Source: Gemmatimonadota bacterium (GTDB lineage: Bacteria > Gemmatimonadota > Gemmatimonadetes > Gemmatimonadales > GWC2-71-9). Taken from it: a DNA stretch of 64,000 nucleotides. The stretch covers positions 159,455 through 223,454 of the forward strand of contig SHZT01000002.1 in the NCBI GenBank assembly GCA_009692185.1. The letters run 5' to 3'. Numbering within the stretch: the stretch's first letter is position 1; each line of letters starts with the position of its first letter. Positions 1-64,000 of this stretch are shown here, one piece after another. A program made the position numbers and the translations under genes. Under the pieces are notes generated by a model. The model did no database searches, was not told the origin of the DNA, and saw only the letters and a program-made list of their open reading frames with translations.

Positions 1-12
1 GTGATCGCGAGT

Positions 13-39
13 TCCCCTCTCCCGGTACGGGAGAGGGGA
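13..39. repeat. perfect 11-bp inverted repeat
   Basis: Two 11-nt arms (13-23 and 29-39) are exact reverse complements around the 5-nt loop ggtac. It lies just downstream of the small minus-strand ORF that stops at 52, so it could terminate that transcript, but there is no T-rich tail. CTCTCCC/GGGAGAG hairpins followed by a GGGTGAGGG-like stretch, as at 42-50 here, also occur as dispersed extragenic repeats in many high-GC genomes. Confidence 0.45.
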
Positions 40-51
40 CAGGGGTGAGGG

Positions 52-192
52 TTACGCCGCCACAGCGGCCGGCGCCGGGCCAGCGTCCACCAGCTGCGCG
101 GCGCCGGCATCCTCCAGCCAGGCCCGGAAGGCCTCGCGGTCAATGCCCGAAGAGGGCAACGTGGTCTCGTCCATGATCTTGAATCCTACCAT
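52..192 (-). CDS. small ORF, 46 aa, unknown
   Basis: A 46-codon frame starts with ATG and is preceded by a good ribosome-binding site: GAGGA ends five bases upstream of the ATG. The peptide has a mixed, acidic N-terminal two thirds (KIMDETTLPSSGIDREAF) and an Ala/Pro-rich tail ending PAAVAA. It has no signal peptide and no Cys. The tail and size resemble small leader-like peptides, but no processing enzyme lies nearby within the window, so I assign no function. It is divergent from the lipoprotein gene at 229. It may be the last member of an operon, or it may simply be a spurious small frame with a fortuitous ribosome site. Confidence 0.4.
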   Translation of the reverse strand: MVGFKIMDETTLPSSGIDREAFRAWLEDAGAAQLVDAGPAPAAVAA

Positions 193-228
193 AGCGATCC
201 TCGCCCGGTACAGCCATTGTTCATCCTT

Positions 229-1209
229 ATGACGGCACGCCGAATCCGCGCCCTGCTGCTCGCCACGCTCCTCACGGGGTGCGGCGACGGGCTGGGCACC
301 GAGAGCTTCGACCCGATGGCGTCGAGCCAGAAGGCCCAGCAGGCCTTTGGCATTGTCACCAGCAATCCGGCGGTGCAGGACTTTGCCGCACTATCCGGGG
401 CGTTCACCTGGACCGGCGCGCCGCCGCTCCTTCCGTCTCCTCTTTCGCCTGCCTCCGCCAGCCCGATGGACATCCTGCCGGCCACCGCGCTCGGCAAGAC
501 GTTCACCTACAACCCACAGACCGGGAAATACGCCTCAAGCGGCCAGCCGGGCGCTCCGGCGAATGGCGTCCGCTACCTGCTGTACAAGGTGGATAACACT
601 ACGAAAGCCATCGTTCTTCCGGCCGAGTCTGTGGGATACCTCGACCTGACCAACGAAACCACGCCTTCGCCGAATTCCCTGGGAATCAAGGCGGTGGTCA
701 ACAACATCACCGTGCTCGACTACAAGGCGACCGGCACCGCCTCGGGGGCGAGCATCAGCCTCACGGCCAAGGGCAACGTGGCCAACGCGACCGGTCAACT
801 GGCCTTCGACTTGTCCCAGAACCACGTCCCCACAACCGGGATCAAGGTGGACTACAAGGTCACCGCCCCGACGCCGGACGTGAGCATCCAGGTCGTGCTG
901 AGCGCGCCCCCGGGCAGCGGGGTCAAGAGCACGGTCACATTGACCGTGACCGAGGGCAGGAACAAGCTCGAGGTCAACGCGATCGGGAACGACGCGGCTG
1001 TCGAAGGTTCGGTCCGGTACAACAAATCCACGCTGGCCAAGATTTCCGGCTCGGGTGCGAACCCGGTGTTCACCGGACAGGGCGGGCGCCAGCTGTCCGC
1101 ACAGGACCTCGAAGGACTGAAAACACTGTTCGCCTTCGTCGACGAACTCTTCGACGGGATCGACAACCTGCTCGCTCCCGCCTACTTCGTGCTCGGGTTC
1201 ACCCTGTGA
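229..1209 (+). CDS. putative lipoprotein of unknown function
   Basis: The 326-aa product starts MTARRIRALLLATLLTGCGD, a typical type II signal peptide with lipobox LTGC, so it is probably lipid-anchored. I chose the ATG at 229 over an upstream TTG at 217 because it places the positively charged n-region directly at the start. The mature part is rich in Thr, Val, Ser and Gly with alternating hydrophobic strands and looks beta-rich; residues of about 170-280 read like repeated beta-strand segments. I recognise no family. It overlaps the next gene by 4 nt (GTGA), implying that the two are co-translated. Confidence 0.7.
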   Translation: MTARRIRALLLATLLTGCGDGLGTESFDPMASSQKAQQAFGIVTSNPAVQDFAALSGAFTWTGAPPLLPSPLSPASASPMDILPATALGKTFTYNPQTGKYASSGQPGAPANGVRYLLYKVDNTTKAIVLPAESVGYLDLTNETTPSPNSLGIKAVVNNITVLDYKATGTASGASISLTAKGNVANATGQLAFDLSQNHVPTTGIKVDYKVTAPTPDVSIQVVLSAPPGSGVKSTVTLTVTEGRNKLEVNAIGNDAAVEGSVRYNKSTLAKISGSGANPVFTGQGGRQLSAQDLEGLKTLFAFVDELFDGIDNLLAPAYFVLGFTL

Positions 1210-2012
1210 AGCAGAAGACGCGACTGGCCCTCTCCCTTCTCCTGGGCATCCCCTCGTGCGGGGGACGGGCCAGCAGCATTCAGCCGATTTTCGTCGAAGG
1301 GCACGCCGTCACGATGGCCGGTGACAGTCTGTTCGCGGTCACCCTGTCCGGACAGCCCGGCCTGCTGATTCGCAACCGTGCGACCGGCAAGGGCCAGATG
1401 ATCGGGACGGCCGTCCTGCACAACCCGGCCCACGCGCAGTGGTTCGACGGAACGTGGTACGTCTCCGATGTCGAGAACGGCCGGCCCGAGATCGCCGTCC
1501 TCGCCGCGGATGGCACGCTCAAGGAACGCATCGCCCTGGGCGGCGTCACCAACACGCCGCACCAGTTCGCCGTCATGCCCGGAGGGGAGATCGTCGTGGA
1601 AGGCCAGGGCGGGAAACTGGTAATGCTCAAGGGCGGTAAGACGTCCACCTACGCGGAGACCGAGTCCAGCGGCCGGACCGGCCTCCTGGTCGCGGCGGGC
1701 GGGGGCGTGGTGCACGGGATTCCCGACAAGTACGTCACGCTCTACAACGGGTTCGGCCACATTCGCTGGCGCATCGACTGGCCTTGGGCCAAGACCGCGT
1801 TCATCAGCGATATCGCGGTGGACTACAACGGACGTATCCACCTCATCGGCGGCGTTCCGAGGGACGGCACGTTCGTCGTGTATACACTGTCAACGGCGAC
1901 GGGCGAGGTGGTGCGGTGGTCCATTCCCGGCCCCAAGGCGACGTTCACGGTGAACGTCCCCGGAAACCTCGAGCCGACCGACGCGGCCCAATGGACGAAG
2001 GTAGGCGGATAG
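1206..2012 (+). CDS. putative lipoprotein, beta-propeller-like
   Basis: The 268-aa product begins with a GTG that overlaps the preceding stop codon. Its N-terminus (MKQKTRLALSLLLGIPSCGG) resembles a lipoprotein signal with Cys18, although PSC is a poor lipobox. The remainder shows repeated segments of the type seen in NHL/6-bladed propellers, such as WYVSDVENGRPEIAVLAADG and ISDIAVDYNGRIHLIG, suggesting a secreted propeller. No catalytic residue set could be identified. It is convergent with dnaJ, with only four bases between the two stops. Confidence 0.65.
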   Translation: MKQKTRLALSLLLGIPSCGGRASSIQPIFVEGHAVTMAGDSLFAVTLSGQPGLLIRNRATGKGQMIGTAVLHNPAHAQWFDGTWYVSDVENGRPEIAVLAADGTLKERIALGGVTNTPHQFAVMPGGEIVVEGQGGKLVMLKGGKTSTYAETESSGRTGLLVAAGGGVVHGIPDKYVTLYNGFGHIRWRIDWPWAKTAFISDIAVDYNGRIHLIGGVPRDGTFVVYTLSTATGEVVRWSIPGPKATFTVNVPGNLEPTDAAQWTKVGG

Positions 2013-2016
2013 ACGG

Positions 2017-3117
2017 TTAGTGCTTCAACCCGGCCTTGTCTGCGAACTGCGCAAACATTTCCTGTTCCTCCGCTGACATCTTCTCCGGGATCTCCACGGA
2101 GATCTCCACGAACTGGTCGCCCCGCGCACCGCCCCGTTCAATGCCCTGCCCCTTGATCCGGAACTGCCGGCCTGGCTGGGTGCCGGCTGGAACCTTGAGC
2201 ACCATGCGTTTTCCATCCACCGTGCGCACGCGGATTTTCGTGCCCAGCATCGCCTGCGCCAGGTTGACCGGGACGGTGCAATAGAGGTCGAGCCCCACCC
2301 GTCGCAAAAAAGCGTCGGGCTGCACCTGGAACGTGACCTGGATGTCGCCTGCCGCTCCCCCGGACCCCGACGGCTGGCCCTGCCCCTTGAGCCGAACGCG
2401 GTGCCCCGAATCCGTCCCCGGCGGGACCGTGATCATGACCCGCCGGTCTCCCGATATTTCCCCGGCGCCGTGACAGGTCTTGCACGGTTCGCTCACCACC
2501 CGGCCCTTGCCCCGGCACGCAGGACACGGCCGCTGGACCGCAAACCCGCCTTGTCCGAAACTCACGGTGCCGCGCCCACTGCACTCCTTGCACACCGTCA
2601 CCTTTGCGCCGGGCGCCGCCCCGGACCCACCGCACGTCCCGCACCGGTCCGTCACCGGTATCGCCACCGGCACCCTGCCGCCAAGGGCGGCCACGCGGAA
2701 CGGCACTTCGACGGCGATCTCGATCGGCTCCGCTTCCTCGGCCTTCCTGCCCCGGCCGAAAATGGACGAGAACAGGTCGCCGAGGCCGCCGAAATCCGTG
2801 GAGAACTCCTCGAAACGCGCGCCGCCACCAAACGGATCGCTTCGCCCGCCAGTACCTGGCCTCGGGCTCCCCCGCCCGCCGCCAGTCCCGAACGCTCCGT
2901 ACTTCCGCATCATGTCGTACTGCTTGCGCTTCTCGGCATCGGAAAGCACGGAGTACGCCTCCGAAATCTCTTTGAAGCGCTCGGACGCACCCGCGTCGTT
3001 GGGACTGGCATCGGGATGGTATTTCTTGGCGAGACGGCGGTAGGCCTTCTTGAGATCGTCGGCGGAGGCCGTCTCCGGAACGCCGAGCGACTTGTAGTAG
3101 TCCTTGGGCGCGGCCAT
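2017..3117 (-). CDS. dnaJ: chaperone DnaJ
   Basis: DnaJ is the J-domain co-chaperone that stimulates DnaK ATP hydrolysis and delivers unfolded clients. The 366-aa protein has an N-terminal J domain with HPD at residues 34-36, a Gly/Phe-rich linker (about 73-120), four CxxCxGxG zinc repeats starting near residues 159, 176, 198 and 212, and the C-terminal substrate-binding domains. Length is normal for the family. It lies three bases after grpE in the same direction, so the two are likely co-transcribed; dnaK is not in the window. Confidence 0.96.
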
Positions 3118-3120
3118 GTA

Positions 3121-3690
3121 TTACGACTCGGACGCCGAGGCGTCGTCTGCCCAGATGCGGACCTGTACGCGCGCGGGACGCAGCAGGGCGCCGCCAAACC
3201 GGTACCCGGACTGGAACACCAGCGCCACCGTGTGGTCCTGCTCCGGCACGGTCGCGGCAACCGTCGAAACAGCCTCATGACCGGCCGGGTCGAACTTCTC
3301 TTCCGGCAGGCCGACGCGAACCAACCCCGCCGCCTCGAACTGCTTCAGCATTTTCCGTTCGACCAGCTCGACACCAGCGGCCAGGTCCTTGGCGGACGTC
3401 CGTTCGGGATCGAGGTGCGTCACCCGGCCCAGGTCATCCAGCGCGTCGAGCACCTTCTCGACGAGCTCACCCTGCGCCTTGGGCCACATTTCGACCCGTT
3501 CCTTCTGGACGCGGCGACGGAAGTTGTCGAAGTCGGCGGCGAGGCGAACATACTGATCCTTCAGACGCTCGATTTCCGCGCTCAACTCGGTAGACGGGTC
3601 AACGACCGGGGCGGGCTCGACCGCCGCAACCGGAGCGGCGGACTCAGCCGGTTCGTCATGGGCGTGCAGCTTCTTGTGCTTTTTAGTCAC
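3121..3690 (-). CDS. grpE: nucleotide exchange factor GrpE
   Basis: GrpE releases ADP from DnaK and works with DnaJ in the heat-shock chaperone cycle. The 189-aa protein has a Lys-rich N-terminus, a disordered Ala/Pro/Glu segment, then the long helix typical of GrpE (about 37-75, with LAADFDNFRRRVQKER) and a C-terminal beta domain ending in a segment like VALVFQSGYRFGGALLRPARV. It precedes dnaJ by three bases. The upstream region contains an imperfect inverted repeat (3729-3738 and 3768-3777) but no recognisable CIRCE element. Confidence 0.95.
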   Translation of the reverse strand: MTKKHKKLHAHDEPAESAAPVAAVEPAPVVDPSTELSAEIERLKDQYVRLAADFDNFRRRVQKERVEMWPKAQGELVEKVLDALDDLGRVTHLDPERTSAKDLAAGVELVERKMLKQFEAAGLVRVGLPEEKFDPAGHEAVSTVAATVPEQDHTVALVFQSGYRFGGALLRPARVQVRIWADDASASES

Positions 3691-3791
3691 GAATCCCGAA
3701 CGTTACCTGTGATGCGTCAATGAGTTAGCGAGACCAAGAATAACAGTGTCTACGAAGGTACAAGATACTTGGTTTCGTGAGTGCCCAACGA

Positions 3792-3824
3792 AAAGCGCGG
3801 ATGGGAGGTTCCCATCCGCGCTTT
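3792..3824 (-). terminator. 15-bp perfect hairpin, probable terminator
   Basis: Arms 3792-3806 and 3810-3824 are exact reverse complements with a 3-nt loop. The structure starts 20 nt after the stop of the minus-strand gene at 3845 and lies upstream of grpE. On the minus strand the stem ends in TTT followed by TCGTT, a weak U tract. It probably insulates the exported-protein gene from grpE-dnaJ. Confidence 0.7.
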
Positions 3825-3844
3825 CCGCCTATTCACTCTTTCGC

Positions 3845-4294
3845 TCACTGTCCCGGAGGTCCGCCGCCCATCCGACCACCAGGTCCACCGGGCCGGCGAA
3901 GCGCGGGCTTCTGCAGCGCATCGAATGCCGCCTGGCTCGCAGCCGGCAGAGCCGCGCGTACGGCACCGTAATGCCCGTCCAGGGCCGCCTGCCACTCCGT
4001 CATTTTGCCCATCATCGCCTGCCGGACCGCGGGATCCGGAGGACCGCCGCCACCCATCATCTTCGCACGCTCGTCTGCCGCGGTCTTCAGGATCTTGTCT
4101 ACCTCGGCCAGGTGCGGCGCGACTTTCGCCGAAACCGAAGCGTCGGTAATGCCCAGCGCCTTGACCAGGGAGTCAGCGCTCACCCAGTGATCCGCCGGCG
4201 GCGGTCCGCCACGACCCATGCCACCACCACCCTGTGCCACTGCCGGCCCGGCCAACAGCGCCAGCACCAGCGACAACCCACCTGCGTGCTTCAT
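3845..4294 (-). CDS. small exported Gly/Pro-rich protein
   Basis: The 149-aa product starts MKHAGGLSLVLALLAGPAVAQ, a clear Sec signal peptide with a probable AVAQ cleavage site. The ATG at 4294 is preceded by GGAGA at good spacing, so upstream in-frame starts were not used. The mature part has Gly/Met/Pro-rich ends flanking a charged helical core of about 85 residues with several Lys-Met and Glu-Val pairs. The general design is like small periplasmic helical proteins such as Spy/CpxP, but no LTXXQ motif is visible, so I leave it unassigned. Confidence 0.7.
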   Translation of the reverse strand: MKHAGGLSLVLALLAGPAVAQGGGGMGRGGPPPADHWVSADSLVKALGITDASVSAKVAPHLAEVDKILKTAADERAKMMGGGGPPDPAVRQAMMGKMTEWQAALDGHYGAVRAALPAASQAAFDALQKPALRRPGGPGGRMGGGPPGQ

Positions 4295-4375
4295 AGTATC
4301 TCCATTACTGAGGGGTCGAACGTACATGTTGAGCTCACATCGTATACGCACAAGCCGCAGAGTTCGTTACCGCCG

Positions 4376-5623
4376 CTACTGCCGCAGCATGTGCCGCAGG
4401 AGATCGAGGCCGGCCTGGGCACTGCGGGCGCGCACCTCGTCCCGTTCACCCAGGAAACGCCGCTTCATGACTTGCTCCCGGTCTTGTACCCGGGCCGCCA
4501 GCCAGACGGTCCCGACCGGCTTCTCCGCAGTCCCGCCGTCCGGCCCAGCGATCCCGGTAACGGCAATGGACGTGTCCACGCCAAAGCGCTCACTCACTCC
4601 CGTGGCCATCGCCCGGACGACGGGCTCGCTGACCGCCCCGTGTTCGTTGATAAGCGCCAGCGACACGCCAAGCGACGCCACCTTCACCTCGTTGGCATAT
4701 GCGATCACGCCGCCCCGGAAAACGGCGGACGCTCCGGGCACCGCCGTGATCCGCTCGCCGAGCATGCCTCCGGTGCATGACTCCGCCACCGCGAGCGTGT
4801 GTCCCCCGTCCCTGAGCAGGCCAAAGACAATCGCCGCCAGGTCGGTCGTATCGTCACCGTAGTAGTGGGCCCGGAGCCCAGGAAGGAGCTCGGCTGCCGC
4901 TCTCTTGAGCGCCGTGTCGGCCGCCTCCGCCGGGAGGTTCGAGACGGTGAGACGGAGATCCACGCCATTCACCGACGGGAGATACGCGAGGGTGGCGGGC
5001 TGGATCCGGTCTTCCCGCTCCCCGATCTGTGCCGCCAGCGACGACTCACCGATCCCAGTGGTTCGCAGGGTCAGCGACCGAACCACCGTTTCCCCTTTCC
5101 CTTTTCCCTTTTCCCTGATTCTTGGGACTACCTCGTGCTCGACGAGCTTCCGCATCTCATTCGGCACGCCGGGCAGGAGGACGGCGACGCCCGGCGGGCC
5201 CTCGAGCCAAAGCCCCGGCGCGGTTCCCCAGTTGTTCGGAAGCACGGTGGCCCCGCGAGGTATCTCCGCCTGGGAGCGATTGCTCTCCGGCATCGGCACG
5301 CGGCCCATGGCGGCGAAGCGTTGCCGAAGGACCTCGAGATACCCGGAGTCCAGCTCGAGCGGGGCTTCGAAGATCGCGGCGACCACCTTCTTGGTCATGT
5401 CGTCGCGGGTCGGGCCAAGTCCGCCGGTGGCAATGACGAAGCGGGTCCGGGTCAGCGCGTCGCGCATGGCCCGGTCAATGTCTCCCGGGTCGTCGCCCAC
5501 GGTCGTCCGCCGAACGACACGCGCCCCGACTGTGGCCAGGACGCGAGCGAGTTCAGCGGCGTTGGTGTCGATCGTGAACCCGAGCAGGAGCTCGGTTCCG
5601 ATCGTCACCAGCTCAATGTCCAT
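4376..5623 (-). CDS. cinA: CinA family nicotinamide-nucleotide amidohydrolase
   Basis: The 415-aa protein starts MDIELVTIGTELLLG, the standard CinA N-terminus, and has the N-terminal molybdopterin-binding-like domain (GGLGPTRDDMTK) followed by the C-terminal PncC-type deamidase domain (AESCTGGMLGERITAVPG; GIAGPDGGTAEKPVGTVW). CinA/PncC hydrolyses NMN in pyridine nucleotide salvage. The ATG overlaps the end of pgsA by 11 nt. Residues about 170-178 (REKGKGKGE) are encoded by a GGGAAAA-type repeat identical to a sequence at 18.8 kb, probably an in-frame insertion in the linker. Confidence 0.93.
   Translation of the reverse strand: MDIELVTIGTELLLGFTIDTNAAELARVLATVGARVVRRTTVGDDPGDIDRAMRDALTRTRFVIATGGLGPTRDDMTKKVVAAIFEAPLELDSGYLEVLRQRFAAMGRVPMPESNRSQAEIPRGATVLPNNWGTAPGLWLEGPPGVAVLLPGVPNEMRKLVEHEVVPRIREKGKGKGETVVRSLTLRTTGIGESSLAAQIGEREDRIQPATLAYLPSVNGVDLRLTVSNLPAEAADTALKRAAAELLPGLRAHYYGDDTTDLAAIVFGLLRDGGHTLAVAESCTGGMLGERITAVPGASAVFRGGVIAYANEVKVASLGVSLALINEHGAVSEPVVRAMATGVSERFGVDTSIAVTGIAGPDGGTAEKPVGTVWLAARVQDREQVMKRRFLGERDEVRARSAQAGLDLLRHMLRQ
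5089..5115. repeat. GGGAAAA repeat unit inside cinA
   Basis: This 27-nt stretch of TTTCCC units within cinA is identical to 18842-18868, one arm of the inverted repeat between ispG and the MOSC gene. Here only one arm is present and the reading frame stays open, encoding a Lys/Gly-rich run. It is best explained as a half copy of a dispersed element captured in a linker of CinA. Confidence 0.75.
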
Positions 5624-6281
5624 CAGTCCGGGAAGTAGGCTCGGCGGGCGGGTTCTGGAAGAGGGAGCGGTAGCGGTAGAGGTACACGCCAAGCGAGTAC
5701 ACCGTGAGGAACACGGCCGCGCCGAGCGTGACAGACACCAGCCCGCCGTGGAACGTCTCCCAGTAGCCCCCCAGGAGCTGCTTCCGCCAGCCGTAGTGCG
5801 CGGCGAGATCCTTCCACGCAAACCACCCGATCGTGGCGCCGATGAAGATGCTCTGCACCGTCGTCTTGAGCTTGCCGGGGCCGGCGGCCGCGATGATGAC
5901 GCCGCGCCGCTTGGCCCATGCCCGGAATCCCGTCATGAAGGCCTCGCGCCCCACGATCAACCAGGCGGCCCAGGGCGGCATGCTGCCCCACCACGGAATG
6001 CCGTATTCCCGCATGCGATACGTGGTGATCCAGTAGATCGGGATCAGGGTGGCGAAGAGGAGGAGTTTGTCGGCGAGGGGGTCCAGCTCCATGCCCAGCG
6101 TGCTCACCTGCTTCCACCGCCGGGCCAGCAAGCCATCGAAAATGTCGCTCACGGCGGCGACGATGAACACGGTGAACGCCACGACCTTGGGCCACGCCCC
6201 TTCAATAAACGGCAACAACGCAATGACGGGCGCCAGGGCAATGCGGGAAACGGTGAGGATGTTGGGCAGGGTCCAGCGCAT
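5613..6281 (-). CDS. pgsA: CDP-diacylglycerol--glycerol-3-phosphate 3-phosphatidyltransferase
   Basis: PgsA makes phosphatidylglycerol phosphate, the first committed step of anionic phospholipid synthesis, in the inner membrane. The 222-aa protein begins MRWTLPNILTVSRI and carries the full CDP-alcohol phosphatidyltransferase signature: D46, D49-G50, A53-R54, G63, D67 and D71. Several hydrophobic segments span the rest. It ends 11 nt inside the start of cinA and follows the mglA remnant by about 23 bases. Confidence 0.93.
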   Translation of the reverse strand: MRWTLPNILTVSRIALAPVIALLPFIEGAWPKVVAFTVFIVAAVSDIFDGLLARRWKQVSTLGMELDPLADKLLLFATLIPIYWITTYRMREYGIPWWGSMPPWAAWLIVGREAFMTGFRAWAKRRGVIIAAAGPGKLKTTVQSIFIGATIGWFAWKDLAAHYGWRKQLLGGYWETFHGGLVSVTLGAAVFLTVYSLGVYLYRYRSLFQNPPAEPTSRTDGH

Positions 6282-6304
6282 GGAATCCCCCGGGGACCGA
6301 GAGT

Positions 6305-6969
6305 CTAGCCGAGGGTCTTCAGGACGAGCTTGGCCACCGCCTTGAGCGTTTCGAATACGCCTTCCCCGGTGACGGCGCACGCCTCGATGTACGGCGCGCG
6401 TTCTACCCAGTTGCCGTCCTCCTGGCTCACCAGGAACTCGCCGGGGTGGGCCGGGTCAGGCAGCGGTTTTTGCCGGGCCGGGTCTTCCACCGGCCAGCCG
6501 GGGTTGAGCTGGGCCTGCAGGTCCCTGATGGACGCCGCGTTGGGCAGGTCCCGCTTATGATGAACGGGATCTTGGTGAGGTCGTAGCCGTACTGCGCCAT
6601 GTTGTCGTACAGGTTCTGCATGGCCTCGACATTCGCTTCCATGCGCTCGATCTGGCTGTCGGCCACAAAGGCGATTCCGTCCACGCCCTTGAGGATGAGC
6701 TTGCGCGAGGCGTTGTAGTACACCTAGCCCGGCACCGTGTACAGGTGGAACCGCGTCTTGAAGCCCCGGACGGTACCAAGGTCCACCGGGAGGAAGTCGA
6801 AGAAGAGTGTCCGCTCGGTCTCAGTGGCGAGCGACACCATTTTCCCGCGCTGGTCCGGCGCCACCTTGGTGAAGACGTGCTCAAGGTTCGTGGTCTTGCC
6901 GCCCAGGCCCGACCCGTAATAGACCACCTTGCAGTTGATTTCCCGGGAGGCATAGTTGATCATCGACAT
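6305..6969 (-). pseudogene. mglA: MglA-like small GTPase, disrupted
   Basis: The frame matches MglA, the Ras-like GTPase that sets cell polarity in gliding and type IV pilus motility. The N-terminus ([14 protein letters not shown]), P-loop GSGLGGKT (residues 19-26) and C-terminus (ETLKAVAKLVLKTLG) are clear. Two lesions break it: TAG at 6724-6726 replaces the expected Gln codon after LYTVPG, and about 10 nt are missing at 6556/6557, removing the Gln-Tyr-Asn before KRDL and so the Asn of the NKxD base-specificity motif. Adding 10 nt gives exactly 225 codons, including the internal TAG. An intact roadblock partner lies immediately upstream. Real decay and assembly error both remain possible. 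Confidence 0.85.
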
Positions 6970-6987
6970 AGTCGATAGTCCTCCCGC

Positions 6988-7479
6988 TCAGTCGCCGAAC
7001 AGCTTGTCAATTTCGTCCTCGGCCCCTTCCAGGAGCTTGGCCTGCTTCTGCTGGCCCGGTTGGCCGGCGCGGCCGAACATGTCGTCGAACACCTTGGTGA
7101 GGTCGTTCACGGTCTGCTTCACCTTGAGCCGCACCAGCCCCACCGTGGTCCGCTGGTCGAACAGCACCACCAGGATCACCCGCCGCGCGACGTCGGCGAG
7201 ATACATCGATTCCTTTTCGCCCTGGTGGAACAGCGAGCCGAATTCCGGTTCGCCGATCATCTTGGCGAGCTGGTCGTTGGCGCTGAAGTCGGCGGCGGTG
7301 AGCGATGCGAACGTCGTGGGGTCGAACTTGAGCTCGTCCCCTACGTTCGCCAGCAGCTGGCCCGCGCGGTCGACCACCAGGGCACCATGCGCCTGGGACT
7401 CCTTGAGCAGGGCCCCGAGGTGCTCCGTGATTTTCCGGTGGTCCTCTTCCGCAATGGACCACGTGCCTGCGCCGCTCAT
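6988..7479 (-). CDS. roadblock/LC7-domain protein, MglB-like
   Basis: The 163-aa protein matches the roadblock/LC7 fold (residues about 10-130, with GALVVDRAGQLLANVGD and a DVARRVILVVLFDQRTTVGLVRL strand-helix pattern) and has a charged Gln/Lys C-terminal tail. MglB-type roadblock proteins act as GTPase-activating partners of MglA. It lies directly upstream of the mglA remnant, separated by 18 bases, which supports a polarity-module role. Its ATG overlaps the preceding gene by 4 nt (ATGA). Which MglB subtype it is cannot be told from this sequence alone. Confidence 0.85.
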   Translation of the reverse strand: MSGAGTWSIAEEDHRKITEHLGALLKESQAHGALVVDRAGQLLANVGDELKFDPTTFASLTAADFSANDQLAKMIGEPEFGSLFHQGEKESMYLADVARRVILVVLFDQRTTVGLVRLKVKQTVNDLTKVFDDMFGRAGQPGQQKQAKLLEGAEDEIDKLFGD

Positions 7480-7760
7480 ACCCGCTTCGCCTCGCCCAGT
7501 GTTGCCTCCATTCGCCGGATCATCGCTGTCGCCCGTTTCTTGAGCACGGCCGACCGCTCCCATGCCGCGTAGTCGCGCAACAATCGTACTGCCTCGACGC
7601 TCGGATGGCCCGAGAGCCACCCCAGCGCCGACAGCCGCCGGAGCGGCCGCGCGCTGAACAAGTCCTGCCGGTGGCGCCCCATGGATCGCTGGGCAAGCAA
7701 CACGCCGACCGCCGCTCCGACGCCGAACCCGAACAGCAGGGCCTTGGTCCGCGCCCGCAT
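7476..7760 (-). CDS. small membrane-anchored protein, unknown
   Basis: The 94-aa product has one predicted N-terminal membrane segment (ALLFGFGVGAAVGVLLAQ), a basic Arg/Ser-rich middle and an amphipathic C-terminal helix. It starts with an ATG overlapping the recR stop by one base (TAATG) and overlaps the roadblock gene by 4 nt. That tight placement between recR and the polarity genes supports a real gene, but the product matches no family I recognise. Confidence 0.65.
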   Translation of the reverse strand: MRARTKALLFGFGVGAAVGVLLAQRSMGRHRQDLFSARPLRRLSALGWLSGHPSVEAVRLLRDYAAWERSAVLKKRATAMIRRMEATLGEAKRV

Positions 7761-8356
7761 TACCCACCCATGTCGCGCCGGGCCGAGAGCGCCCGGGCGA
7801 TAGTGACGCCATCGGCGTATTCCAGGTCGCCGCCGACCGGCAGGCCGAGCGCGATGCGCGTGACCTTCACGCCGTGGCCATCCAGTGCACCGCGCACATA
7901 GGTGGCCGTGACCTCGCCTTCCATGGACGGGTTGGTCGCGACGATCACCTCGCGGATCCCCGCCCCGTTCCCCACCCGGTGCAACAGCGAGCCGATGCGG
8001 AGATCGTCGGGCCCGATACCGTCCAGCGGCGACAGGTGACCGCCCAGGACGTGATAGACACCGCGATACTCCCCCGACCGCTCGATGGCGTCGATATCCG
8101 ACGCCTCTTCCACCACGCACACCAGCCCTGCGTCGCGCCGCTGGTCGGCGCAGAATTCGCACGGGTCCTGCTCCGTGAGGTTGCCACAGGTCGAACACGC
8201 CCGCACCGAGCGCGTGACCGCCTGGAGGGCAAGCGCGAGGCGTTCCACCGACGCAGCCGGCTGCTTGAGCAGGTGGTACACCAGCCGCGTCGCGGTCTTG
8301 CGTCCGATCCCCGGGAGCTTGGCGAGCTCGGTCGCGAGCTCGGCGATAACCGACAC
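7760..8356 (-). CDS. recR: recombination mediator RecR
   Basis: RecR helps load RecA at gaps in the RecFOR pathway. The 198-aa protein has the N-terminal helix-hairpin-helix (LAKLPGIGRKTATRLVYHLL), a zinc finger with Cys54, Cys57, Cys66 and Cys69, and a Toprim domain (VVEEASDIDAIE). Length is typical. The dnaX-ebfC-recR order is widely conserved in bacteria and supports the assignment. Confidence 0.96.
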   Translation of the reverse strand: MSVIAELATELAKLPGIGRKTATRLVYHLLKQPAASVERLALALQAVTRSVRACSTCGNLTEQDPCEFCADQRRDAGLVCVVEEASDIDAIERSGEYRGVYHVLGGHLSPLDGIGPDDLRIGSLLHRVGNGAGIREVIVATNPSMEGEVTATYVRGALDGHGVKVTRIALGLPVGGDLEYADGVTIARALSARRDMGG

Positions 8357-8363
8357 TGCGAGT

Positions 8364-8678
8364 CTACAGGGGCAGCTGGAACGGGAGCGGAAGACCTCCG
8401 GTCGCCTTTTTCAGCTCGTCGCGGTACAGGTCCTCCGCCCGTCGCTGCGCATCGGTGATCGCGGCGAGGACCAGGTCCTCGAGCATCTCCGTGTCGCCGC
8501 TCGCCGCGCCCTTGTCGATCGCCAGCGCGCGCACGCGCCCACGGCCATCCACCGTCGCCTTGACCATACCGCCGCCGGCGGAGCCGGTGACCGTACGCTG
8601 CGACAGCTCGGATTGCATTTGCGTCAGCTTGACCTGCATCTGTTGGCCAAGCTGCAGGAGCTGCGACAGATCTGGCAT
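8364..8678 (-). CDS. ebfC: YbaB/EbfC nucleoid-associated protein
   Basis: The 104-aa protein starts MPDLSQLLQLGQQMQVKLTQM and shows the YbaB/EbfC pattern: an N-terminal helix, a central beta-sheet (GSAGGGMVKATVDGRGRVRA) and a C-terminal helix. These proteins bind DNA and are usually encoded between dnaX and recR, as here. The C-terminal tail (GGLPLPFQLPL) is slightly extended. Confidence 0.92.
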   Translation of the reverse strand: MPDLSQLLQLGQQMQVKLTQMQSELSQRTVTGSAGGGMVKATVDGRGRVRALAIDKGAASGDTEMLEDLVLAAITDAQRRAEDLYRDELKKATGGLPLPFQLPL

Positions 8679-8743
8679 AGGCGAATTGGCGTCCACGGGC
8701 CGTCCGAAGTCCAAGGTATCGTGGGGTGTTGGGAGCCGCAAGT

Positions 8744-10375
8744 TTACTCGGTGAGCTCCAAATCGAGGAGATCCGCGGCGGTATCGAGCGACTTGTCCTT
8801 GGCGCGATAGAGCCGCAACCGTTCGTCCCGATCGCCCTTGGGATCGAGCCGCACCGGCTCAGGCGCCGCCACCGGGGCCGCGCCTGCGGCCGCGCCGATC
8901 GTGATTCGCAACTTGCGTCCCGTGACCTGGGCAACCGCTTCGGCAATGACCGGCCGGCGCTGGTCCAGTCCGTCCACGTCGCCCATCCCATCAACCGCCA
9001 GGTGCAGCGTGTCGTCGGCCAGTGCCGCCGGTGCGGCATGGGCCAGCGCCTCGCGCAGCATGCGATTCTTTTTCGCGACAGCGTTCAGGACCTCTGGCCA
9101 GCGCGCCTGGACCGCGGAAAGCGATAGGTCGCCGGTGATGGGCTCAGGGATTGGAGCCTTCGCCTCGACATCCCGTAGGGTCACGGGCGCTTGTCGTTGG
9201 GGCTCAGGTCGGGCGGTGCGCGGCGAACCGCCCATCGCCTCCATCACCTCACTCAGCTCGACGGTCCGATCCATCAGCGTCCACTGCAGCAGCAGCGTCT
9301 CCACATGCAACCGCGCGTTCGGGCTGCGCCGGATCGCGTTCTCGCACTCGGCGAGGAGCTTGAGCAACCGGAGCACGTCGCCCGCGGTGAATGCGTGGGC
9401 GTATTTCTCGACGGCAGCCCGTGCGGCCTCGCTGCCGGCGCCCGCATCCGCTCCGCCCACGATCCGGAGCATGAGGAGCCGCAGCACCTCCCCAGCCCCG
9501 TTCACGAACTCGGACAGGTCCGCGCCGGATTCGACCAGGCGGGCCACGAACGGGAAGACGTCCACCGAGCGGCGCTCTGCCAGCATGCCGAGCAGCTCGG
9601 CGTAGGTCTCATCGTCAATCAGGCCGAGCGCCGCTCGGACGCCCGCCGCCGTCACCTTGCCGTCGCCAAACACGAGCGCCTGGTCCAGCAGGGAGAGCGC
9701 GTCGCGCATGCCGCCTGCGGCCACGCGGGCAATGAGCGGCAGGGCGTCGGCGTCCGTCGCGATGCCTTCCTGCTTCGCCACGTGCGCGAGCCGGTCGGCG
9801 ACGGCCGTGGGGCCGAGGCGCCGGAAATCGAAGCGCTGGAGCCGGGAGAGCACCGGCGCGGCGGCGTTGGCGATCTTCTGGGGGTCGGTGGTGGCGAACA
9901 CGAATACGACCTGCGGCGGCGGCTCTTCCAGGATCTTGAGCAGGGCGTTCCAGGCCTCGCGCGTCAGCATGTGCGCTTCGTCGACGATGTACACCTTGTG
10001 ACGGTTCGCACCGCTCGCGGCATACATCGCGCGCTCCCGCAGGTCGCGCGCGTCGTCCACGCCCCGGTTGGAGGCTGCATCAATCTCGATCACGTCGAGC
10101 GTCGCCGAGCCGGACCACGTGCGGGTGCAGGAATCACACTCCCCGCACGGCTCTCCGCTGTCGTCGGCTTGCTTCCGCCGTTCGCAGTTCAAGGCCATGG
10201 CCAGGATCCGTGCGGCGGTGGTCTTTCCCACTCCTCGAGGGCCCGTCAGCAGGTAGGCATGCGCGACGCGGTTCTTGCCAACCGCGCCCGCGAGACCCAT
10301 GGCCACATGTTCCTGGCCAATCAGGTCGGCGAACCGCTTGGGACGGTATTTGCGGGCGAGGGCGACTTGGGTCAT
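8744..10375 (-). CDS. dnaX: DNA polymerase III subunit gamma/tau
   Basis: DnaX is the ATPase that drives the clamp loader. The 543-aa protein begins MTQVALARKYRPKRFADLIG and has Walker A GPRGVGKT (45-52), zinc ligands Cys64, Cys77, Cys80 and Cys83, and a DEAH Walker B near 132-135. The C-terminal half is long enough for a tau-like region. The start was chosen at the ATG preceding the invariant ARKYRP motif. The SRP RNA gene ends just upstream on the same strand. Confidence 0.96.
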   Translation of the reverse strand: MTQVALARKYRPKRFADLIGQEHVAMGLAGAVGKNRVAHAYLLTGPRGVGKTTAARILAMALNCERRKQADDSGEPCGECDSCTRTWSGSATLDVIEIDAASNRGVDDARDLRERAMYAASGANRHKVYIVDEAHMLTREAWNALLKILEEPPPQVVFVFATTDPQKIANAAAPVLSRLQRFDFRRLGPTAVADRLAHVAKQEGIATDADALPLIARVAAGGMRDALSLLDQALVFGDGKVTAAGVRAALGLIDDETYAELLGMLAERRSVDVFPFVARLVESGADLSEFVNGAGEVLRLLMLRIVGGADAGAGSEAARAAVEKYAHAFTAGDVLRLLKLLAECENAIRRSPNARLHVETLLLQWTLMDRTVELSEVMEAMGGSPRTARPEPQRQAPVTLRDVEAKAPIPEPITGDLSLSAVQARWPEVLNAVAKKNRMLREALAHAAPAALADDTLHLAVDGMGDVDGLDQRRPVIAEAVAQVTGRKLRITIGAAAGAAPVAAPEPVRLDPKGDRDERLRLYRAKDKSLDTAADLLDLELTE

Positions 10376-10398
10376 GACCCGTCTGATGGAGGGAGAAA

Positions 10399-10500
10399 GT
10401 GCCCCAGGCACCCCGAAGCGACACCTGACATCGCTTAGCGCTGCTACCTTCCGGTCCTGACGCAATTCACGCGCATGCGCCCTCCGGACCTGGGGCACCG
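10399..10500 (-). ncRNA. ffs: small bacterial SRP RNA (4.5S type)
   Basis: The minus-strand transcript folds into a long hairpin whose terminal 10-nt arms (10400-10409 and 10490-10499) pair perfectly. It contains the conserved SRP core near 10438-10462: GTCAGGACCGGAAGGTAGCA, close to the E. coli GTCAGGTCCGGAAGGAAGCA. The RNA is the scaffold that binds Ffh in co-translational targeting. Lying directly upstream of dnaX is the well-known arrangement in many bacteria. End points are estimated from the hairpin. Confidence 0.9.
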
Positions 10501-10596
10501 GAAAGCTAACTCTGTCTGGTCGGGTCGCGCTACGAAGTCGGAACGTCTAACCTCCGCGTTCCACTGTACATTACCCCGTCCTAACCGGGCCTCCCC

Positions 10597-12477
10597 GTGA
10601 GCCCCCGACCAACACAGGCGTTCGCCATCCCTCGCCGGCTGAGTGTCCTTACACTCGCCGCACTGGGCGTGGTGTATGGTGACATCGGCACCAGCGTGCT
10701 CTACGCGCTCCGCGAGTGCTTTGCCGGAACCCACCCGGTCGAGGCAACGCCCGCGAACGTGCTCGGCGTGCTGTCGCTGATCTTCTGGTCGCTCATCGTC
10801 ATCATTTCGGTGAAGTACCTGCTGTTCGTCATGCGGGCGGACAACCGTGGCGAAGGCGGGATCCTCGCGCTCATGGCCCTGGTGAATCCGGAGCGCGCCG
10901 AGCGGGGACGGGCGCACCTCACGATCCTGGGGTTGTTCGGGGCGGCGCTGGTCTACGGCGACGGAATGATCACGCCGGCCATCTCGGTGCTCAGCGCCGT
11001 CGAGGGCCTCCGCGTCGCGACCCCGGTCCTTTCGCCCTACGTCATCCCCCTGACCATCGCCATCCTCGTGATGCTGTTCGCCTTTCAGCGCCACGGAACC
11101 CAGGCGGTCGGGCGTGTCTTCGGGCCCATCACGCTCGTCTGGTTCGCGGTCATCGCGGGGCTCGGCCTCGTGCAGATCTTCACGACTCCCGCCGTGCTCG
11201 TCGCCGTCAACCCGGCGTACGCCGTGGAGTTCTTCGCGCGGAACGGGGAACGGGGGTACCTCGTGCTGGGCGCCGTGTTCCTCTGCGTCACGGGCGGCGA
11301 AGCGCTGTATGCCGACATGGGACACTTCGGCGCCCGTCCCATTCGCGTCGCCTGGTTTGCCGTCGTCCTCCCGGCCCTCATGCTCAATTACTTCGGTCAG
11401 GGCGCCCTCCTGCTCGCCGACCCATCAGCGGCCTCCAACCCGTTCTACCGCATGGCGCCGACCTGGGGCCTGTACCCCCTGGTCGCCATCGCCACCGCGG
11501 CCGCGGTGATTGCCTCCCAGGCCATGATCTCCGGCGCGTTCTCGCTCACCCGCCAGGCCGTCCAGCTGGGCTACAGTCCGAGAGTACAGATCGAGCACAC
11601 GTCACATGAGGAGATCGGGCAGATCTACATTCCCGCCGTCAACTGGGCCCTCATGTTTTCGACGATCGCATTGGTGCTGGGGTTCCGCACATCATCGGCC
11701 ATGGCGGCGGCCTACGGTATCGCGGTGTCGCTCGAAATGGTGCTCACGGCGTACCTGGCGTTCTTCGTCGCTCGCCGCCTGTGGGGTTGGCCGCTTTACT
11801 GGGCGCTACCGGTCACCGGGGTCTTCGTCGCGGTGGACGCGTCATTCTTCGGAGCCAATTCGCTCAAGATCCCCCACGGTGGGTGGGTACCGCTGGTCGC
11901 CGCCGCCGTCATCTTCGTGTTGATGACCACCTGGAAGGCCGGCCGCCGCCTGCTGGCCACGCGGCTCAAGGCGGGCACCATGCCGCTCGACCTGTTCCTG
12001 GAGAACGTAGACACGTCGCGGCGGGTCCCGGGGGTCGCCGTCTTCATGACGCAGGAACCGGAGGGCGTGCCCGTCACCCTGCTGCACAATCTCAAGCACA
12101 ACAAGGTCCTGCATGAACGCGTGGTCCTGCTCACGATCATCGGCGAGGAAATCCCCTACGTGCGCACGGCCGAACGGCTGAAAGTGGAAGACCTCGGCAA
12201 GGGGTTCACCCGCATGATCGGCCGGTACGGGTTCATGGAAGATCCCGACGTGCCGGCACTGTTGCAGCGTGCCCAGGCATACGGCATGGAGTTCCGGCTG
12301 CTGGAAACGTCTTATTTCCTGGGCCGCGAAACCCTGATCCCGAGCCAGAAGCCGGGAATGGCAAAGTGGCGTACGCGGCTCTTCGGCTTCATGTCACAGA
12401 ACGCCCACCGGGCCACCGCCTACTTCCGCATCCCGCCCAACCGCGTGGTCGAGCTGGGGTCGCAGGTCGAGCTCTAG
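10597..12477 (+). CDS. kup: KUP-family potassium uptake protein
   Basis: The 626-aa protein is a Kup/Trk-D potassium transporter, a proton-coupled K+ importer of the inner membrane. Evidence is the conserved N-terminus (LAALGVVYGDIGTSVLYAL), about 12 hydrophobic segments over residues 15-440, motifs such as GDGMITPAISVLSAVEGL, and a C-terminal cytoplasmic domain ending with the Kup-like RIPPNRVVELG. It starts with a GTG at 10597. Its stop shares the bases CTAG with the stop of the convergent YihY gene. Confidence 0.94.
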   Translation: MSPRPTQAFAIPRRLSVLTLAALGVVYGDIGTSVLYALRECFAGTHPVEATPANVLGVLSLIFWSLIVIISVKYLLFVMRADNRGEGGILALMALVNPERAERGRAHLTILGLFGAALVYGDGMITPAISVLSAVEGLRVATPVLSPYVIPLTIAILVMLFAFQRHGTQAVGRVFGPITLVWFAVIAGLGLVQIFTTPAVLVAVNPAYAVEFFARNGERGYLVLGAVFLCVTGGEALYADMGHFGARPIRVAWFAVVLPALMLNYFGQGALLLADPSAASNPFYRMAPTWGLYPLVAIATAAAVIASQAMISGAFSLTRQAVQLGYSPRVQIEHTSHEEIGQIYIPAVNWALMFSTIALVLGFRTSSAMAAAYGIAVSLEMVLTAYLAFFVARRLWGWPLYWALPVTGVFVAVDASFFGANSLKIPHGGWVPLVAAAVIFVLMTTWKAGRRLLATRLKAGTMPLDLFLENVDTSRRVPGVAVFMTQEPEGVPVTLLHNLKHNKVLHERVVLLTIIGEEIPYVRTAERLKVEDLGKGFTRMIGRYGFMEDPDVPALLQRAQAYGMEFRLLETSYFLGRETLIPSQKPGMAKWRTRLFGFMSQNAHRATAYFRIPPNRVVELGSQVEL

Positions 12478-13358
12478 AGGTCGACCCTTCCCAGCCCGAC
12501 CGCCGACGTCCGCGGCTCTCCCCGCTCACGTTCGCGTACCACCGCGTCATACGCCCCGCCCACCTCCGCGCCCAACAGGAACGCGCAGGCCATGTAGTAG
12601 AGCCAGGCGATGAACAGCAGCAACGCGATCACGTTGGTATTGGACACGAACCGGTCCATGGTGGCGAAGCCTGCCAGGTAGAGCGCAAAGAGTTTTTTCG
12701 CCAGCTCAAACGCCAGCGAGGCCACCAACGACGCCACGACCACCGTGTGCCACGGCAGGCGCCGGGCGGGGGCCACCCGGTAGACCATCGCGAACAGCAC
12801 GACGCTGAAGCCGAAGGCCGACAGCAGCGCGAGGAACCGACCCGCCCACCCGCCCACGAACGCCTGCGCGGTGATCAGGCCGTTCGCCACGAAGAGCACC
12901 GCCGTCGCCACGACGAGCAGGAGTTCCGTCGCGATCCCGAGCAGGAACGGCCGCCTTTCGGGGGCTTCGAACACCTGGTTGAGGGTGTATCGCACGGTTC
13001 CGTAGAACCTGCTCGCCAGCCAGAGGAACAGGGGCGCACCCCAGATGGACAGGCGGCCGCGGTTCGCCGCGATAGTCGCGGCGATCGTCTCGAAATTGGA
13101 GAAGGGGTCGTCCCCGCCCGAGCCGTGCGCCGGCAGGAACTCGTCCAGCAGCTGATGGATATCCGCGGACGACGTGCCGAATTGATGCAGGACGTACCCG
13201 GCGCCCCCCAGCACGAGCAGCGCGAACGGTACCGCAGCAACCAGCGCGTCGAACGCCACCGCGCTGGCCAGAAAGAACACCCGGTGCTTGGCGACAGCGC
13301 TGGCAATTCGGCCGACGAACTTGACCGGCCCGTCGTACCAGCGGCGGCGGCGCGTCAG
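12474..13358 (-). CDS. YihY/BrkB-family inner membrane protein
   Basis: The product has six hydrophobic segments in the YihY/BrkB pattern (AFDALVAAVPFALLVLGGAG; IWGAPLFLWLASRFYGTVRY; ALLLFIAWLYYMACAFLLGAEV). Function is unresolved in this family. The first standard start (GTG, 13280) truncates the N-terminus, while the frame upstream encodes WYDGPVKFVGRIASAVAKHR, which resembles the family's N-terminal helix. I therefore propose a CTG start at 13358, which would overlap the stop of the upstream gene as CTGA, the overlap style common in this window. This gives 294 aa; from GTG it is 268 aa. Confidence 0.8.
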   Translation of the reverse strand: MTRRRRWYDGPVKFVGRIASAVAKHRVFFLASAVAFDALVAAVPFALLVLGGAGYVLHQFGTSSADIHQLLDEFLPAHGSGGDDPFSNFETIAATIAANRGRLSIWGAPLFLWLASRFYGTVRYTLNQVFEAPERRPFLLGIATELLLVVATAVLFVANGLITAQAFVGGWAGRFLALLSAFGFSVVLFAMVYRVAPARRLPWHTVVVASLVASLAFELAKKLFALYLAGFATMDRFVSNTNVIALLLFIAWLYYMACAFLLGAEVGGAYDAVVRERERGEPRTSAVGLGRVDL

Positions 13359-13762
13359 GCTTCCGGCGCCTCGGGTTCCGGCTCCGGCCGCCGCGCCCGG
13401 CCGCGGGCCGCCCGCGCATCCGCCAGGCGCCGCTCCAGCTCGTCCCGCGCAGAGTGCGCGGCGGAGCGCCCGGCCTCGACCGTGTCGCGAACCGCCTGGC
13501 GCCGGTCTTCAATGACCTCCTCCACGCGCTCCTTGGCGTCGTCGAAGCCGTGGGCCACCAGACCCTGGAGCTCCGACGCTTTCTCCCCGGCCGCGGTCCA
13601 CAGTTTCCGGCCCCGCTGCTTGATCGCCCGGCGGGTTTCCTCGCCGCTCGCCGGGGCGAACAGGAGCGCCAGTCCGGCACCGATCGCGATGCCCCACAGG
13701 AACGACCCCAGCCCGCCCTTTTCCTCGACGACGATGACGGACCCTTCCATTTTGCGCCTCAT
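13355..13762 (-). CDS. YtxH domain protein
   Basis: The 135-aa product starts MRRKMEGSVIVVEEKGG and has a single membrane-spanning Gly/Ala-rich helix (FLWGIAIGAGLALLFAPASGEETRR), the hallmark of YtxH proteins, followed by a long charged coiled coil rich in Glu/Arg and an Arg/Pro tail. YtxH proteins are small envelope proteins linked to stress responses in some bacteria. The start follows a strong GGGGAGGA site. It sits directly upstream of the YihY gene. Confidence 0.78.
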   Translation of the reverse strand: MRRKMEGSVIVVEEKGGLGSFLWGIAIGAGLALLFAPASGEETRRAIKQRGRKLWTAAGEKASELQGLVAHGFDDAKERVEEVIEDRRQAVRDTVEAGRSAAHSARDELERRLADARAARGRARRPEPEPEAPEA

Positions 13763-13777
13763 ACGCATCCTCCCCAC

Positions 13778-15199
13778 CTACTCGCCCGCCTCGGCGTCGT
13801 CCGGCGCGGCGGCCGCGACCGGCTGGGGCGCCGAGTGGCGAAGCACCGGCGCCTGCACGTGCCGAGCCACAACATCAGCGGTCCCCGCGATATTGAGACG
13901 GTCGAACAGGAAACCGAATGTCTTCTCGAGATCCGCCGAAATGGCGTCCAGCACGGCCCGCGGCATGTCCCACATCTGCTTCTTGAACGGGCCAATGGCT
14001 CTCTTGCGCGACTTGTAGATGAACTGCGCCTCCGAGTCGCTCGCCTTCCGCTCCGACGCGCAGTTCTGGGTCACCCACTGCTTGTACCCGTCGCGGATGG
14101 CGTCCGGAAGCTTCGGGTGGTCGAACACCATGTTCTGGAAGTTCGTGGCCAGGTGAATTTCGCAGGCGCCGAACTTGGGGAAGCTGACGAACGCTTCCTC
14201 CGGCAGGGTCGATGCCCCGTGCTGGACCGCCCCGCCCATGTCGTACCGTTTGCTCGCGGCCTCGGACAGCGCCTTCAACGCGTCGAGATCGAGCTTCACC
14301 TGGGCAATGCTCCCGTCCGGCAGCACCACGCCGCCGTGCGATGTGCCGGTCTGGACGGAGATCTTCGACAGGCCGACGTAGCCGCGGCCCAGCTCCTTGA
14401 GCGTGCGGTTGAACCCGTCCATGTAGGCGACCAGCTCCTCGACGGTGCTGTTCTTCCCGCCCACTTCCCCGATCTCGCCGCCGATGGACACCGTGACGCC
14501 GTTGGGCTCGTGCTCCCGCACGTGCGCCGCCAGCTCCGCCGCGCGGACGTAGTTCTCGCGCTGCTGCGCGTCGAGCGTCGGGTGCGCCAGCTCCACGAGC
14601 GTGGACGTGTCGATATCGATATTGAAGAAGCCGGCCGCGAGACCCTCTTCGATCAGGGTCCGGATCGCGTCCACTTCCTTCTCGGGCTCGGTCTTGTACT
14701 TGGCGGCGCTCACCTGGAAGTGGTCACCCTGGATGAACACCGGGCCGCGGTGACCTTCCCGGAGCGCCGCGGCGATGATCACGGCGGCATACTCCGCTGG
14801 ACGCTGCTCGCAGTAGGCGATTTCGCTCCGGGCGATCTCGCAGATCAGGGCCGCCGCCTTGCGCTTCACGGCGGCGCGGTACACCGCACGCGCGGTTTCG
14901 TACGCCAGCACCCGCAGGTTCATGGCCGGGACGGTGAACCCGCCGCACTCGCCGCGTCCCCGCGCGAGGTAGAGCTCGTGGATGGATGCCGGGCGGCACC
15001 CAACCTCCTGCCCCAGCTCCCAGATCAGCCACCGTCCGGCTTCGCGCTCGTCATCCGTCTTGCCGAACACCGCCAGCCGCACGACCCGGTCCATGGCCTC
15101 GGTCTCGAGCACCGCCGGCTTCACGACCTTCACGGTCTCGCCGTCATACTGCACCGCGCCACCAAACAGGCTGACGGCGCCCTTGATCGCTTCGTTCAT
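13778..15199 (-). CDS. class II fructose-bisphosphate aldolase-like protein, long form
   Basis: The 473-aa protein shows the class II aldolase barrel: VPAMNLRVLAYETARAVYRA, a Zn-binding-like GDHFQVSAAKY, FFNIDIDTSTLVELAHPT, GGEIGEVGGKNST, the GTSHGGV segment and QHGASTLPEEAF. These correspond to the metal and substrate ligands of fructose/tagatose-bisphosphate aldolases, which cleave or form hexose bisphosphates. It is about 130 residues longer than typical class II enzymes, and the substrate is uncertain. I prefer the ATG at 15199; an in-frame ATG at 15253 would add 18 aa. Confidence 0.78.
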   Translation of the reverse strand: MNEAIKGAVSLFGGAVQYDGETVKVVKPAVLETEAMDRVVRLAVFGKTDDEREAGRWLIWELGQEVGCRPASIHELYLARGRGECGGFTVPAMNLRVLAYETARAVYRAAVKRKAAALICEIARSEIAYCEQRPAEYAAVIIAAALREGHRGPVFIQGDHFQVSAAKYKTEPEKEVDAIRTLIEEGLAAGFFNIDIDTSTLVELAHPTLDAQQRENYVRAAELAAHVREHEPNGVTVSIGGEIGEVGGKNSTVEELVAYMDGFNRTLKELGRGYVGLSKISVQTGTSHGGVVLPDGSIAQVKLDLDALKALSEAASKRYDMGGAVQHGASTLPEEAFVSFPKFGACEIHLATNFQNMVFDHPKLPDAIRDGYKQWVTQNCASERKASDSEAQFIYKSRKRAIGPFKKQMWDMPRAVLDAISADLEKTFGFLFDRLNIAGTADVVARHVQAPVLRHSAPQPVAAAAPDDAEAGE

Positions 15200-15268
15200 T
15201 CGCTGGCTCTCATGTTCCGACGGTCCATACTGAACGAAAACACCCCGCAACATAGCCCCGGCGGGGCG

Positions 15269-16054
15269 TCAAAACGAGATCGAAAGACCATCGTATGCGG
15301 GCTCAATCCCATGGGGAAGCCGGCGCGACAGGTCCAGGTGTGACTGCTTGTGGGTCAGGTGGGTAAACAGCGACCGTTCGGCCCCAATCGCGCGCGCGGT
15401 GTCGATCGCCTCGCCGATCGAGAGGTGGGTCGGGTGCGGACGGTCCAGCAGGGCGTTCAGGACGAGGAGCTTGAGCCCCTTGAGGTGTTCCATGGCGGCA
15501 GGCGGCACGGACTTCACGTCGGTCAGGTACGCGAGGTCTCCGATGCGGTACCCGTACACCGTCAGCGAGCCGTGTTCGAAGGGAATGGGCAACACCCGCA
15601 TGCCCGCGATGGTGACCGCCTGGCCCGGCTTGAGCGGCACGGTCGCCAACTCGGGCTTGGGCGTGCCGGGCGGCGGCGGCTCTTCGTCGAAGATGTAGCT
15701 GAACCGCTGCGCCAGCCGCTCGAGCGTGTCGGGCGGACCGTACACGGGAAGCCGCCCGAACCGGACCGACATCGCCCGCAGGTCGTCGATACCCATGATA
15801 TGATCGGCGTGATCGTGAGTGTAGAGCACCGCATCCACCGAGCCGATGCGCGCGCCGGTAAGCTGGAGCCGGAGTTCCGGCGGCGTGTCAATCAGGAGGC
15901 GGGTCACGCCGGCCTCGCCCGGCCCGCCTGTTTCCACCACCGCCGAAACCCGCGTGCGGCGGTCGCGCGGATCCTCCGACCGGCACACCGCACATTCGCA
16001 CCCGACCTGGGGGACGCCGAACGAAGTGCCCGAGCCCAGGATGGTCAGGCGCAC
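15269..16054 (-). CDS. metallo-beta-lactamase-fold hydrolase, PhnP-like
   Basis: The 261-aa protein has the MBL fold: the N-terminal LTILGSGTSFGVPQVGC, the HxHxDH motif as THDHADH, LTDVKSVP, and a C-terminal conserved H (FTHLTHKQSHLDL). A Cys pair (CECAVC) at residues about 19-24 matches the zinc-site variation of the PhnP branch. PhnP itself hydrolyses phosphoribosyl cyclic phosphate in phosphonate catabolism, but no phn gene is nearby, so only the fold is firm. Its ATG lies at 16052-16054, immediately after the pyk stop codon at 16055-16057. Confidence 0.85.
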   Translation of the reverse strand: MRLTILGSGTSFGVPQVGCECAVCRSEDPRDRRTRVSAVVETGGPGEAGVTRLLIDTPPELRLQLTGARIGSVDAVLYTHDHADHIMGIDDLRAMSVRFGRLPVYGPPDTLERLAQRFSYIFDEEPPPPGTPKPELATVPLKPGQAVTIAGMRVLPIPFEHGSLTVYGYRIGDLAYLTDVKSVPPAAMEHLKGLKLLVLNALLDRPHPTHLSIGEAIDTARAIGAERSLFTHLTHKQSHLDLSRRLPHGIEPAYDGLSISF

Positions 16055-17470
16055 TTACACCGTCTCGACCTTGAGCAGGTTCGTCGTGCCGGGCACCTCG
16101 AACGGCACGCCGGCGGTCACGACGATGCGATCACCTTCCTTCACATAGCCGCGGGCCAGCAGGGTTTCCCGGGCCACGTCGAGCATCGCGTCGTAGTTGG
16201 GCACGCGGTCGGCCAGCTCGGGAATCACGCCCCACACCAGCGCCAGGTGGCGGCAGGTAGAGGCCTCGGTGCTGAGCGCCAGGATCGGTATTCCGGGCCG
16301 CAGGGCGGAGACTTTCTTGGCCGTGAAGCCGCTCCGGGTGAAGCAGACGATGAGCGGCACGTCGAGCATTTCCGCCGCGTCCACCGTGGCCAGGGCGATC
16401 GCGTCCTCGACCGAGGAGCCCTGGGCCGACGGGCCCCGGATCGCGTGCCGGTCCACGAGTCCCGAACGCTCGATCTCATGGATGATCCGGACCATCGCCT
16501 CCACCGATTCCACGGGGTACTGCCCCGCCGCGGTTTCCGCCGAGAGCATGACCGTGTCGGTGCCGTCGAGGATCGCGTTCGCCACGTCCGACGCCTCGGC
16601 CCGGGTCGGCCGGGGCGCCTGGACCATGGACTCGAGCATCTGGGTTGCCGTGATAACGGCGCGCCCGCGCCGGTTCGCCTCCCGAATCACCCGCTTCTGC
16701 ACCAGCGGGACTTCCTCGAACGGCAGCTCGACGCCCAAGTCCCCGCGGGCAACCATGATCGCGTCGGACGCCTGGATGATGCCGCTCAGGTCGGTCAGGG
16801 CCGCAGCCTTTTCGATCTTCGCGACGAGGCGCACGGACTTGGGGACCAGCGCTCGCACCGCTTCCACGTCGGCCGCGCGGCGTACGAACGACACCGCGAT
16901 GTAGTCCGCGCTGTGAGCGATGGCCAGCGCCACGTCCTCGACGTCCTTGTCGGTCACCGCGGGCGCGCTCACCTGCACGCCCGGCAGGTTCATGCCCTTG
17001 TGGCTCTTGAGCTGGCCACCGTGACGCACCGTGCCATGCACACGGCGCCCAGTCACCCGGGTCACGTGGACTTCGAGCAGGCCATCGTCGAGGAGGATGC
17101 GCGCGCCGGGTTTCACGTCGTCCGCCAGCGCCGCATACGTGGTGGGGACCTCGCCCGCCTTGGCATCCGATTCGGGCGCGAACGTCACCTCGCTCCCCGG
17201 CTCCAGCGTGAGCGGGGCCCTGAGGTCGCCCACGCGAATCCGGGGCCCCTGGAGGTCCACGAGCAGGGCGACGTGGCGTCCAATGCTGGCGCGAACTTCG
17301 CGAACTATCTCCATCCAGCTGGCCCTGAGCTCCGGCGTTCCGTGCGAGCTGTTGATCCGGAATACGTTGACGCCCGCCTGGATCAGCCGGACAAGCGTGT
17401 CCCGGCTGGCCGACGACGGCCCGATGGTCGCGATGAGTTTGGTGCGGCGAAAACGCGGATCGTAGGTCAC
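16055..17470 (-). CDS. pyk: pyruvate kinase
   Basis: The 471-aa protein begins MTYDPRFRRTKLIATIGPSS and shows the pyruvate kinase barrel residues: NVFRINSSHG, the Lys in VRLVAKIEKAAALTDLSG and the catalytic MVARGDLGVELPFEEVP, with TQMLESM following. It performs the last glycolytic step, PEP plus ADP to pyruvate plus ATP. Length is standard, including the C-terminal allosteric-type domain. It is followed directly by the MBL-fold gene. Confidence 0.96.
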   Translation of the reverse strand: MTYDPRFRRTKLIATIGPSSASRDTLVRLIQAGVNVFRINSSHGTPELRASWMEIVREVRASIGRHVALLVDLQGPRIRVGDLRAPLTLEPGSEVTFAPESDAKAGEVPTTYAALADDVKPGARILLDDGLLEVHVTRVTGRRVHGTVRHGGQLKSHKGMNLPGVQVSAPAVTDKDVEDVALAIAHSADYIAVSFVRRAADVEAVRALVPKSVRLVAKIEKAAALTDLSGIIQASDAIMVARGDLGVELPFEEVPLVQKRVIREANRRGRAVITATQMLESMVQAPRPTRAEASDVANAILDGTDTVMLSAETAAGQYPVESVEAMVRIIHEIERSGLVDRHAIRGPSAQGSSVEDAIALATVDAAEMLDVPLIVCFTRSGFTAKKVSALRPGIPILALSTEASTCRHLALVWGVIPELADRVPNYDAMLDVARETLLARGYVKEGDRIVVTAGVPFEVPGTTNLLKVETV

Positions 17471-17537
17471 GCGGATTTCAACACGATCTCCACAGGGAGT
17501 CTTTCAACACCTGTGGAAAACACTGGGGTTCGCAAAC

Positions 17538-18770
<1,233 letters not shown>

Positions 18771-18781
18771 TCGAGTCTAAT

Positions 18782-18877
18782 AAAGCGGGAAAAGGGAAAA
18801 GGGAAAAGGGAAAGGTAAAACCCGCGCCAACGCGCAGTGCTTTTCCCCTTTCCCTTTTCCCTTTTCCCGCCTTTTAT
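18782..18877. repeat. GGGAAAA inverted-repeat element, 96 nt
   Basis: A left arm of repeated GGGAAAA units (18785-18814) and a right arm of TTTTCCC units (18841-18868) are near-perfect reverse complements, with a short spacer containing AAACCCGCGCC. The element lies between two divergently transcribed genes, ispG and the MOSC gene, so it is not a simple terminator. The 27 nt 18842-18868 recur exactly inside cinA, and a shorter relative is present at 43872-43939. Confidence 0.85.
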
Positions 18878-18882
18878 TGGTC

Positions 18883-19464
18883 ATGCAAGTGCTCGGTCCG
18901 ATCATCCGGCTCCAGATCCAGCGTTCCCCCCTGAAAACCGGGGAGAAACAGCACAAGAAATACGACCCCTCGCCGATCCTCGCCCTTGAGCGGCTCCAGA
19001 TGGGTCCGGACGGCGCGATCGCCGTGGTTGACGGCCGGGACATGCTCGACGTCCATCACCGATCCCACCCCAGCAGCAAGAACGACGACGGCCTGCACGC
19101 GATATCGGTCGGGTTCACCGGCCACTATCGGGCCATGCAGGCGCGTTACGGAGAACACATGGTCGTGGGATGCGCGGGCGAGAATATCATCGTGGAACAC
19201 GCCGGCCAGATGACCCTGGACGACGTGGCGGGCGGTTTCGTCGTGCTGTCACCCGACGGGAAAGAACGTCTGCGCCTCGGCCGGGTGGATATCGCTCACC
19301 CGTGCAAACCGTTTTCGGGGTTTGCTCACCGGCACGAGATCGTCGAGCCGGAAGTCCTCAAGGCGACGCTCAAGTTCCTGGACGAAGGGACGAGGGGGTT
19401 TCGAGTGACACCGGAAACGGAAGCCGAGGTGCGGGTGGGGGACCTGCTGGCGGTGATCTCCTAG
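18883..19464 (+). CDS. MOSC-domain-like protein
   Basis: The 193-aa product fits a MOSC domain, the sulfur-carrier fold linked to molybdenum cofactor biochemistry. Evidence: an N-terminal strand segment, GENIIVEHAGQMTLDDV, the conserved Cys in IAHPCKPFSGFA and the C-terminal GTRGFRVTPETEAEVRVGDL pattern. There is no second domain. An ATG at 18883 was chosen over a TTG at 18877. The start lies a few bases downstream of the GGGAAAA repeat. The substrate is unknown. Confidence 0.7.
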   Translation: MQVLGPIIRLQIQRSPLKTGEKQHKKYDPSPILALERLQMGPDGAIAVVDGRDMLDVHHRSHPSSKNDDGLHAISVGFTGHYRAMQARYGEHMVVGCAGENIIVEHAGQMTLDDVAGGFVVLSPDGKERLRLGRVDIAHPCKPFSGFAHRHEIVEPEVLKATLKFLDEGTRGFRVTPETEAEVRVGDLLAVIS

Positions 19465-19835
19465 GCCGGGTTTTCCCAGTCCACCGGCGATTCCCGCCCG
19501 CACTCGTCGCACTTGAGCGACGGCATATCGTCTTCCACCTCCACCGACCGCGCCCGGCAGAACTGGCATACTGCGTAGGTGAGCGGAAGGCCTTCCTGGC
19601 TGATCCGCGCCGGGAGCGGCTTCTCCTGGTTGAACTTGACCACGCTCCACTTCTCGGGCTTCCCGTCGGCCAGTTCCACCGATTCCCGGGGCACCGGCAC
19701 GTTCCGCTTGGCCACGTCCAGCACCACGATCTTGGCGTTGGAATCGTTCACCACCTGGTACCACGCGCCCCGCCGGAGGTTGTGCGCCCCCGAAAGCTTC
19801 ACGCGTGCCCACTTCTTGGGTCCGGGTTCTTGCAT
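19461..19835 (-). CDS. zinc-ribbon protein of unknown function
   Basis: The 124-aa product has two CxxC pairs (CQFC and CDEC) about 22 residues apart, forming a zinc ribbon near the C-terminus, following a beta-rich N-terminal domain (VKLSGAHNLRRGAWYQVVND). No signal peptide is present, so it is cytosolic. It is convergent with the MOSC gene: their stops share CTAG. I recognise no named family. Confidence 0.7.
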   Translation of the reverse strand: MQEPGPKKWARVKLSGAHNLRRGAWYQVVNDSNAKIVVLDVAKRNVPVPRESVELADGKPEKWSVVKFNQEKPLPARISQEGLPLTYAVCQFCRARSVEVEDDMPSLKCDECGRESPVDWENPA

Positions 19836-19868
19836 GGGGAATAATGATAACGATTCGGGGTCCGGGGG

Positions 19869-20569
19869 CTATGCCCGGCGCCGCCGCGAAAGCGCGAGCG
19901 CCATCATAACGGCGAGCCCGAGCGCGTGCCAGGCGAAAAAGAGGTACACGCGAGTCACCACGTCCTCGCTCATTAAGTCATACCCCGCGCGGTAGAGCAC
20001 CCACCCGATCTCCAGGAACCACGCCCCGGTGAGCAGGATCGCGTACACCCGGAGCCATCGGAACAACGGGGCGGGATGCACGTGCTCGACCACGACGAGC
20101 AGGCCAACGGAGAACAGGAGGAGCGCCAGCAACTGGTGGGCCGCGGTGGCAACGGCCAGGTGGTGGCCGTGGGCCGCGAAGAAAAAGGCCGGCAGCAGGA
20201 ACGACAGCGCCAGGACCAGGCGGTCCGTGGCGGGAGGAAGAACCTTCCTCGCCGTCAGAAGGTCGGCCATGCCCGCGAAACTCACCGCGAGGTACCCGAC
20301 GATGTGCTGGTAGTTACCGACACTCGCATCGGTGAGGGGCAACGTGACCCACCGGAGGTCGCCGATGGTAGGAATCAGGGGCAGGAGGACCTTGAGCCAC
20401 GATTCCCACGGGGCGTGCGCCGCGCCATCCCGGGCAAGCACGGAATCGGGACGGGGATCCCAGGGGTGTGGGCGGCATGCCCGCCCCGCCGGAGCAGGGC
20501 CCAGCACCAGACGGCCCCCCAGACCAAAAACAGGACCCCGGGGTATGTATGACCGGGAAAGTCGCCCAT
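19869..20569 (-). pseudogene. TMEM45/DUF716-like membrane protein, frameshifted
   Basis: The C-terminal frame encodes six or so membrane segments with YQHIVGYLAVSFAGMADLL, a His-rich AHGHHLAVATAAHQLLALLLF and TGAWFLEIGWVLY; these match the TMEM45/DUF716 family known mainly from eukaryotes. The expected N-terminus (MGDFPGHTYPGVLFLVWGAV) is present in another frame at 20569-20480. Restoring one base between about 20440 and 20500 gives a 234-codon gene. A real frameshift, a programmed -1 shift or a sequencing error are all possible. It lies between the zinc-ribbon gene and cytochrome c. Confidence 0.75.
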
Positions 20570-20646
20570 CGGGACGTGTTCCACGTGGTCTCTCTGGTTA
20601 CCAAGACGACCAGCAAAGTAGCCGGGTTTCGCGTATTCAGTGACGG

Positions 20647-20674
20647 TTGCCGGACTTTGGCGGTCTCTTAGATT
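20647..20674 (+). promoter_or_regulatory. possible sigma70-type promoter of cytochrome c
   Basis: TTGCCG (20647-20652) and TAGATT (20669-20674) are separated by 16 nt and lie about 35 nt upstream of the cytochrome start. Both hexamers match the consensus in four of six positions. The start codon also has a clear AGGAGAAG ribosome site. Confidence 0.35.
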
Positions 20675-20708
20675 ACAGGCTCACCCCCTTCGAATTCAGG
20701 AGAAGAAA

Positions 20709-21095
20709 ATGATCCGCGCTTTGAAGCTCGACCGTATTCACCCCGCCGTATGGGCGGCCGTTGTCGCTATCGTCGCCGTTGCCACGCCTGCCCGCGCGCA
20801 GGACGCGGCCGTCGCCGTGGGTGACAGCCTGTTCAACGGCAAGCAGATGGGCGCCTGTTGGGCCTGCCACGGCAAGAAGGGCGTAGGCACCGCTGCGGCG
20901 CCCAAGCTGGCCGACAAGACATGGTTGACCATCGACGGGAGTCTCGCGTCCGTCAAAGGCGCAATTACCGCCGGCGTTCCCAAGCCGAAGAAGTCCAAGA
21001 CGCCGATGCCCCCCATGGGCGGCGCCAAGCTGACACCCGAACAGATCGACGCGCTGGCGGCTTACGTGGTCTCCATTAGCGCCGCAGGCAAGTAA
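20709..21095 (+). CDS. class I c-type cytochrome, periplasmic
   Basis: The 128-aa product starts MIRALKLDRIHPAVWAAVVA, with a signal peptide cleaved around AVATPARAQ. A single heme site CWACH lies near residue 52, and a C-terminal Met (MPPMGG) is the probable sixth ligand. This is the layout of a small class I cytochrome. The ATG follows an AGGAGAAG site. An excellent terminator follows at 21128. Maturation would need the Ccm/Ccs system, which is not in the window, though ccdA is at 45 kb. Confidence 0.85.
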   Translation: MIRALKLDRIHPAVWAAVVAIVAVATPARAQDAAVAVGDSLFNGKQMGACWACHGKKGVGTAAAPKLADKTWLTIDGSLASVKGAITAGVPKPKKSKTPMPPMGGAKLTPEQIDALAAYVVSISAAGK

Positions 21096-21127
21096 GGCAG
21101 ACATTTCCACCCGAACAGCCTGAAACG

Positions 21128-21160
21128 ACAAATGCCTGCGAAAGCAGGCATTTGTTTTTC
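21128..21160 (+). terminator. rho-independent terminator
   Basis: A 12-bp perfect stem (21128-21139 and 21144-21155) with a GAAA loop is followed by TTTTC, all just downstream of the cytochrome gene. It lies between convergent genes (cytochrome c and nrdJ), so it may act in both directions. Confidence 0.85.
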
Positions 21161-21185
21161 AGGGAGATGAGACCGGGTCAGGCTT

Positions 21186-23696
21186 TCACCCGCACTCGCT
21201 GTACCCGCACACATGGCACTTCACGCACCCCTCGGCGAACTCGAGCTGCGAACTGCAATCGGGGCACGAGCCGATGAACTGCTCTTCCTTCATGCCACCC
21301 ACCTGGTACGAATGGCCGGCCGAGCCGGAGACCGTTCGCACCTGCTCGATGGCGGGCGCCCCGGTTGCGGTTTCGGCCCCGGGCTGCCTGAGCAGGTCCT
21401 GCTGGACCCCGGCTTTTTCCTGGAGCCACCGCTCGATCGCGATACCGATGGCGTCGGGCACCGACATGACCTTGTTGGGCCCCAGGCCGGTGACGCGGTC
21501 GGAGGAAATCCCCCGCAGCTGGCGATGTATCTGGAGGATGGGAATGCCGGACCGGAGCGCCAGCGAAATGAGGCGGCCAATGGCCTCGACGTCGGCCATG
21601 AGCGCGCCGCCCGCCTTGCCGAGGCTCATGAATACCTCGAACGGCTGGCCTTTTTCGTCTTCGGTAATCGTCACGTACATCGTGCCGAGCGGGGTGTCGA
21701 GCCGGCGAGTGGTTCCCCGGAGCAGGTCCGGACGGGACCGCTTGGCACGGCGCTGGAGGTTCTCGCCCTCTACCTCGTGCAAGAGCTTCCGGGTCCGGCC
21801 CAGTTCGGCCTCGAGCTCGGCGATCGTGGCCTTGAGGTCTGCCGTCCCCTCTCCCACCATCGCCCCACCCACCATCGCCGTTCCCCCGGTCGCACCTTGT
21901 TCCTGGACTTTCTTCGCGGTGCTTCCCGTCGACAGCACCTGCATGTCCCGCGAGCCATCACGATAGACCGTGACACCCTTGCAGTTGAGCTTGTACGCCA
22001 TCTCGTATATCTGCCGGACGTCCTCTTCCGTCGACGCATTCGGGAAGTTGCACGTCTTGCTGATGGCGCTGTCGGTGAAGTCCTGGAAGCCCGCCTGCAT
22101 GCGAATGTGCCACTCGGGCGTCACGTCGTGCGCCGTGACGAAAATGCGCTGCCACTTGGCCGGCACGGCGTCGAAGTGAATGTGGCCGGCTTCCGCGATG
22201 TCCTTCATGAGCTGCTCGGAGTGCCAGCCCTCGCGCTTGGCGATGGCAATGAAGTCTTCGTTGACATCGGGCATGAGCACGCCCGCCTGGTTCCGCATGA
22301 ACGCCACGGCGAACAGGGGCTCGATGCCCGACGAACAGCCCGAAATGATCGAAATGGTGCCGGTCGGGGCGACCGTCGTCAGGTTGCAGTTCCGGAGCTT
22401 CCGCATGGGCCGGACCCGGTTGCCCTGCGCGTCGCGCGCGCAGGTCTTGTCCGGACCCCAGATGCTCTGCTCCCACTCCGCAAAGACGCCCCGTTCCTTG
22501 GCCAGCCGCTCGCTCTCGACCTTGGACTCGTTGTCCACGAACTCCATGAGCTTCCGGCCCAGGTCTACGGCTTCCTGGCTGTTGTACGGCACGCCCAGCC
22601 GCACCAGCAAGTCCGCCCAGCCCATAACCCCTAGGCCGATGCGGCGAATGCGGTTGGCGAGGTCGGTGATCTCTTCCAGCGGGTACTTGTTGGCGTCAAT
22701 GACGTTGTCGAGAAAGTGGGTGCAGAGGTGCACCGTCTTCTTCAGGCCGTCCCAGTCCACCCGACCGTCTTTCACGAACAGGCTGAGGTTGATCGACCCC
22801 AGGTTGCAGACGTCGTAGGAGAGGAGGGGCTGCTCGCCACACGGGTTGGTGGCTTCGTAACTGCCCAGGCGCGGCACCGGGTTGTAGTGGTTCGCCCGGT
22901 CAATGAAGAACACGCCCGGCTCGCCCGTCTTCCAGGCGCCGTGCACGATCTTGGCGAAGACGGCCCGGGCATTGAGCTTGCCCACCGTGTGCTTCGAGCG
23001 CGGGTGAATCAGGTCGTAGTCGGTGCCCTGCTCCACCGCGCGCATGAAGGCGTCAGTGACCCCGACCGAAATATTGAAGTTGGTGATCTTGGTGATGTCG
23101 TCCTTGCAGGTAATGAAGTCCATCACGTCGGGGTGATCCACCCGCAGGATGCCCATGTTGGCCCCGCGGCGGGTGCCGCCCTGCTTCACGACGTCGGTGG
23201 ACGCGTCATACAACGACATGAACGACACGGGCCCCGACGCGACCCCCATGGTCGAGCGGACCACGTCGTTCTTGGGCCGGAGACGCGAAAAGGAAAACCC
23301 CGTCCCGCCACCAGACTGGTGCACCAGCGCCATGCTCCGGAGCGTGTCGTAGATGCCGTTCTGTCCGTTGGACAGGGCATCCTCGACCGGCAACACGAAA
23401 CAGGCGGACAGCTGGCCCAGCGGACGCCCCGCATTCATGAGGGTCGGGCTGTTGGGCATCCACACCCGGGTCGCCATGACCCGGTAGAACGCCTCGGCGA
23501 CGGCTTCGATGGCTCCTTCGCTGGCTCCGTACCGGGCATCAGGGGCCGCAATAGTCCGCGCGACACGCCAGAAGAGGTCTTCCGGCACTTCGCTGGGCTC
23601 GCCGAGGTCGTTTTTTATCAGGTACCGCCGCGACAGGACGGTGAGAGCATTGTCGCTGAAATCGAGAGGAATGGATTTCTTTGAACCAGCGGCCAT
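21186..23696 (-). CDS. nrdJ: vitamin B12-dependent ribonucleoside-diphosphate reductase
   Basis: Class II RNR reduces ribonucleotides using adenosylcobalamin and needs no oxygen. The 836-aa protein has the expected motifs: NSPTLMNAGRPLGQLSACF, the conserved ATNPCGEQPLL, NLSLFVKDG, GVMGWADLLVRLG and a C-terminal Cys-rich tail (CPDCSSQLEF; CHVCGY). Length is typical for the long form. I chose ATG at 23696 because GGAG lies eight bases upstream; an upstream TTG at 23720 is less likely. No obvious NrdR box or cobalamin riboswitch was seen upstream. Confidence 0.95.
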   Translation of the reverse strand: MAAGSKKSIPLDFSDNALTVLSRRYLIKNDLGEPSEVPEDLFWRVARTIAAPDARYGASEGAIEAVAEAFYRVMATRVWMPNSPTLMNAGRPLGQLSACFVLPVEDALSNGQNGIYDTLRSMALVHQSGGGTGFSFSRLRPKNDVVRSTMGVASGPVSFMSLYDASTDVVKQGGTRRGANMGILRVDHPDVMDFITCKDDITKITNFNISVGVTDAFMRAVEQGTDYDLIHPRSKHTVGKLNARAVFAKIVHGAWKTGEPGVFFIDRANHYNPVPRLGSYEATNPCGEQPLLSYDVCNLGSINLSLFVKDGRVDWDGLKKTVHLCTHFLDNVIDANKYPLEEITDLANRIRRIGLGVMGWADLLVRLGVPYNSQEAVDLGRKLMEFVDNESKVESERLAKERGVFAEWEQSIWGPDKTCARDAQGNRVRPMRKLRNCNLTTVAPTGTISIISGCSSGIEPLFAVAFMRNQAGVLMPDVNEDFIAIAKREGWHSEQLMKDIAEAGHIHFDAVPAKWQRIFVTAHDVTPEWHIRMQAGFQDFTDSAISKTCNFPNASTEEDVRQIYEMAYKLNCKGVTVYRDGSRDMQVLSTGSTAKKVQEQGATGGTAMVGGAMVGEGTADLKATIAELEAELGRTRKLLHEVEGENLQRRAKRSRPDLLRGTTRRLDTPLGTMYVTITEDEKGQPFEVFMSLGKAGGALMADVEAIGRLISLALRSGIPILQIHRQLRGISSDRVTGLGPNKVMSVPDAIGIAIERWLQEKAGVQQDLLRQPGAETATGAPAIEQVRTVSGSAGHSYQVGGMKEEQFIGSCPDCSSQLEFAEGCVKCHVCGYSECG

Positions 23697-23853
23697 CGCG
23701 AGGTCTCCAGATGTCTTCAAACGGTTGTCTCTTTGAAACTTACCGTGGCGCGGCCGAAAAGTGATCAGGTCCAGGCGCGGGGAGACAAGCTAAGACGGCT
23801 GATTTGAAATGCAACTGTTACACGGCTCCTGTTACCTGACAATCCGGCAGAAG

Positions 23854-23868
23854 TTGTGCACATCACAA
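23854..23868. promoter_or_regulatory. operator-like palindrome upstream of nrdJ
   Basis: TTGTG and CACAA flank a 5-nt spacer. The palindrome lies about 160 nt upstream of the nrdJ start and just after the gamma carbonic anhydrase stop. It resembles a Crp/Fnr-family half-site layout only loosely, so its regulator is unknown. No TATAAT-like promoter could be fixed next to it. Confidence 0.25.
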
Positions 23869-23873
23869 AAGTG

Positions 23874-24371
23874 CTATGATGTTCTCCTCGGATACTTCCC
23901 CGCTTTGTGTCGCTTCGCCTCCTCGACATAGTGCTGCCACGTATGCCGGATCCGCTCCGTGAGCGTCGCATCAACCTGCCGGACAACGCGGCCTGGTACT
24001 CCCACAACAAGCGAGCCCGGCGGAATGTTCATCCCCTCGGGCACCACGGCGCCCGCGGCGATGACCGAGCCCGTCCCGACCCGGACGCCGTTCAGAAGGA
24101 TCGCCCCCATCCCGATCAGGCTCTCGTCTTCAATGGTGCAGCCGTGCAAGATGGCGCGGTGCCCTACCCCGACCCGCCGGCCAATGGTGCACGGCAGCCC
24201 CGCGTCCACGTGGACCATCGAGAGGTCCTGGATGTTGGACTCCTCCCCCACGATGATCGGGGCCACGTCGGCGCGTACCACGGTGTTGTACCAGATCGAG
24301 GAGTCACGGCCAAGCGTGACATCGCCCAGCACGACGGCGCCGGGCGCTATGAAAGCCGATGGATGTATCAG
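23874..24371 (-). CDS. gamma-type carbonic anhydrase family protein
   Basis: The protein is a left-handed hexapeptide beta-helix with LGRDSSIWYNTVVRADVAPI, VHVDAG, GVGHRAILHGCTIEDESLIG and PGSLVVGVPGRVVRQV, matching gamma carbonic anhydrase/YrdA proteins. The metal-binding His residues are the HV/HR/HG positions. No ATG, GTG or TTG exists near the true N-terminus (IHPSAFIAPGAVVLG). I use a CTG at 24371, which would follow the kinase stop by seven bases, giving 165 aa; the next standard in-frame start (24542) lies inside the upstream kinase gene. Confidence 0.85.
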   Translation of the reverse strand: MIHPSAFIAPGAVVLGDVTLGRDSSIWYNTVVRADVAPIIVGEESNIQDLSMVHVDAGLPCTIGRRVGVGHRAILHGCTIEDESLIGMGAILLNGVRVGTGSVIAAGAVVPEGMNIPPGSLVVGVPGRVVRQVDATLTERIRHTWQHYVEEAKRHKAGKYPRRTS

Positions 24372-24378
24372 GAGCGTG

Positions 24379-26361
24379 CTACTGCGGTTTCGGACGGAAC
24401 ACGATCTGGGCCCAGGCGGTAATCGGCCGGCCGTCCTTCGTCGCGGGCTGATACTTGATGCGGCCGGCGAACCGTAACGCCGCGATGTGGAACTGTGTGT
24501 CTTTTGAGGCCTGGAGCCCGGTGACCCGCTCCGCGGTACCATCTTCCTTCACCTTCACGTAAATGATTGACGGCCCTGGAGTCCCCGAGGGCCAGGCGGT
24601 CATCCCGTCGGGCAGGGGGACCAGCTGTTCCGTAGCCACGGCCCGCGAGTCGTAGCAGCTCCCGTCGGCGTTGTACATGTCGCCCGGCGTCTCGCACTGA
24701 CTCTTGGCCGCAGCGGGCGGCGGAGTGACCACGGCCACGGGCGGCTGGCTCGGCGTAGAGCCATCTGTCGCCGGCCTCGACGCCACCCTCGTCATGGACG
24801 GGATGGGGAACGCCTTGTCTTCATCGGCCTTCACGGCGACGGAACCCGACCAGGGCTCGTAGCCCGCGGCCTCGACCACGATGCGATGCGACCCCGGGTC
24901 TACCTCGTTGGCTTTCGCCGGGTCGGCAACGACCCTGCCGTCAATCTTGACGCGTGCGCCCCTGGGCTGGCCCGAGAACGACAGGGTCCCCATGGTCCGG
25001 GTCGGCTTGGCCGGCGTCACCGGCTTGACGACCGAATCCCGCTTGGCCGGGGTCGTGTCCTTCACCGCAACCGTTGAGTCCGACGGTGGCGTCACGACGG
25101 GGGGCTGTATAGGCGCCGGCGTGCCTGGGGCCCAGGGGAAACCGGTCGCGCCCGGCCGCATCAGGTAATACCAGTAGCCGCCCGCTCCGCCTCCGCCCAC
25201 GACCAGGAGGAAGAACATGCCGACCAGCGCCCCGCTGCGCTTCTTCTTGACTACCTGCCGGGACGGACGGGGGGGCCCCACGTCGGCCCGCGGCATGGGC
25301 GTCGTAGGCGTATTTGGCGAACTGACCGGCGGCGGCACCGGTGACATGGTCGTTGGGGCGGCCTTCATGGCCACGGTCGGCGCAGACCCCATCGGGCCGG
25401 ACGGCAACTGCGCCTTCCCCTCCAGCACCTGGGCCAGCTGTTCCGCGTTCTGAAACCGCTCGTCGGGTGACTTGGCCATCATGCGCCGGACGACTTCGTA
25501 CATGTCCCGCTGTTCCGCGCTCCGCAACTGCGGCGTGGGCAGGTCTTCCATGATGTGCTTGTAGCCGATGGAGAACGAATCCTCTCCATCGAACGGCACC
25601 GAGCCGGTGAGGCACTGGTAGGCCACCACGCCCAGCGAGTAGATGTCGCTCCGGCCGTCGAGCGCCTGGGCCCGCGCCTGCTCCGGGCTCATGTAGTGCG
25701 GCGTGCCGATGGACATGCCGGTGCCGGTCAGCTTGGTGCCGCTGGCCACCTTCGCGATGCCGAAATCCGTGACGATCGCGTGGCCCAGCTCGTCGAACAT
25801 GATGTTGTCGGGCTTGATATCCCGGTGCACGATGCCGTGCTGGTGCGCGTAGTGCAGCGCCCGGGCGGCCTCCGCCAGCAGATGGCGGATCTTGGGCACC
25901 GGCAGCGGACCTTCCTTCTCGATAGCGTCGGACAGCGAAGTTCCGCGCAGGAACTTCATGACGAAGAAAATGATCTTGTCCGTTTTTCCGACGCGATAGA
26001 TCGGGATGATGTTCGGGTGCTCGAGCTTGGCCGATGTCTTGGCCTCGCGCTGGAACCGCTCGACGAAATCCTTGTCGAACGCCAGGGAGAACGGCAGCAC
26101 CTTGATGGCCACTTCGCGGTCCAGCGACTTGTCGCGGGCCTTGAAGACGATGGCCATGCCCCCGCGGCCCAGTTCCTTGATCAGCTCGTATTCGCCGGAG
26201 AGCGCTTCCTTGACAATATCGAACTCGCTCTGCTCGGCCGGCGCCGTCTGCGTGGCCGCGGCGCCACCACTGGTGGTGGTGCCCACGAGGTCCAATCCAC
26301 ACGACGGGCAGAACTTGCCCCCCTTCTGGACCTCCGTGCCGCACCGTGAACAGAACGCCAT
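24379..26361 (-). CDS. Ser/Thr protein kinase with zinc ribbon, PEGA and TonB C-terminal-like domains
   Basis: Order of domains in 660 aa: an N-terminal zinc ribbon with Cys4, Cys7, Cys18 and Cys21; a protein kinase domain (G-loop GRGGMA at 65-70, Lys87, HRDIKPDN, DFG); a Pro-rich linker; one membrane helix (ALVGMFFLLVVGGGGAGGY); a PEGA domain (ARVKIDGRVV); and a C-terminal domain that matches the TonB C-terminal fold (IIYVKVKEDGTAERVTGLQA). The active site is cytoplasmic and the C-terminus periplasmic. The target is unknown. This domain mix is unusual and is discussed below. It follows the GWxTD gene in the same direction. Confidence 0.88.
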   Translation of the reverse strand: MAFCSRCGTEVQKGGKFCPSCGLDLVGTTTSGGAAATQTAPAEQSEFDIVKEALSGEYELIKELGRGGMAIVFKARDKSLDREVAIKVLPFSLAFDKDFVERFQREAKTSAKLEHPNIIPIYRVGKTDKIIFFVMKFLRGTSLSDAIEKEGPLPVPKIRHLLAEAARALHYAHQHGIVHRDIKPDNIMFDELGHAIVTDFGIAKVASGTKLTGTGMSIGTPHYMSPEQARAQALDGRSDIYSLGVVAYQCLTGSVPFDGEDSFSIGYKHIMEDLPTPQLRSAEQRDMYEVVRRMMAKSPDERFQNAEQLAQVLEGKAQLPSGPMGSAPTVAMKAAPTTMSPVPPPVSSPNTPTTPMPRADVGPPRPSRQVVKKKRSGALVGMFFLLVVGGGGAGGYWYYLMRPGATGFPWAPGTPAPIQPPVVTPPSDSTVAVKDTTPAKRDSVVKPVTPAKPTRTMGTLSFSGQPRGARVKIDGRVVADPAKANEVDPGSHRIVVEAAGYEPWSGSVAVKADEDKAFPIPSMTRVASRPATDGSTPSQPPVAVVTPPPAAAKSQCETPGDMYNADGSCYDSRAVATEQLVPLPDGMTAWPSGTPGPSIIYVKVKEDGTAERVTGLQASKDTQFHIAALRFAGRIKYQPATKDGRPITAWAQIVFRPKPQ

Positions 26362-26414
26362 GCCCCGAACCCTCTATGCCGAGTGTCGCAAATTAGGACG
26401 CGCGGATACAAGGG

Positions 26415-28631
26415 TCAAGGAGCTTTGCCCGTCACCGTGAGGCTCACGGGTCGCGCGTGACGCGCGTCACCGGAGACGTTTTCCACCGAGACGGAAAGGC
26501 GGTACTTCCCGGGGTCGAGCGAGCCGAGGTTCACGGTCTGGCGCACGCGGGTGGGCACGCCATCGGCGGCGCCTTCGAACGCCAGGCTGACGGGTATGCG
26601 CCGTCCACCGAAGAGCCCAAGGAAACCGCCACGCCCGTCTCGCGCGATTTCGATCCGGCTCCGGTACCGTTCGCCAGTCTGGATGCCGTGAATCTCATAG
26701 TACACCTCGAGGCTCGACCCCTCGGGATAGGTCATGGTCGCCGACAGCGGAATCGTGTCGGCGCCGGCCAGCCAGGACACCCCTTCACCCCGCCGGCCGA
26801 CCAGGACATCACTCAGCGCGAATGCCCCCGTTCCCAAGGCGGGCACGACGAGGCTGTCCAGCGCAATCACCGAGCCCGCGTCGGCGTTCGGCTGCGATAC
26901 GACCATTCGCACGTGGTAGCGGCCGGGCGGCAGGTCCAGCGTCGCCAAGCCGTTCAACTGCTCGCGCGCATCGAGCGAGCGCGGGGCGCCGAACGCACGG
27001 ACCGTGTCCCGGACGACGACATCCCCGTTCTCGCCCCGGGCCGCGAGCCGGATCGCCAGCGGATACACGACGCTTTCGCCTCGCCGCTCCGCGGTCAGCG
27101 CGGAGCCGGCCAGCGCAAAGGGCACGAGGAGCGTGGCGCCCCCGTCCCGTCCCCCGACGACCAGGTCCCGGACGGCCGGGGCCAGCGGCCGGGCGAACCG
27201 GAGCGCGTAGTTGTCAGTGGTCGTGCCCACGTGGATCGCCTCGCGGCCCCGGGAGCGCGCGCGCGCGAGTTCCGAACCGCGGTTGGCATACGAGCCGGGA
27301 CCGCCGAGGCGCTGGTAGAGCGGATCCATGGCGGACCGGGACTCGAACAGCCCCGCGGTGAGTGAGGCGTTGCCGCTCGCCGCCGCAGTGATCGCGACCC
27401 GGGCGCCGTACGCGTCCGCCAGGCTCTCGACCAGCTTGAAATCGTCCACGTCGTCGCGGGCCACGAAATGGAAGACGAGGCTCGCGCCGCCACCCAGGTA
27501 CTGCCACGATTCGTTCGGCTCCACGGCGGGTGAACTGTACGTGGCGCGCCGGTCCGGCTCCCCGTGCCGCAGGTAAATGACGCCGCGATCGTCGAGCTCA
27601 TCCTGTTCACTGCGGAACCGCTCTGTGATGTCGTAGTGCCGGTGCCGGCTCACGAGGTGATAGTGCCGGAGCGCATAGAAATAGCGGCGATAGTGCTCGG
27701 CGATGCGATCGCCCGGCCGCCGGCCATCGTCCGCGTCGCGCCGGGCCCAGAAGCGCTCCAGCCACCGTCGCCCGGCCCCGCCGGCGTCCAGCGAGTCGAA
27801 CGCCGCGAGCTCGGCTGGGGTGGTGATCCAGGCGAGGTCCGCGCGAAACAGCGCGCGCGCGTCCGGAGAAAGGGGCCGGTCCGCGGCCGCGTAGTAGGTC
27901 GCGATCGCTTCCGGGGTGCGCCGCAGGTAGAAGTGCGAGCGGGCGATCTCGAACAGGCCGACGCCCGAGTCCCCGCCGACCGTGAGGTAACGCTGGAATG
28001 CGGCCAGCGCCGAGTCGCCTTCACCAGACTCGCGCTCGACCCGGCCGCGGGCGAGTTGCAGCGCGGGAACGCTACCCGCCGCCGTCGCGGCGGCCTCCCG
28101 CAGGGCATCCCGTGCCACGTCGAGCCGCGCACCCACCCGTTGGCGCATGGCGGTGTGAGCGAGGTCGATGACCGCCAGCGCGAACGTCGGGTCCGCGCGG
28201 GTCGCGCGGGCAAGTGCGCGCGCGGCCTTCGACAGGTAGTCCTGCCCCAGGACCTGCCGGAGGTTTTCCAGCGCGATCACCTGGTGTTCGCCGAGCGACA
28301 GTTCCGCCAACCCGAGCCCGTACCACGGATAGGGCCACTCGGGGGCGAGCTCGGACGCCCACTCGAACTCCGAGGCCGCGTCGTCATAGTGCCGCGTGAC
28401 GCCCGTGATCTCGCCCAGCCAGTGCGCCATGAAGCCGAGTTCGACATGGAGGAGGGTGCTGTCCCGGTGCAGTCTCGCCCTCGCGATGAGCTGCTGCTCG
28501 CGGGCGAGAAGCGCGGTGGAGTCGGATTGCTGGGCAAGCGAGTCCCGCATCCGCTCGAGCCCCGCGCGCTGCTCAGTGCCCTGCGCCCGCGCCGTTTCGG
28601 CCGCGTGCATGAATGCGACAACAATCCGCAC
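26415..28631 (-). CDS. GWxTD-domain protein with N-terminal repeats
   Basis: The 738-aa protein has an N-terminal helical repeat region (about 40-250, TPR-like, with YPWYGLGLAELSLGEH), then the GWxTD-type domain: RFWARRDADD, YHLVSRHRHYDITERF and ELDDRGVIYLRHGEPDRRATY. The Trp-x-Thr-Asp motif itself is replaced by a DELDDRG variant, so it is a divergent member. The function of GWxTD proteins is unknown; they are common in Gemmatimonadota and related phyla. A Sec signal is poorly formed; the start is GTG at 28631 or ATG at 28610. Confidence 0.75.
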   Translation of the reverse strand: MRIVVAFMHAAETARAQGTEQRAGLERMRDSLAQQSDSTALLAREQQLIARARLHRDSTLLHVELGFMAHWLGEITGVTRHYDDAASEFEWASELAPEWPYPWYGLGLAELSLGEHQVIALENLRQVLGQDYLSKAARALARATRADPTFALAVIDLAHTAMRQRVGARLDVARDALREAAATAAGSVPALQLARGRVERESGEGDSALAAFQRYLTVGGDSGVGLFEIARSHFYLRRTPEAIATYYAAADRPLSPDARALFRADLAWITTPAELAAFDSLDAGGAGRRWLERFWARRDADDGRRPGDRIAEHYRRYFYALRHYHLVSRHRHYDITERFRSEQDELDDRGVIYLRHGEPDRRATYSSPAVEPNESWQYLGGGASLVFHFVARDDVDDFKLVESLADAYGARVAITAAASGNASLTAGLFESRSAMDPLYQRLGGPGSYANRGSELARARSRGREAIHVGTTTDNYALRFARPLAPAVRDLVVGGRDGGATLLVPFALAGSALTAERRGESVVYPLAIRLAARGENGDVVVRDTVRAFGAPRSLDAREQLNGLATLDLPPGRYHVRMVVSQPNADAGSVIALDSLVVPALGTGAFALSDVLVGRRGEGVSWLAGADTIPLSATMTYPEGSSLEVYYEIHGIQTGERYRSRIEIARDGRGGFLGLFGGRRIPVSLAFEGAADGVPTRVRQTVNLGSLDPGKYRLSVSVENVSGDARHARPVSLTVTGKAP

Positions 28632-28657
28632 TATCCGCCTATCCGCCTATCCGCCTA
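28631..28657. repeat. 8-bp tandem repeat, 3.4 copies
   Basis: CTATCCGC is repeated three times in succession with a final CTA. It fills the space between the stop codon of the upstream gene (its TAG is part of the last unit) and the GTG start of the GWxTD gene, so copy-number change would alter the stop-start spacing by 8 nt steps without touching either coding frame. Confidence 0.8.
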
Positions 28658-31468
28658 GAACGCCGACCCAAGTGCGAGGTACCAGCGCGTGCCTCCCGGA
28701 GTTCCGTTCACCCGGCTCGTGAGCGCCCGGGCAACCCCGGCCCGAACGCGAAGGGGTGTATCGAAATTGATGCCCCAGTCCGACACCAGTTCCGCCCCAA
28801 TATCCCGGTACCGGGCCAGGTTGACCGGCCCGGCCCCCCAACCGCCGCCAGCCTCTCCAAACAGGGACGCCGACACCTTGTCCAGGGCCAGGGGGAGCCT
28901 CGGAATACCCCGTGCTATAAGGAATAGGGGAATTCGGAGCTCCGCGGCCCCGACGACCGCCCGGTTGTATCCGGCCGAAAACCGGTCGTAGCCGCGGAGC
29001 GGAAACTCACGGCCGCCCCCTCCGATCGACACACCCGGCACCACGGTGTAGATGTCGCTCGATTCGCCGCCCATCCCAAACCTCTGCGGAGGTCGCGTAC
29101 CGCCCGACGCCGCACCCGCCACCCGCAGGGCAAGTACCCACCGCGCGAATCCCGGCAATGGCAGCGCGAGGTAGCCACGAAGGGCCGCGTGGACTTCATG
29201 CGCCCACCTCGTGCTGTCCATCTCCCACCGGTGTCGGTAGAACCCCGTCAGGACCACGCCGTTCTCGGTCGAGATGGCAAGTGCCCTGGAGTTGAACCGC
29301 CCCAGCCGGAGCGAAACGATTCCGCCGCCAAGCGTGGGGTTGTACGCGTGGACTTGGGACGCGATCGAATCGTCGACTGAAAGGGCTTCTTGCCGGAATT
29401 CCGCGCCCAGCCGGAGCGATGCATCCGTCCGCCACCGTCGCCTGCGCACTGAGATCCCGAACCCGCCGACGTTGTCCCGTGAGTAGACGGGAAACGTGCG
29501 TGGGCCCAACTGGACAACACCGCCCGAACCCCAAGCCTGCGACGCCGAAGCATCGAGCGTGACATTGGCCCAGCGGGTGTAGGCCGTGGCCAGTCCCCAT
29601 TCCCAGCGGTCGTTCTCCAGCGCATGAGCGAGCGCAACACGGTACGCCGAGCGCCCAACCTGGTCGCCGGCAGATGTCACACCGCCGACAAACGTGCCCG
29701 CGGTGCCACCGTCGTGCGCCACCGGCCACCACCACGCGGGCAACAACGCGGGCCACGGCCGGTAGCCGGACTCGCGCATGGCGACCTCCGGCGCCTCGGT
29801 GAACGGAACGACCCCGGCGACCGCGGCATCGGCCGCGCCCGGGGCGGCCGCTCGGGACACGACGGCGTAGCCATCATTCAAGACGGTCGCATAGAACAGC
29901 GTGCCGTCGAGACCCAACGACGGCTCCCGCGCGCCGCCCTTGTCGCGGGTGAACTGCATCAGTTCGCCCGTGGCCACGCGGAACCCATAGATCTGTGGCA
30001 GTCCCCCGCGCTCGGAGGCGAACACCACCATTCCTCCATCCGGGGTCCATACGGGGTCTTCGTCCAGCGCGGCATCGTCGGTGATGCGGCGGGCCTCTCC
30101 CGGTGACCCTGCCGGCCACATGACGATGTCCCAGCGTCCGTCCGCGTGGCGCCCGCCCGCCAGCCACCGTCCGTCGGGAGACATCGCGAGCCGCGACCAT
30201 GCGTCCGCGTCCGGCGCCGCGAGAAGCGCCACGGTGTCCGCGCCGACCCGCACCAGCGTCGTGCCACCCGGCGTCATCCGCACCGCGCCGACGCTTGTGT
30301 CACTCAAGGCGAATGGGCGGGTGAGCCGGGTCTCGCGCGCCGCCTTGCGCCAGGTTGAACCAGGCCGCCAGCGGTAGAGATCGCTCCGGATTTCCACCGG
30401 AGAATGGAACTCGAGCTGGGCCACGACCAGGTCGGCGCCGACCCACGTGAGCTCGACCTCCGCCGTCACCTCGTGCCGGCCGACTTCCGCCCAGGTGCGC
30501 GTGTCCCGCACTACGACGTCACTCGTGCGTTTGCCATCCGCGTCCACGTAGGCGATCCACCGGCCATCGGGAGAGACCCGGGGCCGGGGTTCGACCCGAA
30601 GGCCGCGGATCAACACGCCCGTGGAATCGGCGTTACTGGAATCCCTGCCCCAGCTCTCGCGAAACGCCGTCCACCCCGGGTGGAGTCGCGCCCCACCGCC
30701 CTTCGCGAGCGGCGCTGAGAGATCCAGGGGCCACAGCCGTCGTGAGGTGCTCTCGATGAAACGCGGAACGACCTGGCTGCCGAACGTCCGGGTCTCCCAC
30801 TCGAAAAAATGGGACCCATAGACGTAGGGACCGAGGCCGGCGGGCCACTTGGCGCTCGCGAATGTCGCGTCCTCCGGCGCGGGGAACCGCCCGGCGTTCG
30901 CCGCGGCGTTCAGGACCTGGCGATGGAAACCGCCGCGCAGGCGCCCTCCATCGGTGAGGCGCGACTCGTAATAGACGGCGAGTCCCTCGGTCACCCACGA
31001 GGGGCGGTACGCGTTGGGAAAGAGGCCGGGGGCACGGCCAAACCCCGCCTGGAGCACGCGCCAGATACCGGCGCTCCGGTCCAGGTGAAACACGTGGGTC
31101 AGTTCGTGCGTGATCACCAGCCGGAACCAGTCGTCGTAACGCGCGAGGCCCGACTCGCCCGCCGGGGGCGTGAGGTAGACGTTCACCTGGTTGCGCGGGA
31201 ACACGACCGTGGACCCGTTGGCAAAGTCCACGTTGTCGTACAGGACGAGATCCACCGTACCACGGGGAGGGACCAACTCGCGCGAGAGTGCGGCCCAGGC
31301 GCGTTCCGCCTCGCGGCCGGCGAGGAGCGCCAGCGGCGCGTGCTCCGCGCGCGCGTGAATCCGGAAGTGCAGTGTGTGCCAGGTGCGCCAGTGACCGCGG
31401 GGATCGGTCTGGGCACGCACGTCGGCCGCCCATAGGCACAACAGGGCGATCCCGAGTAGCCGCCTCAC
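28655..31468 (-). CDS. MA-like metallopeptidase/propeller/outer-membrane barrel protein
   Basis: The 937-aa protein has a signal peptide (VRRLLGIALLCLWAADVRAQ, GTG start overlapping the amidase stop), a zincin domain with H121-E122 and H125 (HELTH) plus a downstream Glu161, then a TolB-like WD40 propeller (about residues 290-600: repeats such as DADAWSRLAMSPDGRWLAGG), and a C-terminal region with alternating strands that looks like an outer-membrane barrel (final residues FALGSAF-like, WYLALGSAF). This suggests a surface protease whose substrate enters through the barrel, though no substrate is known. It is similar in plan to peptidase-MA/propeller proteins of Gemmatimonadota. Confidence 0.72.
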   Translation of the reverse strand: MRRLLGIALLCLWAADVRAQTDPRGHWRTWHTLHFRIHARAEHAPLALLAGREAERAWAALSRELVPPRGTVDLVLYDNVDFANGSTVVFPRNQVNVYLTPPAGESGLARYDDWFRLVITHELTHVFHLDRSAGIWRVLQAGFGRAPGLFPNAYRPSWVTEGLAVYYESRLTDGGRLRGGFHRQVLNAAANAGRFPAPEDATFASAKWPAGLGPYVYGSHFFEWETRTFGSQVVPRFIESTSRRLWPLDLSAPLAKGGGARLHPGWTAFRESWGRDSSNADSTGVLIRGLRVEPRPRVSPDGRWIAYVDADGKRTSDVVVRDTRTWAEVGRHEVTAEVELTWVGADLVVAQLEFHSPVEIRSDLYRWRPGSTWRKAARETRLTRPFALSDTSVGAVRMTPGGTTLVRVGADTVALLAAPDADAWSRLAMSPDGRWLAGGRHADGRWDIVMWPAGSPGEARRITDDAALDEDPVWTPDGGMVVFASERGGLPQIYGFRVATGELMQFTRDKGGAREPSLGLDGTLFYATVLNDGYAVVSRAAAPGAADAAVAGVVPFTEAPEVAMRESGYRPWPALLPAWWWPVAHDGGTAGTFVGGVTSAGDQVGRSAYRVALAHALENDRWEWGLATAYTRWANVTLDASASQAWGSGGVVQLGPRTFPVYSRDNVGGFGISVRRRRWRTDASLRLGAEFRQEALSVDDSIASQVHAYNPTLGGGIVSLRLGRFNSRALAISTENGVVLTGFYRHRWEMDSTRWAHEVHAALRGYLALPLPGFARWVLALRVAGAASGGTRPPQRFGMGGESSDIYTVVPGVSIGGGGREFPLRGYDRFSAGYNRAVVGAAELRIPLFLIARGIPRLPLALDKVSASLFGEAGGGWGAGPVNLARYRDIGAELVSDWGINFDTPLRVRAGVARALTSRVNGTPGGTRWYLALGSAF

Positions 31469-33438
31469 GGCGTGGTGCCCGCGCGCCCCCGGAGGAACTC
31501 GACAATTCCGTCTACCACGCCGCGCGCGTACCGCTCCTGGCCTGCCGGAGACGTGAGCAGGGCTTCCTGCTCCGGGATCATGATGAACAGCCCCTCGGTG
31601 AGCGCGGACGGCATCCACGTCGGCCGGGCCATCGCGAGGTCGCCCCGCCCTACTCCCAAGTCCCGGAGCCCGAACTGCTTCACGATCGCCCGGTTGAGCG
31701 CGCGGGCGAGCGGCTCGCTCCGTGGCTGGTAGTAGTAGACGCTGGTGCCGCTGTTCACGAACGGATTTACACCGTCGGGCAAGGCGTTGGCGTGAATCGA
31801 GATCAGGATATCGGCATCCGCCCGTTCGGCGATGCGCAGGCGCTCGACCAGGTCCATCGGCGCATCGGTATCCCGAATCAGCGTCGTCTGGGCGCCGAGG
31901 GCGTCGAGCATCGCCTTGGCGCGGCGCGCGATGGCGAGCACGACCGGGGCCTCGTAATTCCCGTTGGGCCCCGTCGCGCCGGCGGGGGGATGCCCAGGGT
32001 CAAGCGCAATCTTTCGGCCGGCAAGCGGACGCGTCGGGTCAATGACCGGCGGCCGCCGCACTTCCAGCACGAGCGTCGTGCCGGACCATGACGTTCGGTA
32101 CCCCCACACCGGCTGGGTCAGTTCGACCGTGACCATTGCTTCGTCTTCGACCGGCTGGGAAAACGAGATCGTCCTGACCAGAGGATCCGTGCCGCCGTAG
32201 CGCACGAAGTCCATGTCCGCGGCGACACCATAGAAACGAAGCGCGAGCGCCCGATCAGTCTCTTCCACCCGAAACGGCACCCGGGCGGTGAGCGGCACGC
32301 GGAGCGTGACTGAACGGTCTCCGGGCACGAGCCTCGGCGAGCTGGCGATGCCGGTCGCGGCGGAGACTTCGGGCGAGAGCGGCTGGATGTCCACCGCGTC
32401 TACCCACGCCACCGTACCGCGGGAGAGCTGGAGGCGCGCCTGCCCATTCCAGCGCCCGCTCACCGCCGCGAGCGTGCCGTTCGGGAAGAACCAGTGATAC
32501 GTGCCATCGGGCGACGGCCGGCCAGCGAGACTCGAGTCGGTCTTGCCCGTATGCGCGGTGTCGTCGTTGACCACAACCATCTGCAGGCGCGCGGGGTCAA
32601 TCACCCCGACCCGCAGCGGCCAGCGCTGGCGCACGGTGTCCGCGCCAAACGCGACTTCGACAAACGCCCAGCCGGAATCCTCGGGCGCTACGGACAGTGG
32701 CGACATGGCCGGGCCGGGATCGGGCCCGAACGCCCCGGTCCACCGGCCGACATATCGCTCCGGTCGCTCCGGCATTCGCACCGGATCGATCGTGGTGCCG
32801 AAGGCGATTTGACCCCACGGCACCTCGTCGGCCGAGGTGTCGGGCACGAGCGGAAGAACGCGCCCGCCCGGAAGCAGGATGCGGGCGCTGCTGCCGGACG
32901 CGGCGCGAACGGATAGCCGTATCTCCTCACCGGGCCGCACCCAGCGTCCGCCCGCAGGAGAGAACGACGTCGTATCCACCCAGACGTTCGCGCCCATGGG
33001 CGGGCGGAACCGGGGCGGCAGGTAGGCAACGAGGGAGGCACGCGCGGTGTCCGCCGCGGTAACGGCCACGAGGTCGAACCGTGCGAGCGTGTCCGCGGGC
33101 AGCGGCAACCAGGCGATCCAGGCACCGGTGGCATACACGGGGACCGGAGTCCCGTTGACGGTCAGGCGCGCATCACCCTGGCCAACCGATCCGAAAACGA
33201 ATGCCGAGTCCCGCGACTGAATGCGCTCGGTCGGCGAGGTGTAGATGAACAGCGTGTCGCCGGCGGTGACCCGTTGCGCTTCCTTCGGGTAGGCGACGGA
33301 GATACGAAGCGGAGCGGTGGCAACGGGCGGCGGGGTCAGCGGAGCCGGTCCGGGCACTCCTCCAACGTGGCCTCTGCAGGCGCTCAAACTCAGGGCGGCG
33401 GCCATCGCGTTGACCGCAGAAAAAGACCGTCGCGGCAT
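31465..33438 (-). CDS. N-acetylmuramoyl-L-alanine amidase lipoprotein
   Basis: The 657-aa product begins MPRRSFSAVNAMAAALSLSA followed by Cys, a lipoprotein signal. About 400 residues of beta-rich domains follow, then the Amidase_3 catalytic domain at the C-terminus: KIALDPGHPPAGATG, a downstream Glu (NGNYE), SIHANALPDG and LTEGLFIMIPEQEALL, which provide the zinc His/Glu/His and catalytic Glu. It cleaves the amide between MurNAc and L-Ala in peptidoglycan. The long N-terminal part probably binds the wall. It opens the 33.4-24 kb minus-strand run. Confidence 0.9.
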   Translation of the reverse strand: MPRRSFSAVNAMAAALSLSACRGHVGGVPGPAPLTPPPVATAPLRISVAYPKEAQRVTAGDTLFIYTSPTERIQSRDSAFVFGSVGQGDARLTVNGTPVPVYATGAWIAWLPLPADTLARFDLVAVTAADTARASLVAYLPPRFRPPMGANVWVDTTSFSPAGGRWVRPGEEIRLSVRAASGSSARILLPGGRVLPLVPDTSADEVPWGQIAFGTTIDPVRMPERPERYVGRWTGAFGPDPGPAMSPLSVAPEDSGWAFVEVAFGADTVRQRWPLRVGVIDPARLQMVVVNDDTAHTGKTDSSLAGRPSPDGTYHWFFPNGTLAAVSGRWNGQARLQLSRGTVAWVDAVDIQPLSPEVSAATGIASSPRLVPGDRSVTLRVPLTARVPFRVEETDRALALRFYGVAADMDFVRYGGTDPLVRTISFSQPVEDEAMVTVELTQPVWGYRTSWSGTTLVLEVRRPPVIDPTRPLAGRKIALDPGHPPAGATGPNGNYEAPVVLAIARRAKAMLDALGAQTTLIRDTDAPMDLVERLRIAERADADILISIHANALPDGVNPFVNSGTSVYYYQPRSEPLARALNRAIVKQFGLRDLGVGRGDLAMARPTWMPSALTEGLFIMIPEQEALLTSPAGQERYARGVVDGIVEFLRGRAGTTP

Positions 33439-33484
33439 CGCGGAACCTAAACTCACGCAAGAACCTACGTCAATTTCCCGCGAG

Positions 33485-33513
33485 TTGACCACTCTCCGGG
33501 CGGGCTGTAAGAT
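33485..33513 (+). promoter_or_regulatory. sigma70-type promoter candidate for the FHA/kinase operon
   Basis: TTGACC (33485-33490) and TAAGAT (33508-33513) are spaced by 17 nt. TTGACC matches the -35 consensus in five of six positions, the -10 in four of six. It lies in the divergent region between the amidase gene and the FHA gene, about 100 nt before the latter's start. Confidence 0.45.
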
Positions 33514-33618
33514 TGGGCGCTCCACTATGCCCCGGCGGACCGAGGTTCGTCGGCGCGTGTTCGTCTGCCCACACACTGTGCCGCGATAACAACGACGTGC
33601 TCCTCACTGCAGGAATCC

Positions 33619-34503
33619 GTGGGACTCGCCGCGACGGGTGCGGTGAACGCCACTCCGTGTCCCAGCTGCGGCACGCTCATCGCGCCGGGGCTCGCGTTCT
33701 GCGCCGCGTGCGGCACCCGCACACCGCAGAGGCAGGCGGGCGCGGGCCCGACTTGCCGGAACTGCGGCACGCCTGCCGCAGCGGGCGCCAAGTTCTGCGG
33801 GGTGTGCGGCACCGTCATGGGCTCATCGAGGATCGAACGCCCGGTGGGTGCGGGTCCTCGCGGTGTCGCACTCAACATCGTGGACGAGGGCGGCACCATC
33901 CTGGGCCGCCACGAAATCACCAATGACGAAACCACCGTAGGCCGCGGCGACGCGACCATTTCATTTCCCGACGACCTCTTCCTCTCGCCGCTCCACGCCA
34001 AGCTGACGCTCAAGGACGGCCGGCTCTTGCTGCGGGATCTCGGCAGCCGCAACAACACCTGGCATTTCATCGAGGAGCCGCACCGCATGGTGGACAGCGA
34101 CGTACTCCTCATCGGTTCGCAAATGATCCGGTTCAAACGGCTCGGGTACCCGGGCCCGCACCCGCCGGAGCATGACTCGACACGCCGCATGGGGAGCCTC
34201 ATTCCCAGCGCCGACATCGCCCGGCTCACCCAGGTTCGCGCTGATGGCAGCGAGCGCGACGTGTGCCACCTGTCCCCGGGGCGCCATCTCACGATCGGCC
34301 GGGAGAAGGGCGACTGGCTCTTCCCCTTCGATCCCTCGATGAGTTCGACCCACGCCCAGATCCGCTCGGAAGACGCGGACTTCGTGGTGGTGGACGCGGG
34401 CAGCCGGAACGGCGTCGCGGTCGCGGTGCGGGGAGAAATCCCCCTGCGGAACGGATCCCGCATGCTGGTGGGCGACAAGCTCATGCGCGTGGAAATGGCA
34501 TGA
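33619..34503 (+). CDS. zinc-ribbon protein with two FHA domains
   Basis: The 294-aa protein has two N-terminal zinc ribbons (CPSCGTLIAPGLAFCAACG and CRNCG-FCGVCG), a first FHA domain (about 88-175: TTVGRGDATISFPDDLFLSP, RDLGSRNNTW) and a second one (about 200-290: LTIGREKGDWLFPFDPSMSS, VVDAGSRNGVAVAV). FHA domains bind phosphothreonine, so this is a likely adaptor of the downstream kinase. It starts with GTG and overlaps the kinase gene by 4 nt (ATGA). The combination of zinc ribbons and double FHA without an enzyme domain is notable. Confidence 0.88.
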   Translation: MGLAATGAVNATPCPSCGTLIAPGLAFCAACGTRTPQRQAGAGPTCRNCGTPAAAGAKFCGVCGTVMGSSRIERPVGAGPRGVALNIVDEGGTILGRHEITNDETTVGRGDATISFPDDLFLSPLHAKLTLKDGRLLLRDLGSRNNTWHFIEEPHRMVDSDVLLIGSQMIRFKRLGYPGPHPPEHDSTRRMGSLIPSADIARLTQVRADGSERDVCHLSPGRHLTIGREKGDWLFPFDPSMSSTHAQIRSEDADFVVVDAGSRNGVAVAVRGEIPLRNGSRMLVGDKLMRVEMA

Positions 34504-36164
34504 AGGTCTGCTCGACCTGCGGCAAGCAGTGGCCCGACGAGCAGAAGTTCTGCCCGAACGACGGCTCGGCCCTCCGGTCCGCCGGCGGCTCGGCCGACCT
34601 GGTGGGCAGCGTCATCGCGGGCAACTATCACATCCAGAAGAAGCTGGGTGAAGGCGGCATGGGCGCCGTGTACCTCGGCGAGCACGTGAAGATGGGCCGG
34701 AAGAGCGCCATCAAGGTCATGACGCAGTCCATGGCCCACGATCCGGACGCGATCGCCCGATTCAATCGCGAAGCGACCAACGCATCCCGCATCAACCATC
34801 CCAACGTCTGCGCGATCTACGATTTCGGCGAAACGCCCGACGGCCTGATCTACCTCGCCATGGAGTTCATCGAGGGCGGCTCGCTGAGCAGCGTCATCGA
34901 GGAGGGCGCCATGGCGCCGGCCCGCGCCGCAAGGATCCTGGAGCAGGCGGGCGACGCGCTGTCGGCCGCGCACGACTTGGGCATCGTCCACCGGGATCTC
35001 AAGCCCGACAACATCATGATCACCAAGGGCAAGGACGGTGACGTGGTGAAGGTGGTGGACTTCGGCATCGCCAAGGCCATGGGCGGCGAAGAGGGCCAGA
35101 AAGTCACCAAGACCGGCCTGGTGGTCGGCACGCCCGAGTATATGAGCCCCGAACAGCTCTCCGGTGACACGCTCGACGGCCGGAGCGACATCTATTCGCT
35201 GGCGCTGGTGTTCTATCGCATGCTGACCGGCACCCTGCCCTTCCTGGCGGACAGCGCGCAGGAAACCATGATCAAGCGGCTCACCGACGATCCCTTGCCG
35301 CTCAACGAGGCCATGCCCGGGGCCAATTTCCCCGCTCGGCTCCAGGCGGTGATGGACCGCGCCCTGACCCGCATGCCGGCCGACCGCTATACCAGCGCGG
35401 CCGAATTTGCGCACGACGCGGCGGCGGCGCTCGAAGGCGTGGAGCGTCCGTCGGCGGTGCCGATCACCGAGGGCGCGACCCAGATGATCGACGCGGCCAA
35501 GACGGCGCAAATCGCGCAGACCCGGGTCGGCGGCGGCAAGGGCAAGACGGCGATCAAGACACCGGAAACGCCCATGCCTCAGCCGGTGGTGGCGGCACCG
35601 AAGAAGAAATCGTCCATGGCTATGATCGCGGCGATCGTCGGCGTGGTGGTCGGCGGCGGTGGCGCCGCCGCGGTCATGCTGCGCCCAACGCCGGGGGCGA
35701 ATGGAGACCAGAAGCAGGTGACCAGCCCTGTGACGGATGACACGGCAAACAAGGGGACGGTGAGCGATCCTGTGGTCGGAACTCCTAATCCAGGTACCCA
35801 GCGGCCGGTGACGCGGCCTGATCCCGTTCGACCCACGGGACAACCGGGAAACACCCAGACAACAACGTCGGCGGCGGTAGTATCACGACCGGATAGCGGT
35901 GCAATAGACAGGGAACTGACAGACCTTCTTGATCAAGTCATCGACGAGACCACGCGGCTCAAGGCCCGCAACCGGGCCGAAAAGATCTACGACATGGTCG
36001 GGGTGCCCCCGGTTCTGCGCGCGGATGCCGCGTCCCTGGTGGCGCAGGCGTTCCAGGAAGACGGGCAGAAGGATGCTGCCTGTCGATGGATCGGCGTTGC
36101 CAAGAATCTCTGGGCGTCGAAGCCGTTGTATTCGAACCTGCAACAGCGATTTGGCTGCCCGTGA
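34500..36164 (+). CDS. Ser/Thr protein kinase with zinc-ribbon-like N-terminus
   Basis: The 554-aa product starts MKVCSTCGKQWPDEQKFCPN with a Cys4-Cys7-Cys18 ribbon in which the fourth ligand position is Asp21. Then follow a kinase domain (G-loop GEGGMG, Lys in KSAIKVM, IVHRDLKPDNIM, DFGIAKAM, GTPEYMSPEQ), a Pro/Thr-rich linker and one membrane helix (MIAAIVGVVVGGGGAAAVM), and a short helical extracellular tail. It is distinct from the kinase at 25 kb. PP2C and FHA genes are next door, so this is the writer of a phosphosignalling module. Confidence 0.92.
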   Translation: MKVCSTCGKQWPDEQKFCPNDGSALRSAGGSADLVGSVIAGNYHIQKKLGEGGMGAVYLGEHVKMGRKSAIKVMTQSMAHDPDAIARFNREATNASRINHPNVCAIYDFGETPDGLIYLAMEFIEGGSLSSVIEEGAMAPARAARILEQAGDALSAAHDLGIVHRDLKPDNIMITKGKDGDVVKVVDFGIAKAMGGEEGQKVTKTGLVVGTPEYMSPEQLSGDTLDGRSDIYSLALVFYRMLTGTLPFLADSAQETMIKRLTDDPLPLNEAMPGANFPARLQAVMDRALTRMPADRYTSAAEFAHDAAAALEGVERPSAVPITEGATQMIDAAKTAQIAQTRVGGGKGKTAIKTPETPMPQPVVAAPKKKSSMAMIAAIVGVVVGGGGAAAVMLRPTPGANGDQKQVTSPVTDDTANKGTVSDPVVGTPNPGTQRPVTRPDPVRPTGQPGNTQTTTSAAVVSRPDSGAIDRELTDLLDQVIDETTRLKARNRAEKIYDMVGVPPVLRADAASLVAQAFQEDGQKDAACRWIGVAKNLWASKPLYSNLQQRFGCP

Positions 36165-37120
36165 CCGGACCCGGCATGACCTCCGACCCGATCCGCGTCT
36201 CGGTCTTCGCCAAGACCGACGTGGGGCGCACGCGCGACCACAACGAGGACTGCTTCATCATGGCGGACCTCTCGCGGAACAACGCCTCGCTGCAGCCGGA
36301 CGTACGGGAACACGACCTGGGCCCCAAGGGCACCCTGCTCATGGTGGCGGACGGAATGGGCGGCGCGGCGTCGGGCGAAGTGGCGAGCGACATGGCCACC
36401 AAGACGGTGTTGGGCCACCTCTCGACCGAATGGATGAACGACGCCGAGAGCACGCCGCAGCAGTTCGCCTACCGGCTGAAGGAAGCGGTGGAGAAGGCGA
36501 ACCAGGCCATCCATCAATACGCCAAGGACCACCCCGAGAACCGTGGCATGGGCACGACCACCACGGCCGTCGGCATCCTGGGCGGCCACGTATACCTCTC
36601 GCAGGTGGGCGACTCCCGGGCCTACCTGGTGCGGGGCGGGGCGGCCATTCAGCTCACCAAGGACCAGTCGCTCATGCAGCGACTGGTGGACGCGGGCGAG
36701 CTGACGGAAGAGGAGGCCGAAAAGAGCGAGCGGCGGAACATCATTCTCCAGGCGCTGGGCCCGGACCCCAAGGTCCGGGTGGACCTGACGCACCAGGACG
36801 TGCGCAAGGGCGACGCCGTGGTGCTTTGTTCCGATGGACTTTCGGGACAGGTGAAGAAGGACGAGATCGCCCGCATCGTTTCCAGCGGGAAGGACCTGGT
36901 CGAGATCTGCAGCGAGCTCATCGAGCTGGCCAACCAGCGGGGCGGTCCGGACAACATCACCGTGATCGTCGCCCGGTTCAGCGGCGCGGGCCTGGGCGAC
37001 GCGGGGGATGGCGAGTCGGTCGGACACCAGGTGTACCCGCTGCTCGATCCGGAGTCCACCACCCAACCGGTGCCCATCTACAAGGGAGACCCGCCGAAGC
37101 GCTCCAGCTCCGCGGGGTGA
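36161..37120 (+). CDS. PP2C-family protein phosphatase
   Basis: The 319-aa product has the PP2C motifs RDHNEDCF, VADGMGG, TTTTAVG, GDSRAYL, CSDGLSGQ and GGPDNITVI, which bind the two metal ions. It would remove phosphate from Ser/Thr residues, reversing the preceding kinase. A Pro-rich tail (STTQPVPIYKGDPPKRSSS) follows the catalytic domain. The GTG at 36161 overlaps the kinase stop (GTGA); an ATG at 36176 would give a five-residue shorter protein and cannot be excluded. No transmembrane segment was found. Confidence 0.93.
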   Translation: MTGPGMTSDPIRVSVFAKTDVGRTRDHNEDCFIMADLSRNNASLQPDVREHDLGPKGTLLMVADGMGGAASGEVASDMATKTVLGHLSTEWMNDAESTPQQFAYRLKEAVEKANQAIHQYAKDHPENRGMGTTTTAVGILGGHVYLSQVGDSRAYLVRGGAAIQLTKDQSLMQRLVDAGELTEEEAEKSERRNIILQALGPDPKVRVDLTHQDVRKGDAVVLCSDGLSGQVKKDEIARIVSSGKDLVEICSELIELANQRGGPDNITVIVARFSGAGLGDAGDGESVGHQVYPLLDPESTTQPVPIYKGDPPKRSSSAG

Positions 37121-37127
37121 GATCCGC

Positions 37128-38585
37128 GTGAAGGCCCAGTTCCGTATTTTGTCCGGCTCTCGTTCGAGCCAGGTCGATGTTCTTTCCAAGGCCGAAATCG
37201 TTCTCGGCCGGCACCCCTCGTGTGACCTGCGGTTCCATCCCGACCAGGACCTCGACGTCTCCGGCAAGCACGCCACGATCGTCAAGAGCGGCACCAGTTG
37301 GGTCCTCAAGGATCTCCAGAGCCGGAACGGCACCCTCCTGAACGGCCACCGTATCAACGCCGACACCCGGATCGACGATACCGACCAGATCCAGCTCGGC
37401 GCGAGCGGCCCCAAGATTGAGTTCCGCACCGTCGCCGACTCCGTGGCCGACACGGCACCGCCCGTCTTTTCGCACACGCCGACCGCCGAACAGCAGCCCC
37501 GCACCACCGGCCGGCACGCGCCGCCGTCGGGCGCCGCGCCGCCTCCTCCGGTGAAGGCCGTGGCATCGGCCGGGGGAAGTACGACCCAGCGCATCCGGAT
37601 CGAGGTCGCGAAGCAAACCACGAAGTTCAAGTGGGTGACCGCAGCACTCGCCGCCATCCTGGTTGTCGCGGTGGGCGGCGTCTACCTGATCAGCCAGCAG
37701 CAGGAGAAAGCGCGGGAGAGCGAGGTCCTGTCCCTTCGCGCGCGCACGGACAGCGTCGTGCGCGCGGCGGACGAGGCCATGCGCGCGCTCCAGGGGCAAA
37801 TGGCCGGCCTGGGCGACGCGCTTCGCCAGTCGCAAACACAGGTACAGGGTCTCCAGACCCAGCTGGCGTCGGCGCATGCATCAGGAGACCGCTCACAGGT
37901 CATCGAACTGAGCCGCCAGCTGGACGACGTGAGCGACCGCCTGAAGAACCAGCAGGTCGCCGCCCAGGTGGACTATCGCAAGATCTTCGCGGCGAACCAG
38001 CACTGCGTCGCCCTGGTATACGTGCGGTTCAGCGACGGCACGTTCACCGGCACCGCGTTCGCCGTCCGGCCCGACTGCACGATGCTCACCAACCGGCACG
38101 TGGTCGCCGGTGCGGACGGCGCCAGGCAGGCGCTGGATGTTGCGATCAAGTTCACCGACTCCCCGCAGATGTTCGGCGGCCGCGTGTTGCAGATCTCTCC
38201 CGACGCCGACCTCGCCGTCATCCGCGTGCGGAACCTCGAGGGCACTGTCCCCACCTGCCACCTGACCCAGGAATCAGACCCCGTCCAGCCCGGTGACCCC
38301 GTGGCGACGATCGGATTCCCGCTGGGAACATCCCTGCCGATGCTCACCCAAGGCGAAAAAACAATCGCCAAGGCCACGTTCACCGCCGGCACGGTGAGCA
38401 AGGTCTTGCCCGACCAGGTCCAGATCGACGGGTATGGCGCCGAGGGGGCCAGCGGCAGCCCCTATTTCGACGGCAAGGGCGACGTGGTCGGCGTACTGCA
38501 TGCCGGTGAGCCGGGCACCAATGGCCGCGTGGTATACGCTGTGCCGGTCTCCGAGGCCATCAAGCTCCTGCAGACGATCAACTAG
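37128..38585 (+). CDS. FHA-domain trypsin-like serine protease, membrane-anchored
   Basis: The 485-aa product has an N-terminal FHA domain (about 1-100, IVLGRHPSCDLRF and DLQSRNGTLLNGH), a Pro/Ala linker, one membrane helix (about 167-188), a periplasmic coiled coil and a C-terminal trypsin-like protease with His324 (TNRHVV), Asp361 (DADLAVIRV) and Ser442 (GASGSP), the catalytic triad of DegP-like proteases. FHA faces the cytoplasm and the protease the periplasm. It is the last gene of the FHA-kinase-PP2C run and a good candidate for relaying phosphosignals to periplasmic proteolysis. Confidence 0.9.
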   Translation: MKAQFRILSGSRSSQVDVLSKAEIVLGRHPSCDLRFHPDQDLDVSGKHATIVKSGTSWVLKDLQSRNGTLLNGHRINADTRIDDTDQIQLGASGPKIEFRTVADSVADTAPPVFSHTPTAEQQPRTTGRHAPPSGAAPPPPVKAVASAGGSTTQRIRIEVAKQTTKFKWVTAALAAILVVAVGGVYLISQQQEKARESEVLSLRARTDSVVRAADEAMRALQGQMAGLGDALRQSQTQVQGLQTQLASAHASGDRSQVIELSRQLDDVSDRLKNQQVAAQVDYRKIFAANQHCVALVYVRFSDGTFTGTAFAVRPDCTMLTNRHVVAGADGARQALDVAIKFTDSPQMFGGRVLQISPDADLAVIRVRNLEGTVPTCHLTQESDPVQPGDPVATIGFPLGTSLPMLTQGEKTIAKATFTAGTVSKVLPDQVQIDGYGAEGASGSPYFDGKGDVVGVLHAGEPGTNGRVVYAVPVSEAIKLLQTIN

Positions 38586-38593
38586 ACCGAACG

Positions 38594-40012
38594 CTACCGC
38601 AGTCGTCCCACCACCCACCTCGCCGCGGCCTCCTGCATCAACGGTTGCCCATGCCAGGCGCACACCACGGGCGCGTCACCAGGTACCTGGCCCAGCAGTC
38701 GCGGGTGACCAAAGAGCACGAATAGCGCGGTAGACCCCGCGAGCTCCCGCAGCGCCGCCATCGATCGCTCTCCCAGGGCCGCCCTGCCCTTCCACGAACG
38801 CGGCTCGCTGTAGACAACCGTCACGCGCGATGCCGGCGCCCCGGTCCGCACACCGCCAGCCCGAAGTGTCTTCGCGAAGATGTCGCGTGGACCGACGATA
38901 TACGGCCCACCCACGTCATCATCCACCACCGAGATAGCCAGCGGCTCCACCAGCCGCAGCATGTCGCCTCGCAGCGTGTGAACGGCCAGGTCCGCGGTCG
39001 TATCGGCGAATGTGCGGTGCGCCGCCGCATCGGGCGCGGGTGGCTCCGGGGACCGCACCAGCTCGGCCAATAGCGTCACGCGGCTGACCGCGTCGTCCAG
39101 GCGTTTCCGGAAGCCGGGGGCCGTCGCCGCGCGATCGAGCGCCGCCGCCACGGCCAGCGGATCGCTCGGGTAGAGGAGCGCGTCACACCCCGCGGCGATC
39201 GCCTCCACCGCCGCGCGGCTGGGCCCCCGGCCCTTGAGCGCGCCTTCCATGATGAACGCGTCGGTGACGACGGGACCGGTGAACGCCGCGCGATCGCGCA
39301 GATAGCCCAGGATGGTTTTCGACAGCGTGGCGGGCACCCCCGACGGATCCCAGCCCGGATACGCGACGTGGGCGGTCATCACCGAACGCACGCCGGCCGC
39401 GACCGCCGCGCGAAACGGAGCCAAGTCCTGCGCTTCCAGTTCGGCAAGCGGCGTCCGGACGACCGGCAGCGTGGCGTGGCTGTCGAGCGTCGTGCGGCCG
39501 TGACCGGGGTAGTGCTTCACCGTGGCCGCGACACCGCTCGCCTGTGCCCCGGTCACCCACGCGGAGACCAGGCCGCCCACCACCGCAGCATCGTCTCCGA
39601 AACTCCGGGTTTGCACGATGGGATTCTCCGGCTCGATATCCAGGTCGCCAACCGGGGCGTAGACCCAGTTGACCCCGACCGACCGGGCCTCGCGCGCGGT
39701 GATCTCACCGCACCGGCGCGACAGGTCGGGGTTACGGAGAAAACCGAGTGCCGCGGCAGGTGGGAGGTGTGTCAGGCCGTCGAACTGCTGCGCGGCCCCC
39801 CGCTCCAGGTCGGACCCGATCAGCAACGGATGCGCGCTCGCCGTCTGAAGATCCGCGGTGAGTTTCCGGACGGCGTCGGCGCGGCCGCCGAACAGTATGT
39901 ACCCGCCAATGCCGGCCTTGAGCGTCGCGTCAATGCGGGCGCGCTCGTGCCCGAACCCGGTGGATCCCCGCCAGCGCAGCGCCGGAAAGACGAGGCGGGC
40001 CGTGGTGCTCAC
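38594..40012 (-). CDS. nagZ: glycoside hydrolase family 3, beta-N-acetylglucosaminidase
   Basis: The 472-aa product has the GH3/NagZ barrel: IGSDLERGAAQQFDG, VNWVYAPVGDLD, and the diagnostic KHYPGHGRTTLDSH loop that carries the Asp/His dyad of NagZ, then VVTDAFIMEGAL with the nucleophile-side Asp. A C-terminal extra domain of about 130 residues follows. NagZ releases GlcNAc from cell-wall muropeptides. The GTG start overlaps anmK's stop by 4 nt. It lies three genes down the muropeptide-recycling run. Confidence 0.92.
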   Translation of the reverse strand: MSTTARLVFPALRWRGSTGFGHERARIDATLKAGIGGYILFGGRADAVRKLTADLQTASAHPLLIGSDLERGAAQQFDGLTHLPPAAALGFLRNPDLSRRCGEITAREARSVGVNWVYAPVGDLDIEPENPIVQTRSFGDDAAVVGGLVSAWVTGAQASGVAATVKHYPGHGRTTLDSHATLPVVRTPLAELEAQDLAPFRAAVAAGVRSVMTAHVAYPGWDPSGVPATLSKTILGYLRDRAAFTGPVVTDAFIMEGALKGRGPSRAAVEAIAAGCDALLYPSDPLAVAAALDRAATAPGFRKRLDDAVSRVTLLAELVRSPEPPAPDAAAHRTFADTTADLAVHTLRGDMLRLVEPLAISVVDDDVGGPYIVGPRDIFAKTLRAGGVRTGAPASRVTVVYSEPRSWKGRAALGERSMAALRELAGSTALFVLFGHPRLLGQVPGDAPVVCAWHGQPLMQEAAARWVVGRLR

Positions 40013-41130
40013 GCCGGCGTAATCCTGCCGAGCACGCGGGGGCCCCTGGCGCCCGTCGCGGAGGGCACGTTGCCGGGCATTCCCTTGAGCGCAAGCCACC
40101 CCAGCAGCGCGAACACGACGGCTTCCTTGGCGTCACCATCGAAGAAGAGGTCGCTGAACTTGAGCACCGGCCACGGCGCAAGGGCGCCGGCCAGCTCGGA
40201 GAACAGGAGCGTATTGCGGGCCCCGCCGCCCGACACGACGACATCGCCCTCGGCGTCATGCGGCAGCCACCGTGACAACTGGTGCGCAATTGAGCGCACC
40301 GTGAGGCGCACGGCCGTCGCGAGGGAGTCCTCCCCCAAGGTCCCGGGCGACCGGTGGCGCACCGTTGCGATCAACCGGTCGGCGAACTCGTCGCCGAACA
40401 CCTCCCGTCCGGTGCTCTTGGGCGGACGCTGCTCGAAATAGGGATGCGTCAGCAGCTGGTTGACCACGTCATCCGCCGCCTGGCCCCGGGAAGCTTTCAT
40501 GCCCCCGGTATCGAACGGCAGCGTGGGGTCGAGCGAGCGGGCGACGGCATCGATGATCGCGACGCCCGGCCCAGTATCGAAGGCCAGCACCTTGTCGGTG
40601 ACGCCCCGCCTGGGTATCCAGCTGACATTGGCCATGCCGCCCAGGTTGAGCAGGACTCGCCCGCCATTGGCGCGGCCAAACAGGAGCGCGTCGGCAATCG
40701 GCACCAGCGGCGCACCCTCTCCTCCCGCGGCGACGTCCCGGCTCCGGAAATCGCTCACTACCAGAACGCCCAGCCGCTCCGCGAGCACCGCGGGGTCACC
40801 GATCTGGAGAGTGGCCCGGCGGGGCTCGTGCCAGATCGTCTGGCCGTGGGACGCAATAAATGACAGCTCCGATGACTTTGTCGCGGAATCCGTCAGCAAG
40901 GCGCCGGCCGCGCGGGCCCACCGCTCGCCCAGCTCCACGTTGAGGAGCGCCAGGTCCCGCGCCTTGCCCTCGCGGATCGCGGATCGAATCGAGTCCCTGA
41001 ATGTCGGCGAGTACGACTCGGTGTGAAAGCGAACCAGGTCTACCCGGTCCGCGGCGTGGATACGCACCAGCGCCACGTCAACGCCGTCCAGCGACGTGCC
41101 AGACATGATGCCGAGGGCGAGGTCGCTCAA
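40009..41130 (-). CDS. anmK: anhydro-N-acetylmuramic acid kinase
   Basis: AnmK converts 1,6-anhydro-MurNAc to MurNAc-6-phosphate with ATP. The 373-aa protein starts MSDLALGIMSGTSLDGVDVA, the conserved AnmK signature, with a TTG initiation codon overlapping murQ's stop (TTGA). ATPase-type motifs GGMANVSWI, FDTGPG and VSGGGARN are visible. It is the middle gene of a murQ-anmK-nagZ run. Confidence 0.95.
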   Translation of the reverse strand: MSDLALGIMSGTSLDGVDVALVRIHAADRVDLVRFHTESYSPTFRDSIRSAIREGKARDLALLNVELGERWARAAGALLTDSATKSSELSFIASHGQTIWHEPRRATLQIGDPAVLAERLGVLVVSDFRSRDVAAGGEGAPLVPIADALLFGRANGGRVLLNLGGMANVSWIPRRGVTDKVLAFDTGPGVAIIDAVARSLDPTLPFDTGGMKASRGQAADDVVNQLLTHPYFEQRPPKSTGREVFGDEFADRLIATVRHRSPGTLGEDSLATAVRLTVRSIAHQLSRWLPHDAEGDVVVSGGGARNTLLFSELAGALAPWPVLKFSDLFFDGDAKEAVVFALLGWLALKGMPGNVPSATGARGPRVLGRITPA

Positions 41131-42053
41131 GCCGACACCGGCGGCGGGTCGCCGGCCGCCGCGCGGACACTGCCGCGGGCTTTTTCAAGGAGGCGCGCGG
41201 CCTCTTCGCGCGACCCGCCGCGGCGCACCATGACCACGGCGATCTTGACGCTTCCACCGGCCGCCTCGATGGCCACGCGTGCCTGGTCGCGGCTCACACC
41301 GCACGCCTCCATCACGATCCGTTCGCCGCGATCGACGAGTTTGTCGGACAGGGCCACGAGGTCCACCATCAGGTTCCCGTAGGCCTTGCCCATGCGGATC
41401 ATCGCGCCGGTCGTAATCGTGTTGAGCGCGAGCTTGGTGGCCGTGCCGGCCTTGAGGCGGGTGGACCCGGTGAGCGCCTCAGGGCCGACGGGCACCACGA
41501 TCAGGACGTCGCACGTCTCGGTCAGTAGCGCCGGCGGGTCCGCACAGGTGAGGAACCCCGTGCTGGCGCCAATGGTCTGCGCGCGGGCCAGGGCGGCCCG
41601 GACGTACGGCGTCGTTCCACTCGCGGCTATGCCGATGACGAAATCCTTGTCGGTGACGCGCTGGGTATCCATCGCCGCCGTGCCGGCGTGCACGTCGTCC
41701 TCGGAACCCTCCTGGCTCTTCACCAGGGCCGCGTAGCCGCCGGCGATGACACCCACCACCATTTCCGCCGGCGTGCCAAACGTCGGCGGGCATTCCGCCG
41801 CGTCGAGCACGCCGAGGCGTCCGCTGGTGCCGGCCCCGACATAGATCAGCCGCCCGCCCGCCGTGAATGCGGCCACTGCCAAGTCGATGGCCTTGGCGAT
41901 TTCGGTCCGGGCGGCAAGCACCGCGCCGGCAACCGTCCGGTCTTCGGCGTTGAGCAGGTCCACGATCTCGAGCGATGACGCGGTATCTATCGCCGCCGTC
42001 CGGGGGTTCCGGCGCTCGGTGAGGCGGGGGTCAACGAAGTCGGGAGTTGCCAT
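41127..42053 (-). CDS. murQ: N-acetylmuramic acid 6-phosphate etherase
   Basis: MurQ cleaves the lactyl ether of MurNAc-6-P to give GlcNAc-6-P and D-lactate. The 308-aa protein is a SIS-domain protein with LIYVGAGTSGRLGVLDAAEC, ASGTTPYVRAAL and STRLKAGTATKLALN, the characteristic MurQ segments. It is the first gene of the recycling run and is divergent from ggt, whose start is 64 nt away. The start MATPDFVDPRLTERRN is typical. Confidence 0.95.
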   Translation of the reverse strand: MATPDFVDPRLTERRNPRTAAIDTASSLEIVDLLNAEDRTVAGAVLAARTEIAKAIDLAVAAFTAGGRLIYVGAGTSGRLGVLDAAECPPTFGTPAEMVVGVIAGGYAALVKSQEGSEDDVHAGTAAMDTQRVTDKDFVIGIAASGTTPYVRAALARAQTIGASTGFLTCADPPALLTETCDVLIVVPVGPEALTGSTRLKAGTATKLALNTITTGAMIRMGKAYGNLMVDLVALSDKLVDRGERIVMEACGVSRDQARVAIEAAGGSVKIAVVMVRRGGSREEAARLLEKARGSVRAAAGDPPPVSA

Positions 42054-42117
42054 GTAGCTCGCGGGAGGAGGCTGGGGTAATTTCCCCGAAGCACTCCCAC
42101 CGGTCAACGAGGGAACC

Positions 42118-43869
42118 ATGATTGTCGTCTGCCGGCGGCTGGTCCACGCCGCCCTGCTGGTTGTCCTGGCCGCCGCATGCGGCCGCCCTGCGTCTCCCAC
42201 ACCTGTGGGGTTCGTTCCCGCGGAGTGGCCCCTGGGGGCGAAGGTCCAGCCCGTCACGGGCGCCCAAGCCATGGTCGTGTCGGGCAGCCCGATCGCCTCC
42301 GCCGTCGGGGTCGAAGTGCTCCGGCAGGGCGGGAACGCAGTGGATGCGGCCGTCGCCGTGGGGTTCGCGCTGACCGTTGTGCACCCCGAGGCCGGGAACA
42401 TCGGGGGCGGCGGGTTCATGGTCATCCGCCTGGCCGACGGGCGCGTCCGGACGCTGGACTACCGGGAAATGGCGCCGGGCCGCTCGACCCACGACATGTA
42501 CCTGGATTCGACCGGCGCCATCGCGGACACCCTGCGCAGCGTGACCGGTCATTTGTCGTCCGGCGTCCCCGGCAGTGTCGCCGGCCTCACCGAGGCCGCC
42601 CGCCATTACGGCACGGTGCCGCTGGCCCGGCTCTTGGAACCGGCCATTCGCTACGCGCGTGAGGGGTTCGTCCTGGACTCGTTCCGTTTCCGGTCGATCA
42701 ACGGTTCCCGGGCGCGCCTCAAGAAGTTCGAAACGTCCCGCCGCCAGTTCCTGCTGGCGAACGATTCCGCGCCCCCGCCCGGATCAACGCTCGTGCAGCC
42801 GGACCTCGCCCACACGCTTCAGTCCATCGCCGACAGCGGATGGCGCGTCTTCTACCAGGGCTATATCGCCGACCTCATCGTGGCCGAAATGGAACGGGGC
42901 GGCGGCATGATTTCGAAGGAAGACTTGGCGGCGTACCGGCCCGAGTGGCGGGAGCCGATCACCTTCACCTATCGCGGCCACACCATTTACACCATGGCGC
43001 CGTCGTCGTCTGGCGGCGTCACCATGGCCGAAATGCTGAATATTCTCGAGGGGTACGACCCGGTTCCTCCATTCGCATCCGCGGAGCAGGTGCACATCCT
43101 CACCGAGAGCATGCGCCGCGCGTTCATCGACCGGAACAGCATCCTGGGAGACCCGGCGTTCGTGGACCTGCCGATCGCGCGGCTCCTGCTCAAGCCCTAC
43201 GCCGCAAAGCTCCGGGCAACGATTGAACGGGACCGCGCGACGCCCACCCCGCCCGATGGCAAGGCTATCGCGCACGAGGGCAACGAGACCACACACTACT
43301 CCGTGGTGGATGCCATGGGGAACGCGGTGAGCGTGACGACAACCCTCAACAACTCCTACGGGAGCGCGGTTACCGTGGCCGGGGCGGGGTTCCTCCTGAA
43401 TGACGAGATGGACGACTTCACCACCGCGCCCGGCAAGCCCAACATGTACGGGCTCATCCAGGGCGAGGCGAACTCCATCGCGCCCGGCAAACGGATGCTC
43501 TCGGCCATGACGCCGACGATCGTGCTGGACCCGCGGGGCGAACTGGAAATGGTCCTCGGCACGCCGGGTGGACCGACCATCATCACGACCGTGGCCCAGG
43601 TGATCTCAAACGTCATTGACCACCACATGCCGATGGCGCAGGCCGTGGCTGCCCCGCGAATTCACCACCAGGCCCTGCCGGACACGATCCGGTTTGAACC
43701 CAACGGCCTGCTGCCGGCCACCGTCGATCGCCTGATCGCGATGGGCCACGCCATCAAGGTGCGGCCGGGGTCCGGGTTCTCCGGAGACGTGGCGGCGATT
43801 GAACGCACCCGTGCAGGATGGGTGGGGGTCGCGGATCCCCGAAGAGGGGCTGGGGCGGTAGGGTACTGA
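42118..43869 (+). CDS. ggt: gamma-glutamyltransferase, putative lipoprotein
   Basis: The 583-aa product starts MIVVCRRLVHAALLVVLAAA followed by Cys21, a lipobox-like end. It contains the GGT motifs GSPIASAVGVEVLRQGGNAV, AGNIGGGGFMVI and ETTHYSVVD, where Thr392 is the likely autoprocessing nucleophile that gives the mature two-subunit enzyme. It transfers or hydrolyses gamma-glutamyl groups, chiefly from glutathione, in the periplasm. Length is normal. It is convergent with the glycine-zipper lipoprotein gene. Confidence 0.93.
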   Translation: MIVVCRRLVHAALLVVLAAACGRPASPTPVGFVPAEWPLGAKVQPVTGAQAMVVSGSPIASAVGVEVLRQGGNAVDAAVAVGFALTVVHPEAGNIGGGGFMVIRLADGRVRTLDYREMAPGRSTHDMYLDSTGAIADTLRSVTGHLSSGVPGSVAGLTEAARHYGTVPLARLLEPAIRYAREGFVLDSFRFRSINGSRARLKKFETSRRQFLLANDSAPPPGSTLVQPDLAHTLQSIADSGWRVFYQGYIADLIVAEMERGGGMISKEDLAAYRPEWREPITFTYRGHTIYTMAPSSSGGVTMAEMLNILEGYDPVPPFASAEQVHILTESMRRAFIDRNSILGDPAFVDLPIARLLLKPYAAKLRATIERDRATPTPPDGKAIAHEGNETTHYSVVDAMGNAVSVTTTLNNSYGSAVTVAGAGFLLNDEMDDFTTAPGKPNMYGLIQGEANSIAPGKRMLSAMTPTIVLDPRGELEMVLGTPGGPTIITTVAQVISNVIDHHMPMAQAVAAPRIHHQALPDTIRFEPNGLLPATVDRLIAMGHAIKVRPGSGFSGDVAAIERTRAGWVGVADPRRGAGAVGY

Positions 43870-43871
43870 CA

Positions 43872-43939
43872 GGGAAACGGGAAAAGGGAAAAGTAAAGGC
43901 GCCTCTGGAATCGGGCGCCCTTACTTTTCCCTTTTCCCC
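43872..43939. repeat. GGGAAAA inverted-repeat element, 68 nt
   Basis: A left arm beginning CGGGAAAAGGGAAAAGTAAA and a right arm ending CTTACTTTTCCCTTTTCCCC form a near-perfect stem around a short loop (CTCTGGAATC). It lies between the convergent ggt and lipoprotein genes, where it could act as a bidirectional terminator. It is a shorter relative of the 18.8-kb element and shares its GGGAAAA units. Confidence 0.8.
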
Positions 43940-43943
43940 TCGC

Positions 43944-44738
43944 TCAGTCCGCGATCGGCTCCAGCTTGAAATCCGCGGTCAGGATGATGCGCACGAGCGC
44001 ACCCGCCGGGAGAAGAATGTCCGTGTCCTTGCTGGCGACGGCGACGCCGGCACCGGCAGCCGCGCCGACTGCGCCCCCGATTACGGTGCCCTTGGCGTTC
44101 CCGCCAATGAGCCGGCCGGCGATCGCGCCGACAGCGGTGCCGACTCCAACCTTGGCCGCATCTCCCGCGGTGACGCCGCGTCCCTTCATGACCGTCCCCA
44201 GCGTGTCCTGGCGGGCCTGCACGGCATAGTTGCGCCCACCGAATGACACCTTGCTGAAAGTCAGCACCATCCGGCCCTCACCGCCCGGACGCCCGGCGGG
44301 AGCGATGTCAGAGATGGTGCCGCTGAAAATTGCGCCTCCGGGAATCACTTCCCGGCCCTGCGCATCAGTGATCGGGGCAGTGGATGCCGCGGTGACCATG
44401 TCACCCTTCTTGTTCCTCCGCGACGTGATCGAATCGGTGGCGTACAGCTCCACGCTCGTCCCCTCGCCGAGCGACGGCGTCACCAGCTTCTCGGGCTGGC
44501 GCGACGGCGGGGGCGTCGGGGTTTGGGCCTTGGGAGGCGTGGCAGACTGCTTCTTGGGCTGCGGGGCCGGTTTCGGGGCTTCCACCGCCGGCCGGTCGTT
44601 GGCAGCCGTCGTGGACTCCGCCGGAGCCAGGCTCAAATCGCGCGCGGGCTCCTGCTGTTTCGCGGCTTCGCCGCCACCGCAGGCCACGAAGGCCAGGGCG
44701 GCCGCCAAGGCACTCACTCGAATCCGGACGTCAGACAT
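43944..44738 (-). CDS. glycine-zipper lipoprotein
   Basis: The 264-aa product starts MSDVRIRVSALAAALAFVAC, a lipoprotein signal peptide. A Pro/Lys-rich spacer (residues about 35-95), a beta-rich central part and a C-terminal glycine zipper (GVGTAVGAIAGRLIGGNAKG, IGGAVGAAAGAGVAV) follow. The zipper suggests membrane association or oligomerisation. The central part (VMLTFSKVSFGG-like) is reminiscent of OmpA/VirB10-like proteins, but no specific family is assigned. Confidence 0.75.
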   Translation of the reverse strand: MSDVRIRVSALAAALAFVACGGGEAAKQQEPARDLSLAPAESTTAANDRPAVEAPKPAPQPKKQSATPPKAQTPTPPPSRQPEKLVTPSLGEGTSVELYATDSITSRRNKKGDMVTAASTAPITDAQGREVIPGGAIFSGTISDIAPAGRPGGEGRMVLTFSKVSFGGRNYAVQARQDTLGTVMKGRGVTAGDAAKVGVGTAVGAIAGRLIGGNAKGTVIGGAVGAAAGAGVAVASKDTDILLPAGALVRIILTADFKLEPIAD

Positions 44739-44830
44739 ACACAGCCTCCAGTATCAGTTGCGGGCGCACCACTCAGGGATAGAAAAGTCACGACGCGCAC
44801 CGGCGGACGCAAGCGCCCGTGATGCGGGCG

Positions 44831-45559
44831 TTACAGCCGTGACTTCAGAAAGCCCGGCGTGAGACCCTGCAGCCAGCCGGCCAGGAGCGAGAAGTACCCC
44901 GTGGCCATGAGGAGCCCGACGAACACGAGCGTGGCCCCGGAAATCCGGGTAACCAGCGGCATGAAACGGCGGAATCGCTTGAACCAGCCGATGAACCGCT
45001 CCACCGCGTACGCCGCCAGGACGAACGGCACGGCGAGCCCCAGCGAGTATGCGAGCAGCAGCGAGATCCCCTGTCCCAGGCTCGCCTGGGAATTCGCATA
45101 GACCAGGATCGCGCCCAGGATCGGCCCGATGCAGGGCGTCCAGCCGGCGCCGAACGCCATGCCGACGAGCAGGCTCCCGAAGTAGCCGAGCGGCTTGTCC
45201 TGCAAATGGACGCGGCGCTCCCGGGCAAGCGCGCCCCACTGGAACGCGCCGAGCAGGTACAACCCGAAGAACACGATCAGCGCGCCGCCGAACCGTTCGA
45301 ACCAGACTCTCTGGGCCAGCATGGCCTGGCCGAGCGCCGTGGCCGTCGCGCCCAACACGACGAAGATGATGGTGAACCCGGTCACGAACATCAGGGCGTG
45401 GGATACCGCCAGCCACCGTCGCTCGCCCAGCTCGTCCAGTGACAGGCCGGTAATGAATGAGACGTAACTCGGTATGAGCGGGAGGACGCAGGGCGACAGA
45501 AACGACAGCAGGCCCGCCAGGAAGGCGAGCCCGAGGCTGACGGATTCAGGCGGTGTCAT
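44831..45559 (-). CDS. ccdA: CcdA-type cytochrome c biogenesis membrane protein
   Basis: The 242-aa protein has six or seven membrane helices. Two pairs of hallmark residues are visible: Cys24 in FLSPCVLPLIPS and the Cys in GWTPCIGPILGAIL, the redox pair of CcdA/DsbD core proteins. CcdA passes reducing power from thioredoxin to the periplasm for heme attachment. It would fit the c-type cytochrome at 20.7 kb. A GC-rich hairpin just after its stop (44815-44831) may weakly terminate it. Confidence 0.94.
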   Translation of the reverse strand: MTPPESVSLGLAFLAGLLSFLSPCVLPLIPSYVSFITGLSLDELGERRWLAVSHALMFVTGFTIIFVVLGATATALGQAMLAQRVWFERFGGALIVFFGLYLLGAFQWGALARERRVHLQDKPLGYFGSLLVGMAFGAGWTPCIGPILGAILVYANSQASLGQGISLLLAYSLGLAVPFVLAAYAVERFIGWFKRFRRFMPLVTRISGATLVFVGLLMATGYFSLLAGWLQGLTPGFLKSRL

Positions 45560-45618
45560 GGGACGCGTGGGACATCAGCACGAAATGTAGCGAAGCCGGG
45601 CGCGGACCGGGGTGAGGC

Positions 45619-46179
45619 TCAGCCGCAGAACACCAGCGCCGATACCGTCGTCACCCAGCGGCCGTCGTCCTGCACCTCGGCCGTACAGCTGATGTTGGTG
45701 GTCTTCACGATTTCCCCCGACAGCAGCCATTGCTCCTTGCGTTCGTCCCACGCCTGGTTCGGGTCGAACGGCACGCCGAGCACGGTCGCGAGCATGCTTG
45801 CCGCGAGGTCCTCCGCGTAGTCACCGGCCGACTGCTGGCGCTGGCCGAACGCGTGGTGCTCCGAAATGTAGCCGTGATGGTTGGGGTCGGCGGGAATCGC
45901 CAAGCCGAGCGCCGACGCCGCGAGGCGGGACGGTTCGTTGGTCGCCGCTTCCGCGATGACCGCGAACACGACCTGCCCCGGCATCAGCAGCTTGACCCCC
46001 TGCTCCCACGATACGAGCTGGCAGTTCGGCGGGAAGATCGAGCTGACCCGGACGAGGTTGTACTGCGCAATGTGCGCTTCGCGCAGTGCCAGCTCGAAGC
46101 TCGTGAGTTTTTCCTTATGCCGGCCAACGCCCTTCGTGAGAAAGGCCTTGGCTGGCACGAACATTTTTGGATCGATCAC
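45619..46179 (-). CDS. pyruvoyl-dependent arginine decarboxylase
   Basis: The 186-aa product matches the archaeal-type PvlArgDC: it has the autocleavage site SS at residues 46-47 in RVSSIFPPNC, which yields a pyruvoyl group, and the conserved GYISEHHAFGQ and TTNISCTAEVQDDGRWVTTV segments. It decarboxylates arginine to agmatine for polyamine synthesis. Length is typical. It lies directly after a Fur-family regulator gene. Confidence 0.92.
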   Translation of the reverse strand: MIDPKMFVPAKAFLTKGVGRHKEKLTSFELALREAHIAQYNLVRVSSIFPPNCQLVSWEQGVKLLMPGQVVFAVIAEAATNEPSRLAASALGLAIPADPNHHGYISEHHAFGQRQQSAGDYAEDLAASMLATVLGVPFDPNQAWDERKEQWLLSGEIVKTTNISCTAEVQDDGRWVTTVSALVFCG

Positions 46180-46194
46180 CCCGCCCTGCCTTCG

Positions 46195-46686
46195 CTAAGG
46201 AGTTCCCCTGGGTTCAAGCGTGACGGCGTCACGCCGCTGACAATCCTGACACAGGCCGTAAATCTCCAGCCGGTGGTGGTGATGGCGGAACCCGTACTGG
46301 TCCGCGATCAGCTGTTTCATCCGGTCGATCCGGTCGCTCGAGAACTCTACGACCTTGCCGCAATTGAGGCAGATGAGGTGCTCGTGGTGACTCTCGGCGA
46401 CGATGGGTTCGTACCGCTTGAACCCTTCGCCGAAATCGTGTTCCTGCACCAGCCCGGCCCGCACCAGGAGATCGAGCGTGCGGTACACCGTTGCCTTCCC
46501 CGCGCGGACGCCCTGTTCGCGCAGCGCCCGTTCGATATCTCCCACCGACACGTGCGCGTTGGCGTAGAAGATGGCCGCGGCCACCGCCTCGCGCTGGTGC
46601 GTGACTGGCAGGCTGTGGTCCCGCAGGTAACGCCACAGCCCCTCCTGCAGGGCCTTGGCATCAACCTTGGGCGGCGGGCTGGTCAC
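46195..46686 (-). CDS. Fur-family transcriptional regulator
   Basis: The 163-aa product starts with GTG and has the Fur winged-helix (TVYRTLDLLVRAGLVQEHDF), the metal site HHEHLICLNCGKV and a second Cys pair (CQDCQ), so it has a structural zinc site. The exact metal sensed (iron, zinc, manganese or peroxide) cannot be assigned. The GTG overlaps the preceding gene's stop as GTGA. No Fur box was identified nearby. Confidence 0.92.
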   Translation of the reverse strand: MTSPPPKVDAKALQEGLWRYLRDHSLPVTHQREAVAAAIFYANAHVSVGDIERALREQGVRAGKATVYRTLDLLVRAGLVQEHDFGEGFKRYEPIVAESHHEHLICLNCGKVVEFSSDRIDRMKQLIADQYGFRHHHHRLEIYGLCQDCQRRDAVTLEPRGTP

Positions 46687-47144
46687 GTCGCCGGGTACCA
46701 CGCGGAGGGGGAAATCTCTACCGGCGGCACCGCCTCCGCCATCCGCTCCTGCACGCCCTTCAGGACCTCGAAGATGACCGCCGGCGTGCACTCCGCCACA
46801 TCATCGATCACCACGCGGCCCTGGCCCTTTTCACGGCCCCGAATCACCTGGGCGAATCGCGCGGTGTACACCCGCACCCGGCCGCCCTCGGCCCGGCGCG
46901 CGACCACCGCGGTGCCCCACTCGCGCTCTTCCCGCCGCACCGCGGGAAACACCCACAGGCTCACGACCTCGCCCGGCGGAATCACCTTCGCCAGGTCGGC
47001 GGCGACGCGAAGCCATCCGGGCCCGATGCCCGGCGCGCCCGCCGATGGTGCCCGCGAGTCTACCGCCACAGGGGGGGCAAGATAGAGGGGACCACAGTGG
47101 GTTTCAACCGCCTCGTCAAAGGAGGGAGACCGGGTCGCGGTCAA
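46683..47144 (-). CDS. conserved small protein of unknown function
   Basis: The 153-aa product has no signal peptide. A hydrophobic Val-rich core (VSLWVFPAVRREEREWGTAVVARR) suggests a small beta-rich fold, and the C-terminal half contains VIFEVLKGVQERMAE. It overlaps priA by 29 nt and the Fur gene by 4 nt. It is most likely part of the same transcript as both. I recognise no named family. Confidence 0.65.
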   Translation of the reverse strand: MTATRSPSFDEAVETHCGPLYLAPPVAVDSRAPSAGAPGIGPGWLRVAADLAKVIPPGEVVSLWVFPAVRREEREWGTAVVARRAEGGRVRVYTARFAQVIRGREKGQGRVVIDDVAECTPAVIFEVLKGVQERMAEAVPPVEISPSAWYPAT

Positions 47145-49545
47145 ACGTCACGCGGAGCCCGTCCCGGCCCGAGCGGAGGGCAAACGGCGCCCGCCGTGCA
47201 GCGTACCGGACGGTGCGGCCCAGCCACTTCGCGTCGGCCGAGCGGAGCAGCAGGTGCCACCGCCAGCGAGCCTTGATTCGCACCAGGGGCGCGGGCGCTG
47301 GCCCGACGATCTCGACCTGCCCCTCCGCCCGCCTGGCCACCAGGCCCTTGAGCCAATCCGCGACCTTCACGGCCGCGTCCGCCACCGCGGTTTCCCCGGG
47401 GCCGCTGACCACCACGTTGACCAGCGCCACGTGCGGCGGATACGCCGGCGAGCGCCGCATGGACAACTCCCGTTCCGCGAAGCCCTCAAAGTCGTGACCC
47501 GAGGCCGCGATGAGCGCGTAGTGCCCGGGCGAGCGCGTTTGCACCAGCACCTCGCCGCCCTCCGGCCCACGGCCCGCGCGGCCGGCCACCTGCGCCACCA
47601 GTTGAAACGTCCGCTCCGCAGCGCGGAAGTCCGGCATGTGGAGTCCTCCGTCCGCGTCCACGACGCCCACCAGCGTCACGCCGGGGAAATCGAGGCCCTT
47701 GGCGATCATCTGGGTACCGAAGAGGATGTCGATTTCCCGGCGGCCGAATGCGGTGAGCAGGCGGCTGTGCGACCACTTGGTGGATGTCGTGTCAGCATCC
47801 ATCCGCGCCATGCGGGCTGCGGGATACCGCTCACCCAGCCAGCGCTCCAGGAGCTGCGTCCCGACACCGCGGGTGCGCTGAGTCGCGCCGCCGCACTCCG
47901 GGCACGCCGTCGGGACCGGCTCGTGGTGGCCGCAGTAGTGACAACGGAGCGCTGCGGGCGACGTGTGGACGGTGAGCGAAATGCTGCACGACGGGCACTC
48001 CCGCGCGATTCCGCAGGCCTGGCATTGGAGGTAGTGGGCGAACCCGCGGCGGTTGAGGAGCAGGATGACCTGCTGGCTCGCCGCCAGCCGTCCGGCCACC
48101 GCACCGTCCAGCGCCTCGGACCACGGCACCGCGCCGGCGGCGAACACCCGCGGCTCGTGGCGGAGATCCACCAGCCGCACCGGCGGCAGCGGGCGCGCCC
48201 CCACCCGCGCCGGCAACCGGACCACCACGCGGCGCGCGCGCGCCGCCCACGTCTCAAGCGCCGGCGTCGCACTCCCGAGCACCGCCACGGCCCCCTCACG
48301 CCGGGCACGCGCCAGCGCGACGTCCCGCCCATGATACCGCGGCGTCTCACCCTGCTTGTAGCTCGCGTCGTGTTCTTCGTCCACCACGATGAACGCGAGC
48401 CGGGACACGGGCGCGAACACCGCCGACCGCGCGCCGACCACGACCGTTCGCTGGCCCGAGGCCACGGCACGCCACGCGTCGGCCCGCTCAGCCTCGGAGA
48501 GTGCGCTGTGCAGGACCGCGACCCGGTCGCCGAATACGCCCCGCACGCGGGCCACCGTCTGGGGCGTCAGCGAAATCTCCGGCACGAGGACGATGGCACT
48601 CGCGCCGCCTTCCACCGCCTCGCGCATCGCCTCGAGGTACACCAGCGTCTTCCCGCTTCCCGTGACACCAAACAGGACGGCCGACTTGCCCGGCGCGAGT
48701 CCCTTGAGGCACGCGATGGCTTCGAGCTGCGCAGGCGTCGGGTTGCTGGGAGGAACGGCGCTGACATCGTGAAATGGGTCCCGGAGCGCTTCGCGTCGTT
48801 CGAACGCGGCGAGTCCTTTCGTCACGAGGCCCCGCTGGACCGCGTCGCTGAAGCCCAGGCGGGCCGCGAGGTCATGGGTCTCTCCCTCACCGCCCTGTGC
48901 GTCCAGCGCCTCGTACAGTCCGCGTTGTTTCGCCGACCGGGCAAACGCCTGTTCCCGCTCGAGCAGCGAAGGCAGCGCCTTCACGAGTCGTAGGAGACGC
49001 ACCGTGCCGGCCGCCGGTCCCAGGTCCGGCGGCTCCGTCGTCAGCTCCACACCGCCCGCGCGCTGCAGCCGCTGGAGCGTCTCCCACACCGGCCGCTTCA
49101 GGCGCCGCGCCAGAGTCTGCACCGCGAGGCGGCCGCCCGCGCGCTCCAGCGCCTCCACCACCTGGAGCGTTGCGCCACCGCCTGGCGCACCGACGGAGAC
49201 CAGCCGGGCCACGACGCGTGACGCACCCCACAGCGCCGGCGGCAGCATCGTACGAAGCGTGAGCCCCAGCGGCGCCGCGTAGTACCGGGAGACCCACGAC
49301 GCCAGGTCGAGGAGTGACGCCGGAACCAGCGGCGCATCGTCGGGGGCAAGCAGGACGCTCTTGAGGCTCTCATCGGGATTGGCGTCGTCTGTCTCCTCTA
49401 CCACGCCGACCAGCTCGCGCGCCCGGACGGGAACGACCACGCGCGCCCCCGGAACGACCCGGTCCGCGAGCGCCGCCGGCACGCGGTAGCGATACGACTG
49501 CGCCACCGGCATGGGGAGGATGACGCGGCAGGTGGTCGGGATCAC
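47116..49545 (-). CDS. priA: primosomal helicase PriA
   Basis: PriA restarts stalled replication forks. The 809-aa protein has the N-terminal 3'-binding domain (VILPMPVAQSYRYRVPAAL), Walker A LFGVTGSGKT, a DEEH box in VVDEEHDASYKQGETP, helicase motifs LLNRRGFAH and DADGGLHMPDFRAAE, and the Cys-rich zinc insert (CQACGIARECPSC; CHYCG; CPECGG). The start GTG overlaps the HDAC stop. Length is standard for PriA. Confidence 0.96.
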   Translation of the reverse strand: MIPTTCRVILPMPVAQSYRYRVPAALADRVVPGARVVVPVRARELVGVVEETDDANPDESLKSVLLAPDDAPLVPASLLDLASWVSRYYAAPLGLTLRTMLPPALWGASRVVARLVSVGAPGGGATLQVVEALERAGGRLAVQTLARRLKRPVWETLQRLQRAGGVELTTEPPDLGPAAGTVRLLRLVKALPSLLEREQAFARSAKQRGLYEALDAQGGEGETHDLAARLGFSDAVQRGLVTKGLAAFERREALRDPFHDVSAVPPSNPTPAQLEAIACLKGLAPGKSAVLFGVTGSGKTLVYLEAMREAVEGGASAIVLVPEISLTPQTVARVRGVFGDRVAVLHSALSEAERADAWRAVASGQRTVVVGARSAVFAPVSRLAFIVVDEEHDASYKQGETPRYHGRDVALARARREGAVAVLGSATPALETWAARARRVVVRLPARVGARPLPPVRLVDLRHEPRVFAAGAVPWSEALDGAVAGRLAASQQVILLLNRRGFAHYLQCQACGIARECPSCSISLTVHTSPAALRCHYCGHHEPVPTACPECGGATQRTRGVGTQLLERWLGERYPAARMARMDADTTSTKWSHSRLLTAFGRREIDILFGTQMIAKGLDFPGVTLVGVVDADGGLHMPDFRAAERTFQLVAQVAGRAGRGPEGGEVLVQTRSPGHYALIAASGHDFEGFAERELSMRRSPAYPPHVALVNVVVSGPGETAVADAAVKVADWLKGLVARRAEGQVEIVGPAPAPLVRIKARWRWHLLLRSADAKWLGRTVRYAARRAPFALRSGRDGLRVTFDRDPVSLL

Positions 49546-50453
49546 GCGAGTGCCCGTACGTGCGCCGCGGCGGCCTCGGCCACGCGCTCGGGCGCGTAGC
49601 CCCCCTCGAGGACCGATGCCATCGGGACCCCCATCGTCCGCCACTCCCGCACCCACGAGACATAGTCCTCGGGCTCCAGGGAAAACTGCGCGAGCGGGTC
49701 TCCGGCCATCGCGTCGAAACCGGCGGAGATGAGGAGCAGGTCCGGGCGCCACCCGTCGGTGGCCCTGGCAACGGCTTCGTTGAGATCTCGCACGTAGGCC
49801 TCGCGCGGAAGACCGGGAGGCCGCGGCACGTTGAAGACGTTGCCCACGCCACGTTCATCGACGCGCCCCGTCCCCGGATAGAGCGGCCACTGGTGGAGTG
49901 AGACGTACCGCAGGCGTGGGTCCCGCTCCACCATCGCCTGGGTGCCGTTCCCATGGTGCACGTCCCAATCCACGATCAGCACGCGTTCGACTTTCTGCAC
50001 CTCGATCGCGTCCAGCGCCGCGACCACCACGTTGTTCAGGAGACAGAACCCCATGGCGTGACCCGGCAACGCGTGGTGACCGGGCGGCCGGGTCGCCGCG
50101 AACGCAGGCGTGCCGTCCAGCGCCAGCCGGGCGACCCGGATGGCCGCGCCGGCGGCGTGCACGGCCGCCCGGTAGCTCGCCTGATTCATCACTGTGTCTT
50201 CGTCGAGCCGCCCACCGCCCCGGCGGTCAATCGCCTGTAGCTGCGCCAGGTACTCGGCTGTGTGCGCCCGCAGCAGCGCGGCGGGTTCCGCTGGTTCGGC
50301 TTCCTCCCACGTGGTAACCGCCGCCATGCCGGGCGCCCGAAGCGCCGCGAGTACGGCCTTGATGCGGGCCGGTGACTCGGGATGTCCTTGACCGGGGTTG
50401 TGCTCAGCTTGTGAGGGGTGCCAGACGATCCGGACGAGTGAGCGAGATGTCAC
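49542..50453 (-). CDS. histone deacetylase-like family hydrolase
   Basis: The 303-aa protein matches the bacterial HDAC/acetoin-utilisation deacetylase family: RPPGHHALPGHAMGFCLLNN, the zinc ligands in VDWDVHHGNGTQAM and SAGFDAMAGDPL, and the C-terminal GVPMASVLEGGYAPE. It would hydrolyse an acetyl- or acylamide bond on a polyamine or other substrate. Its GTG overlaps the following gene's stop, and it is the fifth of a chain of overlapping genes in the 46-54.5 kb run. The biological substrate is not evident. Confidence 0.9.
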   Translation of the reverse strand: MTSRSLVRIVWHPSQAEHNPGQGHPESPARIKAVLAALRAPGMAAVTTWEEAEPAEPAALLRAHTAEYLAQLQAIDRRGGGRLDEDTVMNQASYRAAVHAAGAAIRVARLALDGTPAFAATRPPGHHALPGHAMGFCLLNNVVVAALDAIEVQKVERVLIVDWDVHHGNGTQAMVERDPRLRYVSLHQWPLYPGTGRVDERGVGNVFNVPRPPGLPREAYVRDLNEAVARATDGWRPDLLLISAGFDAMAGDPLAQFSLEPEDYVSWVREWRTMGVPMASVLEGGYAPERVAEAAAAHVRALA

Positions 50454-50713
50454 CGCACCGGCCGCCGGTGGACTGGCAGGACGATCATCGGGGCGCCTGC
50501 CGGAACCTGGAGCTCCGCCAGCGTGCGGGACTCGTCTACGCGCGCCCCTCGGTATTTCATCTCGAAGTTGGCGGGATCGGCCGTCGGGCCGATGGCCCGC
50601 GACAACGCCGCCGCCTTCACATCAGCCACCGTCTCCGCCGGCCGGGTTGTCAGTTCCACGATATCCCACACATCCGGAACCCACACCCGCACGGTAGGCC
50701 CGGCCCCCGTCAC
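50450..50713 (-). CDS. ubiquitin-like beta-grasp small protein
   Basis: The 87-aa protein shows a beta-grasp/ubiquitin pattern: an N-terminal strand (VRVWVPDVWDIVELT), a helix (TVADVKAAALSRAI) and a C-terminal strand-turn (FEMKYRGARVDESRTLAELQ; GAPMIVLP). It lacks the C-terminal Gly-Gly. Its GTG overlaps the next gene's stop. The conserved position between the HDAC-like gene and an 88-aa gene suggests joint expression; a ubiquitin-like adaptor role is a guess based on the fold pattern. Confidence 0.55.
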   Translation of the reverse strand: MTGAGPTVRVWVPDVWDIVELTTRPAETVADVKAAALSRAIGPTADPANFEMKYRGARVDESRTLAELQVPAGAPMIVLPVHRRPVR

Positions 50714-50976
50714 GCGCCGCTCGGCACGGGAAGCGTGGACAGGAAACGATCCACCGACTGACCAAAAAGCAGCGTCGAGGCGCGCACCCGGGTCCCCTGG
50801 GGCGCCCGGAAAACCGCTACCGCGATTTCTTCACCACCCTGCCCGCGGAACGTCGCGAACGACGGGCCTTCTTTCTCGAGGAACGCGCCCACGTGCGGGA
50901 CCCGTTCCGAAAAGAATTCCTTTGCCCGCGCGAGAACCTGGGGACCGGTGAGCGAGGTGAGCACTTCGTGAAGCAT
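50710..50976 (-). CDS. small protein of unknown function
   Basis: The 88-aa product starts MLHEVLTSLTGPQVLARAKE and is a helical-beta mix with FFSERVPHVGAFLEKE and a beta hairpin EEIAVAVFRAPQGTRV. An upstream GTG (51015) is possible but the ATG is better placed. Its stop overlaps the ubiquitin-like gene's start. No family is recognised. It sits 42 nt after the zincin-like gene. Confidence 0.6.
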   Translation of the reverse strand: MLHEVLTSLTGPQVLARAKEFFSERVPHVGAFLEKEGPSFATFRGQGGEEIAVAVFRAPQGTRVRASTLLFGQSVDRFLSTLPVPSGA

Positions 50977-51018
50977 GGCGGAATCTACCGAAGGCCGGCG
51001 GTAGCGGCGAGGCACGCG

Positions 51019-51708
51019 TCAGCCGAGCGGTTCCACCTCGACCGCACGTTCGGTGACCCGGCGCGCGCGCCGGAAGAAATCCAGCAGGGACGGCTTCCGG
51101 CGGAGGACCAGGATCGCATCGCCCGGCGGCGGTTCCGTAAGGCCGTCGAGCACGACGTACAGTGGAAGCGGCCCGTCCGGCACCGGTGCCCGGAAGCGGC
51201 GGCCTCGCCACTCGAACTCGACGACGCGTGGCCGCTCCCGCACCACCCGGTCGAAGAACACGTCGTCGTCCACCTGGTACGTGCCCGTCGCGACTTTCTC
51301 GCCGCCCAGGTAGAACAACGGGTCGAACGGCTCCGCATCGGCGCGGGCGAATCCCTCCTCGGCCGCCCGGTCGTACTCCTCGAGGCCCTGCTCGTGGGCC
51401 CGCCATTCCAGGTGGTGCCGCAGTTCGTGGGTGAGCGTCTCCCACGCCTCCGCGCGCCAGTCAAAGTCGGGCCGGTCGGACGCCAGCGCGCGAAACGAGC
51501 CGAAATACAGCACGACGTGGGACGGCGCCTGGTCTCCACTCGCGCCCGCGTCAATCGGAATACATTCGCCCATTGTGTAGACGCCCGCGCGGTCCGGGTG
51601 GGGCACGGTGCGCGGGCTCACGTCCACGCCCGCGATGCCCTCGAGATACTCCGCGGGAATCTCCTCGAGCATGCGGTCGATCAGCCCGCGAAAGTCCGGG
51701 AGTTGCAC
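51019..51708 (-). CDS. zincin-like metallopeptidase family protein
   Basis: The 229-aa protein has a zinc motif HELRH (His94, Glu95, His98) followed by HLEW, so the fold is the minimal zincin seen in DUF1025/MMP-like proteins. The N-terminal part (DRMLEEIPAEYLEGIAGVDV) and YTMGECIPIDAGAS segments also match that family. A C-terminal extension (DPLFYLGGEKVATGTYQVDD...) of about 90 residues is added. No signal peptide. The substrate is unknown. It lies four bases after the M3-like peptidase gene. Confidence 0.78.
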   Translation of the reverse strand: MQLPDFRGLIDRMLEEIPAEYLEGIAGVDVSPRTVPHPDRAGVYTMGECIPIDAGASGDQAPSHVVLYFGSFRALASDRPDFDWRAEAWETLTHELRHHLEWRAHEQGLEEYDRAAEEGFARADAEPFDPLFYLGGEKVATGTYQVDDDVFFDRVVRERPRVVEFEWRGRRFRAPVPDGPLPLYVVLDGLTEPPPGDAILVLRRKPSLLDFFRRARRVTERAVEVEPLG

Positions 51709-51711
51709 GGC

Positions 51712-53169
51712 TCAGGCCAGGGCGGCTTCGAGCTGGCGCACCAATGGCTCGAAGTCGAGCGGCCCCCCCGTGACCCGCGCCGACAGCCGGTCGGCGTTCT
51801 CCGCCTGCCCGCTGCTCATCAAGTGCTGAATGAACCCGCCGGCGCGCGGATTGCGGAACCAGTCCTCGTCGAACCGCTCACGCAGGGTCTCGCCCATCGC
51901 GGCTTGCAGCTGCCAAGCCCTGAGGTAGCGCGCCGCGTAGAACCCCGGGTCCACGTCCGCGAGGTAGTCGCCCTCGGGATACCGGAACAGCGTCGCCTCG
52001 CTCAACCGCTCGGCGTATTCGGCACCCCGCCCTTCGTAGGACCCGCGGTGCAGGCGGAGCTCGTAGCCCAGTTTCGCCGCGTATCGCCGCGCCATGAACA
52101 GTTCGCTGACGCCGAGCTCGAATCGGAGCGTGCGCGCATCCCGGGGCGAGAGCCCGGCGAACCGGGTCAGCCACCCCGTCTCGAGCGTCATGTGATCCCA
52201 CAGCATCGCGAAGCCCTCGGTGACCGAGTTGTCGCCCAGCCATTTTGCCGCAAACGACTGGGCGGGATCCACGGAGCCGAAATGAAGAGCGTGGCCGTGC
52301 TCGTGCCAGAACGTGCGGTAGTCCTGGTGGCCGCCTCGTGGGCGGAGAACGAGGTAGACCTCGTCCGGCACCTGCACCGGGGCGCAGAATGCCCGCGGCT
52401 GTTTCCCCGGTCGCTCGTCGGTATCGAACCGGATTCGCCCGCCTTGCACCGGGTCGATGCCGATCTCGCCCATCTGGCGGGTGGCCATTGCCACCAGTTC
52501 GGTCGGGCGGAACGCCGCATCGAATTGAGACGAGCGAAACGCCCAGGCAGCGTCGGACCGGACCAGGTCGCCCACCGCAATCCCCAGTCGTTGCCGCACG
52601 ACGCGCGCGAGGCTGTCGCGGTACGCATCCGCGGTGCGGACGAGAAACGCGCCGGCGGCGCGCCCCAGGGCGTCGAGGTCCAGGCCCGACAGCGTGGCAC
52701 GAGCGTGCACGTAGTCGCCGAGCCCGAGGGCCAGGATATCCTCCCGCTCCACGGCAAACCGCTCCCGGCGAATGCCGTTCAACCCTGCTTCCACGGCCGT
52801 CAAGCGCGCGGCATCCAGCGCGATGCGGAATTCCCGGTCGGGCGTGTTGGCCATATCGATGGGCGCGCGCAAGTAGGGGATCTCTCGTTCACCGACGCGG
52901 AGGACCGCGCCGGTTTCCCAGGTGATCTGCGCCTCTTCCAGCGCCGCCGTCCGCCGGCCAATGGCGAGGTCCGCCGCCCACTCGAACAGCTCGATCGTGC
53001 CGGCGCTCCGCGCCTCGGCCACGACCTCGGGCGAGGTCAAGTCGGCGTATCGCTGGTAGAGCTGCTGGAATTCGGGGTTGGACTTGAGGCCCGCGCCGAC
53101 CAGGTACCACTCGCGGCCCAGATCCTGGTGCATTTTCTCGCCCCGGGCGGTCAGGGCTTCCAGGCTCAC
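51712..53169 (-). CDS. peptidase M3-like oligopeptidase
   Basis: The 485-aa product has the M3 active-site motif HEHGH (His289, Glu290, His293) in YRTFWHEHGHALHFG and a downstream Glu318 in NSVTEGFAMLWDH as the third zinc ligand. No signal peptide, so it is likely a cytosolic oligopeptidase. It is shorter than classical M3 enzymes (about 600-700 aa), so it may be an M3-like branch. The GTG start overlaps glyS (GTGA), placing it in the glyS transcript. Confidence 0.82.
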   Translation of the reverse strand: MSLEALTARGEKMHQDLGREWYLVGAGLKSNPEFQQLYQRYADLTSPEVVAEARSAGTIELFEWAADLAIGRRTAALEEAQITWETGAVLRVGEREIPYLRAPIDMANTPDREFRIALDAARLTAVEAGLNGIRRERFAVEREDILALGLGDYVHARATLSGLDLDALGRAAGAFLVRTADAYRDSLARVVRQRLGIAVGDLVRSDAAWAFRSSQFDAAFRPTELVAMATRQMGEIGIDPVQGGRIRFDTDERPGKQPRAFCAPVQVPDEVYLVLRPRGGHQDYRTFWHEHGHALHFGSVDPAQSFAAKWLGDNSVTEGFAMLWDHMTLETGWLTRFAGLSPRDARTLRFELGVSELFMARRYAAKLGYELRLHRGSYEGRGAEYAERLSEATLFRYPEGDYLADVDPGFYAARYLRAWQLQAAMGETLRERFDEDWFRNPRAGGFIQHLMSSGQAENADRLSARVTGGPLDFEPLVRQLEAALA

Positions 53170-54500
53170 CGGCCGAGGCGCTCTCGCAGCCAGGCGGCCA
53201 GCTTGTCTGCGGAAACGCGCTCCTGGACCATCGAGTCGCGGTGGCGCACGGTAACCGTCTGGTCGGTGAGGGTCTGCCCGTCTACCGTGACGCCAAACGG
53301 GGTTCCGGCTTCGTCCTGCCGACGGTACCGCCGCCCGATGGCGCCGCTCTCGTCGTAGAACGACGGCATCTGCGCCCGCAGGTCGTCATAGATCTTCCGC
53401 GCGATTTCGGGCATTCCGTCCTTCTTCACCAGCGGGAACACGCCCGCCTTGATCGGCGCGATCGCGGGGTTGAACCGCAACACGACCCGGGTCTCGCCCT
53501 CCACGGCTTCCTCGGCGTATGCGTCCATCATCGTGACCAGGGCCAGCCGGTCGGCACCGATGGAGGTCTCCACCACGAAGGGGACGAACCGCTCGTTGGT
53601 GACCGTGTCCAGGTAGTCGAGCTTCTTGCCCGAGAATTCCTGGTGCTTGGAAAGGTCGTAGTTGCCGCGGTTGTGGATCCCCTCGAATTCCTTCCACCCG
53701 AAGGGAAACTCGTACTCGATGTCGTACGCATCCTTGGCGTAGTGCGCGAGCTCGCTCGGGCCGTGCTGATGGAACCGGAGCTTGGCCGGGGTGATGCCCA
53801 GCGCCACCAGCCACTCCATGCGCCGCGCGCGCCAGTACTCGAACCAGGTGTGGTCTTCGCCGGGCTTTACGAAGAACTGCATTTCCATCTGCTCGAATTC
53901 GCGCGTGCGGAAAATGAAATTCCCCGGGTTGATCTCGTTCCGGAACGCCTTCCCGATCTGCGCGATCCCGAACGGCACCTTCTGCCGGGACGATTGCTGC
54001 ACGTTGAGGTAGTTGACGTAGATGCCCTGCGCGGTTTCCGGCCGCAGGTAGATCTGCGCGGCCGCCTCCTCCACCGGGCCCATGAACGTCTTGAACATCA
54101 GGTTGAAGAGACGCGGCTCGGTCAGGGAACCCTTGTTGCCGCAGACCGGGCACTGCCCCGTCGGCGTACCGGGCTCGCCCTTGATGCGCTCGTCGTCCGA
54201 GCGGAACCGGTTCTTGCAGATCTTGCAGTCGATCAGCGGGTCGGTAAACCCAGCGACATGGCCCGACGCCTCCCAGACCCGGGGATGCATCAGGATCGCG
54301 GCGTCGAGACCCTCGATGTCGTCTCGCTCGTGGACCATCGAGCGCCACCAGCGTTCCTTGAGATTCTTCTTGAGCTCCACGCCCAACGGCCCGTAGTCCC
54401 ACACCGACCCCAGCCCCCCGTAGATCTCGGACGACTGGAACACGAACCCGCGGCGCTTCGCCAGCGAGACAAGCTTGTCCATCAACGTGGTGTCGGCCAT
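53166..54500 (-). CDS. glyS: glycyl-tRNA synthetase, dimeric class II
   Basis: The 444-aa protein starts MADTTLMDKLVSLAKRRGFV and belongs to the single-chain (alpha2) glycyl-tRNA synthetase family: IYGGLGSVWDYGPLGVELKK, the zinc-like Cys pairs CKICKNRF and CPVCGNKG, class II motif 2 KAFRNEINPGNFIFRTREFEQ and motif 3-like SIGADRLALV. It is not the two-subunit glyQ/glyS form. The C-terminal anticodon-binding domain (VTVDGQTLTDQTVTVRHRD) is intact. Two-subunit forms are common in other bacteria. Confidence 0.96.
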   Translation of the reverse strand: MADTTLMDKLVSLAKRRGFVFQSSEIYGGLGSVWDYGPLGVELKKNLKERWWRSMVHERDDIEGLDAAILMHPRVWEASGHVAGFTDPLIDCKICKNRFRSDDERIKGEPGTPTGQCPVCGNKGSLTEPRLFNLMFKTFMGPVEEAAAQIYLRPETAQGIYVNYLNVQQSSRQKVPFGIAQIGKAFRNEINPGNFIFRTREFEQMEMQFFVKPGEDHTWFEYWRARRMEWLVALGITPAKLRFHQHGPSELAHYAKDAYDIEYEFPFGWKEFEGIHNRGNYDLSKHQEFSGKKLDYLDTVTNERFVPFVVETSIGADRLALVTMMDAYAEEAVEGETRVVLRFNPAIAPIKAGVFPLVKKDGMPEIARKIYDDLRAQMPSFYDESGAIGRRYRRQDEAGTPFGVTVDGQTLTDQTVTVRHRDSMVQERVSADKLAAWLRERLGR

Positions 54501-54561
54501 CGAGCTCGGTTTCAGGGTGTGGGAGACGATCAGAGCATCGAACCTGCAAGTCGAAAGATAT

Positions 54562-55632
54562 TCAGCGGGTACGCGGCGCGCGAAGCGCGCGCTCGACGGC
54601 CGCGCGCACCCGCCGAGCGAGCTCCGTGGCGTCCCATTCCCCGCCCCCGGATTCGACCACGACGCCGGCCGGCACGTCCTCGGCACGGGGCGCAAGCAGG
54701 GCGGCGGGAACCCCGGCCCGCTGGGCAGCCGCCAGTACCTGCCCGGTGAGCTTCCCGTCGAGCGACGTCGCGTCGAACGCGCCTTCGCCGGTCACCACCA
54801 GTGCCGCGTCCCGCAACATCCCCTGGAAACCCGCTCGCTCGAGGAACCACGCGGCTCCATCCATCAACGTTCCGCCGCCGAAATACCTGATTCCGAATCC
54901 CAACCCGCCGGCGGCCCCTGCCCCGGGCTCACCGGCAAGCGCGCCTTTCCCCTCCGCGGCCGCAACACCGGCCAGGCATTCGAGCCCGAGCGCAAGCCGC
55001 TCGACCGCCTCCGGGCCTGCCCCCTTCTGCGACGCGTAGACCCGGGACCCCCGAGGCCCCGTGAGCGGATTCCGCACATCGGCAAGGCCGACAAGTGCCG
55101 CCGTGGGCGCTCGCCCCTTGATGAACCCGCCCAGGTGGGCCAGCGCGCCACCTCCCTCGGGCAGGGCGTCGCCGTTTGCGCCAACCGGAACGAACCCCCA
55201 GGCCCGGGCCATGCCCACGCCTCCATCCATCGTGGCGCTGCCTCCCAGGCCCACTAACACCTTCGTGGCCCCCGCGTCCGAGAGCGCAGACACCAACTGG
55301 CCCACGCCGAGCGTGGTCGTCCTCAACGGGTCCCGCGCCGACATGTCGAGCAATGACAGGCCACACACGAGGCGCGACTCCACAACCGCCGTCTCCGCAT
55401 CGAGCCAGCCGGCGAGAGCCTTGATGGGCGCCCCTAATGGGCCCGCAACCGTGTGCGACGTGCGCCGCGTGAGACCAGATCCGATCGCGTCGAGCAGTCC
55501 GTCTCCCCCGTCACTGGCCCACAACACGACGGCCTGGGCGCCGGCCTCACGTATGCCCTGCTCCAAGGCGTTTCCGACCTGGGCAAGTGAAAGCGACCCC
55601 TTGAAGGCCTGCGCGACGGCGACGACTCGCAT
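54562..55632 (-). CDS. glycerate kinase
   Basis: The 356-aa protein matches the type I glycerate kinase family (GarK/GlxK fold): MRVVAVAQAFKGSLSLAQVG at the N-terminus, VLWASDGGDGLLDAIG, KVLVGLGGSATMDGGVGMA and GLGFGIRYFGGGTLMDGA. It phosphorylates D-glycerate with ATP to give 2- or 3-phosphoglycerate. The ATG at 55632 is preferred over an upstream ATG 36 nt away. It follows purA after a 158-nt gap that contains a GC-rich hairpin. Confidence 0.9.
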   Translation of the reverse strand: MRVVAVAQAFKGSLSLAQVGNALEQGIREAGAQAVVLWASDGGDGLLDAIGSGLTRRTSHTVAGPLGAPIKALAGWLDAETAVVESRLVCGLSLLDMSARDPLRTTTLGVGQLVSALSDAGATKVLVGLGGSATMDGGVGMARAWGFVPVGANGDALPEGGGALAHLGGFIKGRAPTAALVGLADVRNPLTGPRGSRVYASQKGAGPEAVERLALGLECLAGVAAAEGKGALAGEPGAGAAGGLGFGIRYFGGGTLMDGAAWFLERAGFQGMLRDAALVVTGEGAFDATSLDGKLTGQVLAAAQRAGVPAALLAPRAEDVPAGVVVESGGGEWDATELARRVRAAVERALRAPRTR

Positions 55633-55702
55633 GGACTCTAACCTCATGTTTCTCACTGACTTGCGCAACGGCCTTTAAATTCGGTAGCTTTCTATTTGGT
55701 AT

Positions 55703-55733
55703 GCCCGGGAGGGGTGTTTTCCCCTTTCCGGGC
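55703..55733 (-). terminator. GC-rich hairpin downstream of purA
   Basis: GCCCGG and CCGGGC arms with an internal AGGGG/CCCCT segment form a stem of about 12 pairs with small bulges, in the gap between purA and the glycerate kinase gene. A T-tract is not evident on the minus strand, so it may be a weak or non-canonical terminator. The rest of the 158-nt gap shows no gene. Confidence 0.4.
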
Positions 55734-55790
55734 GCAGGGTACGTGCGACCTTTCGTGGTCAGGAAGGCTCTAGGGGGTTTTTTTGTGGGG

Positions 55791-57071
55791 CTATTGGCGA
55801 ATGATCTGGTCCCGGCGGGAGCCCACGCTCACGAAGCTGATCGGGGTCTGCAGCAGGTCTTCGATGCGGTCGAGGTAGGCCCGGGCATGGGGCGGCAGGT
55901 CCGCCAGCCGTCTCGCGGCGGTGGTCGGCCGGCACCAGCCTTCCAGAATTTCGTACACCGGCTTCACGCGGGCCAGCGTGTCCGTCCCCGACGGCATGTC
56001 GTCCAGCGGCCGGCCATCCAGCTCGTATCCCACGCAAATCGGCAACGACTCGATCGTGTCGAGCACGTCGAGCTTGGTCACGGCCACGTCGGTGAGCCCG
56101 TTGATGCGCACGGCGTAACGCGCGACCACGGCGTCGAACCACCCGCACCGCCGAGGGCGGCCGGTCGTCGCCCCGAACTCGTCGCCGATGGTGCGCAGCT
56201 TCTCCTCGTCGTCAGGGGCCGCTTCCGTCGGCAACGGCCCATTGCCCACCCGGGTCGTGTAGGCCTTTACGACCCCGAGTACCCCGTCGATCGCGGTCGG
56301 GCCGACGCCGGCGCCCACGGACGCGCCCCCGGCCGTGGTATTGGACGAGGTCACGTAGGGATACGTCCCATGGTCCACGTCGAGCAGGGCTCCCTGGGCC
56401 CCCTCCAGGAGCACGTGCTGGCCGTTCCGCAGGGCATCGTACGTCACTCGGCCAACATCCGCCGCCATGGGGAGGAGGCGCGGGGCCAGTCGCTCGAGCA
56501 GGCGGGAGTATTCGTCGGCGGAGGCGCGCTCGGTATCGCCCAGGAGGCCGAGCCAGCGGTTCGCCCGCTCGGCGCCGTCGCGCACCAGCTTGCACGCCCG
56601 ATCAAGATCGTGCAGGTCGCCCACCCGGACACCGCGCCGGCCGTACTTGTCCTCGTACGCCGGCCCGATGCCCCGCCCCGTCGTGCCGATTTGCTGCGTC
56701 CGCTCGGCCGCCCGGTCCATGAGCTTGTGATACGGCAGGACCAGGTGCGCGCGGTCTGATATCAGGAGGCGCCCGGTGACCGCCACGCCCCGCTTCTCCA
56801 GCTCTTCGACTTCACCGAGGAGGGTTTCAGGGTCGAGGACGACCCCGTTGCCGATGACGCAACGCGTCTTGGGGTGGAGAATGCCCGAGGGAATCTGGTG
56901 CAGGATGAACTCGTCGTCGCCCTTCACGACGGTGTGCCCCGCGTTGGCCCCGCCCTGGTAGCGCACGACCAAGTCGGCACTCTCCGCGAGCACGTCGACG
57001 ATCTTCCCCTTGCCTTCGTCGCCCCACTGCGCGCCGACGACCACGACGCAATGGCGCTTGGGACCGAACAT
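55791..57071 (-). CDS. purA: adenylosuccinate synthetase
   Basis: PurA makes adenylosuccinate from IMP, Asp and GTP in AMP synthesis. The 426-aa product has the N-terminal VVVVGAQWGDEGKGKIVDVL P-loop, GGANAGHT, GTTGRGIGPAYEDK, PYVTSSNTTAGGASVG and GRPRRCGWFDAVVARYAVR, all family hallmarks. It follows the dapA-like gene by three bases. Confidence 0.97.
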   Translation of the reverse strand: MFGPKRHCVVVVGAQWGDEGKGKIVDVLAESADLVVRYQGGANAGHTVVKGDDEFILHQIPSGILHPKTRCVIGNGVVLDPETLLGEVEELEKRGVAVTGRLLISDRAHLVLPYHKLMDRAAERTQQIGTTGRGIGPAYEDKYGRRGVRVGDLHDLDRACKLVRDGAERANRWLGLLGDTERASADEYSRLLERLAPRLLPMAADVGRVTYDALRNGQHVLLEGAQGALLDVDHGTYPYVTSSNTTAGGASVGAGVGPTAIDGVLGVVKAYTTRVGNGPLPTEAAPDDEEKLRTIGDEFGATTGRPRRCGWFDAVVARYAVRINGLTDVAVTKLDVLDTIESLPICVGYELDGRPLDDMPSGTDTLARVKPVYEILEGWCRPTTAARRLADLPPHARAYLDRIEDLLQTPISFVSVGSRRDQIIRQ

Positions 57072-57074
57072 CGA

Positions 57075-58013
57075 CTAGCTCAACCGGGGCTCTCGTGCCC
57101 CGGCGCCAGCGTGAACCGCGGTGAGCCCGGCCCCGCGCATCAACTCGGCCACCTTGGCCCGGTCGCCGCCCGAGAGGTCGGCCAGCGGGCCCCGCACCGG
57201 GCCGCCGGTGAGCCCGGTGACGTCCATGGCGGCCTTCACGCCCGGCACCCCGAATGCCGCGACAATGTCGCGGTGGAGCGGGGTCAGCCGTTCCTGGGCA
57301 GCACCAGCGGCCGCCTTGTCGCCCTTCCCGAACGCATCCCATACATCGAGTGCGACGGTCCGGGCATAGCAGGCCGCGGCCAGGACACCGCCCGCCGCCC
57401 CCATGTCGAGGGCGGATTGAAGGAGTGTCGCGTTCCCGACAAATAGGGCCCAGCGCGGCACGGCGGCCCGGTAGACCGCGAAGTTCTTGATGTCGCCGGA
57501 GGAGTCCTTCGCGCCGAGGATGTTCGGGTGATCGGCCAGCGCGGTGAACACCGCATCGACCAGGGCAACGTGCGTGTACTTGGGAATGTTGTACAGCAGC
57601 ACCGGAATCGGGGACTCGTCGGCCACGCGGCGGAAATGCTCGACCATCGCCGCAATCGAAAGCGAGGAGCCGTAGTACGCGGGTGCCCGCACGAGCGCGA
57701 GGTCGGCCCCCTCGTCCGTCGCGATTCGGCAGGCCAGCACCGTCGCGCGGGTGGATTCCCTCCCGGTTCCGGCGAGGAGCCAGCGGTCGGCGGGGACGGT
57801 GTCGCGGAGCCATCCTACGACCCGGCGAAACTCGTCGTCGGCGAGGAGCGTGGCTTCACCCGTGGACCCCGCGGCGAGGATCCCGTCGATTCCCGCCTCG
57901 ATCAGCACCCGGGCGTTGTCACGGAGCTGGACCGGCTGGACCTCGCCGGTGGCCGCGTCGAACGGCGTGGTGATGGCGACCATGACGCCCCCGGGAGGAG
58001 CGCGCCGGCTCAC
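57075..58013 (-). CDS. dihydrodipicolinate synthase/aldolase family protein
   Basis: The 312-aa product is a Schiff-base TIM barrel of the DapA/NAL family: MVAITTPFDAATGEV, LAAGSTGEATLL, the catalytic Tyr in YNIPKYTHV and the Schiff-base Lys in ILGAKDSSGD. The GSTGEATLL motif (family GTTGE form) is a variant, so its substrate may be 4-hydroxy-2-oxoglutarate or another alpha-keto acid rather than aspartate semialdehyde. The start is GTG, overlapping the pilT-like gene stop. No other lysine genes are near. Confidence 0.85.
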   Translation of the reverse strand: MSRRAPPGGVMVAITTPFDAATGEVQPVQLRDNARVLIEAGIDGILAAGSTGEATLLADDEFRRVVGWLRDTVPADRWLLAGTGRESTRATVLACRIATDEGADLALVRAPAYYGSSLSIAAMVEHFRRVADESPIPVLLYNIPKYTHVALVDAVFTALADHPNILGAKDSSGDIKNFAVYRAAVPRWALFVGNATLLQSALDMGAAGGVLAAACYARTVALDVWDAFGKGDKAAAGAAQERLTPLHRDIVAAFGVPGVKAAMDVTGLTGGPVRGPLADLSGGDRAKVAELMRGAGLTAVHAGAGAREPRLS

Positions 58014-58426
58014 GCGGAACCTACCGCTGCGTTCTTCGGCGCGGCCGTACCGCCCTTGAGAGACTTGCGGGACAGCTTGAGCTGACGCTCGAATTCGGCG
58101 GGGTCTCCCGATGAAGCCACCGCGACCTCCGACGTGACCACACCAGATTCCACCAGATCGACAAGGTGCTGATCGAACGTCTGAGAACCGTTCTGTTCGC
58201 GCGTGCCCGCCATGTGCTCCCGAATCTCGCCGACCCGGTTACGGTCCCGGATCAGGTCCCGAACGACAGGCGTGGCCACGAGAATCTCCAACGCGGCGGC
58301 GCGCCCCTTCCCGTCCGCGCGCGGGAGCAGCCGCTGCGACACGATGGAATGCAGGGAATCGGCCAGCCGGGCCCGCGCCATGTCCTGGTCTTCCGCGGGG
58401 AACTCGGTCCACGACATTTGTGTCAT
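58010..58426 (-). CDS. orphan PilT C-terminal domain
   Basis: The 138-aa product aligns with the last third of PilT, the retraction ATPase of type IV pili: SLHSIVSQRLLPRADGKGR, ALEILVATPVVRDLIRDRN and GSQTFDQHLVDLVESGVVT. The N-terminal PAS-like and ATPase domains (Walker A/B, Asp and His boxes) are absent, and upstream DNA is trpS, so the ATPase portion was lost or never present. Whether it has a dominant-negative or adaptor role is unknown. Its ATG overlaps trpS by 4 nt, which argues that the short form is the expressed gene. Confidence 0.82.
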   Translation of the reverse strand: MTQMSWTEFPAEDQDMARARLADSLHSIVSQRLLPRADGKGRAAALEILVATPVVRDLIRDRNRVGEIREHMAGTREQNGSQTFDQHLVDLVESGVVTSEVAVASSGDPAEFERQLKLSRKSLKGGTAAPKNAAVGSA

Positions 58427-59427
58427 CTGCCGACTCCTGACGGCATATGCGCCGCGAGCAAACCCATTTTCTCCCGCACCTCGCGCATCGTCTCGGTCGC
58501 GACGGCGCGGGCCTTCTCTGCCCCCGCGTGCAGAATGTCGCGAATCCGTTCAGGCGCGTTCCGGAGCTCGCGGGACTTTTCGCGGGCCGGCGCGAAATGG
58601 GCCACGACGCTGTCAGCCAGGACGCGCTTGCAGTCGAGGCAGCCCCAGCCCGCGGTGCGGCACTTCTGCGCGACATCTTCCACGGTGGCGGCCGGGGAGA
58701 AATACTGGTGCAATGAGTACAAGTTGCACTTGGCCGGGTCGCCCGGGTCCTTTTTCGTGACCCGCGCCGGATCGGTCTTGGCGGGCTTCAGCCGGTCGAA
58801 CACCGCGGCGGGTTCCTCGAGAATACCGATCGTATTCCCCATGCTTTTTGACATTTTCCCCAGGCCATCCAGCCCGACGATCCGCCGGGCCTTGGTCAGC
58901 TGGGCCTGCGGCTCCGGGAAAAACCCCGGCGCGAAACGCGTATTCCATTTTCGGGCGATTTCCCGCACGAGCTCCAGGTGCTGAATCTGGTCTTCGCCCA
59001 CCGGCACGAGGCCGGCGCGGTACAGAAGGATGTCAGCCGCCTGGAGCACCGGGTAATTCAGCAGCCCGGCGAGGATGCTTTCTTGGCGCTGCGACTTGTC
59101 CTTAAATTGGGTCATCCGCTCGAGGTCGCCGAGCGGCGTCACGGTCGTCAGTATCCACGCCAGCTCGGTATGCTCCGGCACATGCGATTGCACGAAGAGC
59201 ACGGATCGTTCGGGATCGATTCCCGCGGCGACCAGCCCGACCGCCATTTCCAGGGTGCGCGCTTCCAGGGCGGCCGCGTCATAGTCCTGGGTAATCGCGT
59301 GATAGTCCACGATACAGATGAAGCAGTCATGCTCCATCTGCAGCTTCACCCAGTTCTGAACGGCCCCGAGGTAATTGCCAATGTGGAGCTCGCCGGAAGG
59401 CTGAATCCCGGAGAAAACACGTGCCAT
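58423..59427 (-). CDS. trpS: tryptophanyl-tRNA synthetase
   Basis: The 334-aa class I synthetase has MARVFSGIQPSGELHIGNYL (HIGN) and the KMSKS loop in GLGKMSKSMGNTIG. Other family segments are VPVGEDQIQHLELVREIARK and PVLQAADILLYRA. The start MARVFSGIQPSG is the standard one. It is divergent from the inositol monophosphatase gene (start 38 nt away) and overlaps the next gene (ATGA). Confidence 0.97.
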   Translation of the reverse strand: MARVFSGIQPSGELHIGNYLGAVQNWVKLQMEHDCFICIVDYHAITQDYDAAALEARTLEMAVGLVAAGIDPERSVLFVQSHVPEHTELAWILTTVTPLGDLERMTQFKDKSQRQESILAGLLNYPVLQAADILLYRAGLVPVGEDQIQHLELVREIARKWNTRFAPGFFPEPQAQLTKARRIVGLDGLGKMSKSMGNTIGILEEPAAVFDRLKPAKTDPARVTKKDPGDPAKCNLYSLHQYFSPAATVEDVAQKCRTAGWGCLDCKRVLADSVVAHFAPAREKSRELRNAPERIRDILHAGAEKARAVATETMREVREKMGLLAAHMPSGVGR

Positions 59428-59464
59428 GGGCTCAATGCTATGAGAAGGCCAGAGGGGCCGCAAG

Positions 59465-60253
59465 GTGGCTAAATACTACGACTTAGTACGCTTGGCGCGG
59501 TCAGCAGCTGAGCGCGGGGCTCGGTACGTCCGCCAGGTGGCCCGGCCGGGCGACCCCGCGCAGTGGGACAAGAAGGGCCAGCACGACTTCGTGACCTCGG
59601 TGGATCGCGAGGCCGAGCGGCTGGTGGCCGAAACGCTCACCCAGGGAGAGCCCGGATCGGTCGTGATGGGAGAAGAACTCTCTCCCGGGGCCGCACAAGC
59701 GGACCTCGTCTGGGTGGTGGACCCGCTGGACGGCACGACCAACTATCTCCATGGCTATCCGCAGTACGCCGTAAGCATCGGAGGGGTCGTCCACGGAGAA
59801 CTCGTCATCGGGGTGGTGGCCGACATTGCCCGTGACCTCACCTACCACGGCGCGTCTGGTGAAGGAGCGTGGTGCGGCGAACGCCGGCTCCAGGTTTCGA
59901 GCATCACGGACCCGGACATGTCGCTCATCGGCACCGGGTTCCCCTTTCGTACTCCCCCGGACATACCGCGTTATCTGCGGCAGTTCACCGCCGTCACCAC
60001 CACCACCAGCGGTATTCGCCGCGCGGGTGCCGCGGCGCTTGACCTGGTGGACGTGGCCCTCGGCCGGCTCGACGGTTTCTGGGAGATGTACCTGGCTCCG
60101 TGGGACGTGGCAGCGGGCACACTGCTCATTCGTGAGGCCGGCGGCGTGGTCACAGACATGTCTGGCTCACCCCACGTGGTCGCACATGGGTCAATCGTCG
60201 CCGGCAATGCCGTCATGCATGCCTGGCTCCGTAACACCCTGGAGCGCGTGTGA
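59465..60253 (+). CDS. inositol monophosphatase family protein
   Basis: The 262-aa protein has the family motifs: WVVDPLDGTTNYLHGYP (metal-binding Asp/Asp/Gly/Thr), VVMGEE and APWDVAAGTLLIREAGGVV. It may dephosphorylate inositol phosphate or a related small molecule. The GTG start lies two nucleotides after the minimal trpS promoter gap. The stop overlaps the next gene (GTGA). Inositol-1-phosphatase, histidinol phosphatase and 3'-phosphoadenosine phosphatase activities occur in this family. Confidence 0.92.
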   Translation: MAKYYDLVRLARSAAERGARYVRQVARPGDPAQWDKKGQHDFVTSVDREAERLVAETLTQGEPGSVVMGEELSPGAAQADLVWVVDPLDGTTNYLHGYPQYAVSIGGVVHGELVIGVVADIARDLTYHGASGEGAWCGERRLQVSSITDPDMSLIGTGFPFRTPPDIPRYLRQFTAVTTTTSGIRRAGAAALDLVDVALGRLDGFWEMYLAPWDVAAGTLLIREAGGVVTDMSGSPHVVAHGSIVAGNAVMHAWLRNTLERV

Positions 60254-61155
60254 AGACCGGCGTCGTCGAGTGCGTTCCCAATTTCAGCGAGGGCAAGGCC
60301 CCCGACGTTCTGCGCGCGCTGGAGCAGGCCATGCGGGGCGTCCCTGGCGCGCACCTGCTCGATATTCACTCCGACCCGTTTCATCACCGCTCCGTATTCA
60401 CCCTCGCCGGTGCCCCAGACGCGGTCCTGGAAGCAGCATTCAGCGGGGCCCGCGTGGCCCGGGCCGAGATCGACCTGCGCACCCACAGGGGGCAGCACCC
60501 CCGCATGGGCGCGGCGGATGTCATCCCGTTCGTTCCCCTGGAGGGCGCGACCATGGAGCAGTGTGTTGACCTGGCTCAGCGCCTCGGGAAGCGCATCGGA
60601 GACGAGCTGGCGGTACCGGTGTTCCTGTATGGGGAGGCGGCCTCGCGACCCGAACGGGAGAACCTCGCCCAGGTACGCCGGGGCGAGTTCGAGGGACTGT
60701 CCGACGCCATTGGGCGGGACCCGGCGCATGCGCCGGACTTCGGCCCCCACCGCATTCACGCAACGGCGGGGGCGACGGCGGTCGGCGCGCGCGGCATACT
60801 CGTCGCATTCAACGTGTATCTCGCCACGCCGGACATGGCCATCGCCAAGGCCGTCGCCCGCGCGATCCGGTCGTCCAGCGGCGGGCTGCCTGGCGTGCGC
60901 TCGCTCGCGTTCAGCGTCGGCGGCCGAGCGCAGGTGTCCACCAACCTGCTCGACGTGGACCAGACTCCCCCGCTCCGCGCCTACCAGGCAATCGCGGAGG
61001 AGGCGTCTAAACTCGGCGCGACGACCGAGCACAGCGAGATGGTGGGGTTGTGCCCGGAGCGGGCGCTGTCCGCAGCCGGCGCAAAAGAAATGCACCTCCA
61101 TGATTCCTGGGAGGCGCATTTGCTCGAACCGCATGTACGCTTGGCGGTGGATTAG
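60250..61155 (+). CDS. ftcD: glutamate formiminotransferase
   Basis: The 301-aa product matches the formiminotransferase domain of FTCD: VECVPNFSEGKAPDVLRALE, DPFHHRSVFTLAG, THRGQHPRMGAADVIPFVPL and RGILVAFNVYLATPDM. It transfers the formimino group from formiminoglutamate to tetrahydrofolate in histidine breakdown. The cyclodeaminase domain found in fused proteins is absent. The start is GTG. No hut genes are seen in the window. Its stop overlaps the stop of the convergent plug-domain gene. Confidence 0.93.
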   Translation: MKTGVVECVPNFSEGKAPDVLRALEQAMRGVPGAHLLDIHSDPFHHRSVFTLAGAPDAVLEAAFSGARVARAEIDLRTHRGQHPRMGAADVIPFVPLEGATMEQCVDLAQRLGKRIGDELAVPVFLYGEAASRPERENLAQVRRGEFEGLSDAIGRDPAHAPDFGPHRIHATAGATAVGARGILVAFNVYLATPDMAIAKAVARAIRSSSGGLPGVRSLAFSVGGRAQVSTNLLDVDQTPPLRAYQAIAEEASKLGATTEHSEMVGLCPERALSAAGAKEMHLHDSWEAHLLEPHVRLAVD

Positions 61156-61712
61156 TGCTTCGTCCAGATCAGGAGAACGCCGCAGGGCGTATTGGTGCCG
61201 CCGTACTGCAGCGGAATCTGCGCCGGCCCCATGTATAGCTCGACGGCCAGCACGTCGTTCGGTTGCAGGAACCACATCATGTCGCTCTTTGACTCGACCC
61301 CGTCGATGTAGATGCGTGGAGCAAATCGACTGCTGAGGTCTCCCGACTCCGGAGTTGTCTGGCAGTTACGGACCTGTGGTGCGTTCCGGTAGATCCTCAA
61401 ACCGGGGATCCCCAGAAGGATGCCTGTTGCCAGCTTTGCCTTGACGGCTTTCTTCTCGACCGCGGCGGGATCCAGAAAGGTGCCCTGCTCCGACGTCCTT
61501 CTCATGTAGAAGCCGCGACGGATCAGATACTCGTCACGAGTCGCCTCGACGTTGATCGGGTCGAGCGGCGTGGGAACGGCGCTCTTGGCCGAATCCACTA
61601 AACTGCCCCTCGCGCCCTGCGCCGCGACCGCGCTCGGAGAGGCCGCCAGGACACAAATCACAAAGAGCGCCGGCCGGATCAGTGGCGGGTCCAGATCAGA
61701 ATGACGCCACAC
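61152..61712 (-). CDS. secreted plug-domain paralog C
   Basis: The 186-aa product starts after a GTG at 61712 (signal-like region AVAAQG) and has a TonB-plug-like module: YLIRRGFYMRRTSEQGTFLD, IPGLRIYRNAPQ, YIDGVESKSDMMWFLQPND and the terminal CGVLLIWTKH. It lacks the N-terminal carboxypeptidase-regulatory-like domain of its two neighbours and also lacks any outer-membrane barrel. It ends in the ftcD overlap. Together with the next two genes it forms a tandem family; function is unknown. Confidence 0.7.
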   Translation of the reverse strand: MWRHSDLDPPLIRPALFVICVLAASPSAVAAQGARGSLVDSAKSAVPTPLDPINVEATRDEYLIRRGFYMRRTSEQGTFLDPAAVEKKAVKAKLATGILLGIPGLRIYRNAPQVRNCQTTPESGDLSSRFAPRIYIDGVESKSDMMWFLQPNDVLAVELYMGPAQIPLQYGGTNTPCGVLLIWTKH

Positions 61713-62461
61713 AACTCATTCGTTCCGCCGTATTGCAGTGGGATCTGGGAAGGGCCCATGTAGATCTCGACGGCCAGGATGTCGTTGGGCTGCAAGGACC
61801 ACATCATCTCGTGCCCACCCTCGACACCATCGATGAAGATGGCTGGAAATCGCATGAATGGGTTCTTCGCGGCCCCTCCAGTAGGATTGAGTGCCCGACA
61901 CGTACGTAAGTACGGCTTGTTCGCGGCGATACTCACACCCGGCACACCGATCAGGATATCCGTCGCGATCTTTGCCTTTACGGCCTTCTTCTCGACGGCG
62001 GCCGGGTCCAGGAACGTGCCTCGCTCTGATTCCTTCCGCTGGTAGTAGCCCCGGTTCACAAGGAACTCATTCCGCGTGGCTTCCACGCGGAGCGGCGCCA
62101 GCTTCACCGGAATCGGCGGTAGCCGGACAGACACCGTCATCTCCGCACCCTTCCCGAGCGTCAGTTCGCCCGAGAGCGCCGTGCGATACCCGATTCGTCT
62201 GAGCTGAAGCCGGTAGTTGCCGGAATCCGGCGCGGTCACGGAGAACCGTCCGCTGTCGTCGCCCACTGCCCGGCCGATGACACTGTCTACCGAATCGACC
62301 AGCTCCGCGGTGACTGCGGTAAGCGGGCGCGTGGTCGCAGAATCAACGACCGTGCCCCGAACCGTCTGGGCGCCGAGTGACGGACAGATGGTGACGGCGA
62401 GGAATGTCGCGGCGAGCGCGAGTCGGGCTAATGTTTTGTCCAGATGACAATCACGCCGCAC
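61679..62461 (-). CDS. secreted carboxypeptidase-regulatory-like/plug protein B
   Basis: The 260-aa product has a signal peptide (cleavage near SLGAQ), a CarboxypepD_reg-like beta domain (VRGTVVDSATTRPLTAVTAE, GRFSVTAPDSGNYRLQLRRI) and a TonB-plug-like module (FLVNRGYYQRKESERGTFLD, FIDGVEGGHEMMWSLQPNDI, CGVILIWTRH). The domain order is the N-terminal half of a TonB-dependent receptor with the barrel missing. Its GTG start lies inside the last 34 nt of gene A. It is the middle copy. Confidence 0.78.
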   Translation of the reverse strand: MRRDCHLDKTLARLALAATFLAVTICPSLGAQTVRGTVVDSATTRPLTAVTAELVDSVDSVIGRAVGDDSGRFSVTAPDSGNYRLQLRRIGYRTALSGELTLGKGAEMTVSVRLPPIPVKLAPLRVEATRNEFLVNRGYYQRKESERGTFLDPAAVEKKAVKAKIATDILIGVPGVSIAANKPYLRTCRALNPTGGAAKNPFMRFPAIFIDGVEGGHEMMWSLQPNDILAVEIYMGPSQIPLQYGGTNELCGVILIWTRH

Positions 62462-63201
62462 GGCGTCTCCATGCCACCGTATTCGAGCGGGACTCGCGCG
62501 GGCCCGATGAACACTTCCGCCGCCAGGACATCGGTGGGCAAGAGCGACACGAGCGCGTCCTGCCCGACCGGCACCCCGTCAACGTAGATCCGCGGTAGCT
62601 GCGACCGTTGCGCCTGCGTCCCGCTTCTCCCCCGGGCACAGCTGCGGAGGAGCGGGAAGGGGACACCGCCGCTCTCCTCGGTCACGGCTGACTGGACGCC
62701 GGGGACATGGGCCAGCAGGTCCACCACGAGTCGCGACCTGGGCGCGAGTCGCTGAACAGCCGCCGGATCGAGGAAGCGCCCGCCCCCGTCGGCCATTCGG
62801 TCGTAGAAGCCATGGCCCTTGAGATAGGGGTCCGGGGTAGTCGCCGTCACGGCCACGGGAGCCAGGCCGACGGCGGCCAGGGCGATCGGGAGGTTCATCT
62901 CCCCGCGGAAATTGAGAACCATGGGGGACTCGAACGACCGGTAACCCAGGCGCTGTGCCCGGAGCACGTAGGTCCCCGGGCCCGGCGTGGTCAACAGGAA
63001 CTTCCCCGCGGAATCGGTCAACGCGCGGACGGCGACCTGGGTGTCCGCAACCACGAGCTCCACGGACACGGAAGCCAGGGGCTGCCCGGTCCTCGAATCC
63101 GACACGCTGCCACGAACGGTCTGTGCGGTGAGGGGCGAGGCGGCTATTGCGGCCAACAGGGTTGCAGCCGCCGGGACCGATAGGCCCTTGATCAGCTGCA
63201 T
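62428..63201 (-). CDS. secreted carboxypeptidase-regulatory-like/plug protein A
   Basis: The 257-aa product has a signal peptide (MQLIKGLSVPAAATLLAAIA, cleavage near TAQ), then a CarboxypepD_reg-like domain (VRGSVSDSRTGQPLASVSVE, GTYVLRAQRLGYRSF) and a plug-like module (HGFYDRMADGGGRFLDPAAV, DLLAHVPGV, RIYVDGVPVGQDALVSLLPT, GVIVIWTKH). It is the first of three tandem paralogs and the most divergent. No barrel follows. Such plug-only proteins are known from Gemmatimonadota genomes but their role is not. Confidence 0.78.
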   Translation of the reverse strand: MQLIKGLSVPAAATLLAAIAASPLTAQTVRGSVSDSRTGQPLASVSVELVVADTQVAVRALTDSAGKFLLTTPGPGTYVLRAQRLGYRSFESPMVLNFRGEMNLPIALAAVGLAPVAVTATTPDPYLKGHGFYDRMADGGGRFLDPAAVQRLAPRSRLVVDLLAHVPGVQSAVTEESGGVPFPLLRSCARGRSGTQAQRSQLPRIYVDGVPVGQDALVSLLPTDVLAAEVFIGPARVPLEYGGMETPCGVIVIWTKH

Positions 63202-63232
63202 CTGCAGCCTCCTGACGGACGACTACTGGGCG

Positions 63233-64000
63233 CTAGGCGGAGACCGGCGCGTGCACAGCGGTAAGGATCCGGGGCCCATCAGGCTGGATTGCCACGGTGT
63301 GCTCGAAATGGGCCGAGAGCGTGCCGTCTACCGTGACGACGGTCCATTTGTCGTCCAGGGTGCGGATGTCCGGCTTCCCAACGTTCACCATGGGCTCGAT
63401 CGCGATCGTCATGCCGGCCACCAGGCGCGGGCCGCGCTTGGGCTTCCCGAAGTTGGGGACCTGCGGCTCCTCGTGGAAGCTGGTGCCGATGCCGTGCCCG
63501 ACGAGCTCGCGCACGACGCTGAACCCACCGGCTTCGGCCACGCGTTGCACCGCGTGACCAATGTCGCCCACGTGGTTTCCCAGCTGGGCCGCGCGAATCC
63601 CGGCATCCAGAGCATCGCGGGTGACGCGCAGGAGCCGCTCGGCCGCCTCGCTCACCTCGCCCACCGGGACCGTGATCGCGGAATCTCCGTGCAGTCCCTC
63701 AACGCACACGCCGCAATCCACACTCACGATGTCGCCATCCTTGAGCACGCGGCGGGCGGACGGAATGCCGTGCACGATTTCGTCGTTGATGGAGGTGCAG
63801 AGCGAGGCGGGAAAGTCGTAGAGCCCCTTGAATGACGGCCTGGCGCCCGGGTGACTGCGAATAAACTCCTCGGCCAGCTCGTCGAGCTGGGCGGTGCTGA
63901 CGCCGGGAACGGCCCGCGCGCCGACCAGGGCGAGCGTCTCACCGACGATCCGCCCCGCCTCGGCCATGCTCTCGATTTCGCGCGCCGACTTGATCGTGAT
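63233..64000 (-). CDS. map: methionine aminopeptidase type I, 5' end beyond window
   Basis: Map removes the initiator Met from nascent proteins. The visible 255 residues include the type I motifs SINDEIVHGIPSARRVLKDG, SVDCGVCVEGLHGDSAITVP, VGHGIGTSFHEEPQVPNFG and IEPMVNVGKPDIRTL, which carry the five metal ligands (Asp, Asp, His, Glu, Glu). The frame continues past position 64000 as SAREIESMAE, so the true start is outside the window. It lies upstream of plug gene A by about 31 nt. Confidence 0.95.
   Translation of the reverse strand: MTIKSAREIESMAEAGRIVGETLALVGARAVPGVSTAQLDELAEEFIRSHPGARPSFKGLYDFPASLCTSINDEIVHGIPSARRVLKDGDIVSVDCGVCVEGLHGDSAITVPVGEVSEAAERLLRVTRDALDAGIRAAQLGNHVGDIGHAVQRVAEAGGFSVVRELVGHGIGTSFHEEPQVPNFGKPKRGPRLVAGMTIAIEPMVNVGKPDIRTLDDKWTVVTVDGTLSAHFEHTVAIQPDGPRILTAVHAPVSA

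Follow-up and report, generated by a model that had tools for sequence, protein, structure and literature searches.

What kind of element is the run of GGGAAAA heptamers that separates two divergent genes at 18.8 kb of this Gemmatimonadota sequence, and how did its relatives come to lie elsewhere, including inside a conserved gene? The preliminary description of the window (the whole stretch of DNA that was analysed, 64,000 nucleotides) had recognized a dispersed GGGAAAA family at three sites, and all three are as it described them. The motif GGGAAAAGGG, with at most one mismatch, occurs 16 times in the window, compared with 3.5 (sd 2.1) in shuffled sequences, and none of 100 shuffles reached 16. 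The sites and their neighboring genes are as follows.

4376–5623, minus strand: cinA (Pfam PF02464/PF00994/PF18146)
5088–5115, minus strand: single in-frame arm within cinA, GGGAAAA GGGAAAA GGGAAAG GGGAAAC, in the linker of the MoCF/KH domains
17538–18770, minus strand: ispG (GcpE), Pfam PF04551, E 8e-117; start codon separated from the element by about 12 nt
18787–18820, plus strand: left arm, GGGAAAA GGGAAAA GGGAAAA GGGAAAG, then GTAAAA
18821–18839, no strand: GC-rich loop, unlike the loops of other sites
18840–18868, minus strand: right arm, GGGAAAA GGGAAAA GGGAAAG GGGAAAA G (as read on that strand)
18883–19464, plus strand: MOSC-domain gene, Pfam PF03473, E 2e-6; start codon separated from the element by about 10 nt
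42118–43869, plus strand: ggt, gamma-glutamyltranspeptidase, Pfam PF01019, E 2e-167
43872–43895, plus strand: left arm, GGGAAAC GGGAAAA GGGAAAA GTA, starting 2 nt past the ggt stop codon
43896–43921, no strand: hairpin-forming loop whose inner stem is GC (GGCGCC...GGCGCC)
43922–43938, minus strand: right arm, GGGAAAA GGGAAAA GTA, after the stop codon of the gene at 43944
43944–44738, minus strand: gene for a glycine-zipper-like protein, convergent to ggt; match below the Pfam cut-off

Pfam bore out the gene names originally given to ispG, the MOSC gene, ggt and cinA, but the gene at 43944, which had been called a lipoprotein gene, gave only a sub-threshold glycine-zipper match. An inverted-repeat comparison returned 32-nt arms with 94% complementarity at 18782–18813/18842–18873 and 36-nt arms with 83% complementarity at 43868–43903/43914–43949. 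Folding of the copies, proposed as a check, found both inverted repeats far more stable as RNA than shuffled sequences (−65.3 kcal/mol, z −9.3, for 18782–18873; −47.1, z −7.5, for 43868–43949). An Rfam search of 18742–18914 yielded nothing above the gathering threshold; the sub-threshold matches were to hairpins, mostly microRNA families. The third site carries one arm, which translates as REKGKGKGE, and the claim that its positions 5089–5115 repeat 18842–18868 is correct in every letter (27 nt).

The 18.8 kb element lies between the ispG ATG (18770, minus strand) and the MOSC ATG (18883, plus strand). With this divergent position and with copies in coding sequence, the earlier view that the element is more than a terminator holds. 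At 18771–18882, TTTATTAG or TTTTATTGG stands at both outer ends, about 5–15 nt upstream of both start codons, and no Shine-Dalgarno sequence is evident there; these words might serve as −10 elements of promoters that are nearly leaderless. Elsewhere in the window, at 28624–28657, a period-8 tandem repeat of ATCCGCCT in four copies marks a gene boundary.

The 2.63 Mb genome to which the window belongs (G000) has 62 exact matches to GGGAAAAGGGAAAA and 103 to GGGAAAAGGG, the latter clustered in arrays. The genome falls within Gemmatimonadota, and its closest named relatives by cinA are Gemmatimonadetes MAGs. From the stretches around the matches we classified about 38 array sites, so the family extends beyond the window, in keeping with the spread that had been proposed. 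Genes were called with our own simple codon-usage caller, whose start codons may be off. Degenerate arms are under-counted because sites were located by exact patterns. Counting arrays of three or more units, 39 of 51 have four, 11 have three and one has five; the lower bound of three was set by the search, but the sharp drop above four was not. The G-rich strand of an arm usually terminates in GT, in many cases as GTA and then G, A or C. About half of the sites are convergent pairs (19 in the G000 sample, and 18 in the relative G031), and the remainder are single arms of identical polarity. The loops between paired arms measure 4–71 nt and are unrelated in sequence. Position 7 of the unit is nearly free, with 24–38% mismatch in G000 and G031. 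An intragenic inverted pair at L049:4374-4437 consists of GGGAAGG/GGGAAGC units, a minority dialect of this genome.

The feature is a set of dispersed short G-rich heptamer arrays, and its element is one arm of four heptamers (28 nt) with fixed polarity. The preliminary description had taken the 96-nt inverted repeat as the unit and the cinA copy as half of it. Instead, the arm occurs singly or in convergent pairs, and the one in cinA is an ordinary single arm, not a broken half.

Arrays were enriched between convergent genes and depleted between divergent genes when four genomes were pooled (chi-square p 0.005), and the window site at 18.8 kb is one of few divergent cases. In G000, 18 of 26 sense G-rich arrays that follow genes begin 6 nt or less from the stop codon, compared with 7% (length-weighted) or 29% (unweighted) for random placement in the spacer; these counts are approximate since some arrays were counted in two registers. 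Neutral landing alone does not explain this flushness with stop codons. A paired element between convergent genes largely fills its spacer (five such spacers are 70–76 nt long), whereas convergent spacers without one have a median length of 4 nt.

Coding sequence makes up 91% of the G000 sample, and about one-third of the array sites lie in frame within genes. In-frame arms occur in housekeeping genes, essential ones included, and the Pfam-tested genes that carry them are cinA, hflX, rarA, alaS, rsmA and ligD. Genes named by eye add an NAD-synthetase-like and a uracil-DNA-glycosylase-like gene, a gcvT-like gene with an arm at its N-terminus, and one signal peptide. In rsmA, two arms stand on either side of a conserved stretch, and in ligD an arm pair occupies the linker of the ligase and polymerase domains. 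At L032:4020-4066, a polysaccharide-export-like protein has a likely signal peptide (MHKQYFSLFPLPFSRLFLGLVLLASPVAAQQ) whose start is formed by a C-rich arm. With so much of the sample coding, most intragenic landings have evidently been lost, and the survivors sit in linkers and loops. GGGAAAA is free of stop codons in every frame on both strands, whereas the GGTGAAN unit of another relative, G108, contains TGA. Intragenic sites accounted for 30 of 100 in three genomes with stop-free units and for none of 35 in G108 (Fisher p 4e-5). Stop-free units are thus found in genes while GGTGAAN is absent from them, and landing is therefore filtered by selection.

Exact matches to GGGAAAAGGGAAAA are rare in the family (8 of 102 genomes). 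The looser pattern of three consecutive GGNRAAN heptamers occurs in 59 of 151 genomes from the order; the units differ between genomes, and many genomes of the same family lack any match. The relatives are represented by draft assemblies, of which many probably derive from metagenomes. The units assigned to relatives are listed below.

G031: GGGAAAC/G
G108: GGTGAAA and GGTGAAC
G020: GGGGAAT
G073: GGGGAAG
G001 (same genus as G000), G003 and G015: GGNAARN units, e.g., GGGAAGA and GGGAAGT

The anatomy is shared across these spellings: relatives too have inverted pairs, arms that end in GT on the inner side and arrays that begin at stop codons. Inner GT and polarity are the same in single and paired arms, and the same in G000 and G001 despite their differing units. 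Four-unit arrays make up 30 of 39 in G031 and 13 of 17 in G001; arrays are longer in G015, and in G108 they often have three units and then a run of G. The intergenic GGGAAGT arrays of G015 (L222–L241) start at the stop codon, which overlaps the array in the frequent spelling CTAG-TGGGAAG. G001 also has a second heptamer family, GGTGCGT/GGTGCGA, in arrays of three to four units (L151, L327, L330, L351, L362, L364, L369, L376, L382 and L395).

About nine positions of G000 could be compared with G001, in a comparison that covered about one-quarter of the G001 genome; the further contigs within that quarter held no more orthologous sites. Six arms are orthologous (one each in cinA, alaS and rarA, two in rsmA, and the intergenic site of L054), and G001 has a four-unit array at each. 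Over those 24 units, position 6 is A in 21, G in 2 and C in 1 in G000, and G in all 24 in G001. The alaS array is also found in G007, with mixed spelling. Arms are present at both rsmA positions in G000, G001 and G006, the last with GGGGAGC-like units, and the rsmA loops are shorter and have no clear period of 7 in G007, G002, G003, G004 and G005. At hflX and in the spacer between alaS and its upstream neighbor, G001 has arrays of unrelated units (GGTGCGA, GGTGCGT) in inverted arrangement, and the arm at the hflX C-terminus of G000 has no counterpart in G001.

The presence of arrays in the local dialect at orthologous positions means that the positions are old and that their units turn over in concert. 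Since the unit changes in different reading frames and also at an intergenic, gene-end site, selection on proteins does not explain the change, which is a DNA-level phenomenon. Compared with known heptamer repeats, the novelty lies in this turnover of dialects at positions that are conserved. Our literature search, which covered only a minority of subscription journals, found no paper on such arrays in Gemmatimonadota or on unit change at orthologous positions.

The cinA segment had been read as a possible insertion. None of the aligned cinA orthologs from named genomes has the Lys/Gly segment, but the same-genus G001 holds its own array, GGGAAGA ×4, at the orthologous position, which indicates that the cinA copy is old and not a recent hop. 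The interdomain linker spans 36–51 nt in eight relatives and 45 nt in G000, and because of this variation in length no clean net insertion can be demonstrated. The segment is lineage-specific, as supposed, without being a clear gain in length.

The GGGAATC and GGGGA(C/T)T heptamer repeats of Xanthomonas and Nostoc (Rehm et al. 2015, PMC4692102) share with these arrays a dispersed G-rich heptamer and a preference for four units (39 of 51 arrays here). In both, the G-rich sense strand lies near or overlaps stop codons, and few copies lie between divergent genes. Convergent inverted pairs are likewise common to the Xanthomonas repeats (70 and 75 cases in two genomes; PMC4692102) and to ours (19 in the G000 sample). 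The two differ in that about one-third of sites here are in genes, against 7–11% there (PMC4692102). They differ too in that several units are used across one bacterial family here, with the unit changed at orthologous positions. Since the unit is GGGAAAA and not GGGNATC, these are repeats of the same kind but not the same repeat.

Rickettsia palindromic elements have in-frame copies in conserved genes, where they are tolerated in loops, and DNA uptake sequences occur in thousands of copies. The former resemble our arrays in their in-frame genic copies, but each is a longer conserved palindrome and not a heptamer array. The DNA uptake sequence of Neisseriaceae is also a dispersed short word with lineage-specific spelling (PMC3630211), and it has a known receptor, ComP (PMC3868556). 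However, it is a 10–12-mer in very many copies without tandem arrays, whereas GGGAAAAGGG occurs 103 times in 2.63 Mb, in arrays. The TAACTGA repeats of Beggiatoaceae (MacGregor 2015, PMC4679880) are dispersed heptamers in two to six copies, mostly intergenic with some genic. They differ in lying upstream of start codons, in not being G-rich and in having almost no inverted pairs (PMC4679880), and one unit is common to distant lineages (PMC4679880), unlike the dialects here. REP/BIME elements, with GTAG or CGTC ends (PMC3733652), also form intergenic inverted pairs, and some of our sites have GTAG-like inner ends. In contrast to REP/BIME, the arm here is not itself palindromic, and the drafts of several array-rich relatives have no match to a Y1 transposase.

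We put at about even the chance that the arms spread long ago and have since been copied from one another by template switching or short-tract gene conversion, as the Gemmatimonadota counterpart of the Xanthomonas and Nostoc heptamer repeats. Under this account, arms would have dispersed long ago, and copying at the DNA level between dispersed arrays, in either orientation, would create inverted partners, hold the length at four units and let a new unit sweep the genome. Selection would act chiefly to purge arms that disrupt genes. A probable side effect is that arm pairs at gene ends form hairpins by which transcription is halted or insulated. Of the two processes of spread first suggested, one that resembles gene conversion fits best, while transposition is unsupported (unshared loops, no target duplication and patchy Y1 transposase matches). 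We infer gene conversion between arrays from same-genus and more distant genomes, not from pairs of strains.

The clearest trace of such copying is in rsmA of G001 (L315:1697-1830), where two inverted arms flank the conserved coding stretch and both read GTGAAGA GTGTAGA GTGAAGA GGGAAGA GT. The identical order of unusual units argues for arm-to-arm copying in place. It is one example, and copying of this kind is not frequent everywhere, since in G000 and G031 the two arms of a pair resemble each other no more than unrelated arms do. A fixed order of variant units, as expected from copying of whole arms, gave no signal in G000 (p 0.56) and a modest one in G031 (p 0.009 within arrays, 0.10 by columns). 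The unrelated units at hflX and upstream of alaS go beyond conversion between similar arrays and need replacement or a second insertion.

It is also conceivable, but unlikely, that the arms are binding sites on DNA or RNA, recognized by a genome-specific protein or complex with a requirement for about four heptamers, in which case all arms would change with their receptor. As this idea would have it, arms keep their polarity and their length of four units while the spelling shifts in concert, and the Neisseriaceae provide dialects of a dispersed word (PMC3630211). Against it, copies number in the tens and not in the thousands as for uptake sequences, no candidate receptor was identified, position 7 tolerates 24–38% mismatch in G000 and G031, and the pattern is missing from many genomes of the same family.

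We consider it rather improbable that the inverted pairs are kept primarily as bidirectional terminators or stabilizers of 3′ ends. Strong folds, the position behind stop codons and between convergent genes, and the inner GC stems at some sites would suit that role, and Xanthomonas transcripts more often start or stop at G4-capable repeats (PMC4692102). However, many arms are single, unable to pair, and do not qualify as intrinsic terminators (a GC stem and then a run of U), others lie within genes, and one pair lies between divergent genes. Partner arms do not covary, and within 18782–18873 a terminator scan returned only one weak terminator-like site. Selection for arm–arm pairing was rejected because partners were no more complementary to each other than to other arms (p 0.95 in G000, p 0.96 in G031); G015 gave p 0.017, from five pairs only. 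A terminator role may apply to paired arms only.

Selection of the four G-tracts for G-quadruplex formation is a very doubtful explanation. A three-layer G4 requires at least four GGG tracts, in vitro the GGGAATC repeats do fold into G4s (PMC4692102), and in G000 the GGG positions mismatch at 1–2% compared with 4–6% at the first three A positions. Yet G positions are less conserved than AA positions in G001 and G015, and the GGTGAAN unit of G108 has no GGG. With such dialects, G4 formation cannot be a family-wide rule. Equally doubtful is active, genome-wide templated rewriting, in which breaks at arrays would be repaired or re-primed from the current master unit in runs of about four. Old positions would then retain their length and adopt the new word of the lineage, much as telomere repeats follow their template.

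A non-autonomous mobile element, either a MITE or a REP/BIME moved by a Y1 transposase, is extremely unlikely despite the dispersal, the inverted arms, the REP-like GTAG at some inner ends and two Y1_Tnp matches in G000 (one above cut-off), given that loops of 4–71 nt are unrelated, that arms are purine runs which are not palindromic and pair only with each other, that the rsmA arms flank conserved coding sequence, and that array-rich G031, G003 and G083 (drafts, 86–93% complete) have no Y1_Tnp match. A Y1 transposase (RAYT) as mover is not supported, since its matches in these drafts do not track the arrays. A MITE structure was rejected because interiors are not homologous and no target-site duplication was seen by eye at the G000 sites inspected.

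A few bacteria are known to carry dispersed heptamer repeats, on whose origin there is no agreement. In these genomes the location of an array can be separated from its spelling, since arrays of equal length and different spelling occupy the same loci, including alaS, rsmA, rarA and cinA. Concerted evolution of tiny dispersed repeats thereby becomes testable: conversion, a binding factor and templated rewriting make different predictions for close strains. For the proteins concerned, DNA-level turnover, and not protein selection, would be the source of the Lys/Gly/Arg-rich loops that recur in conserved proteins.
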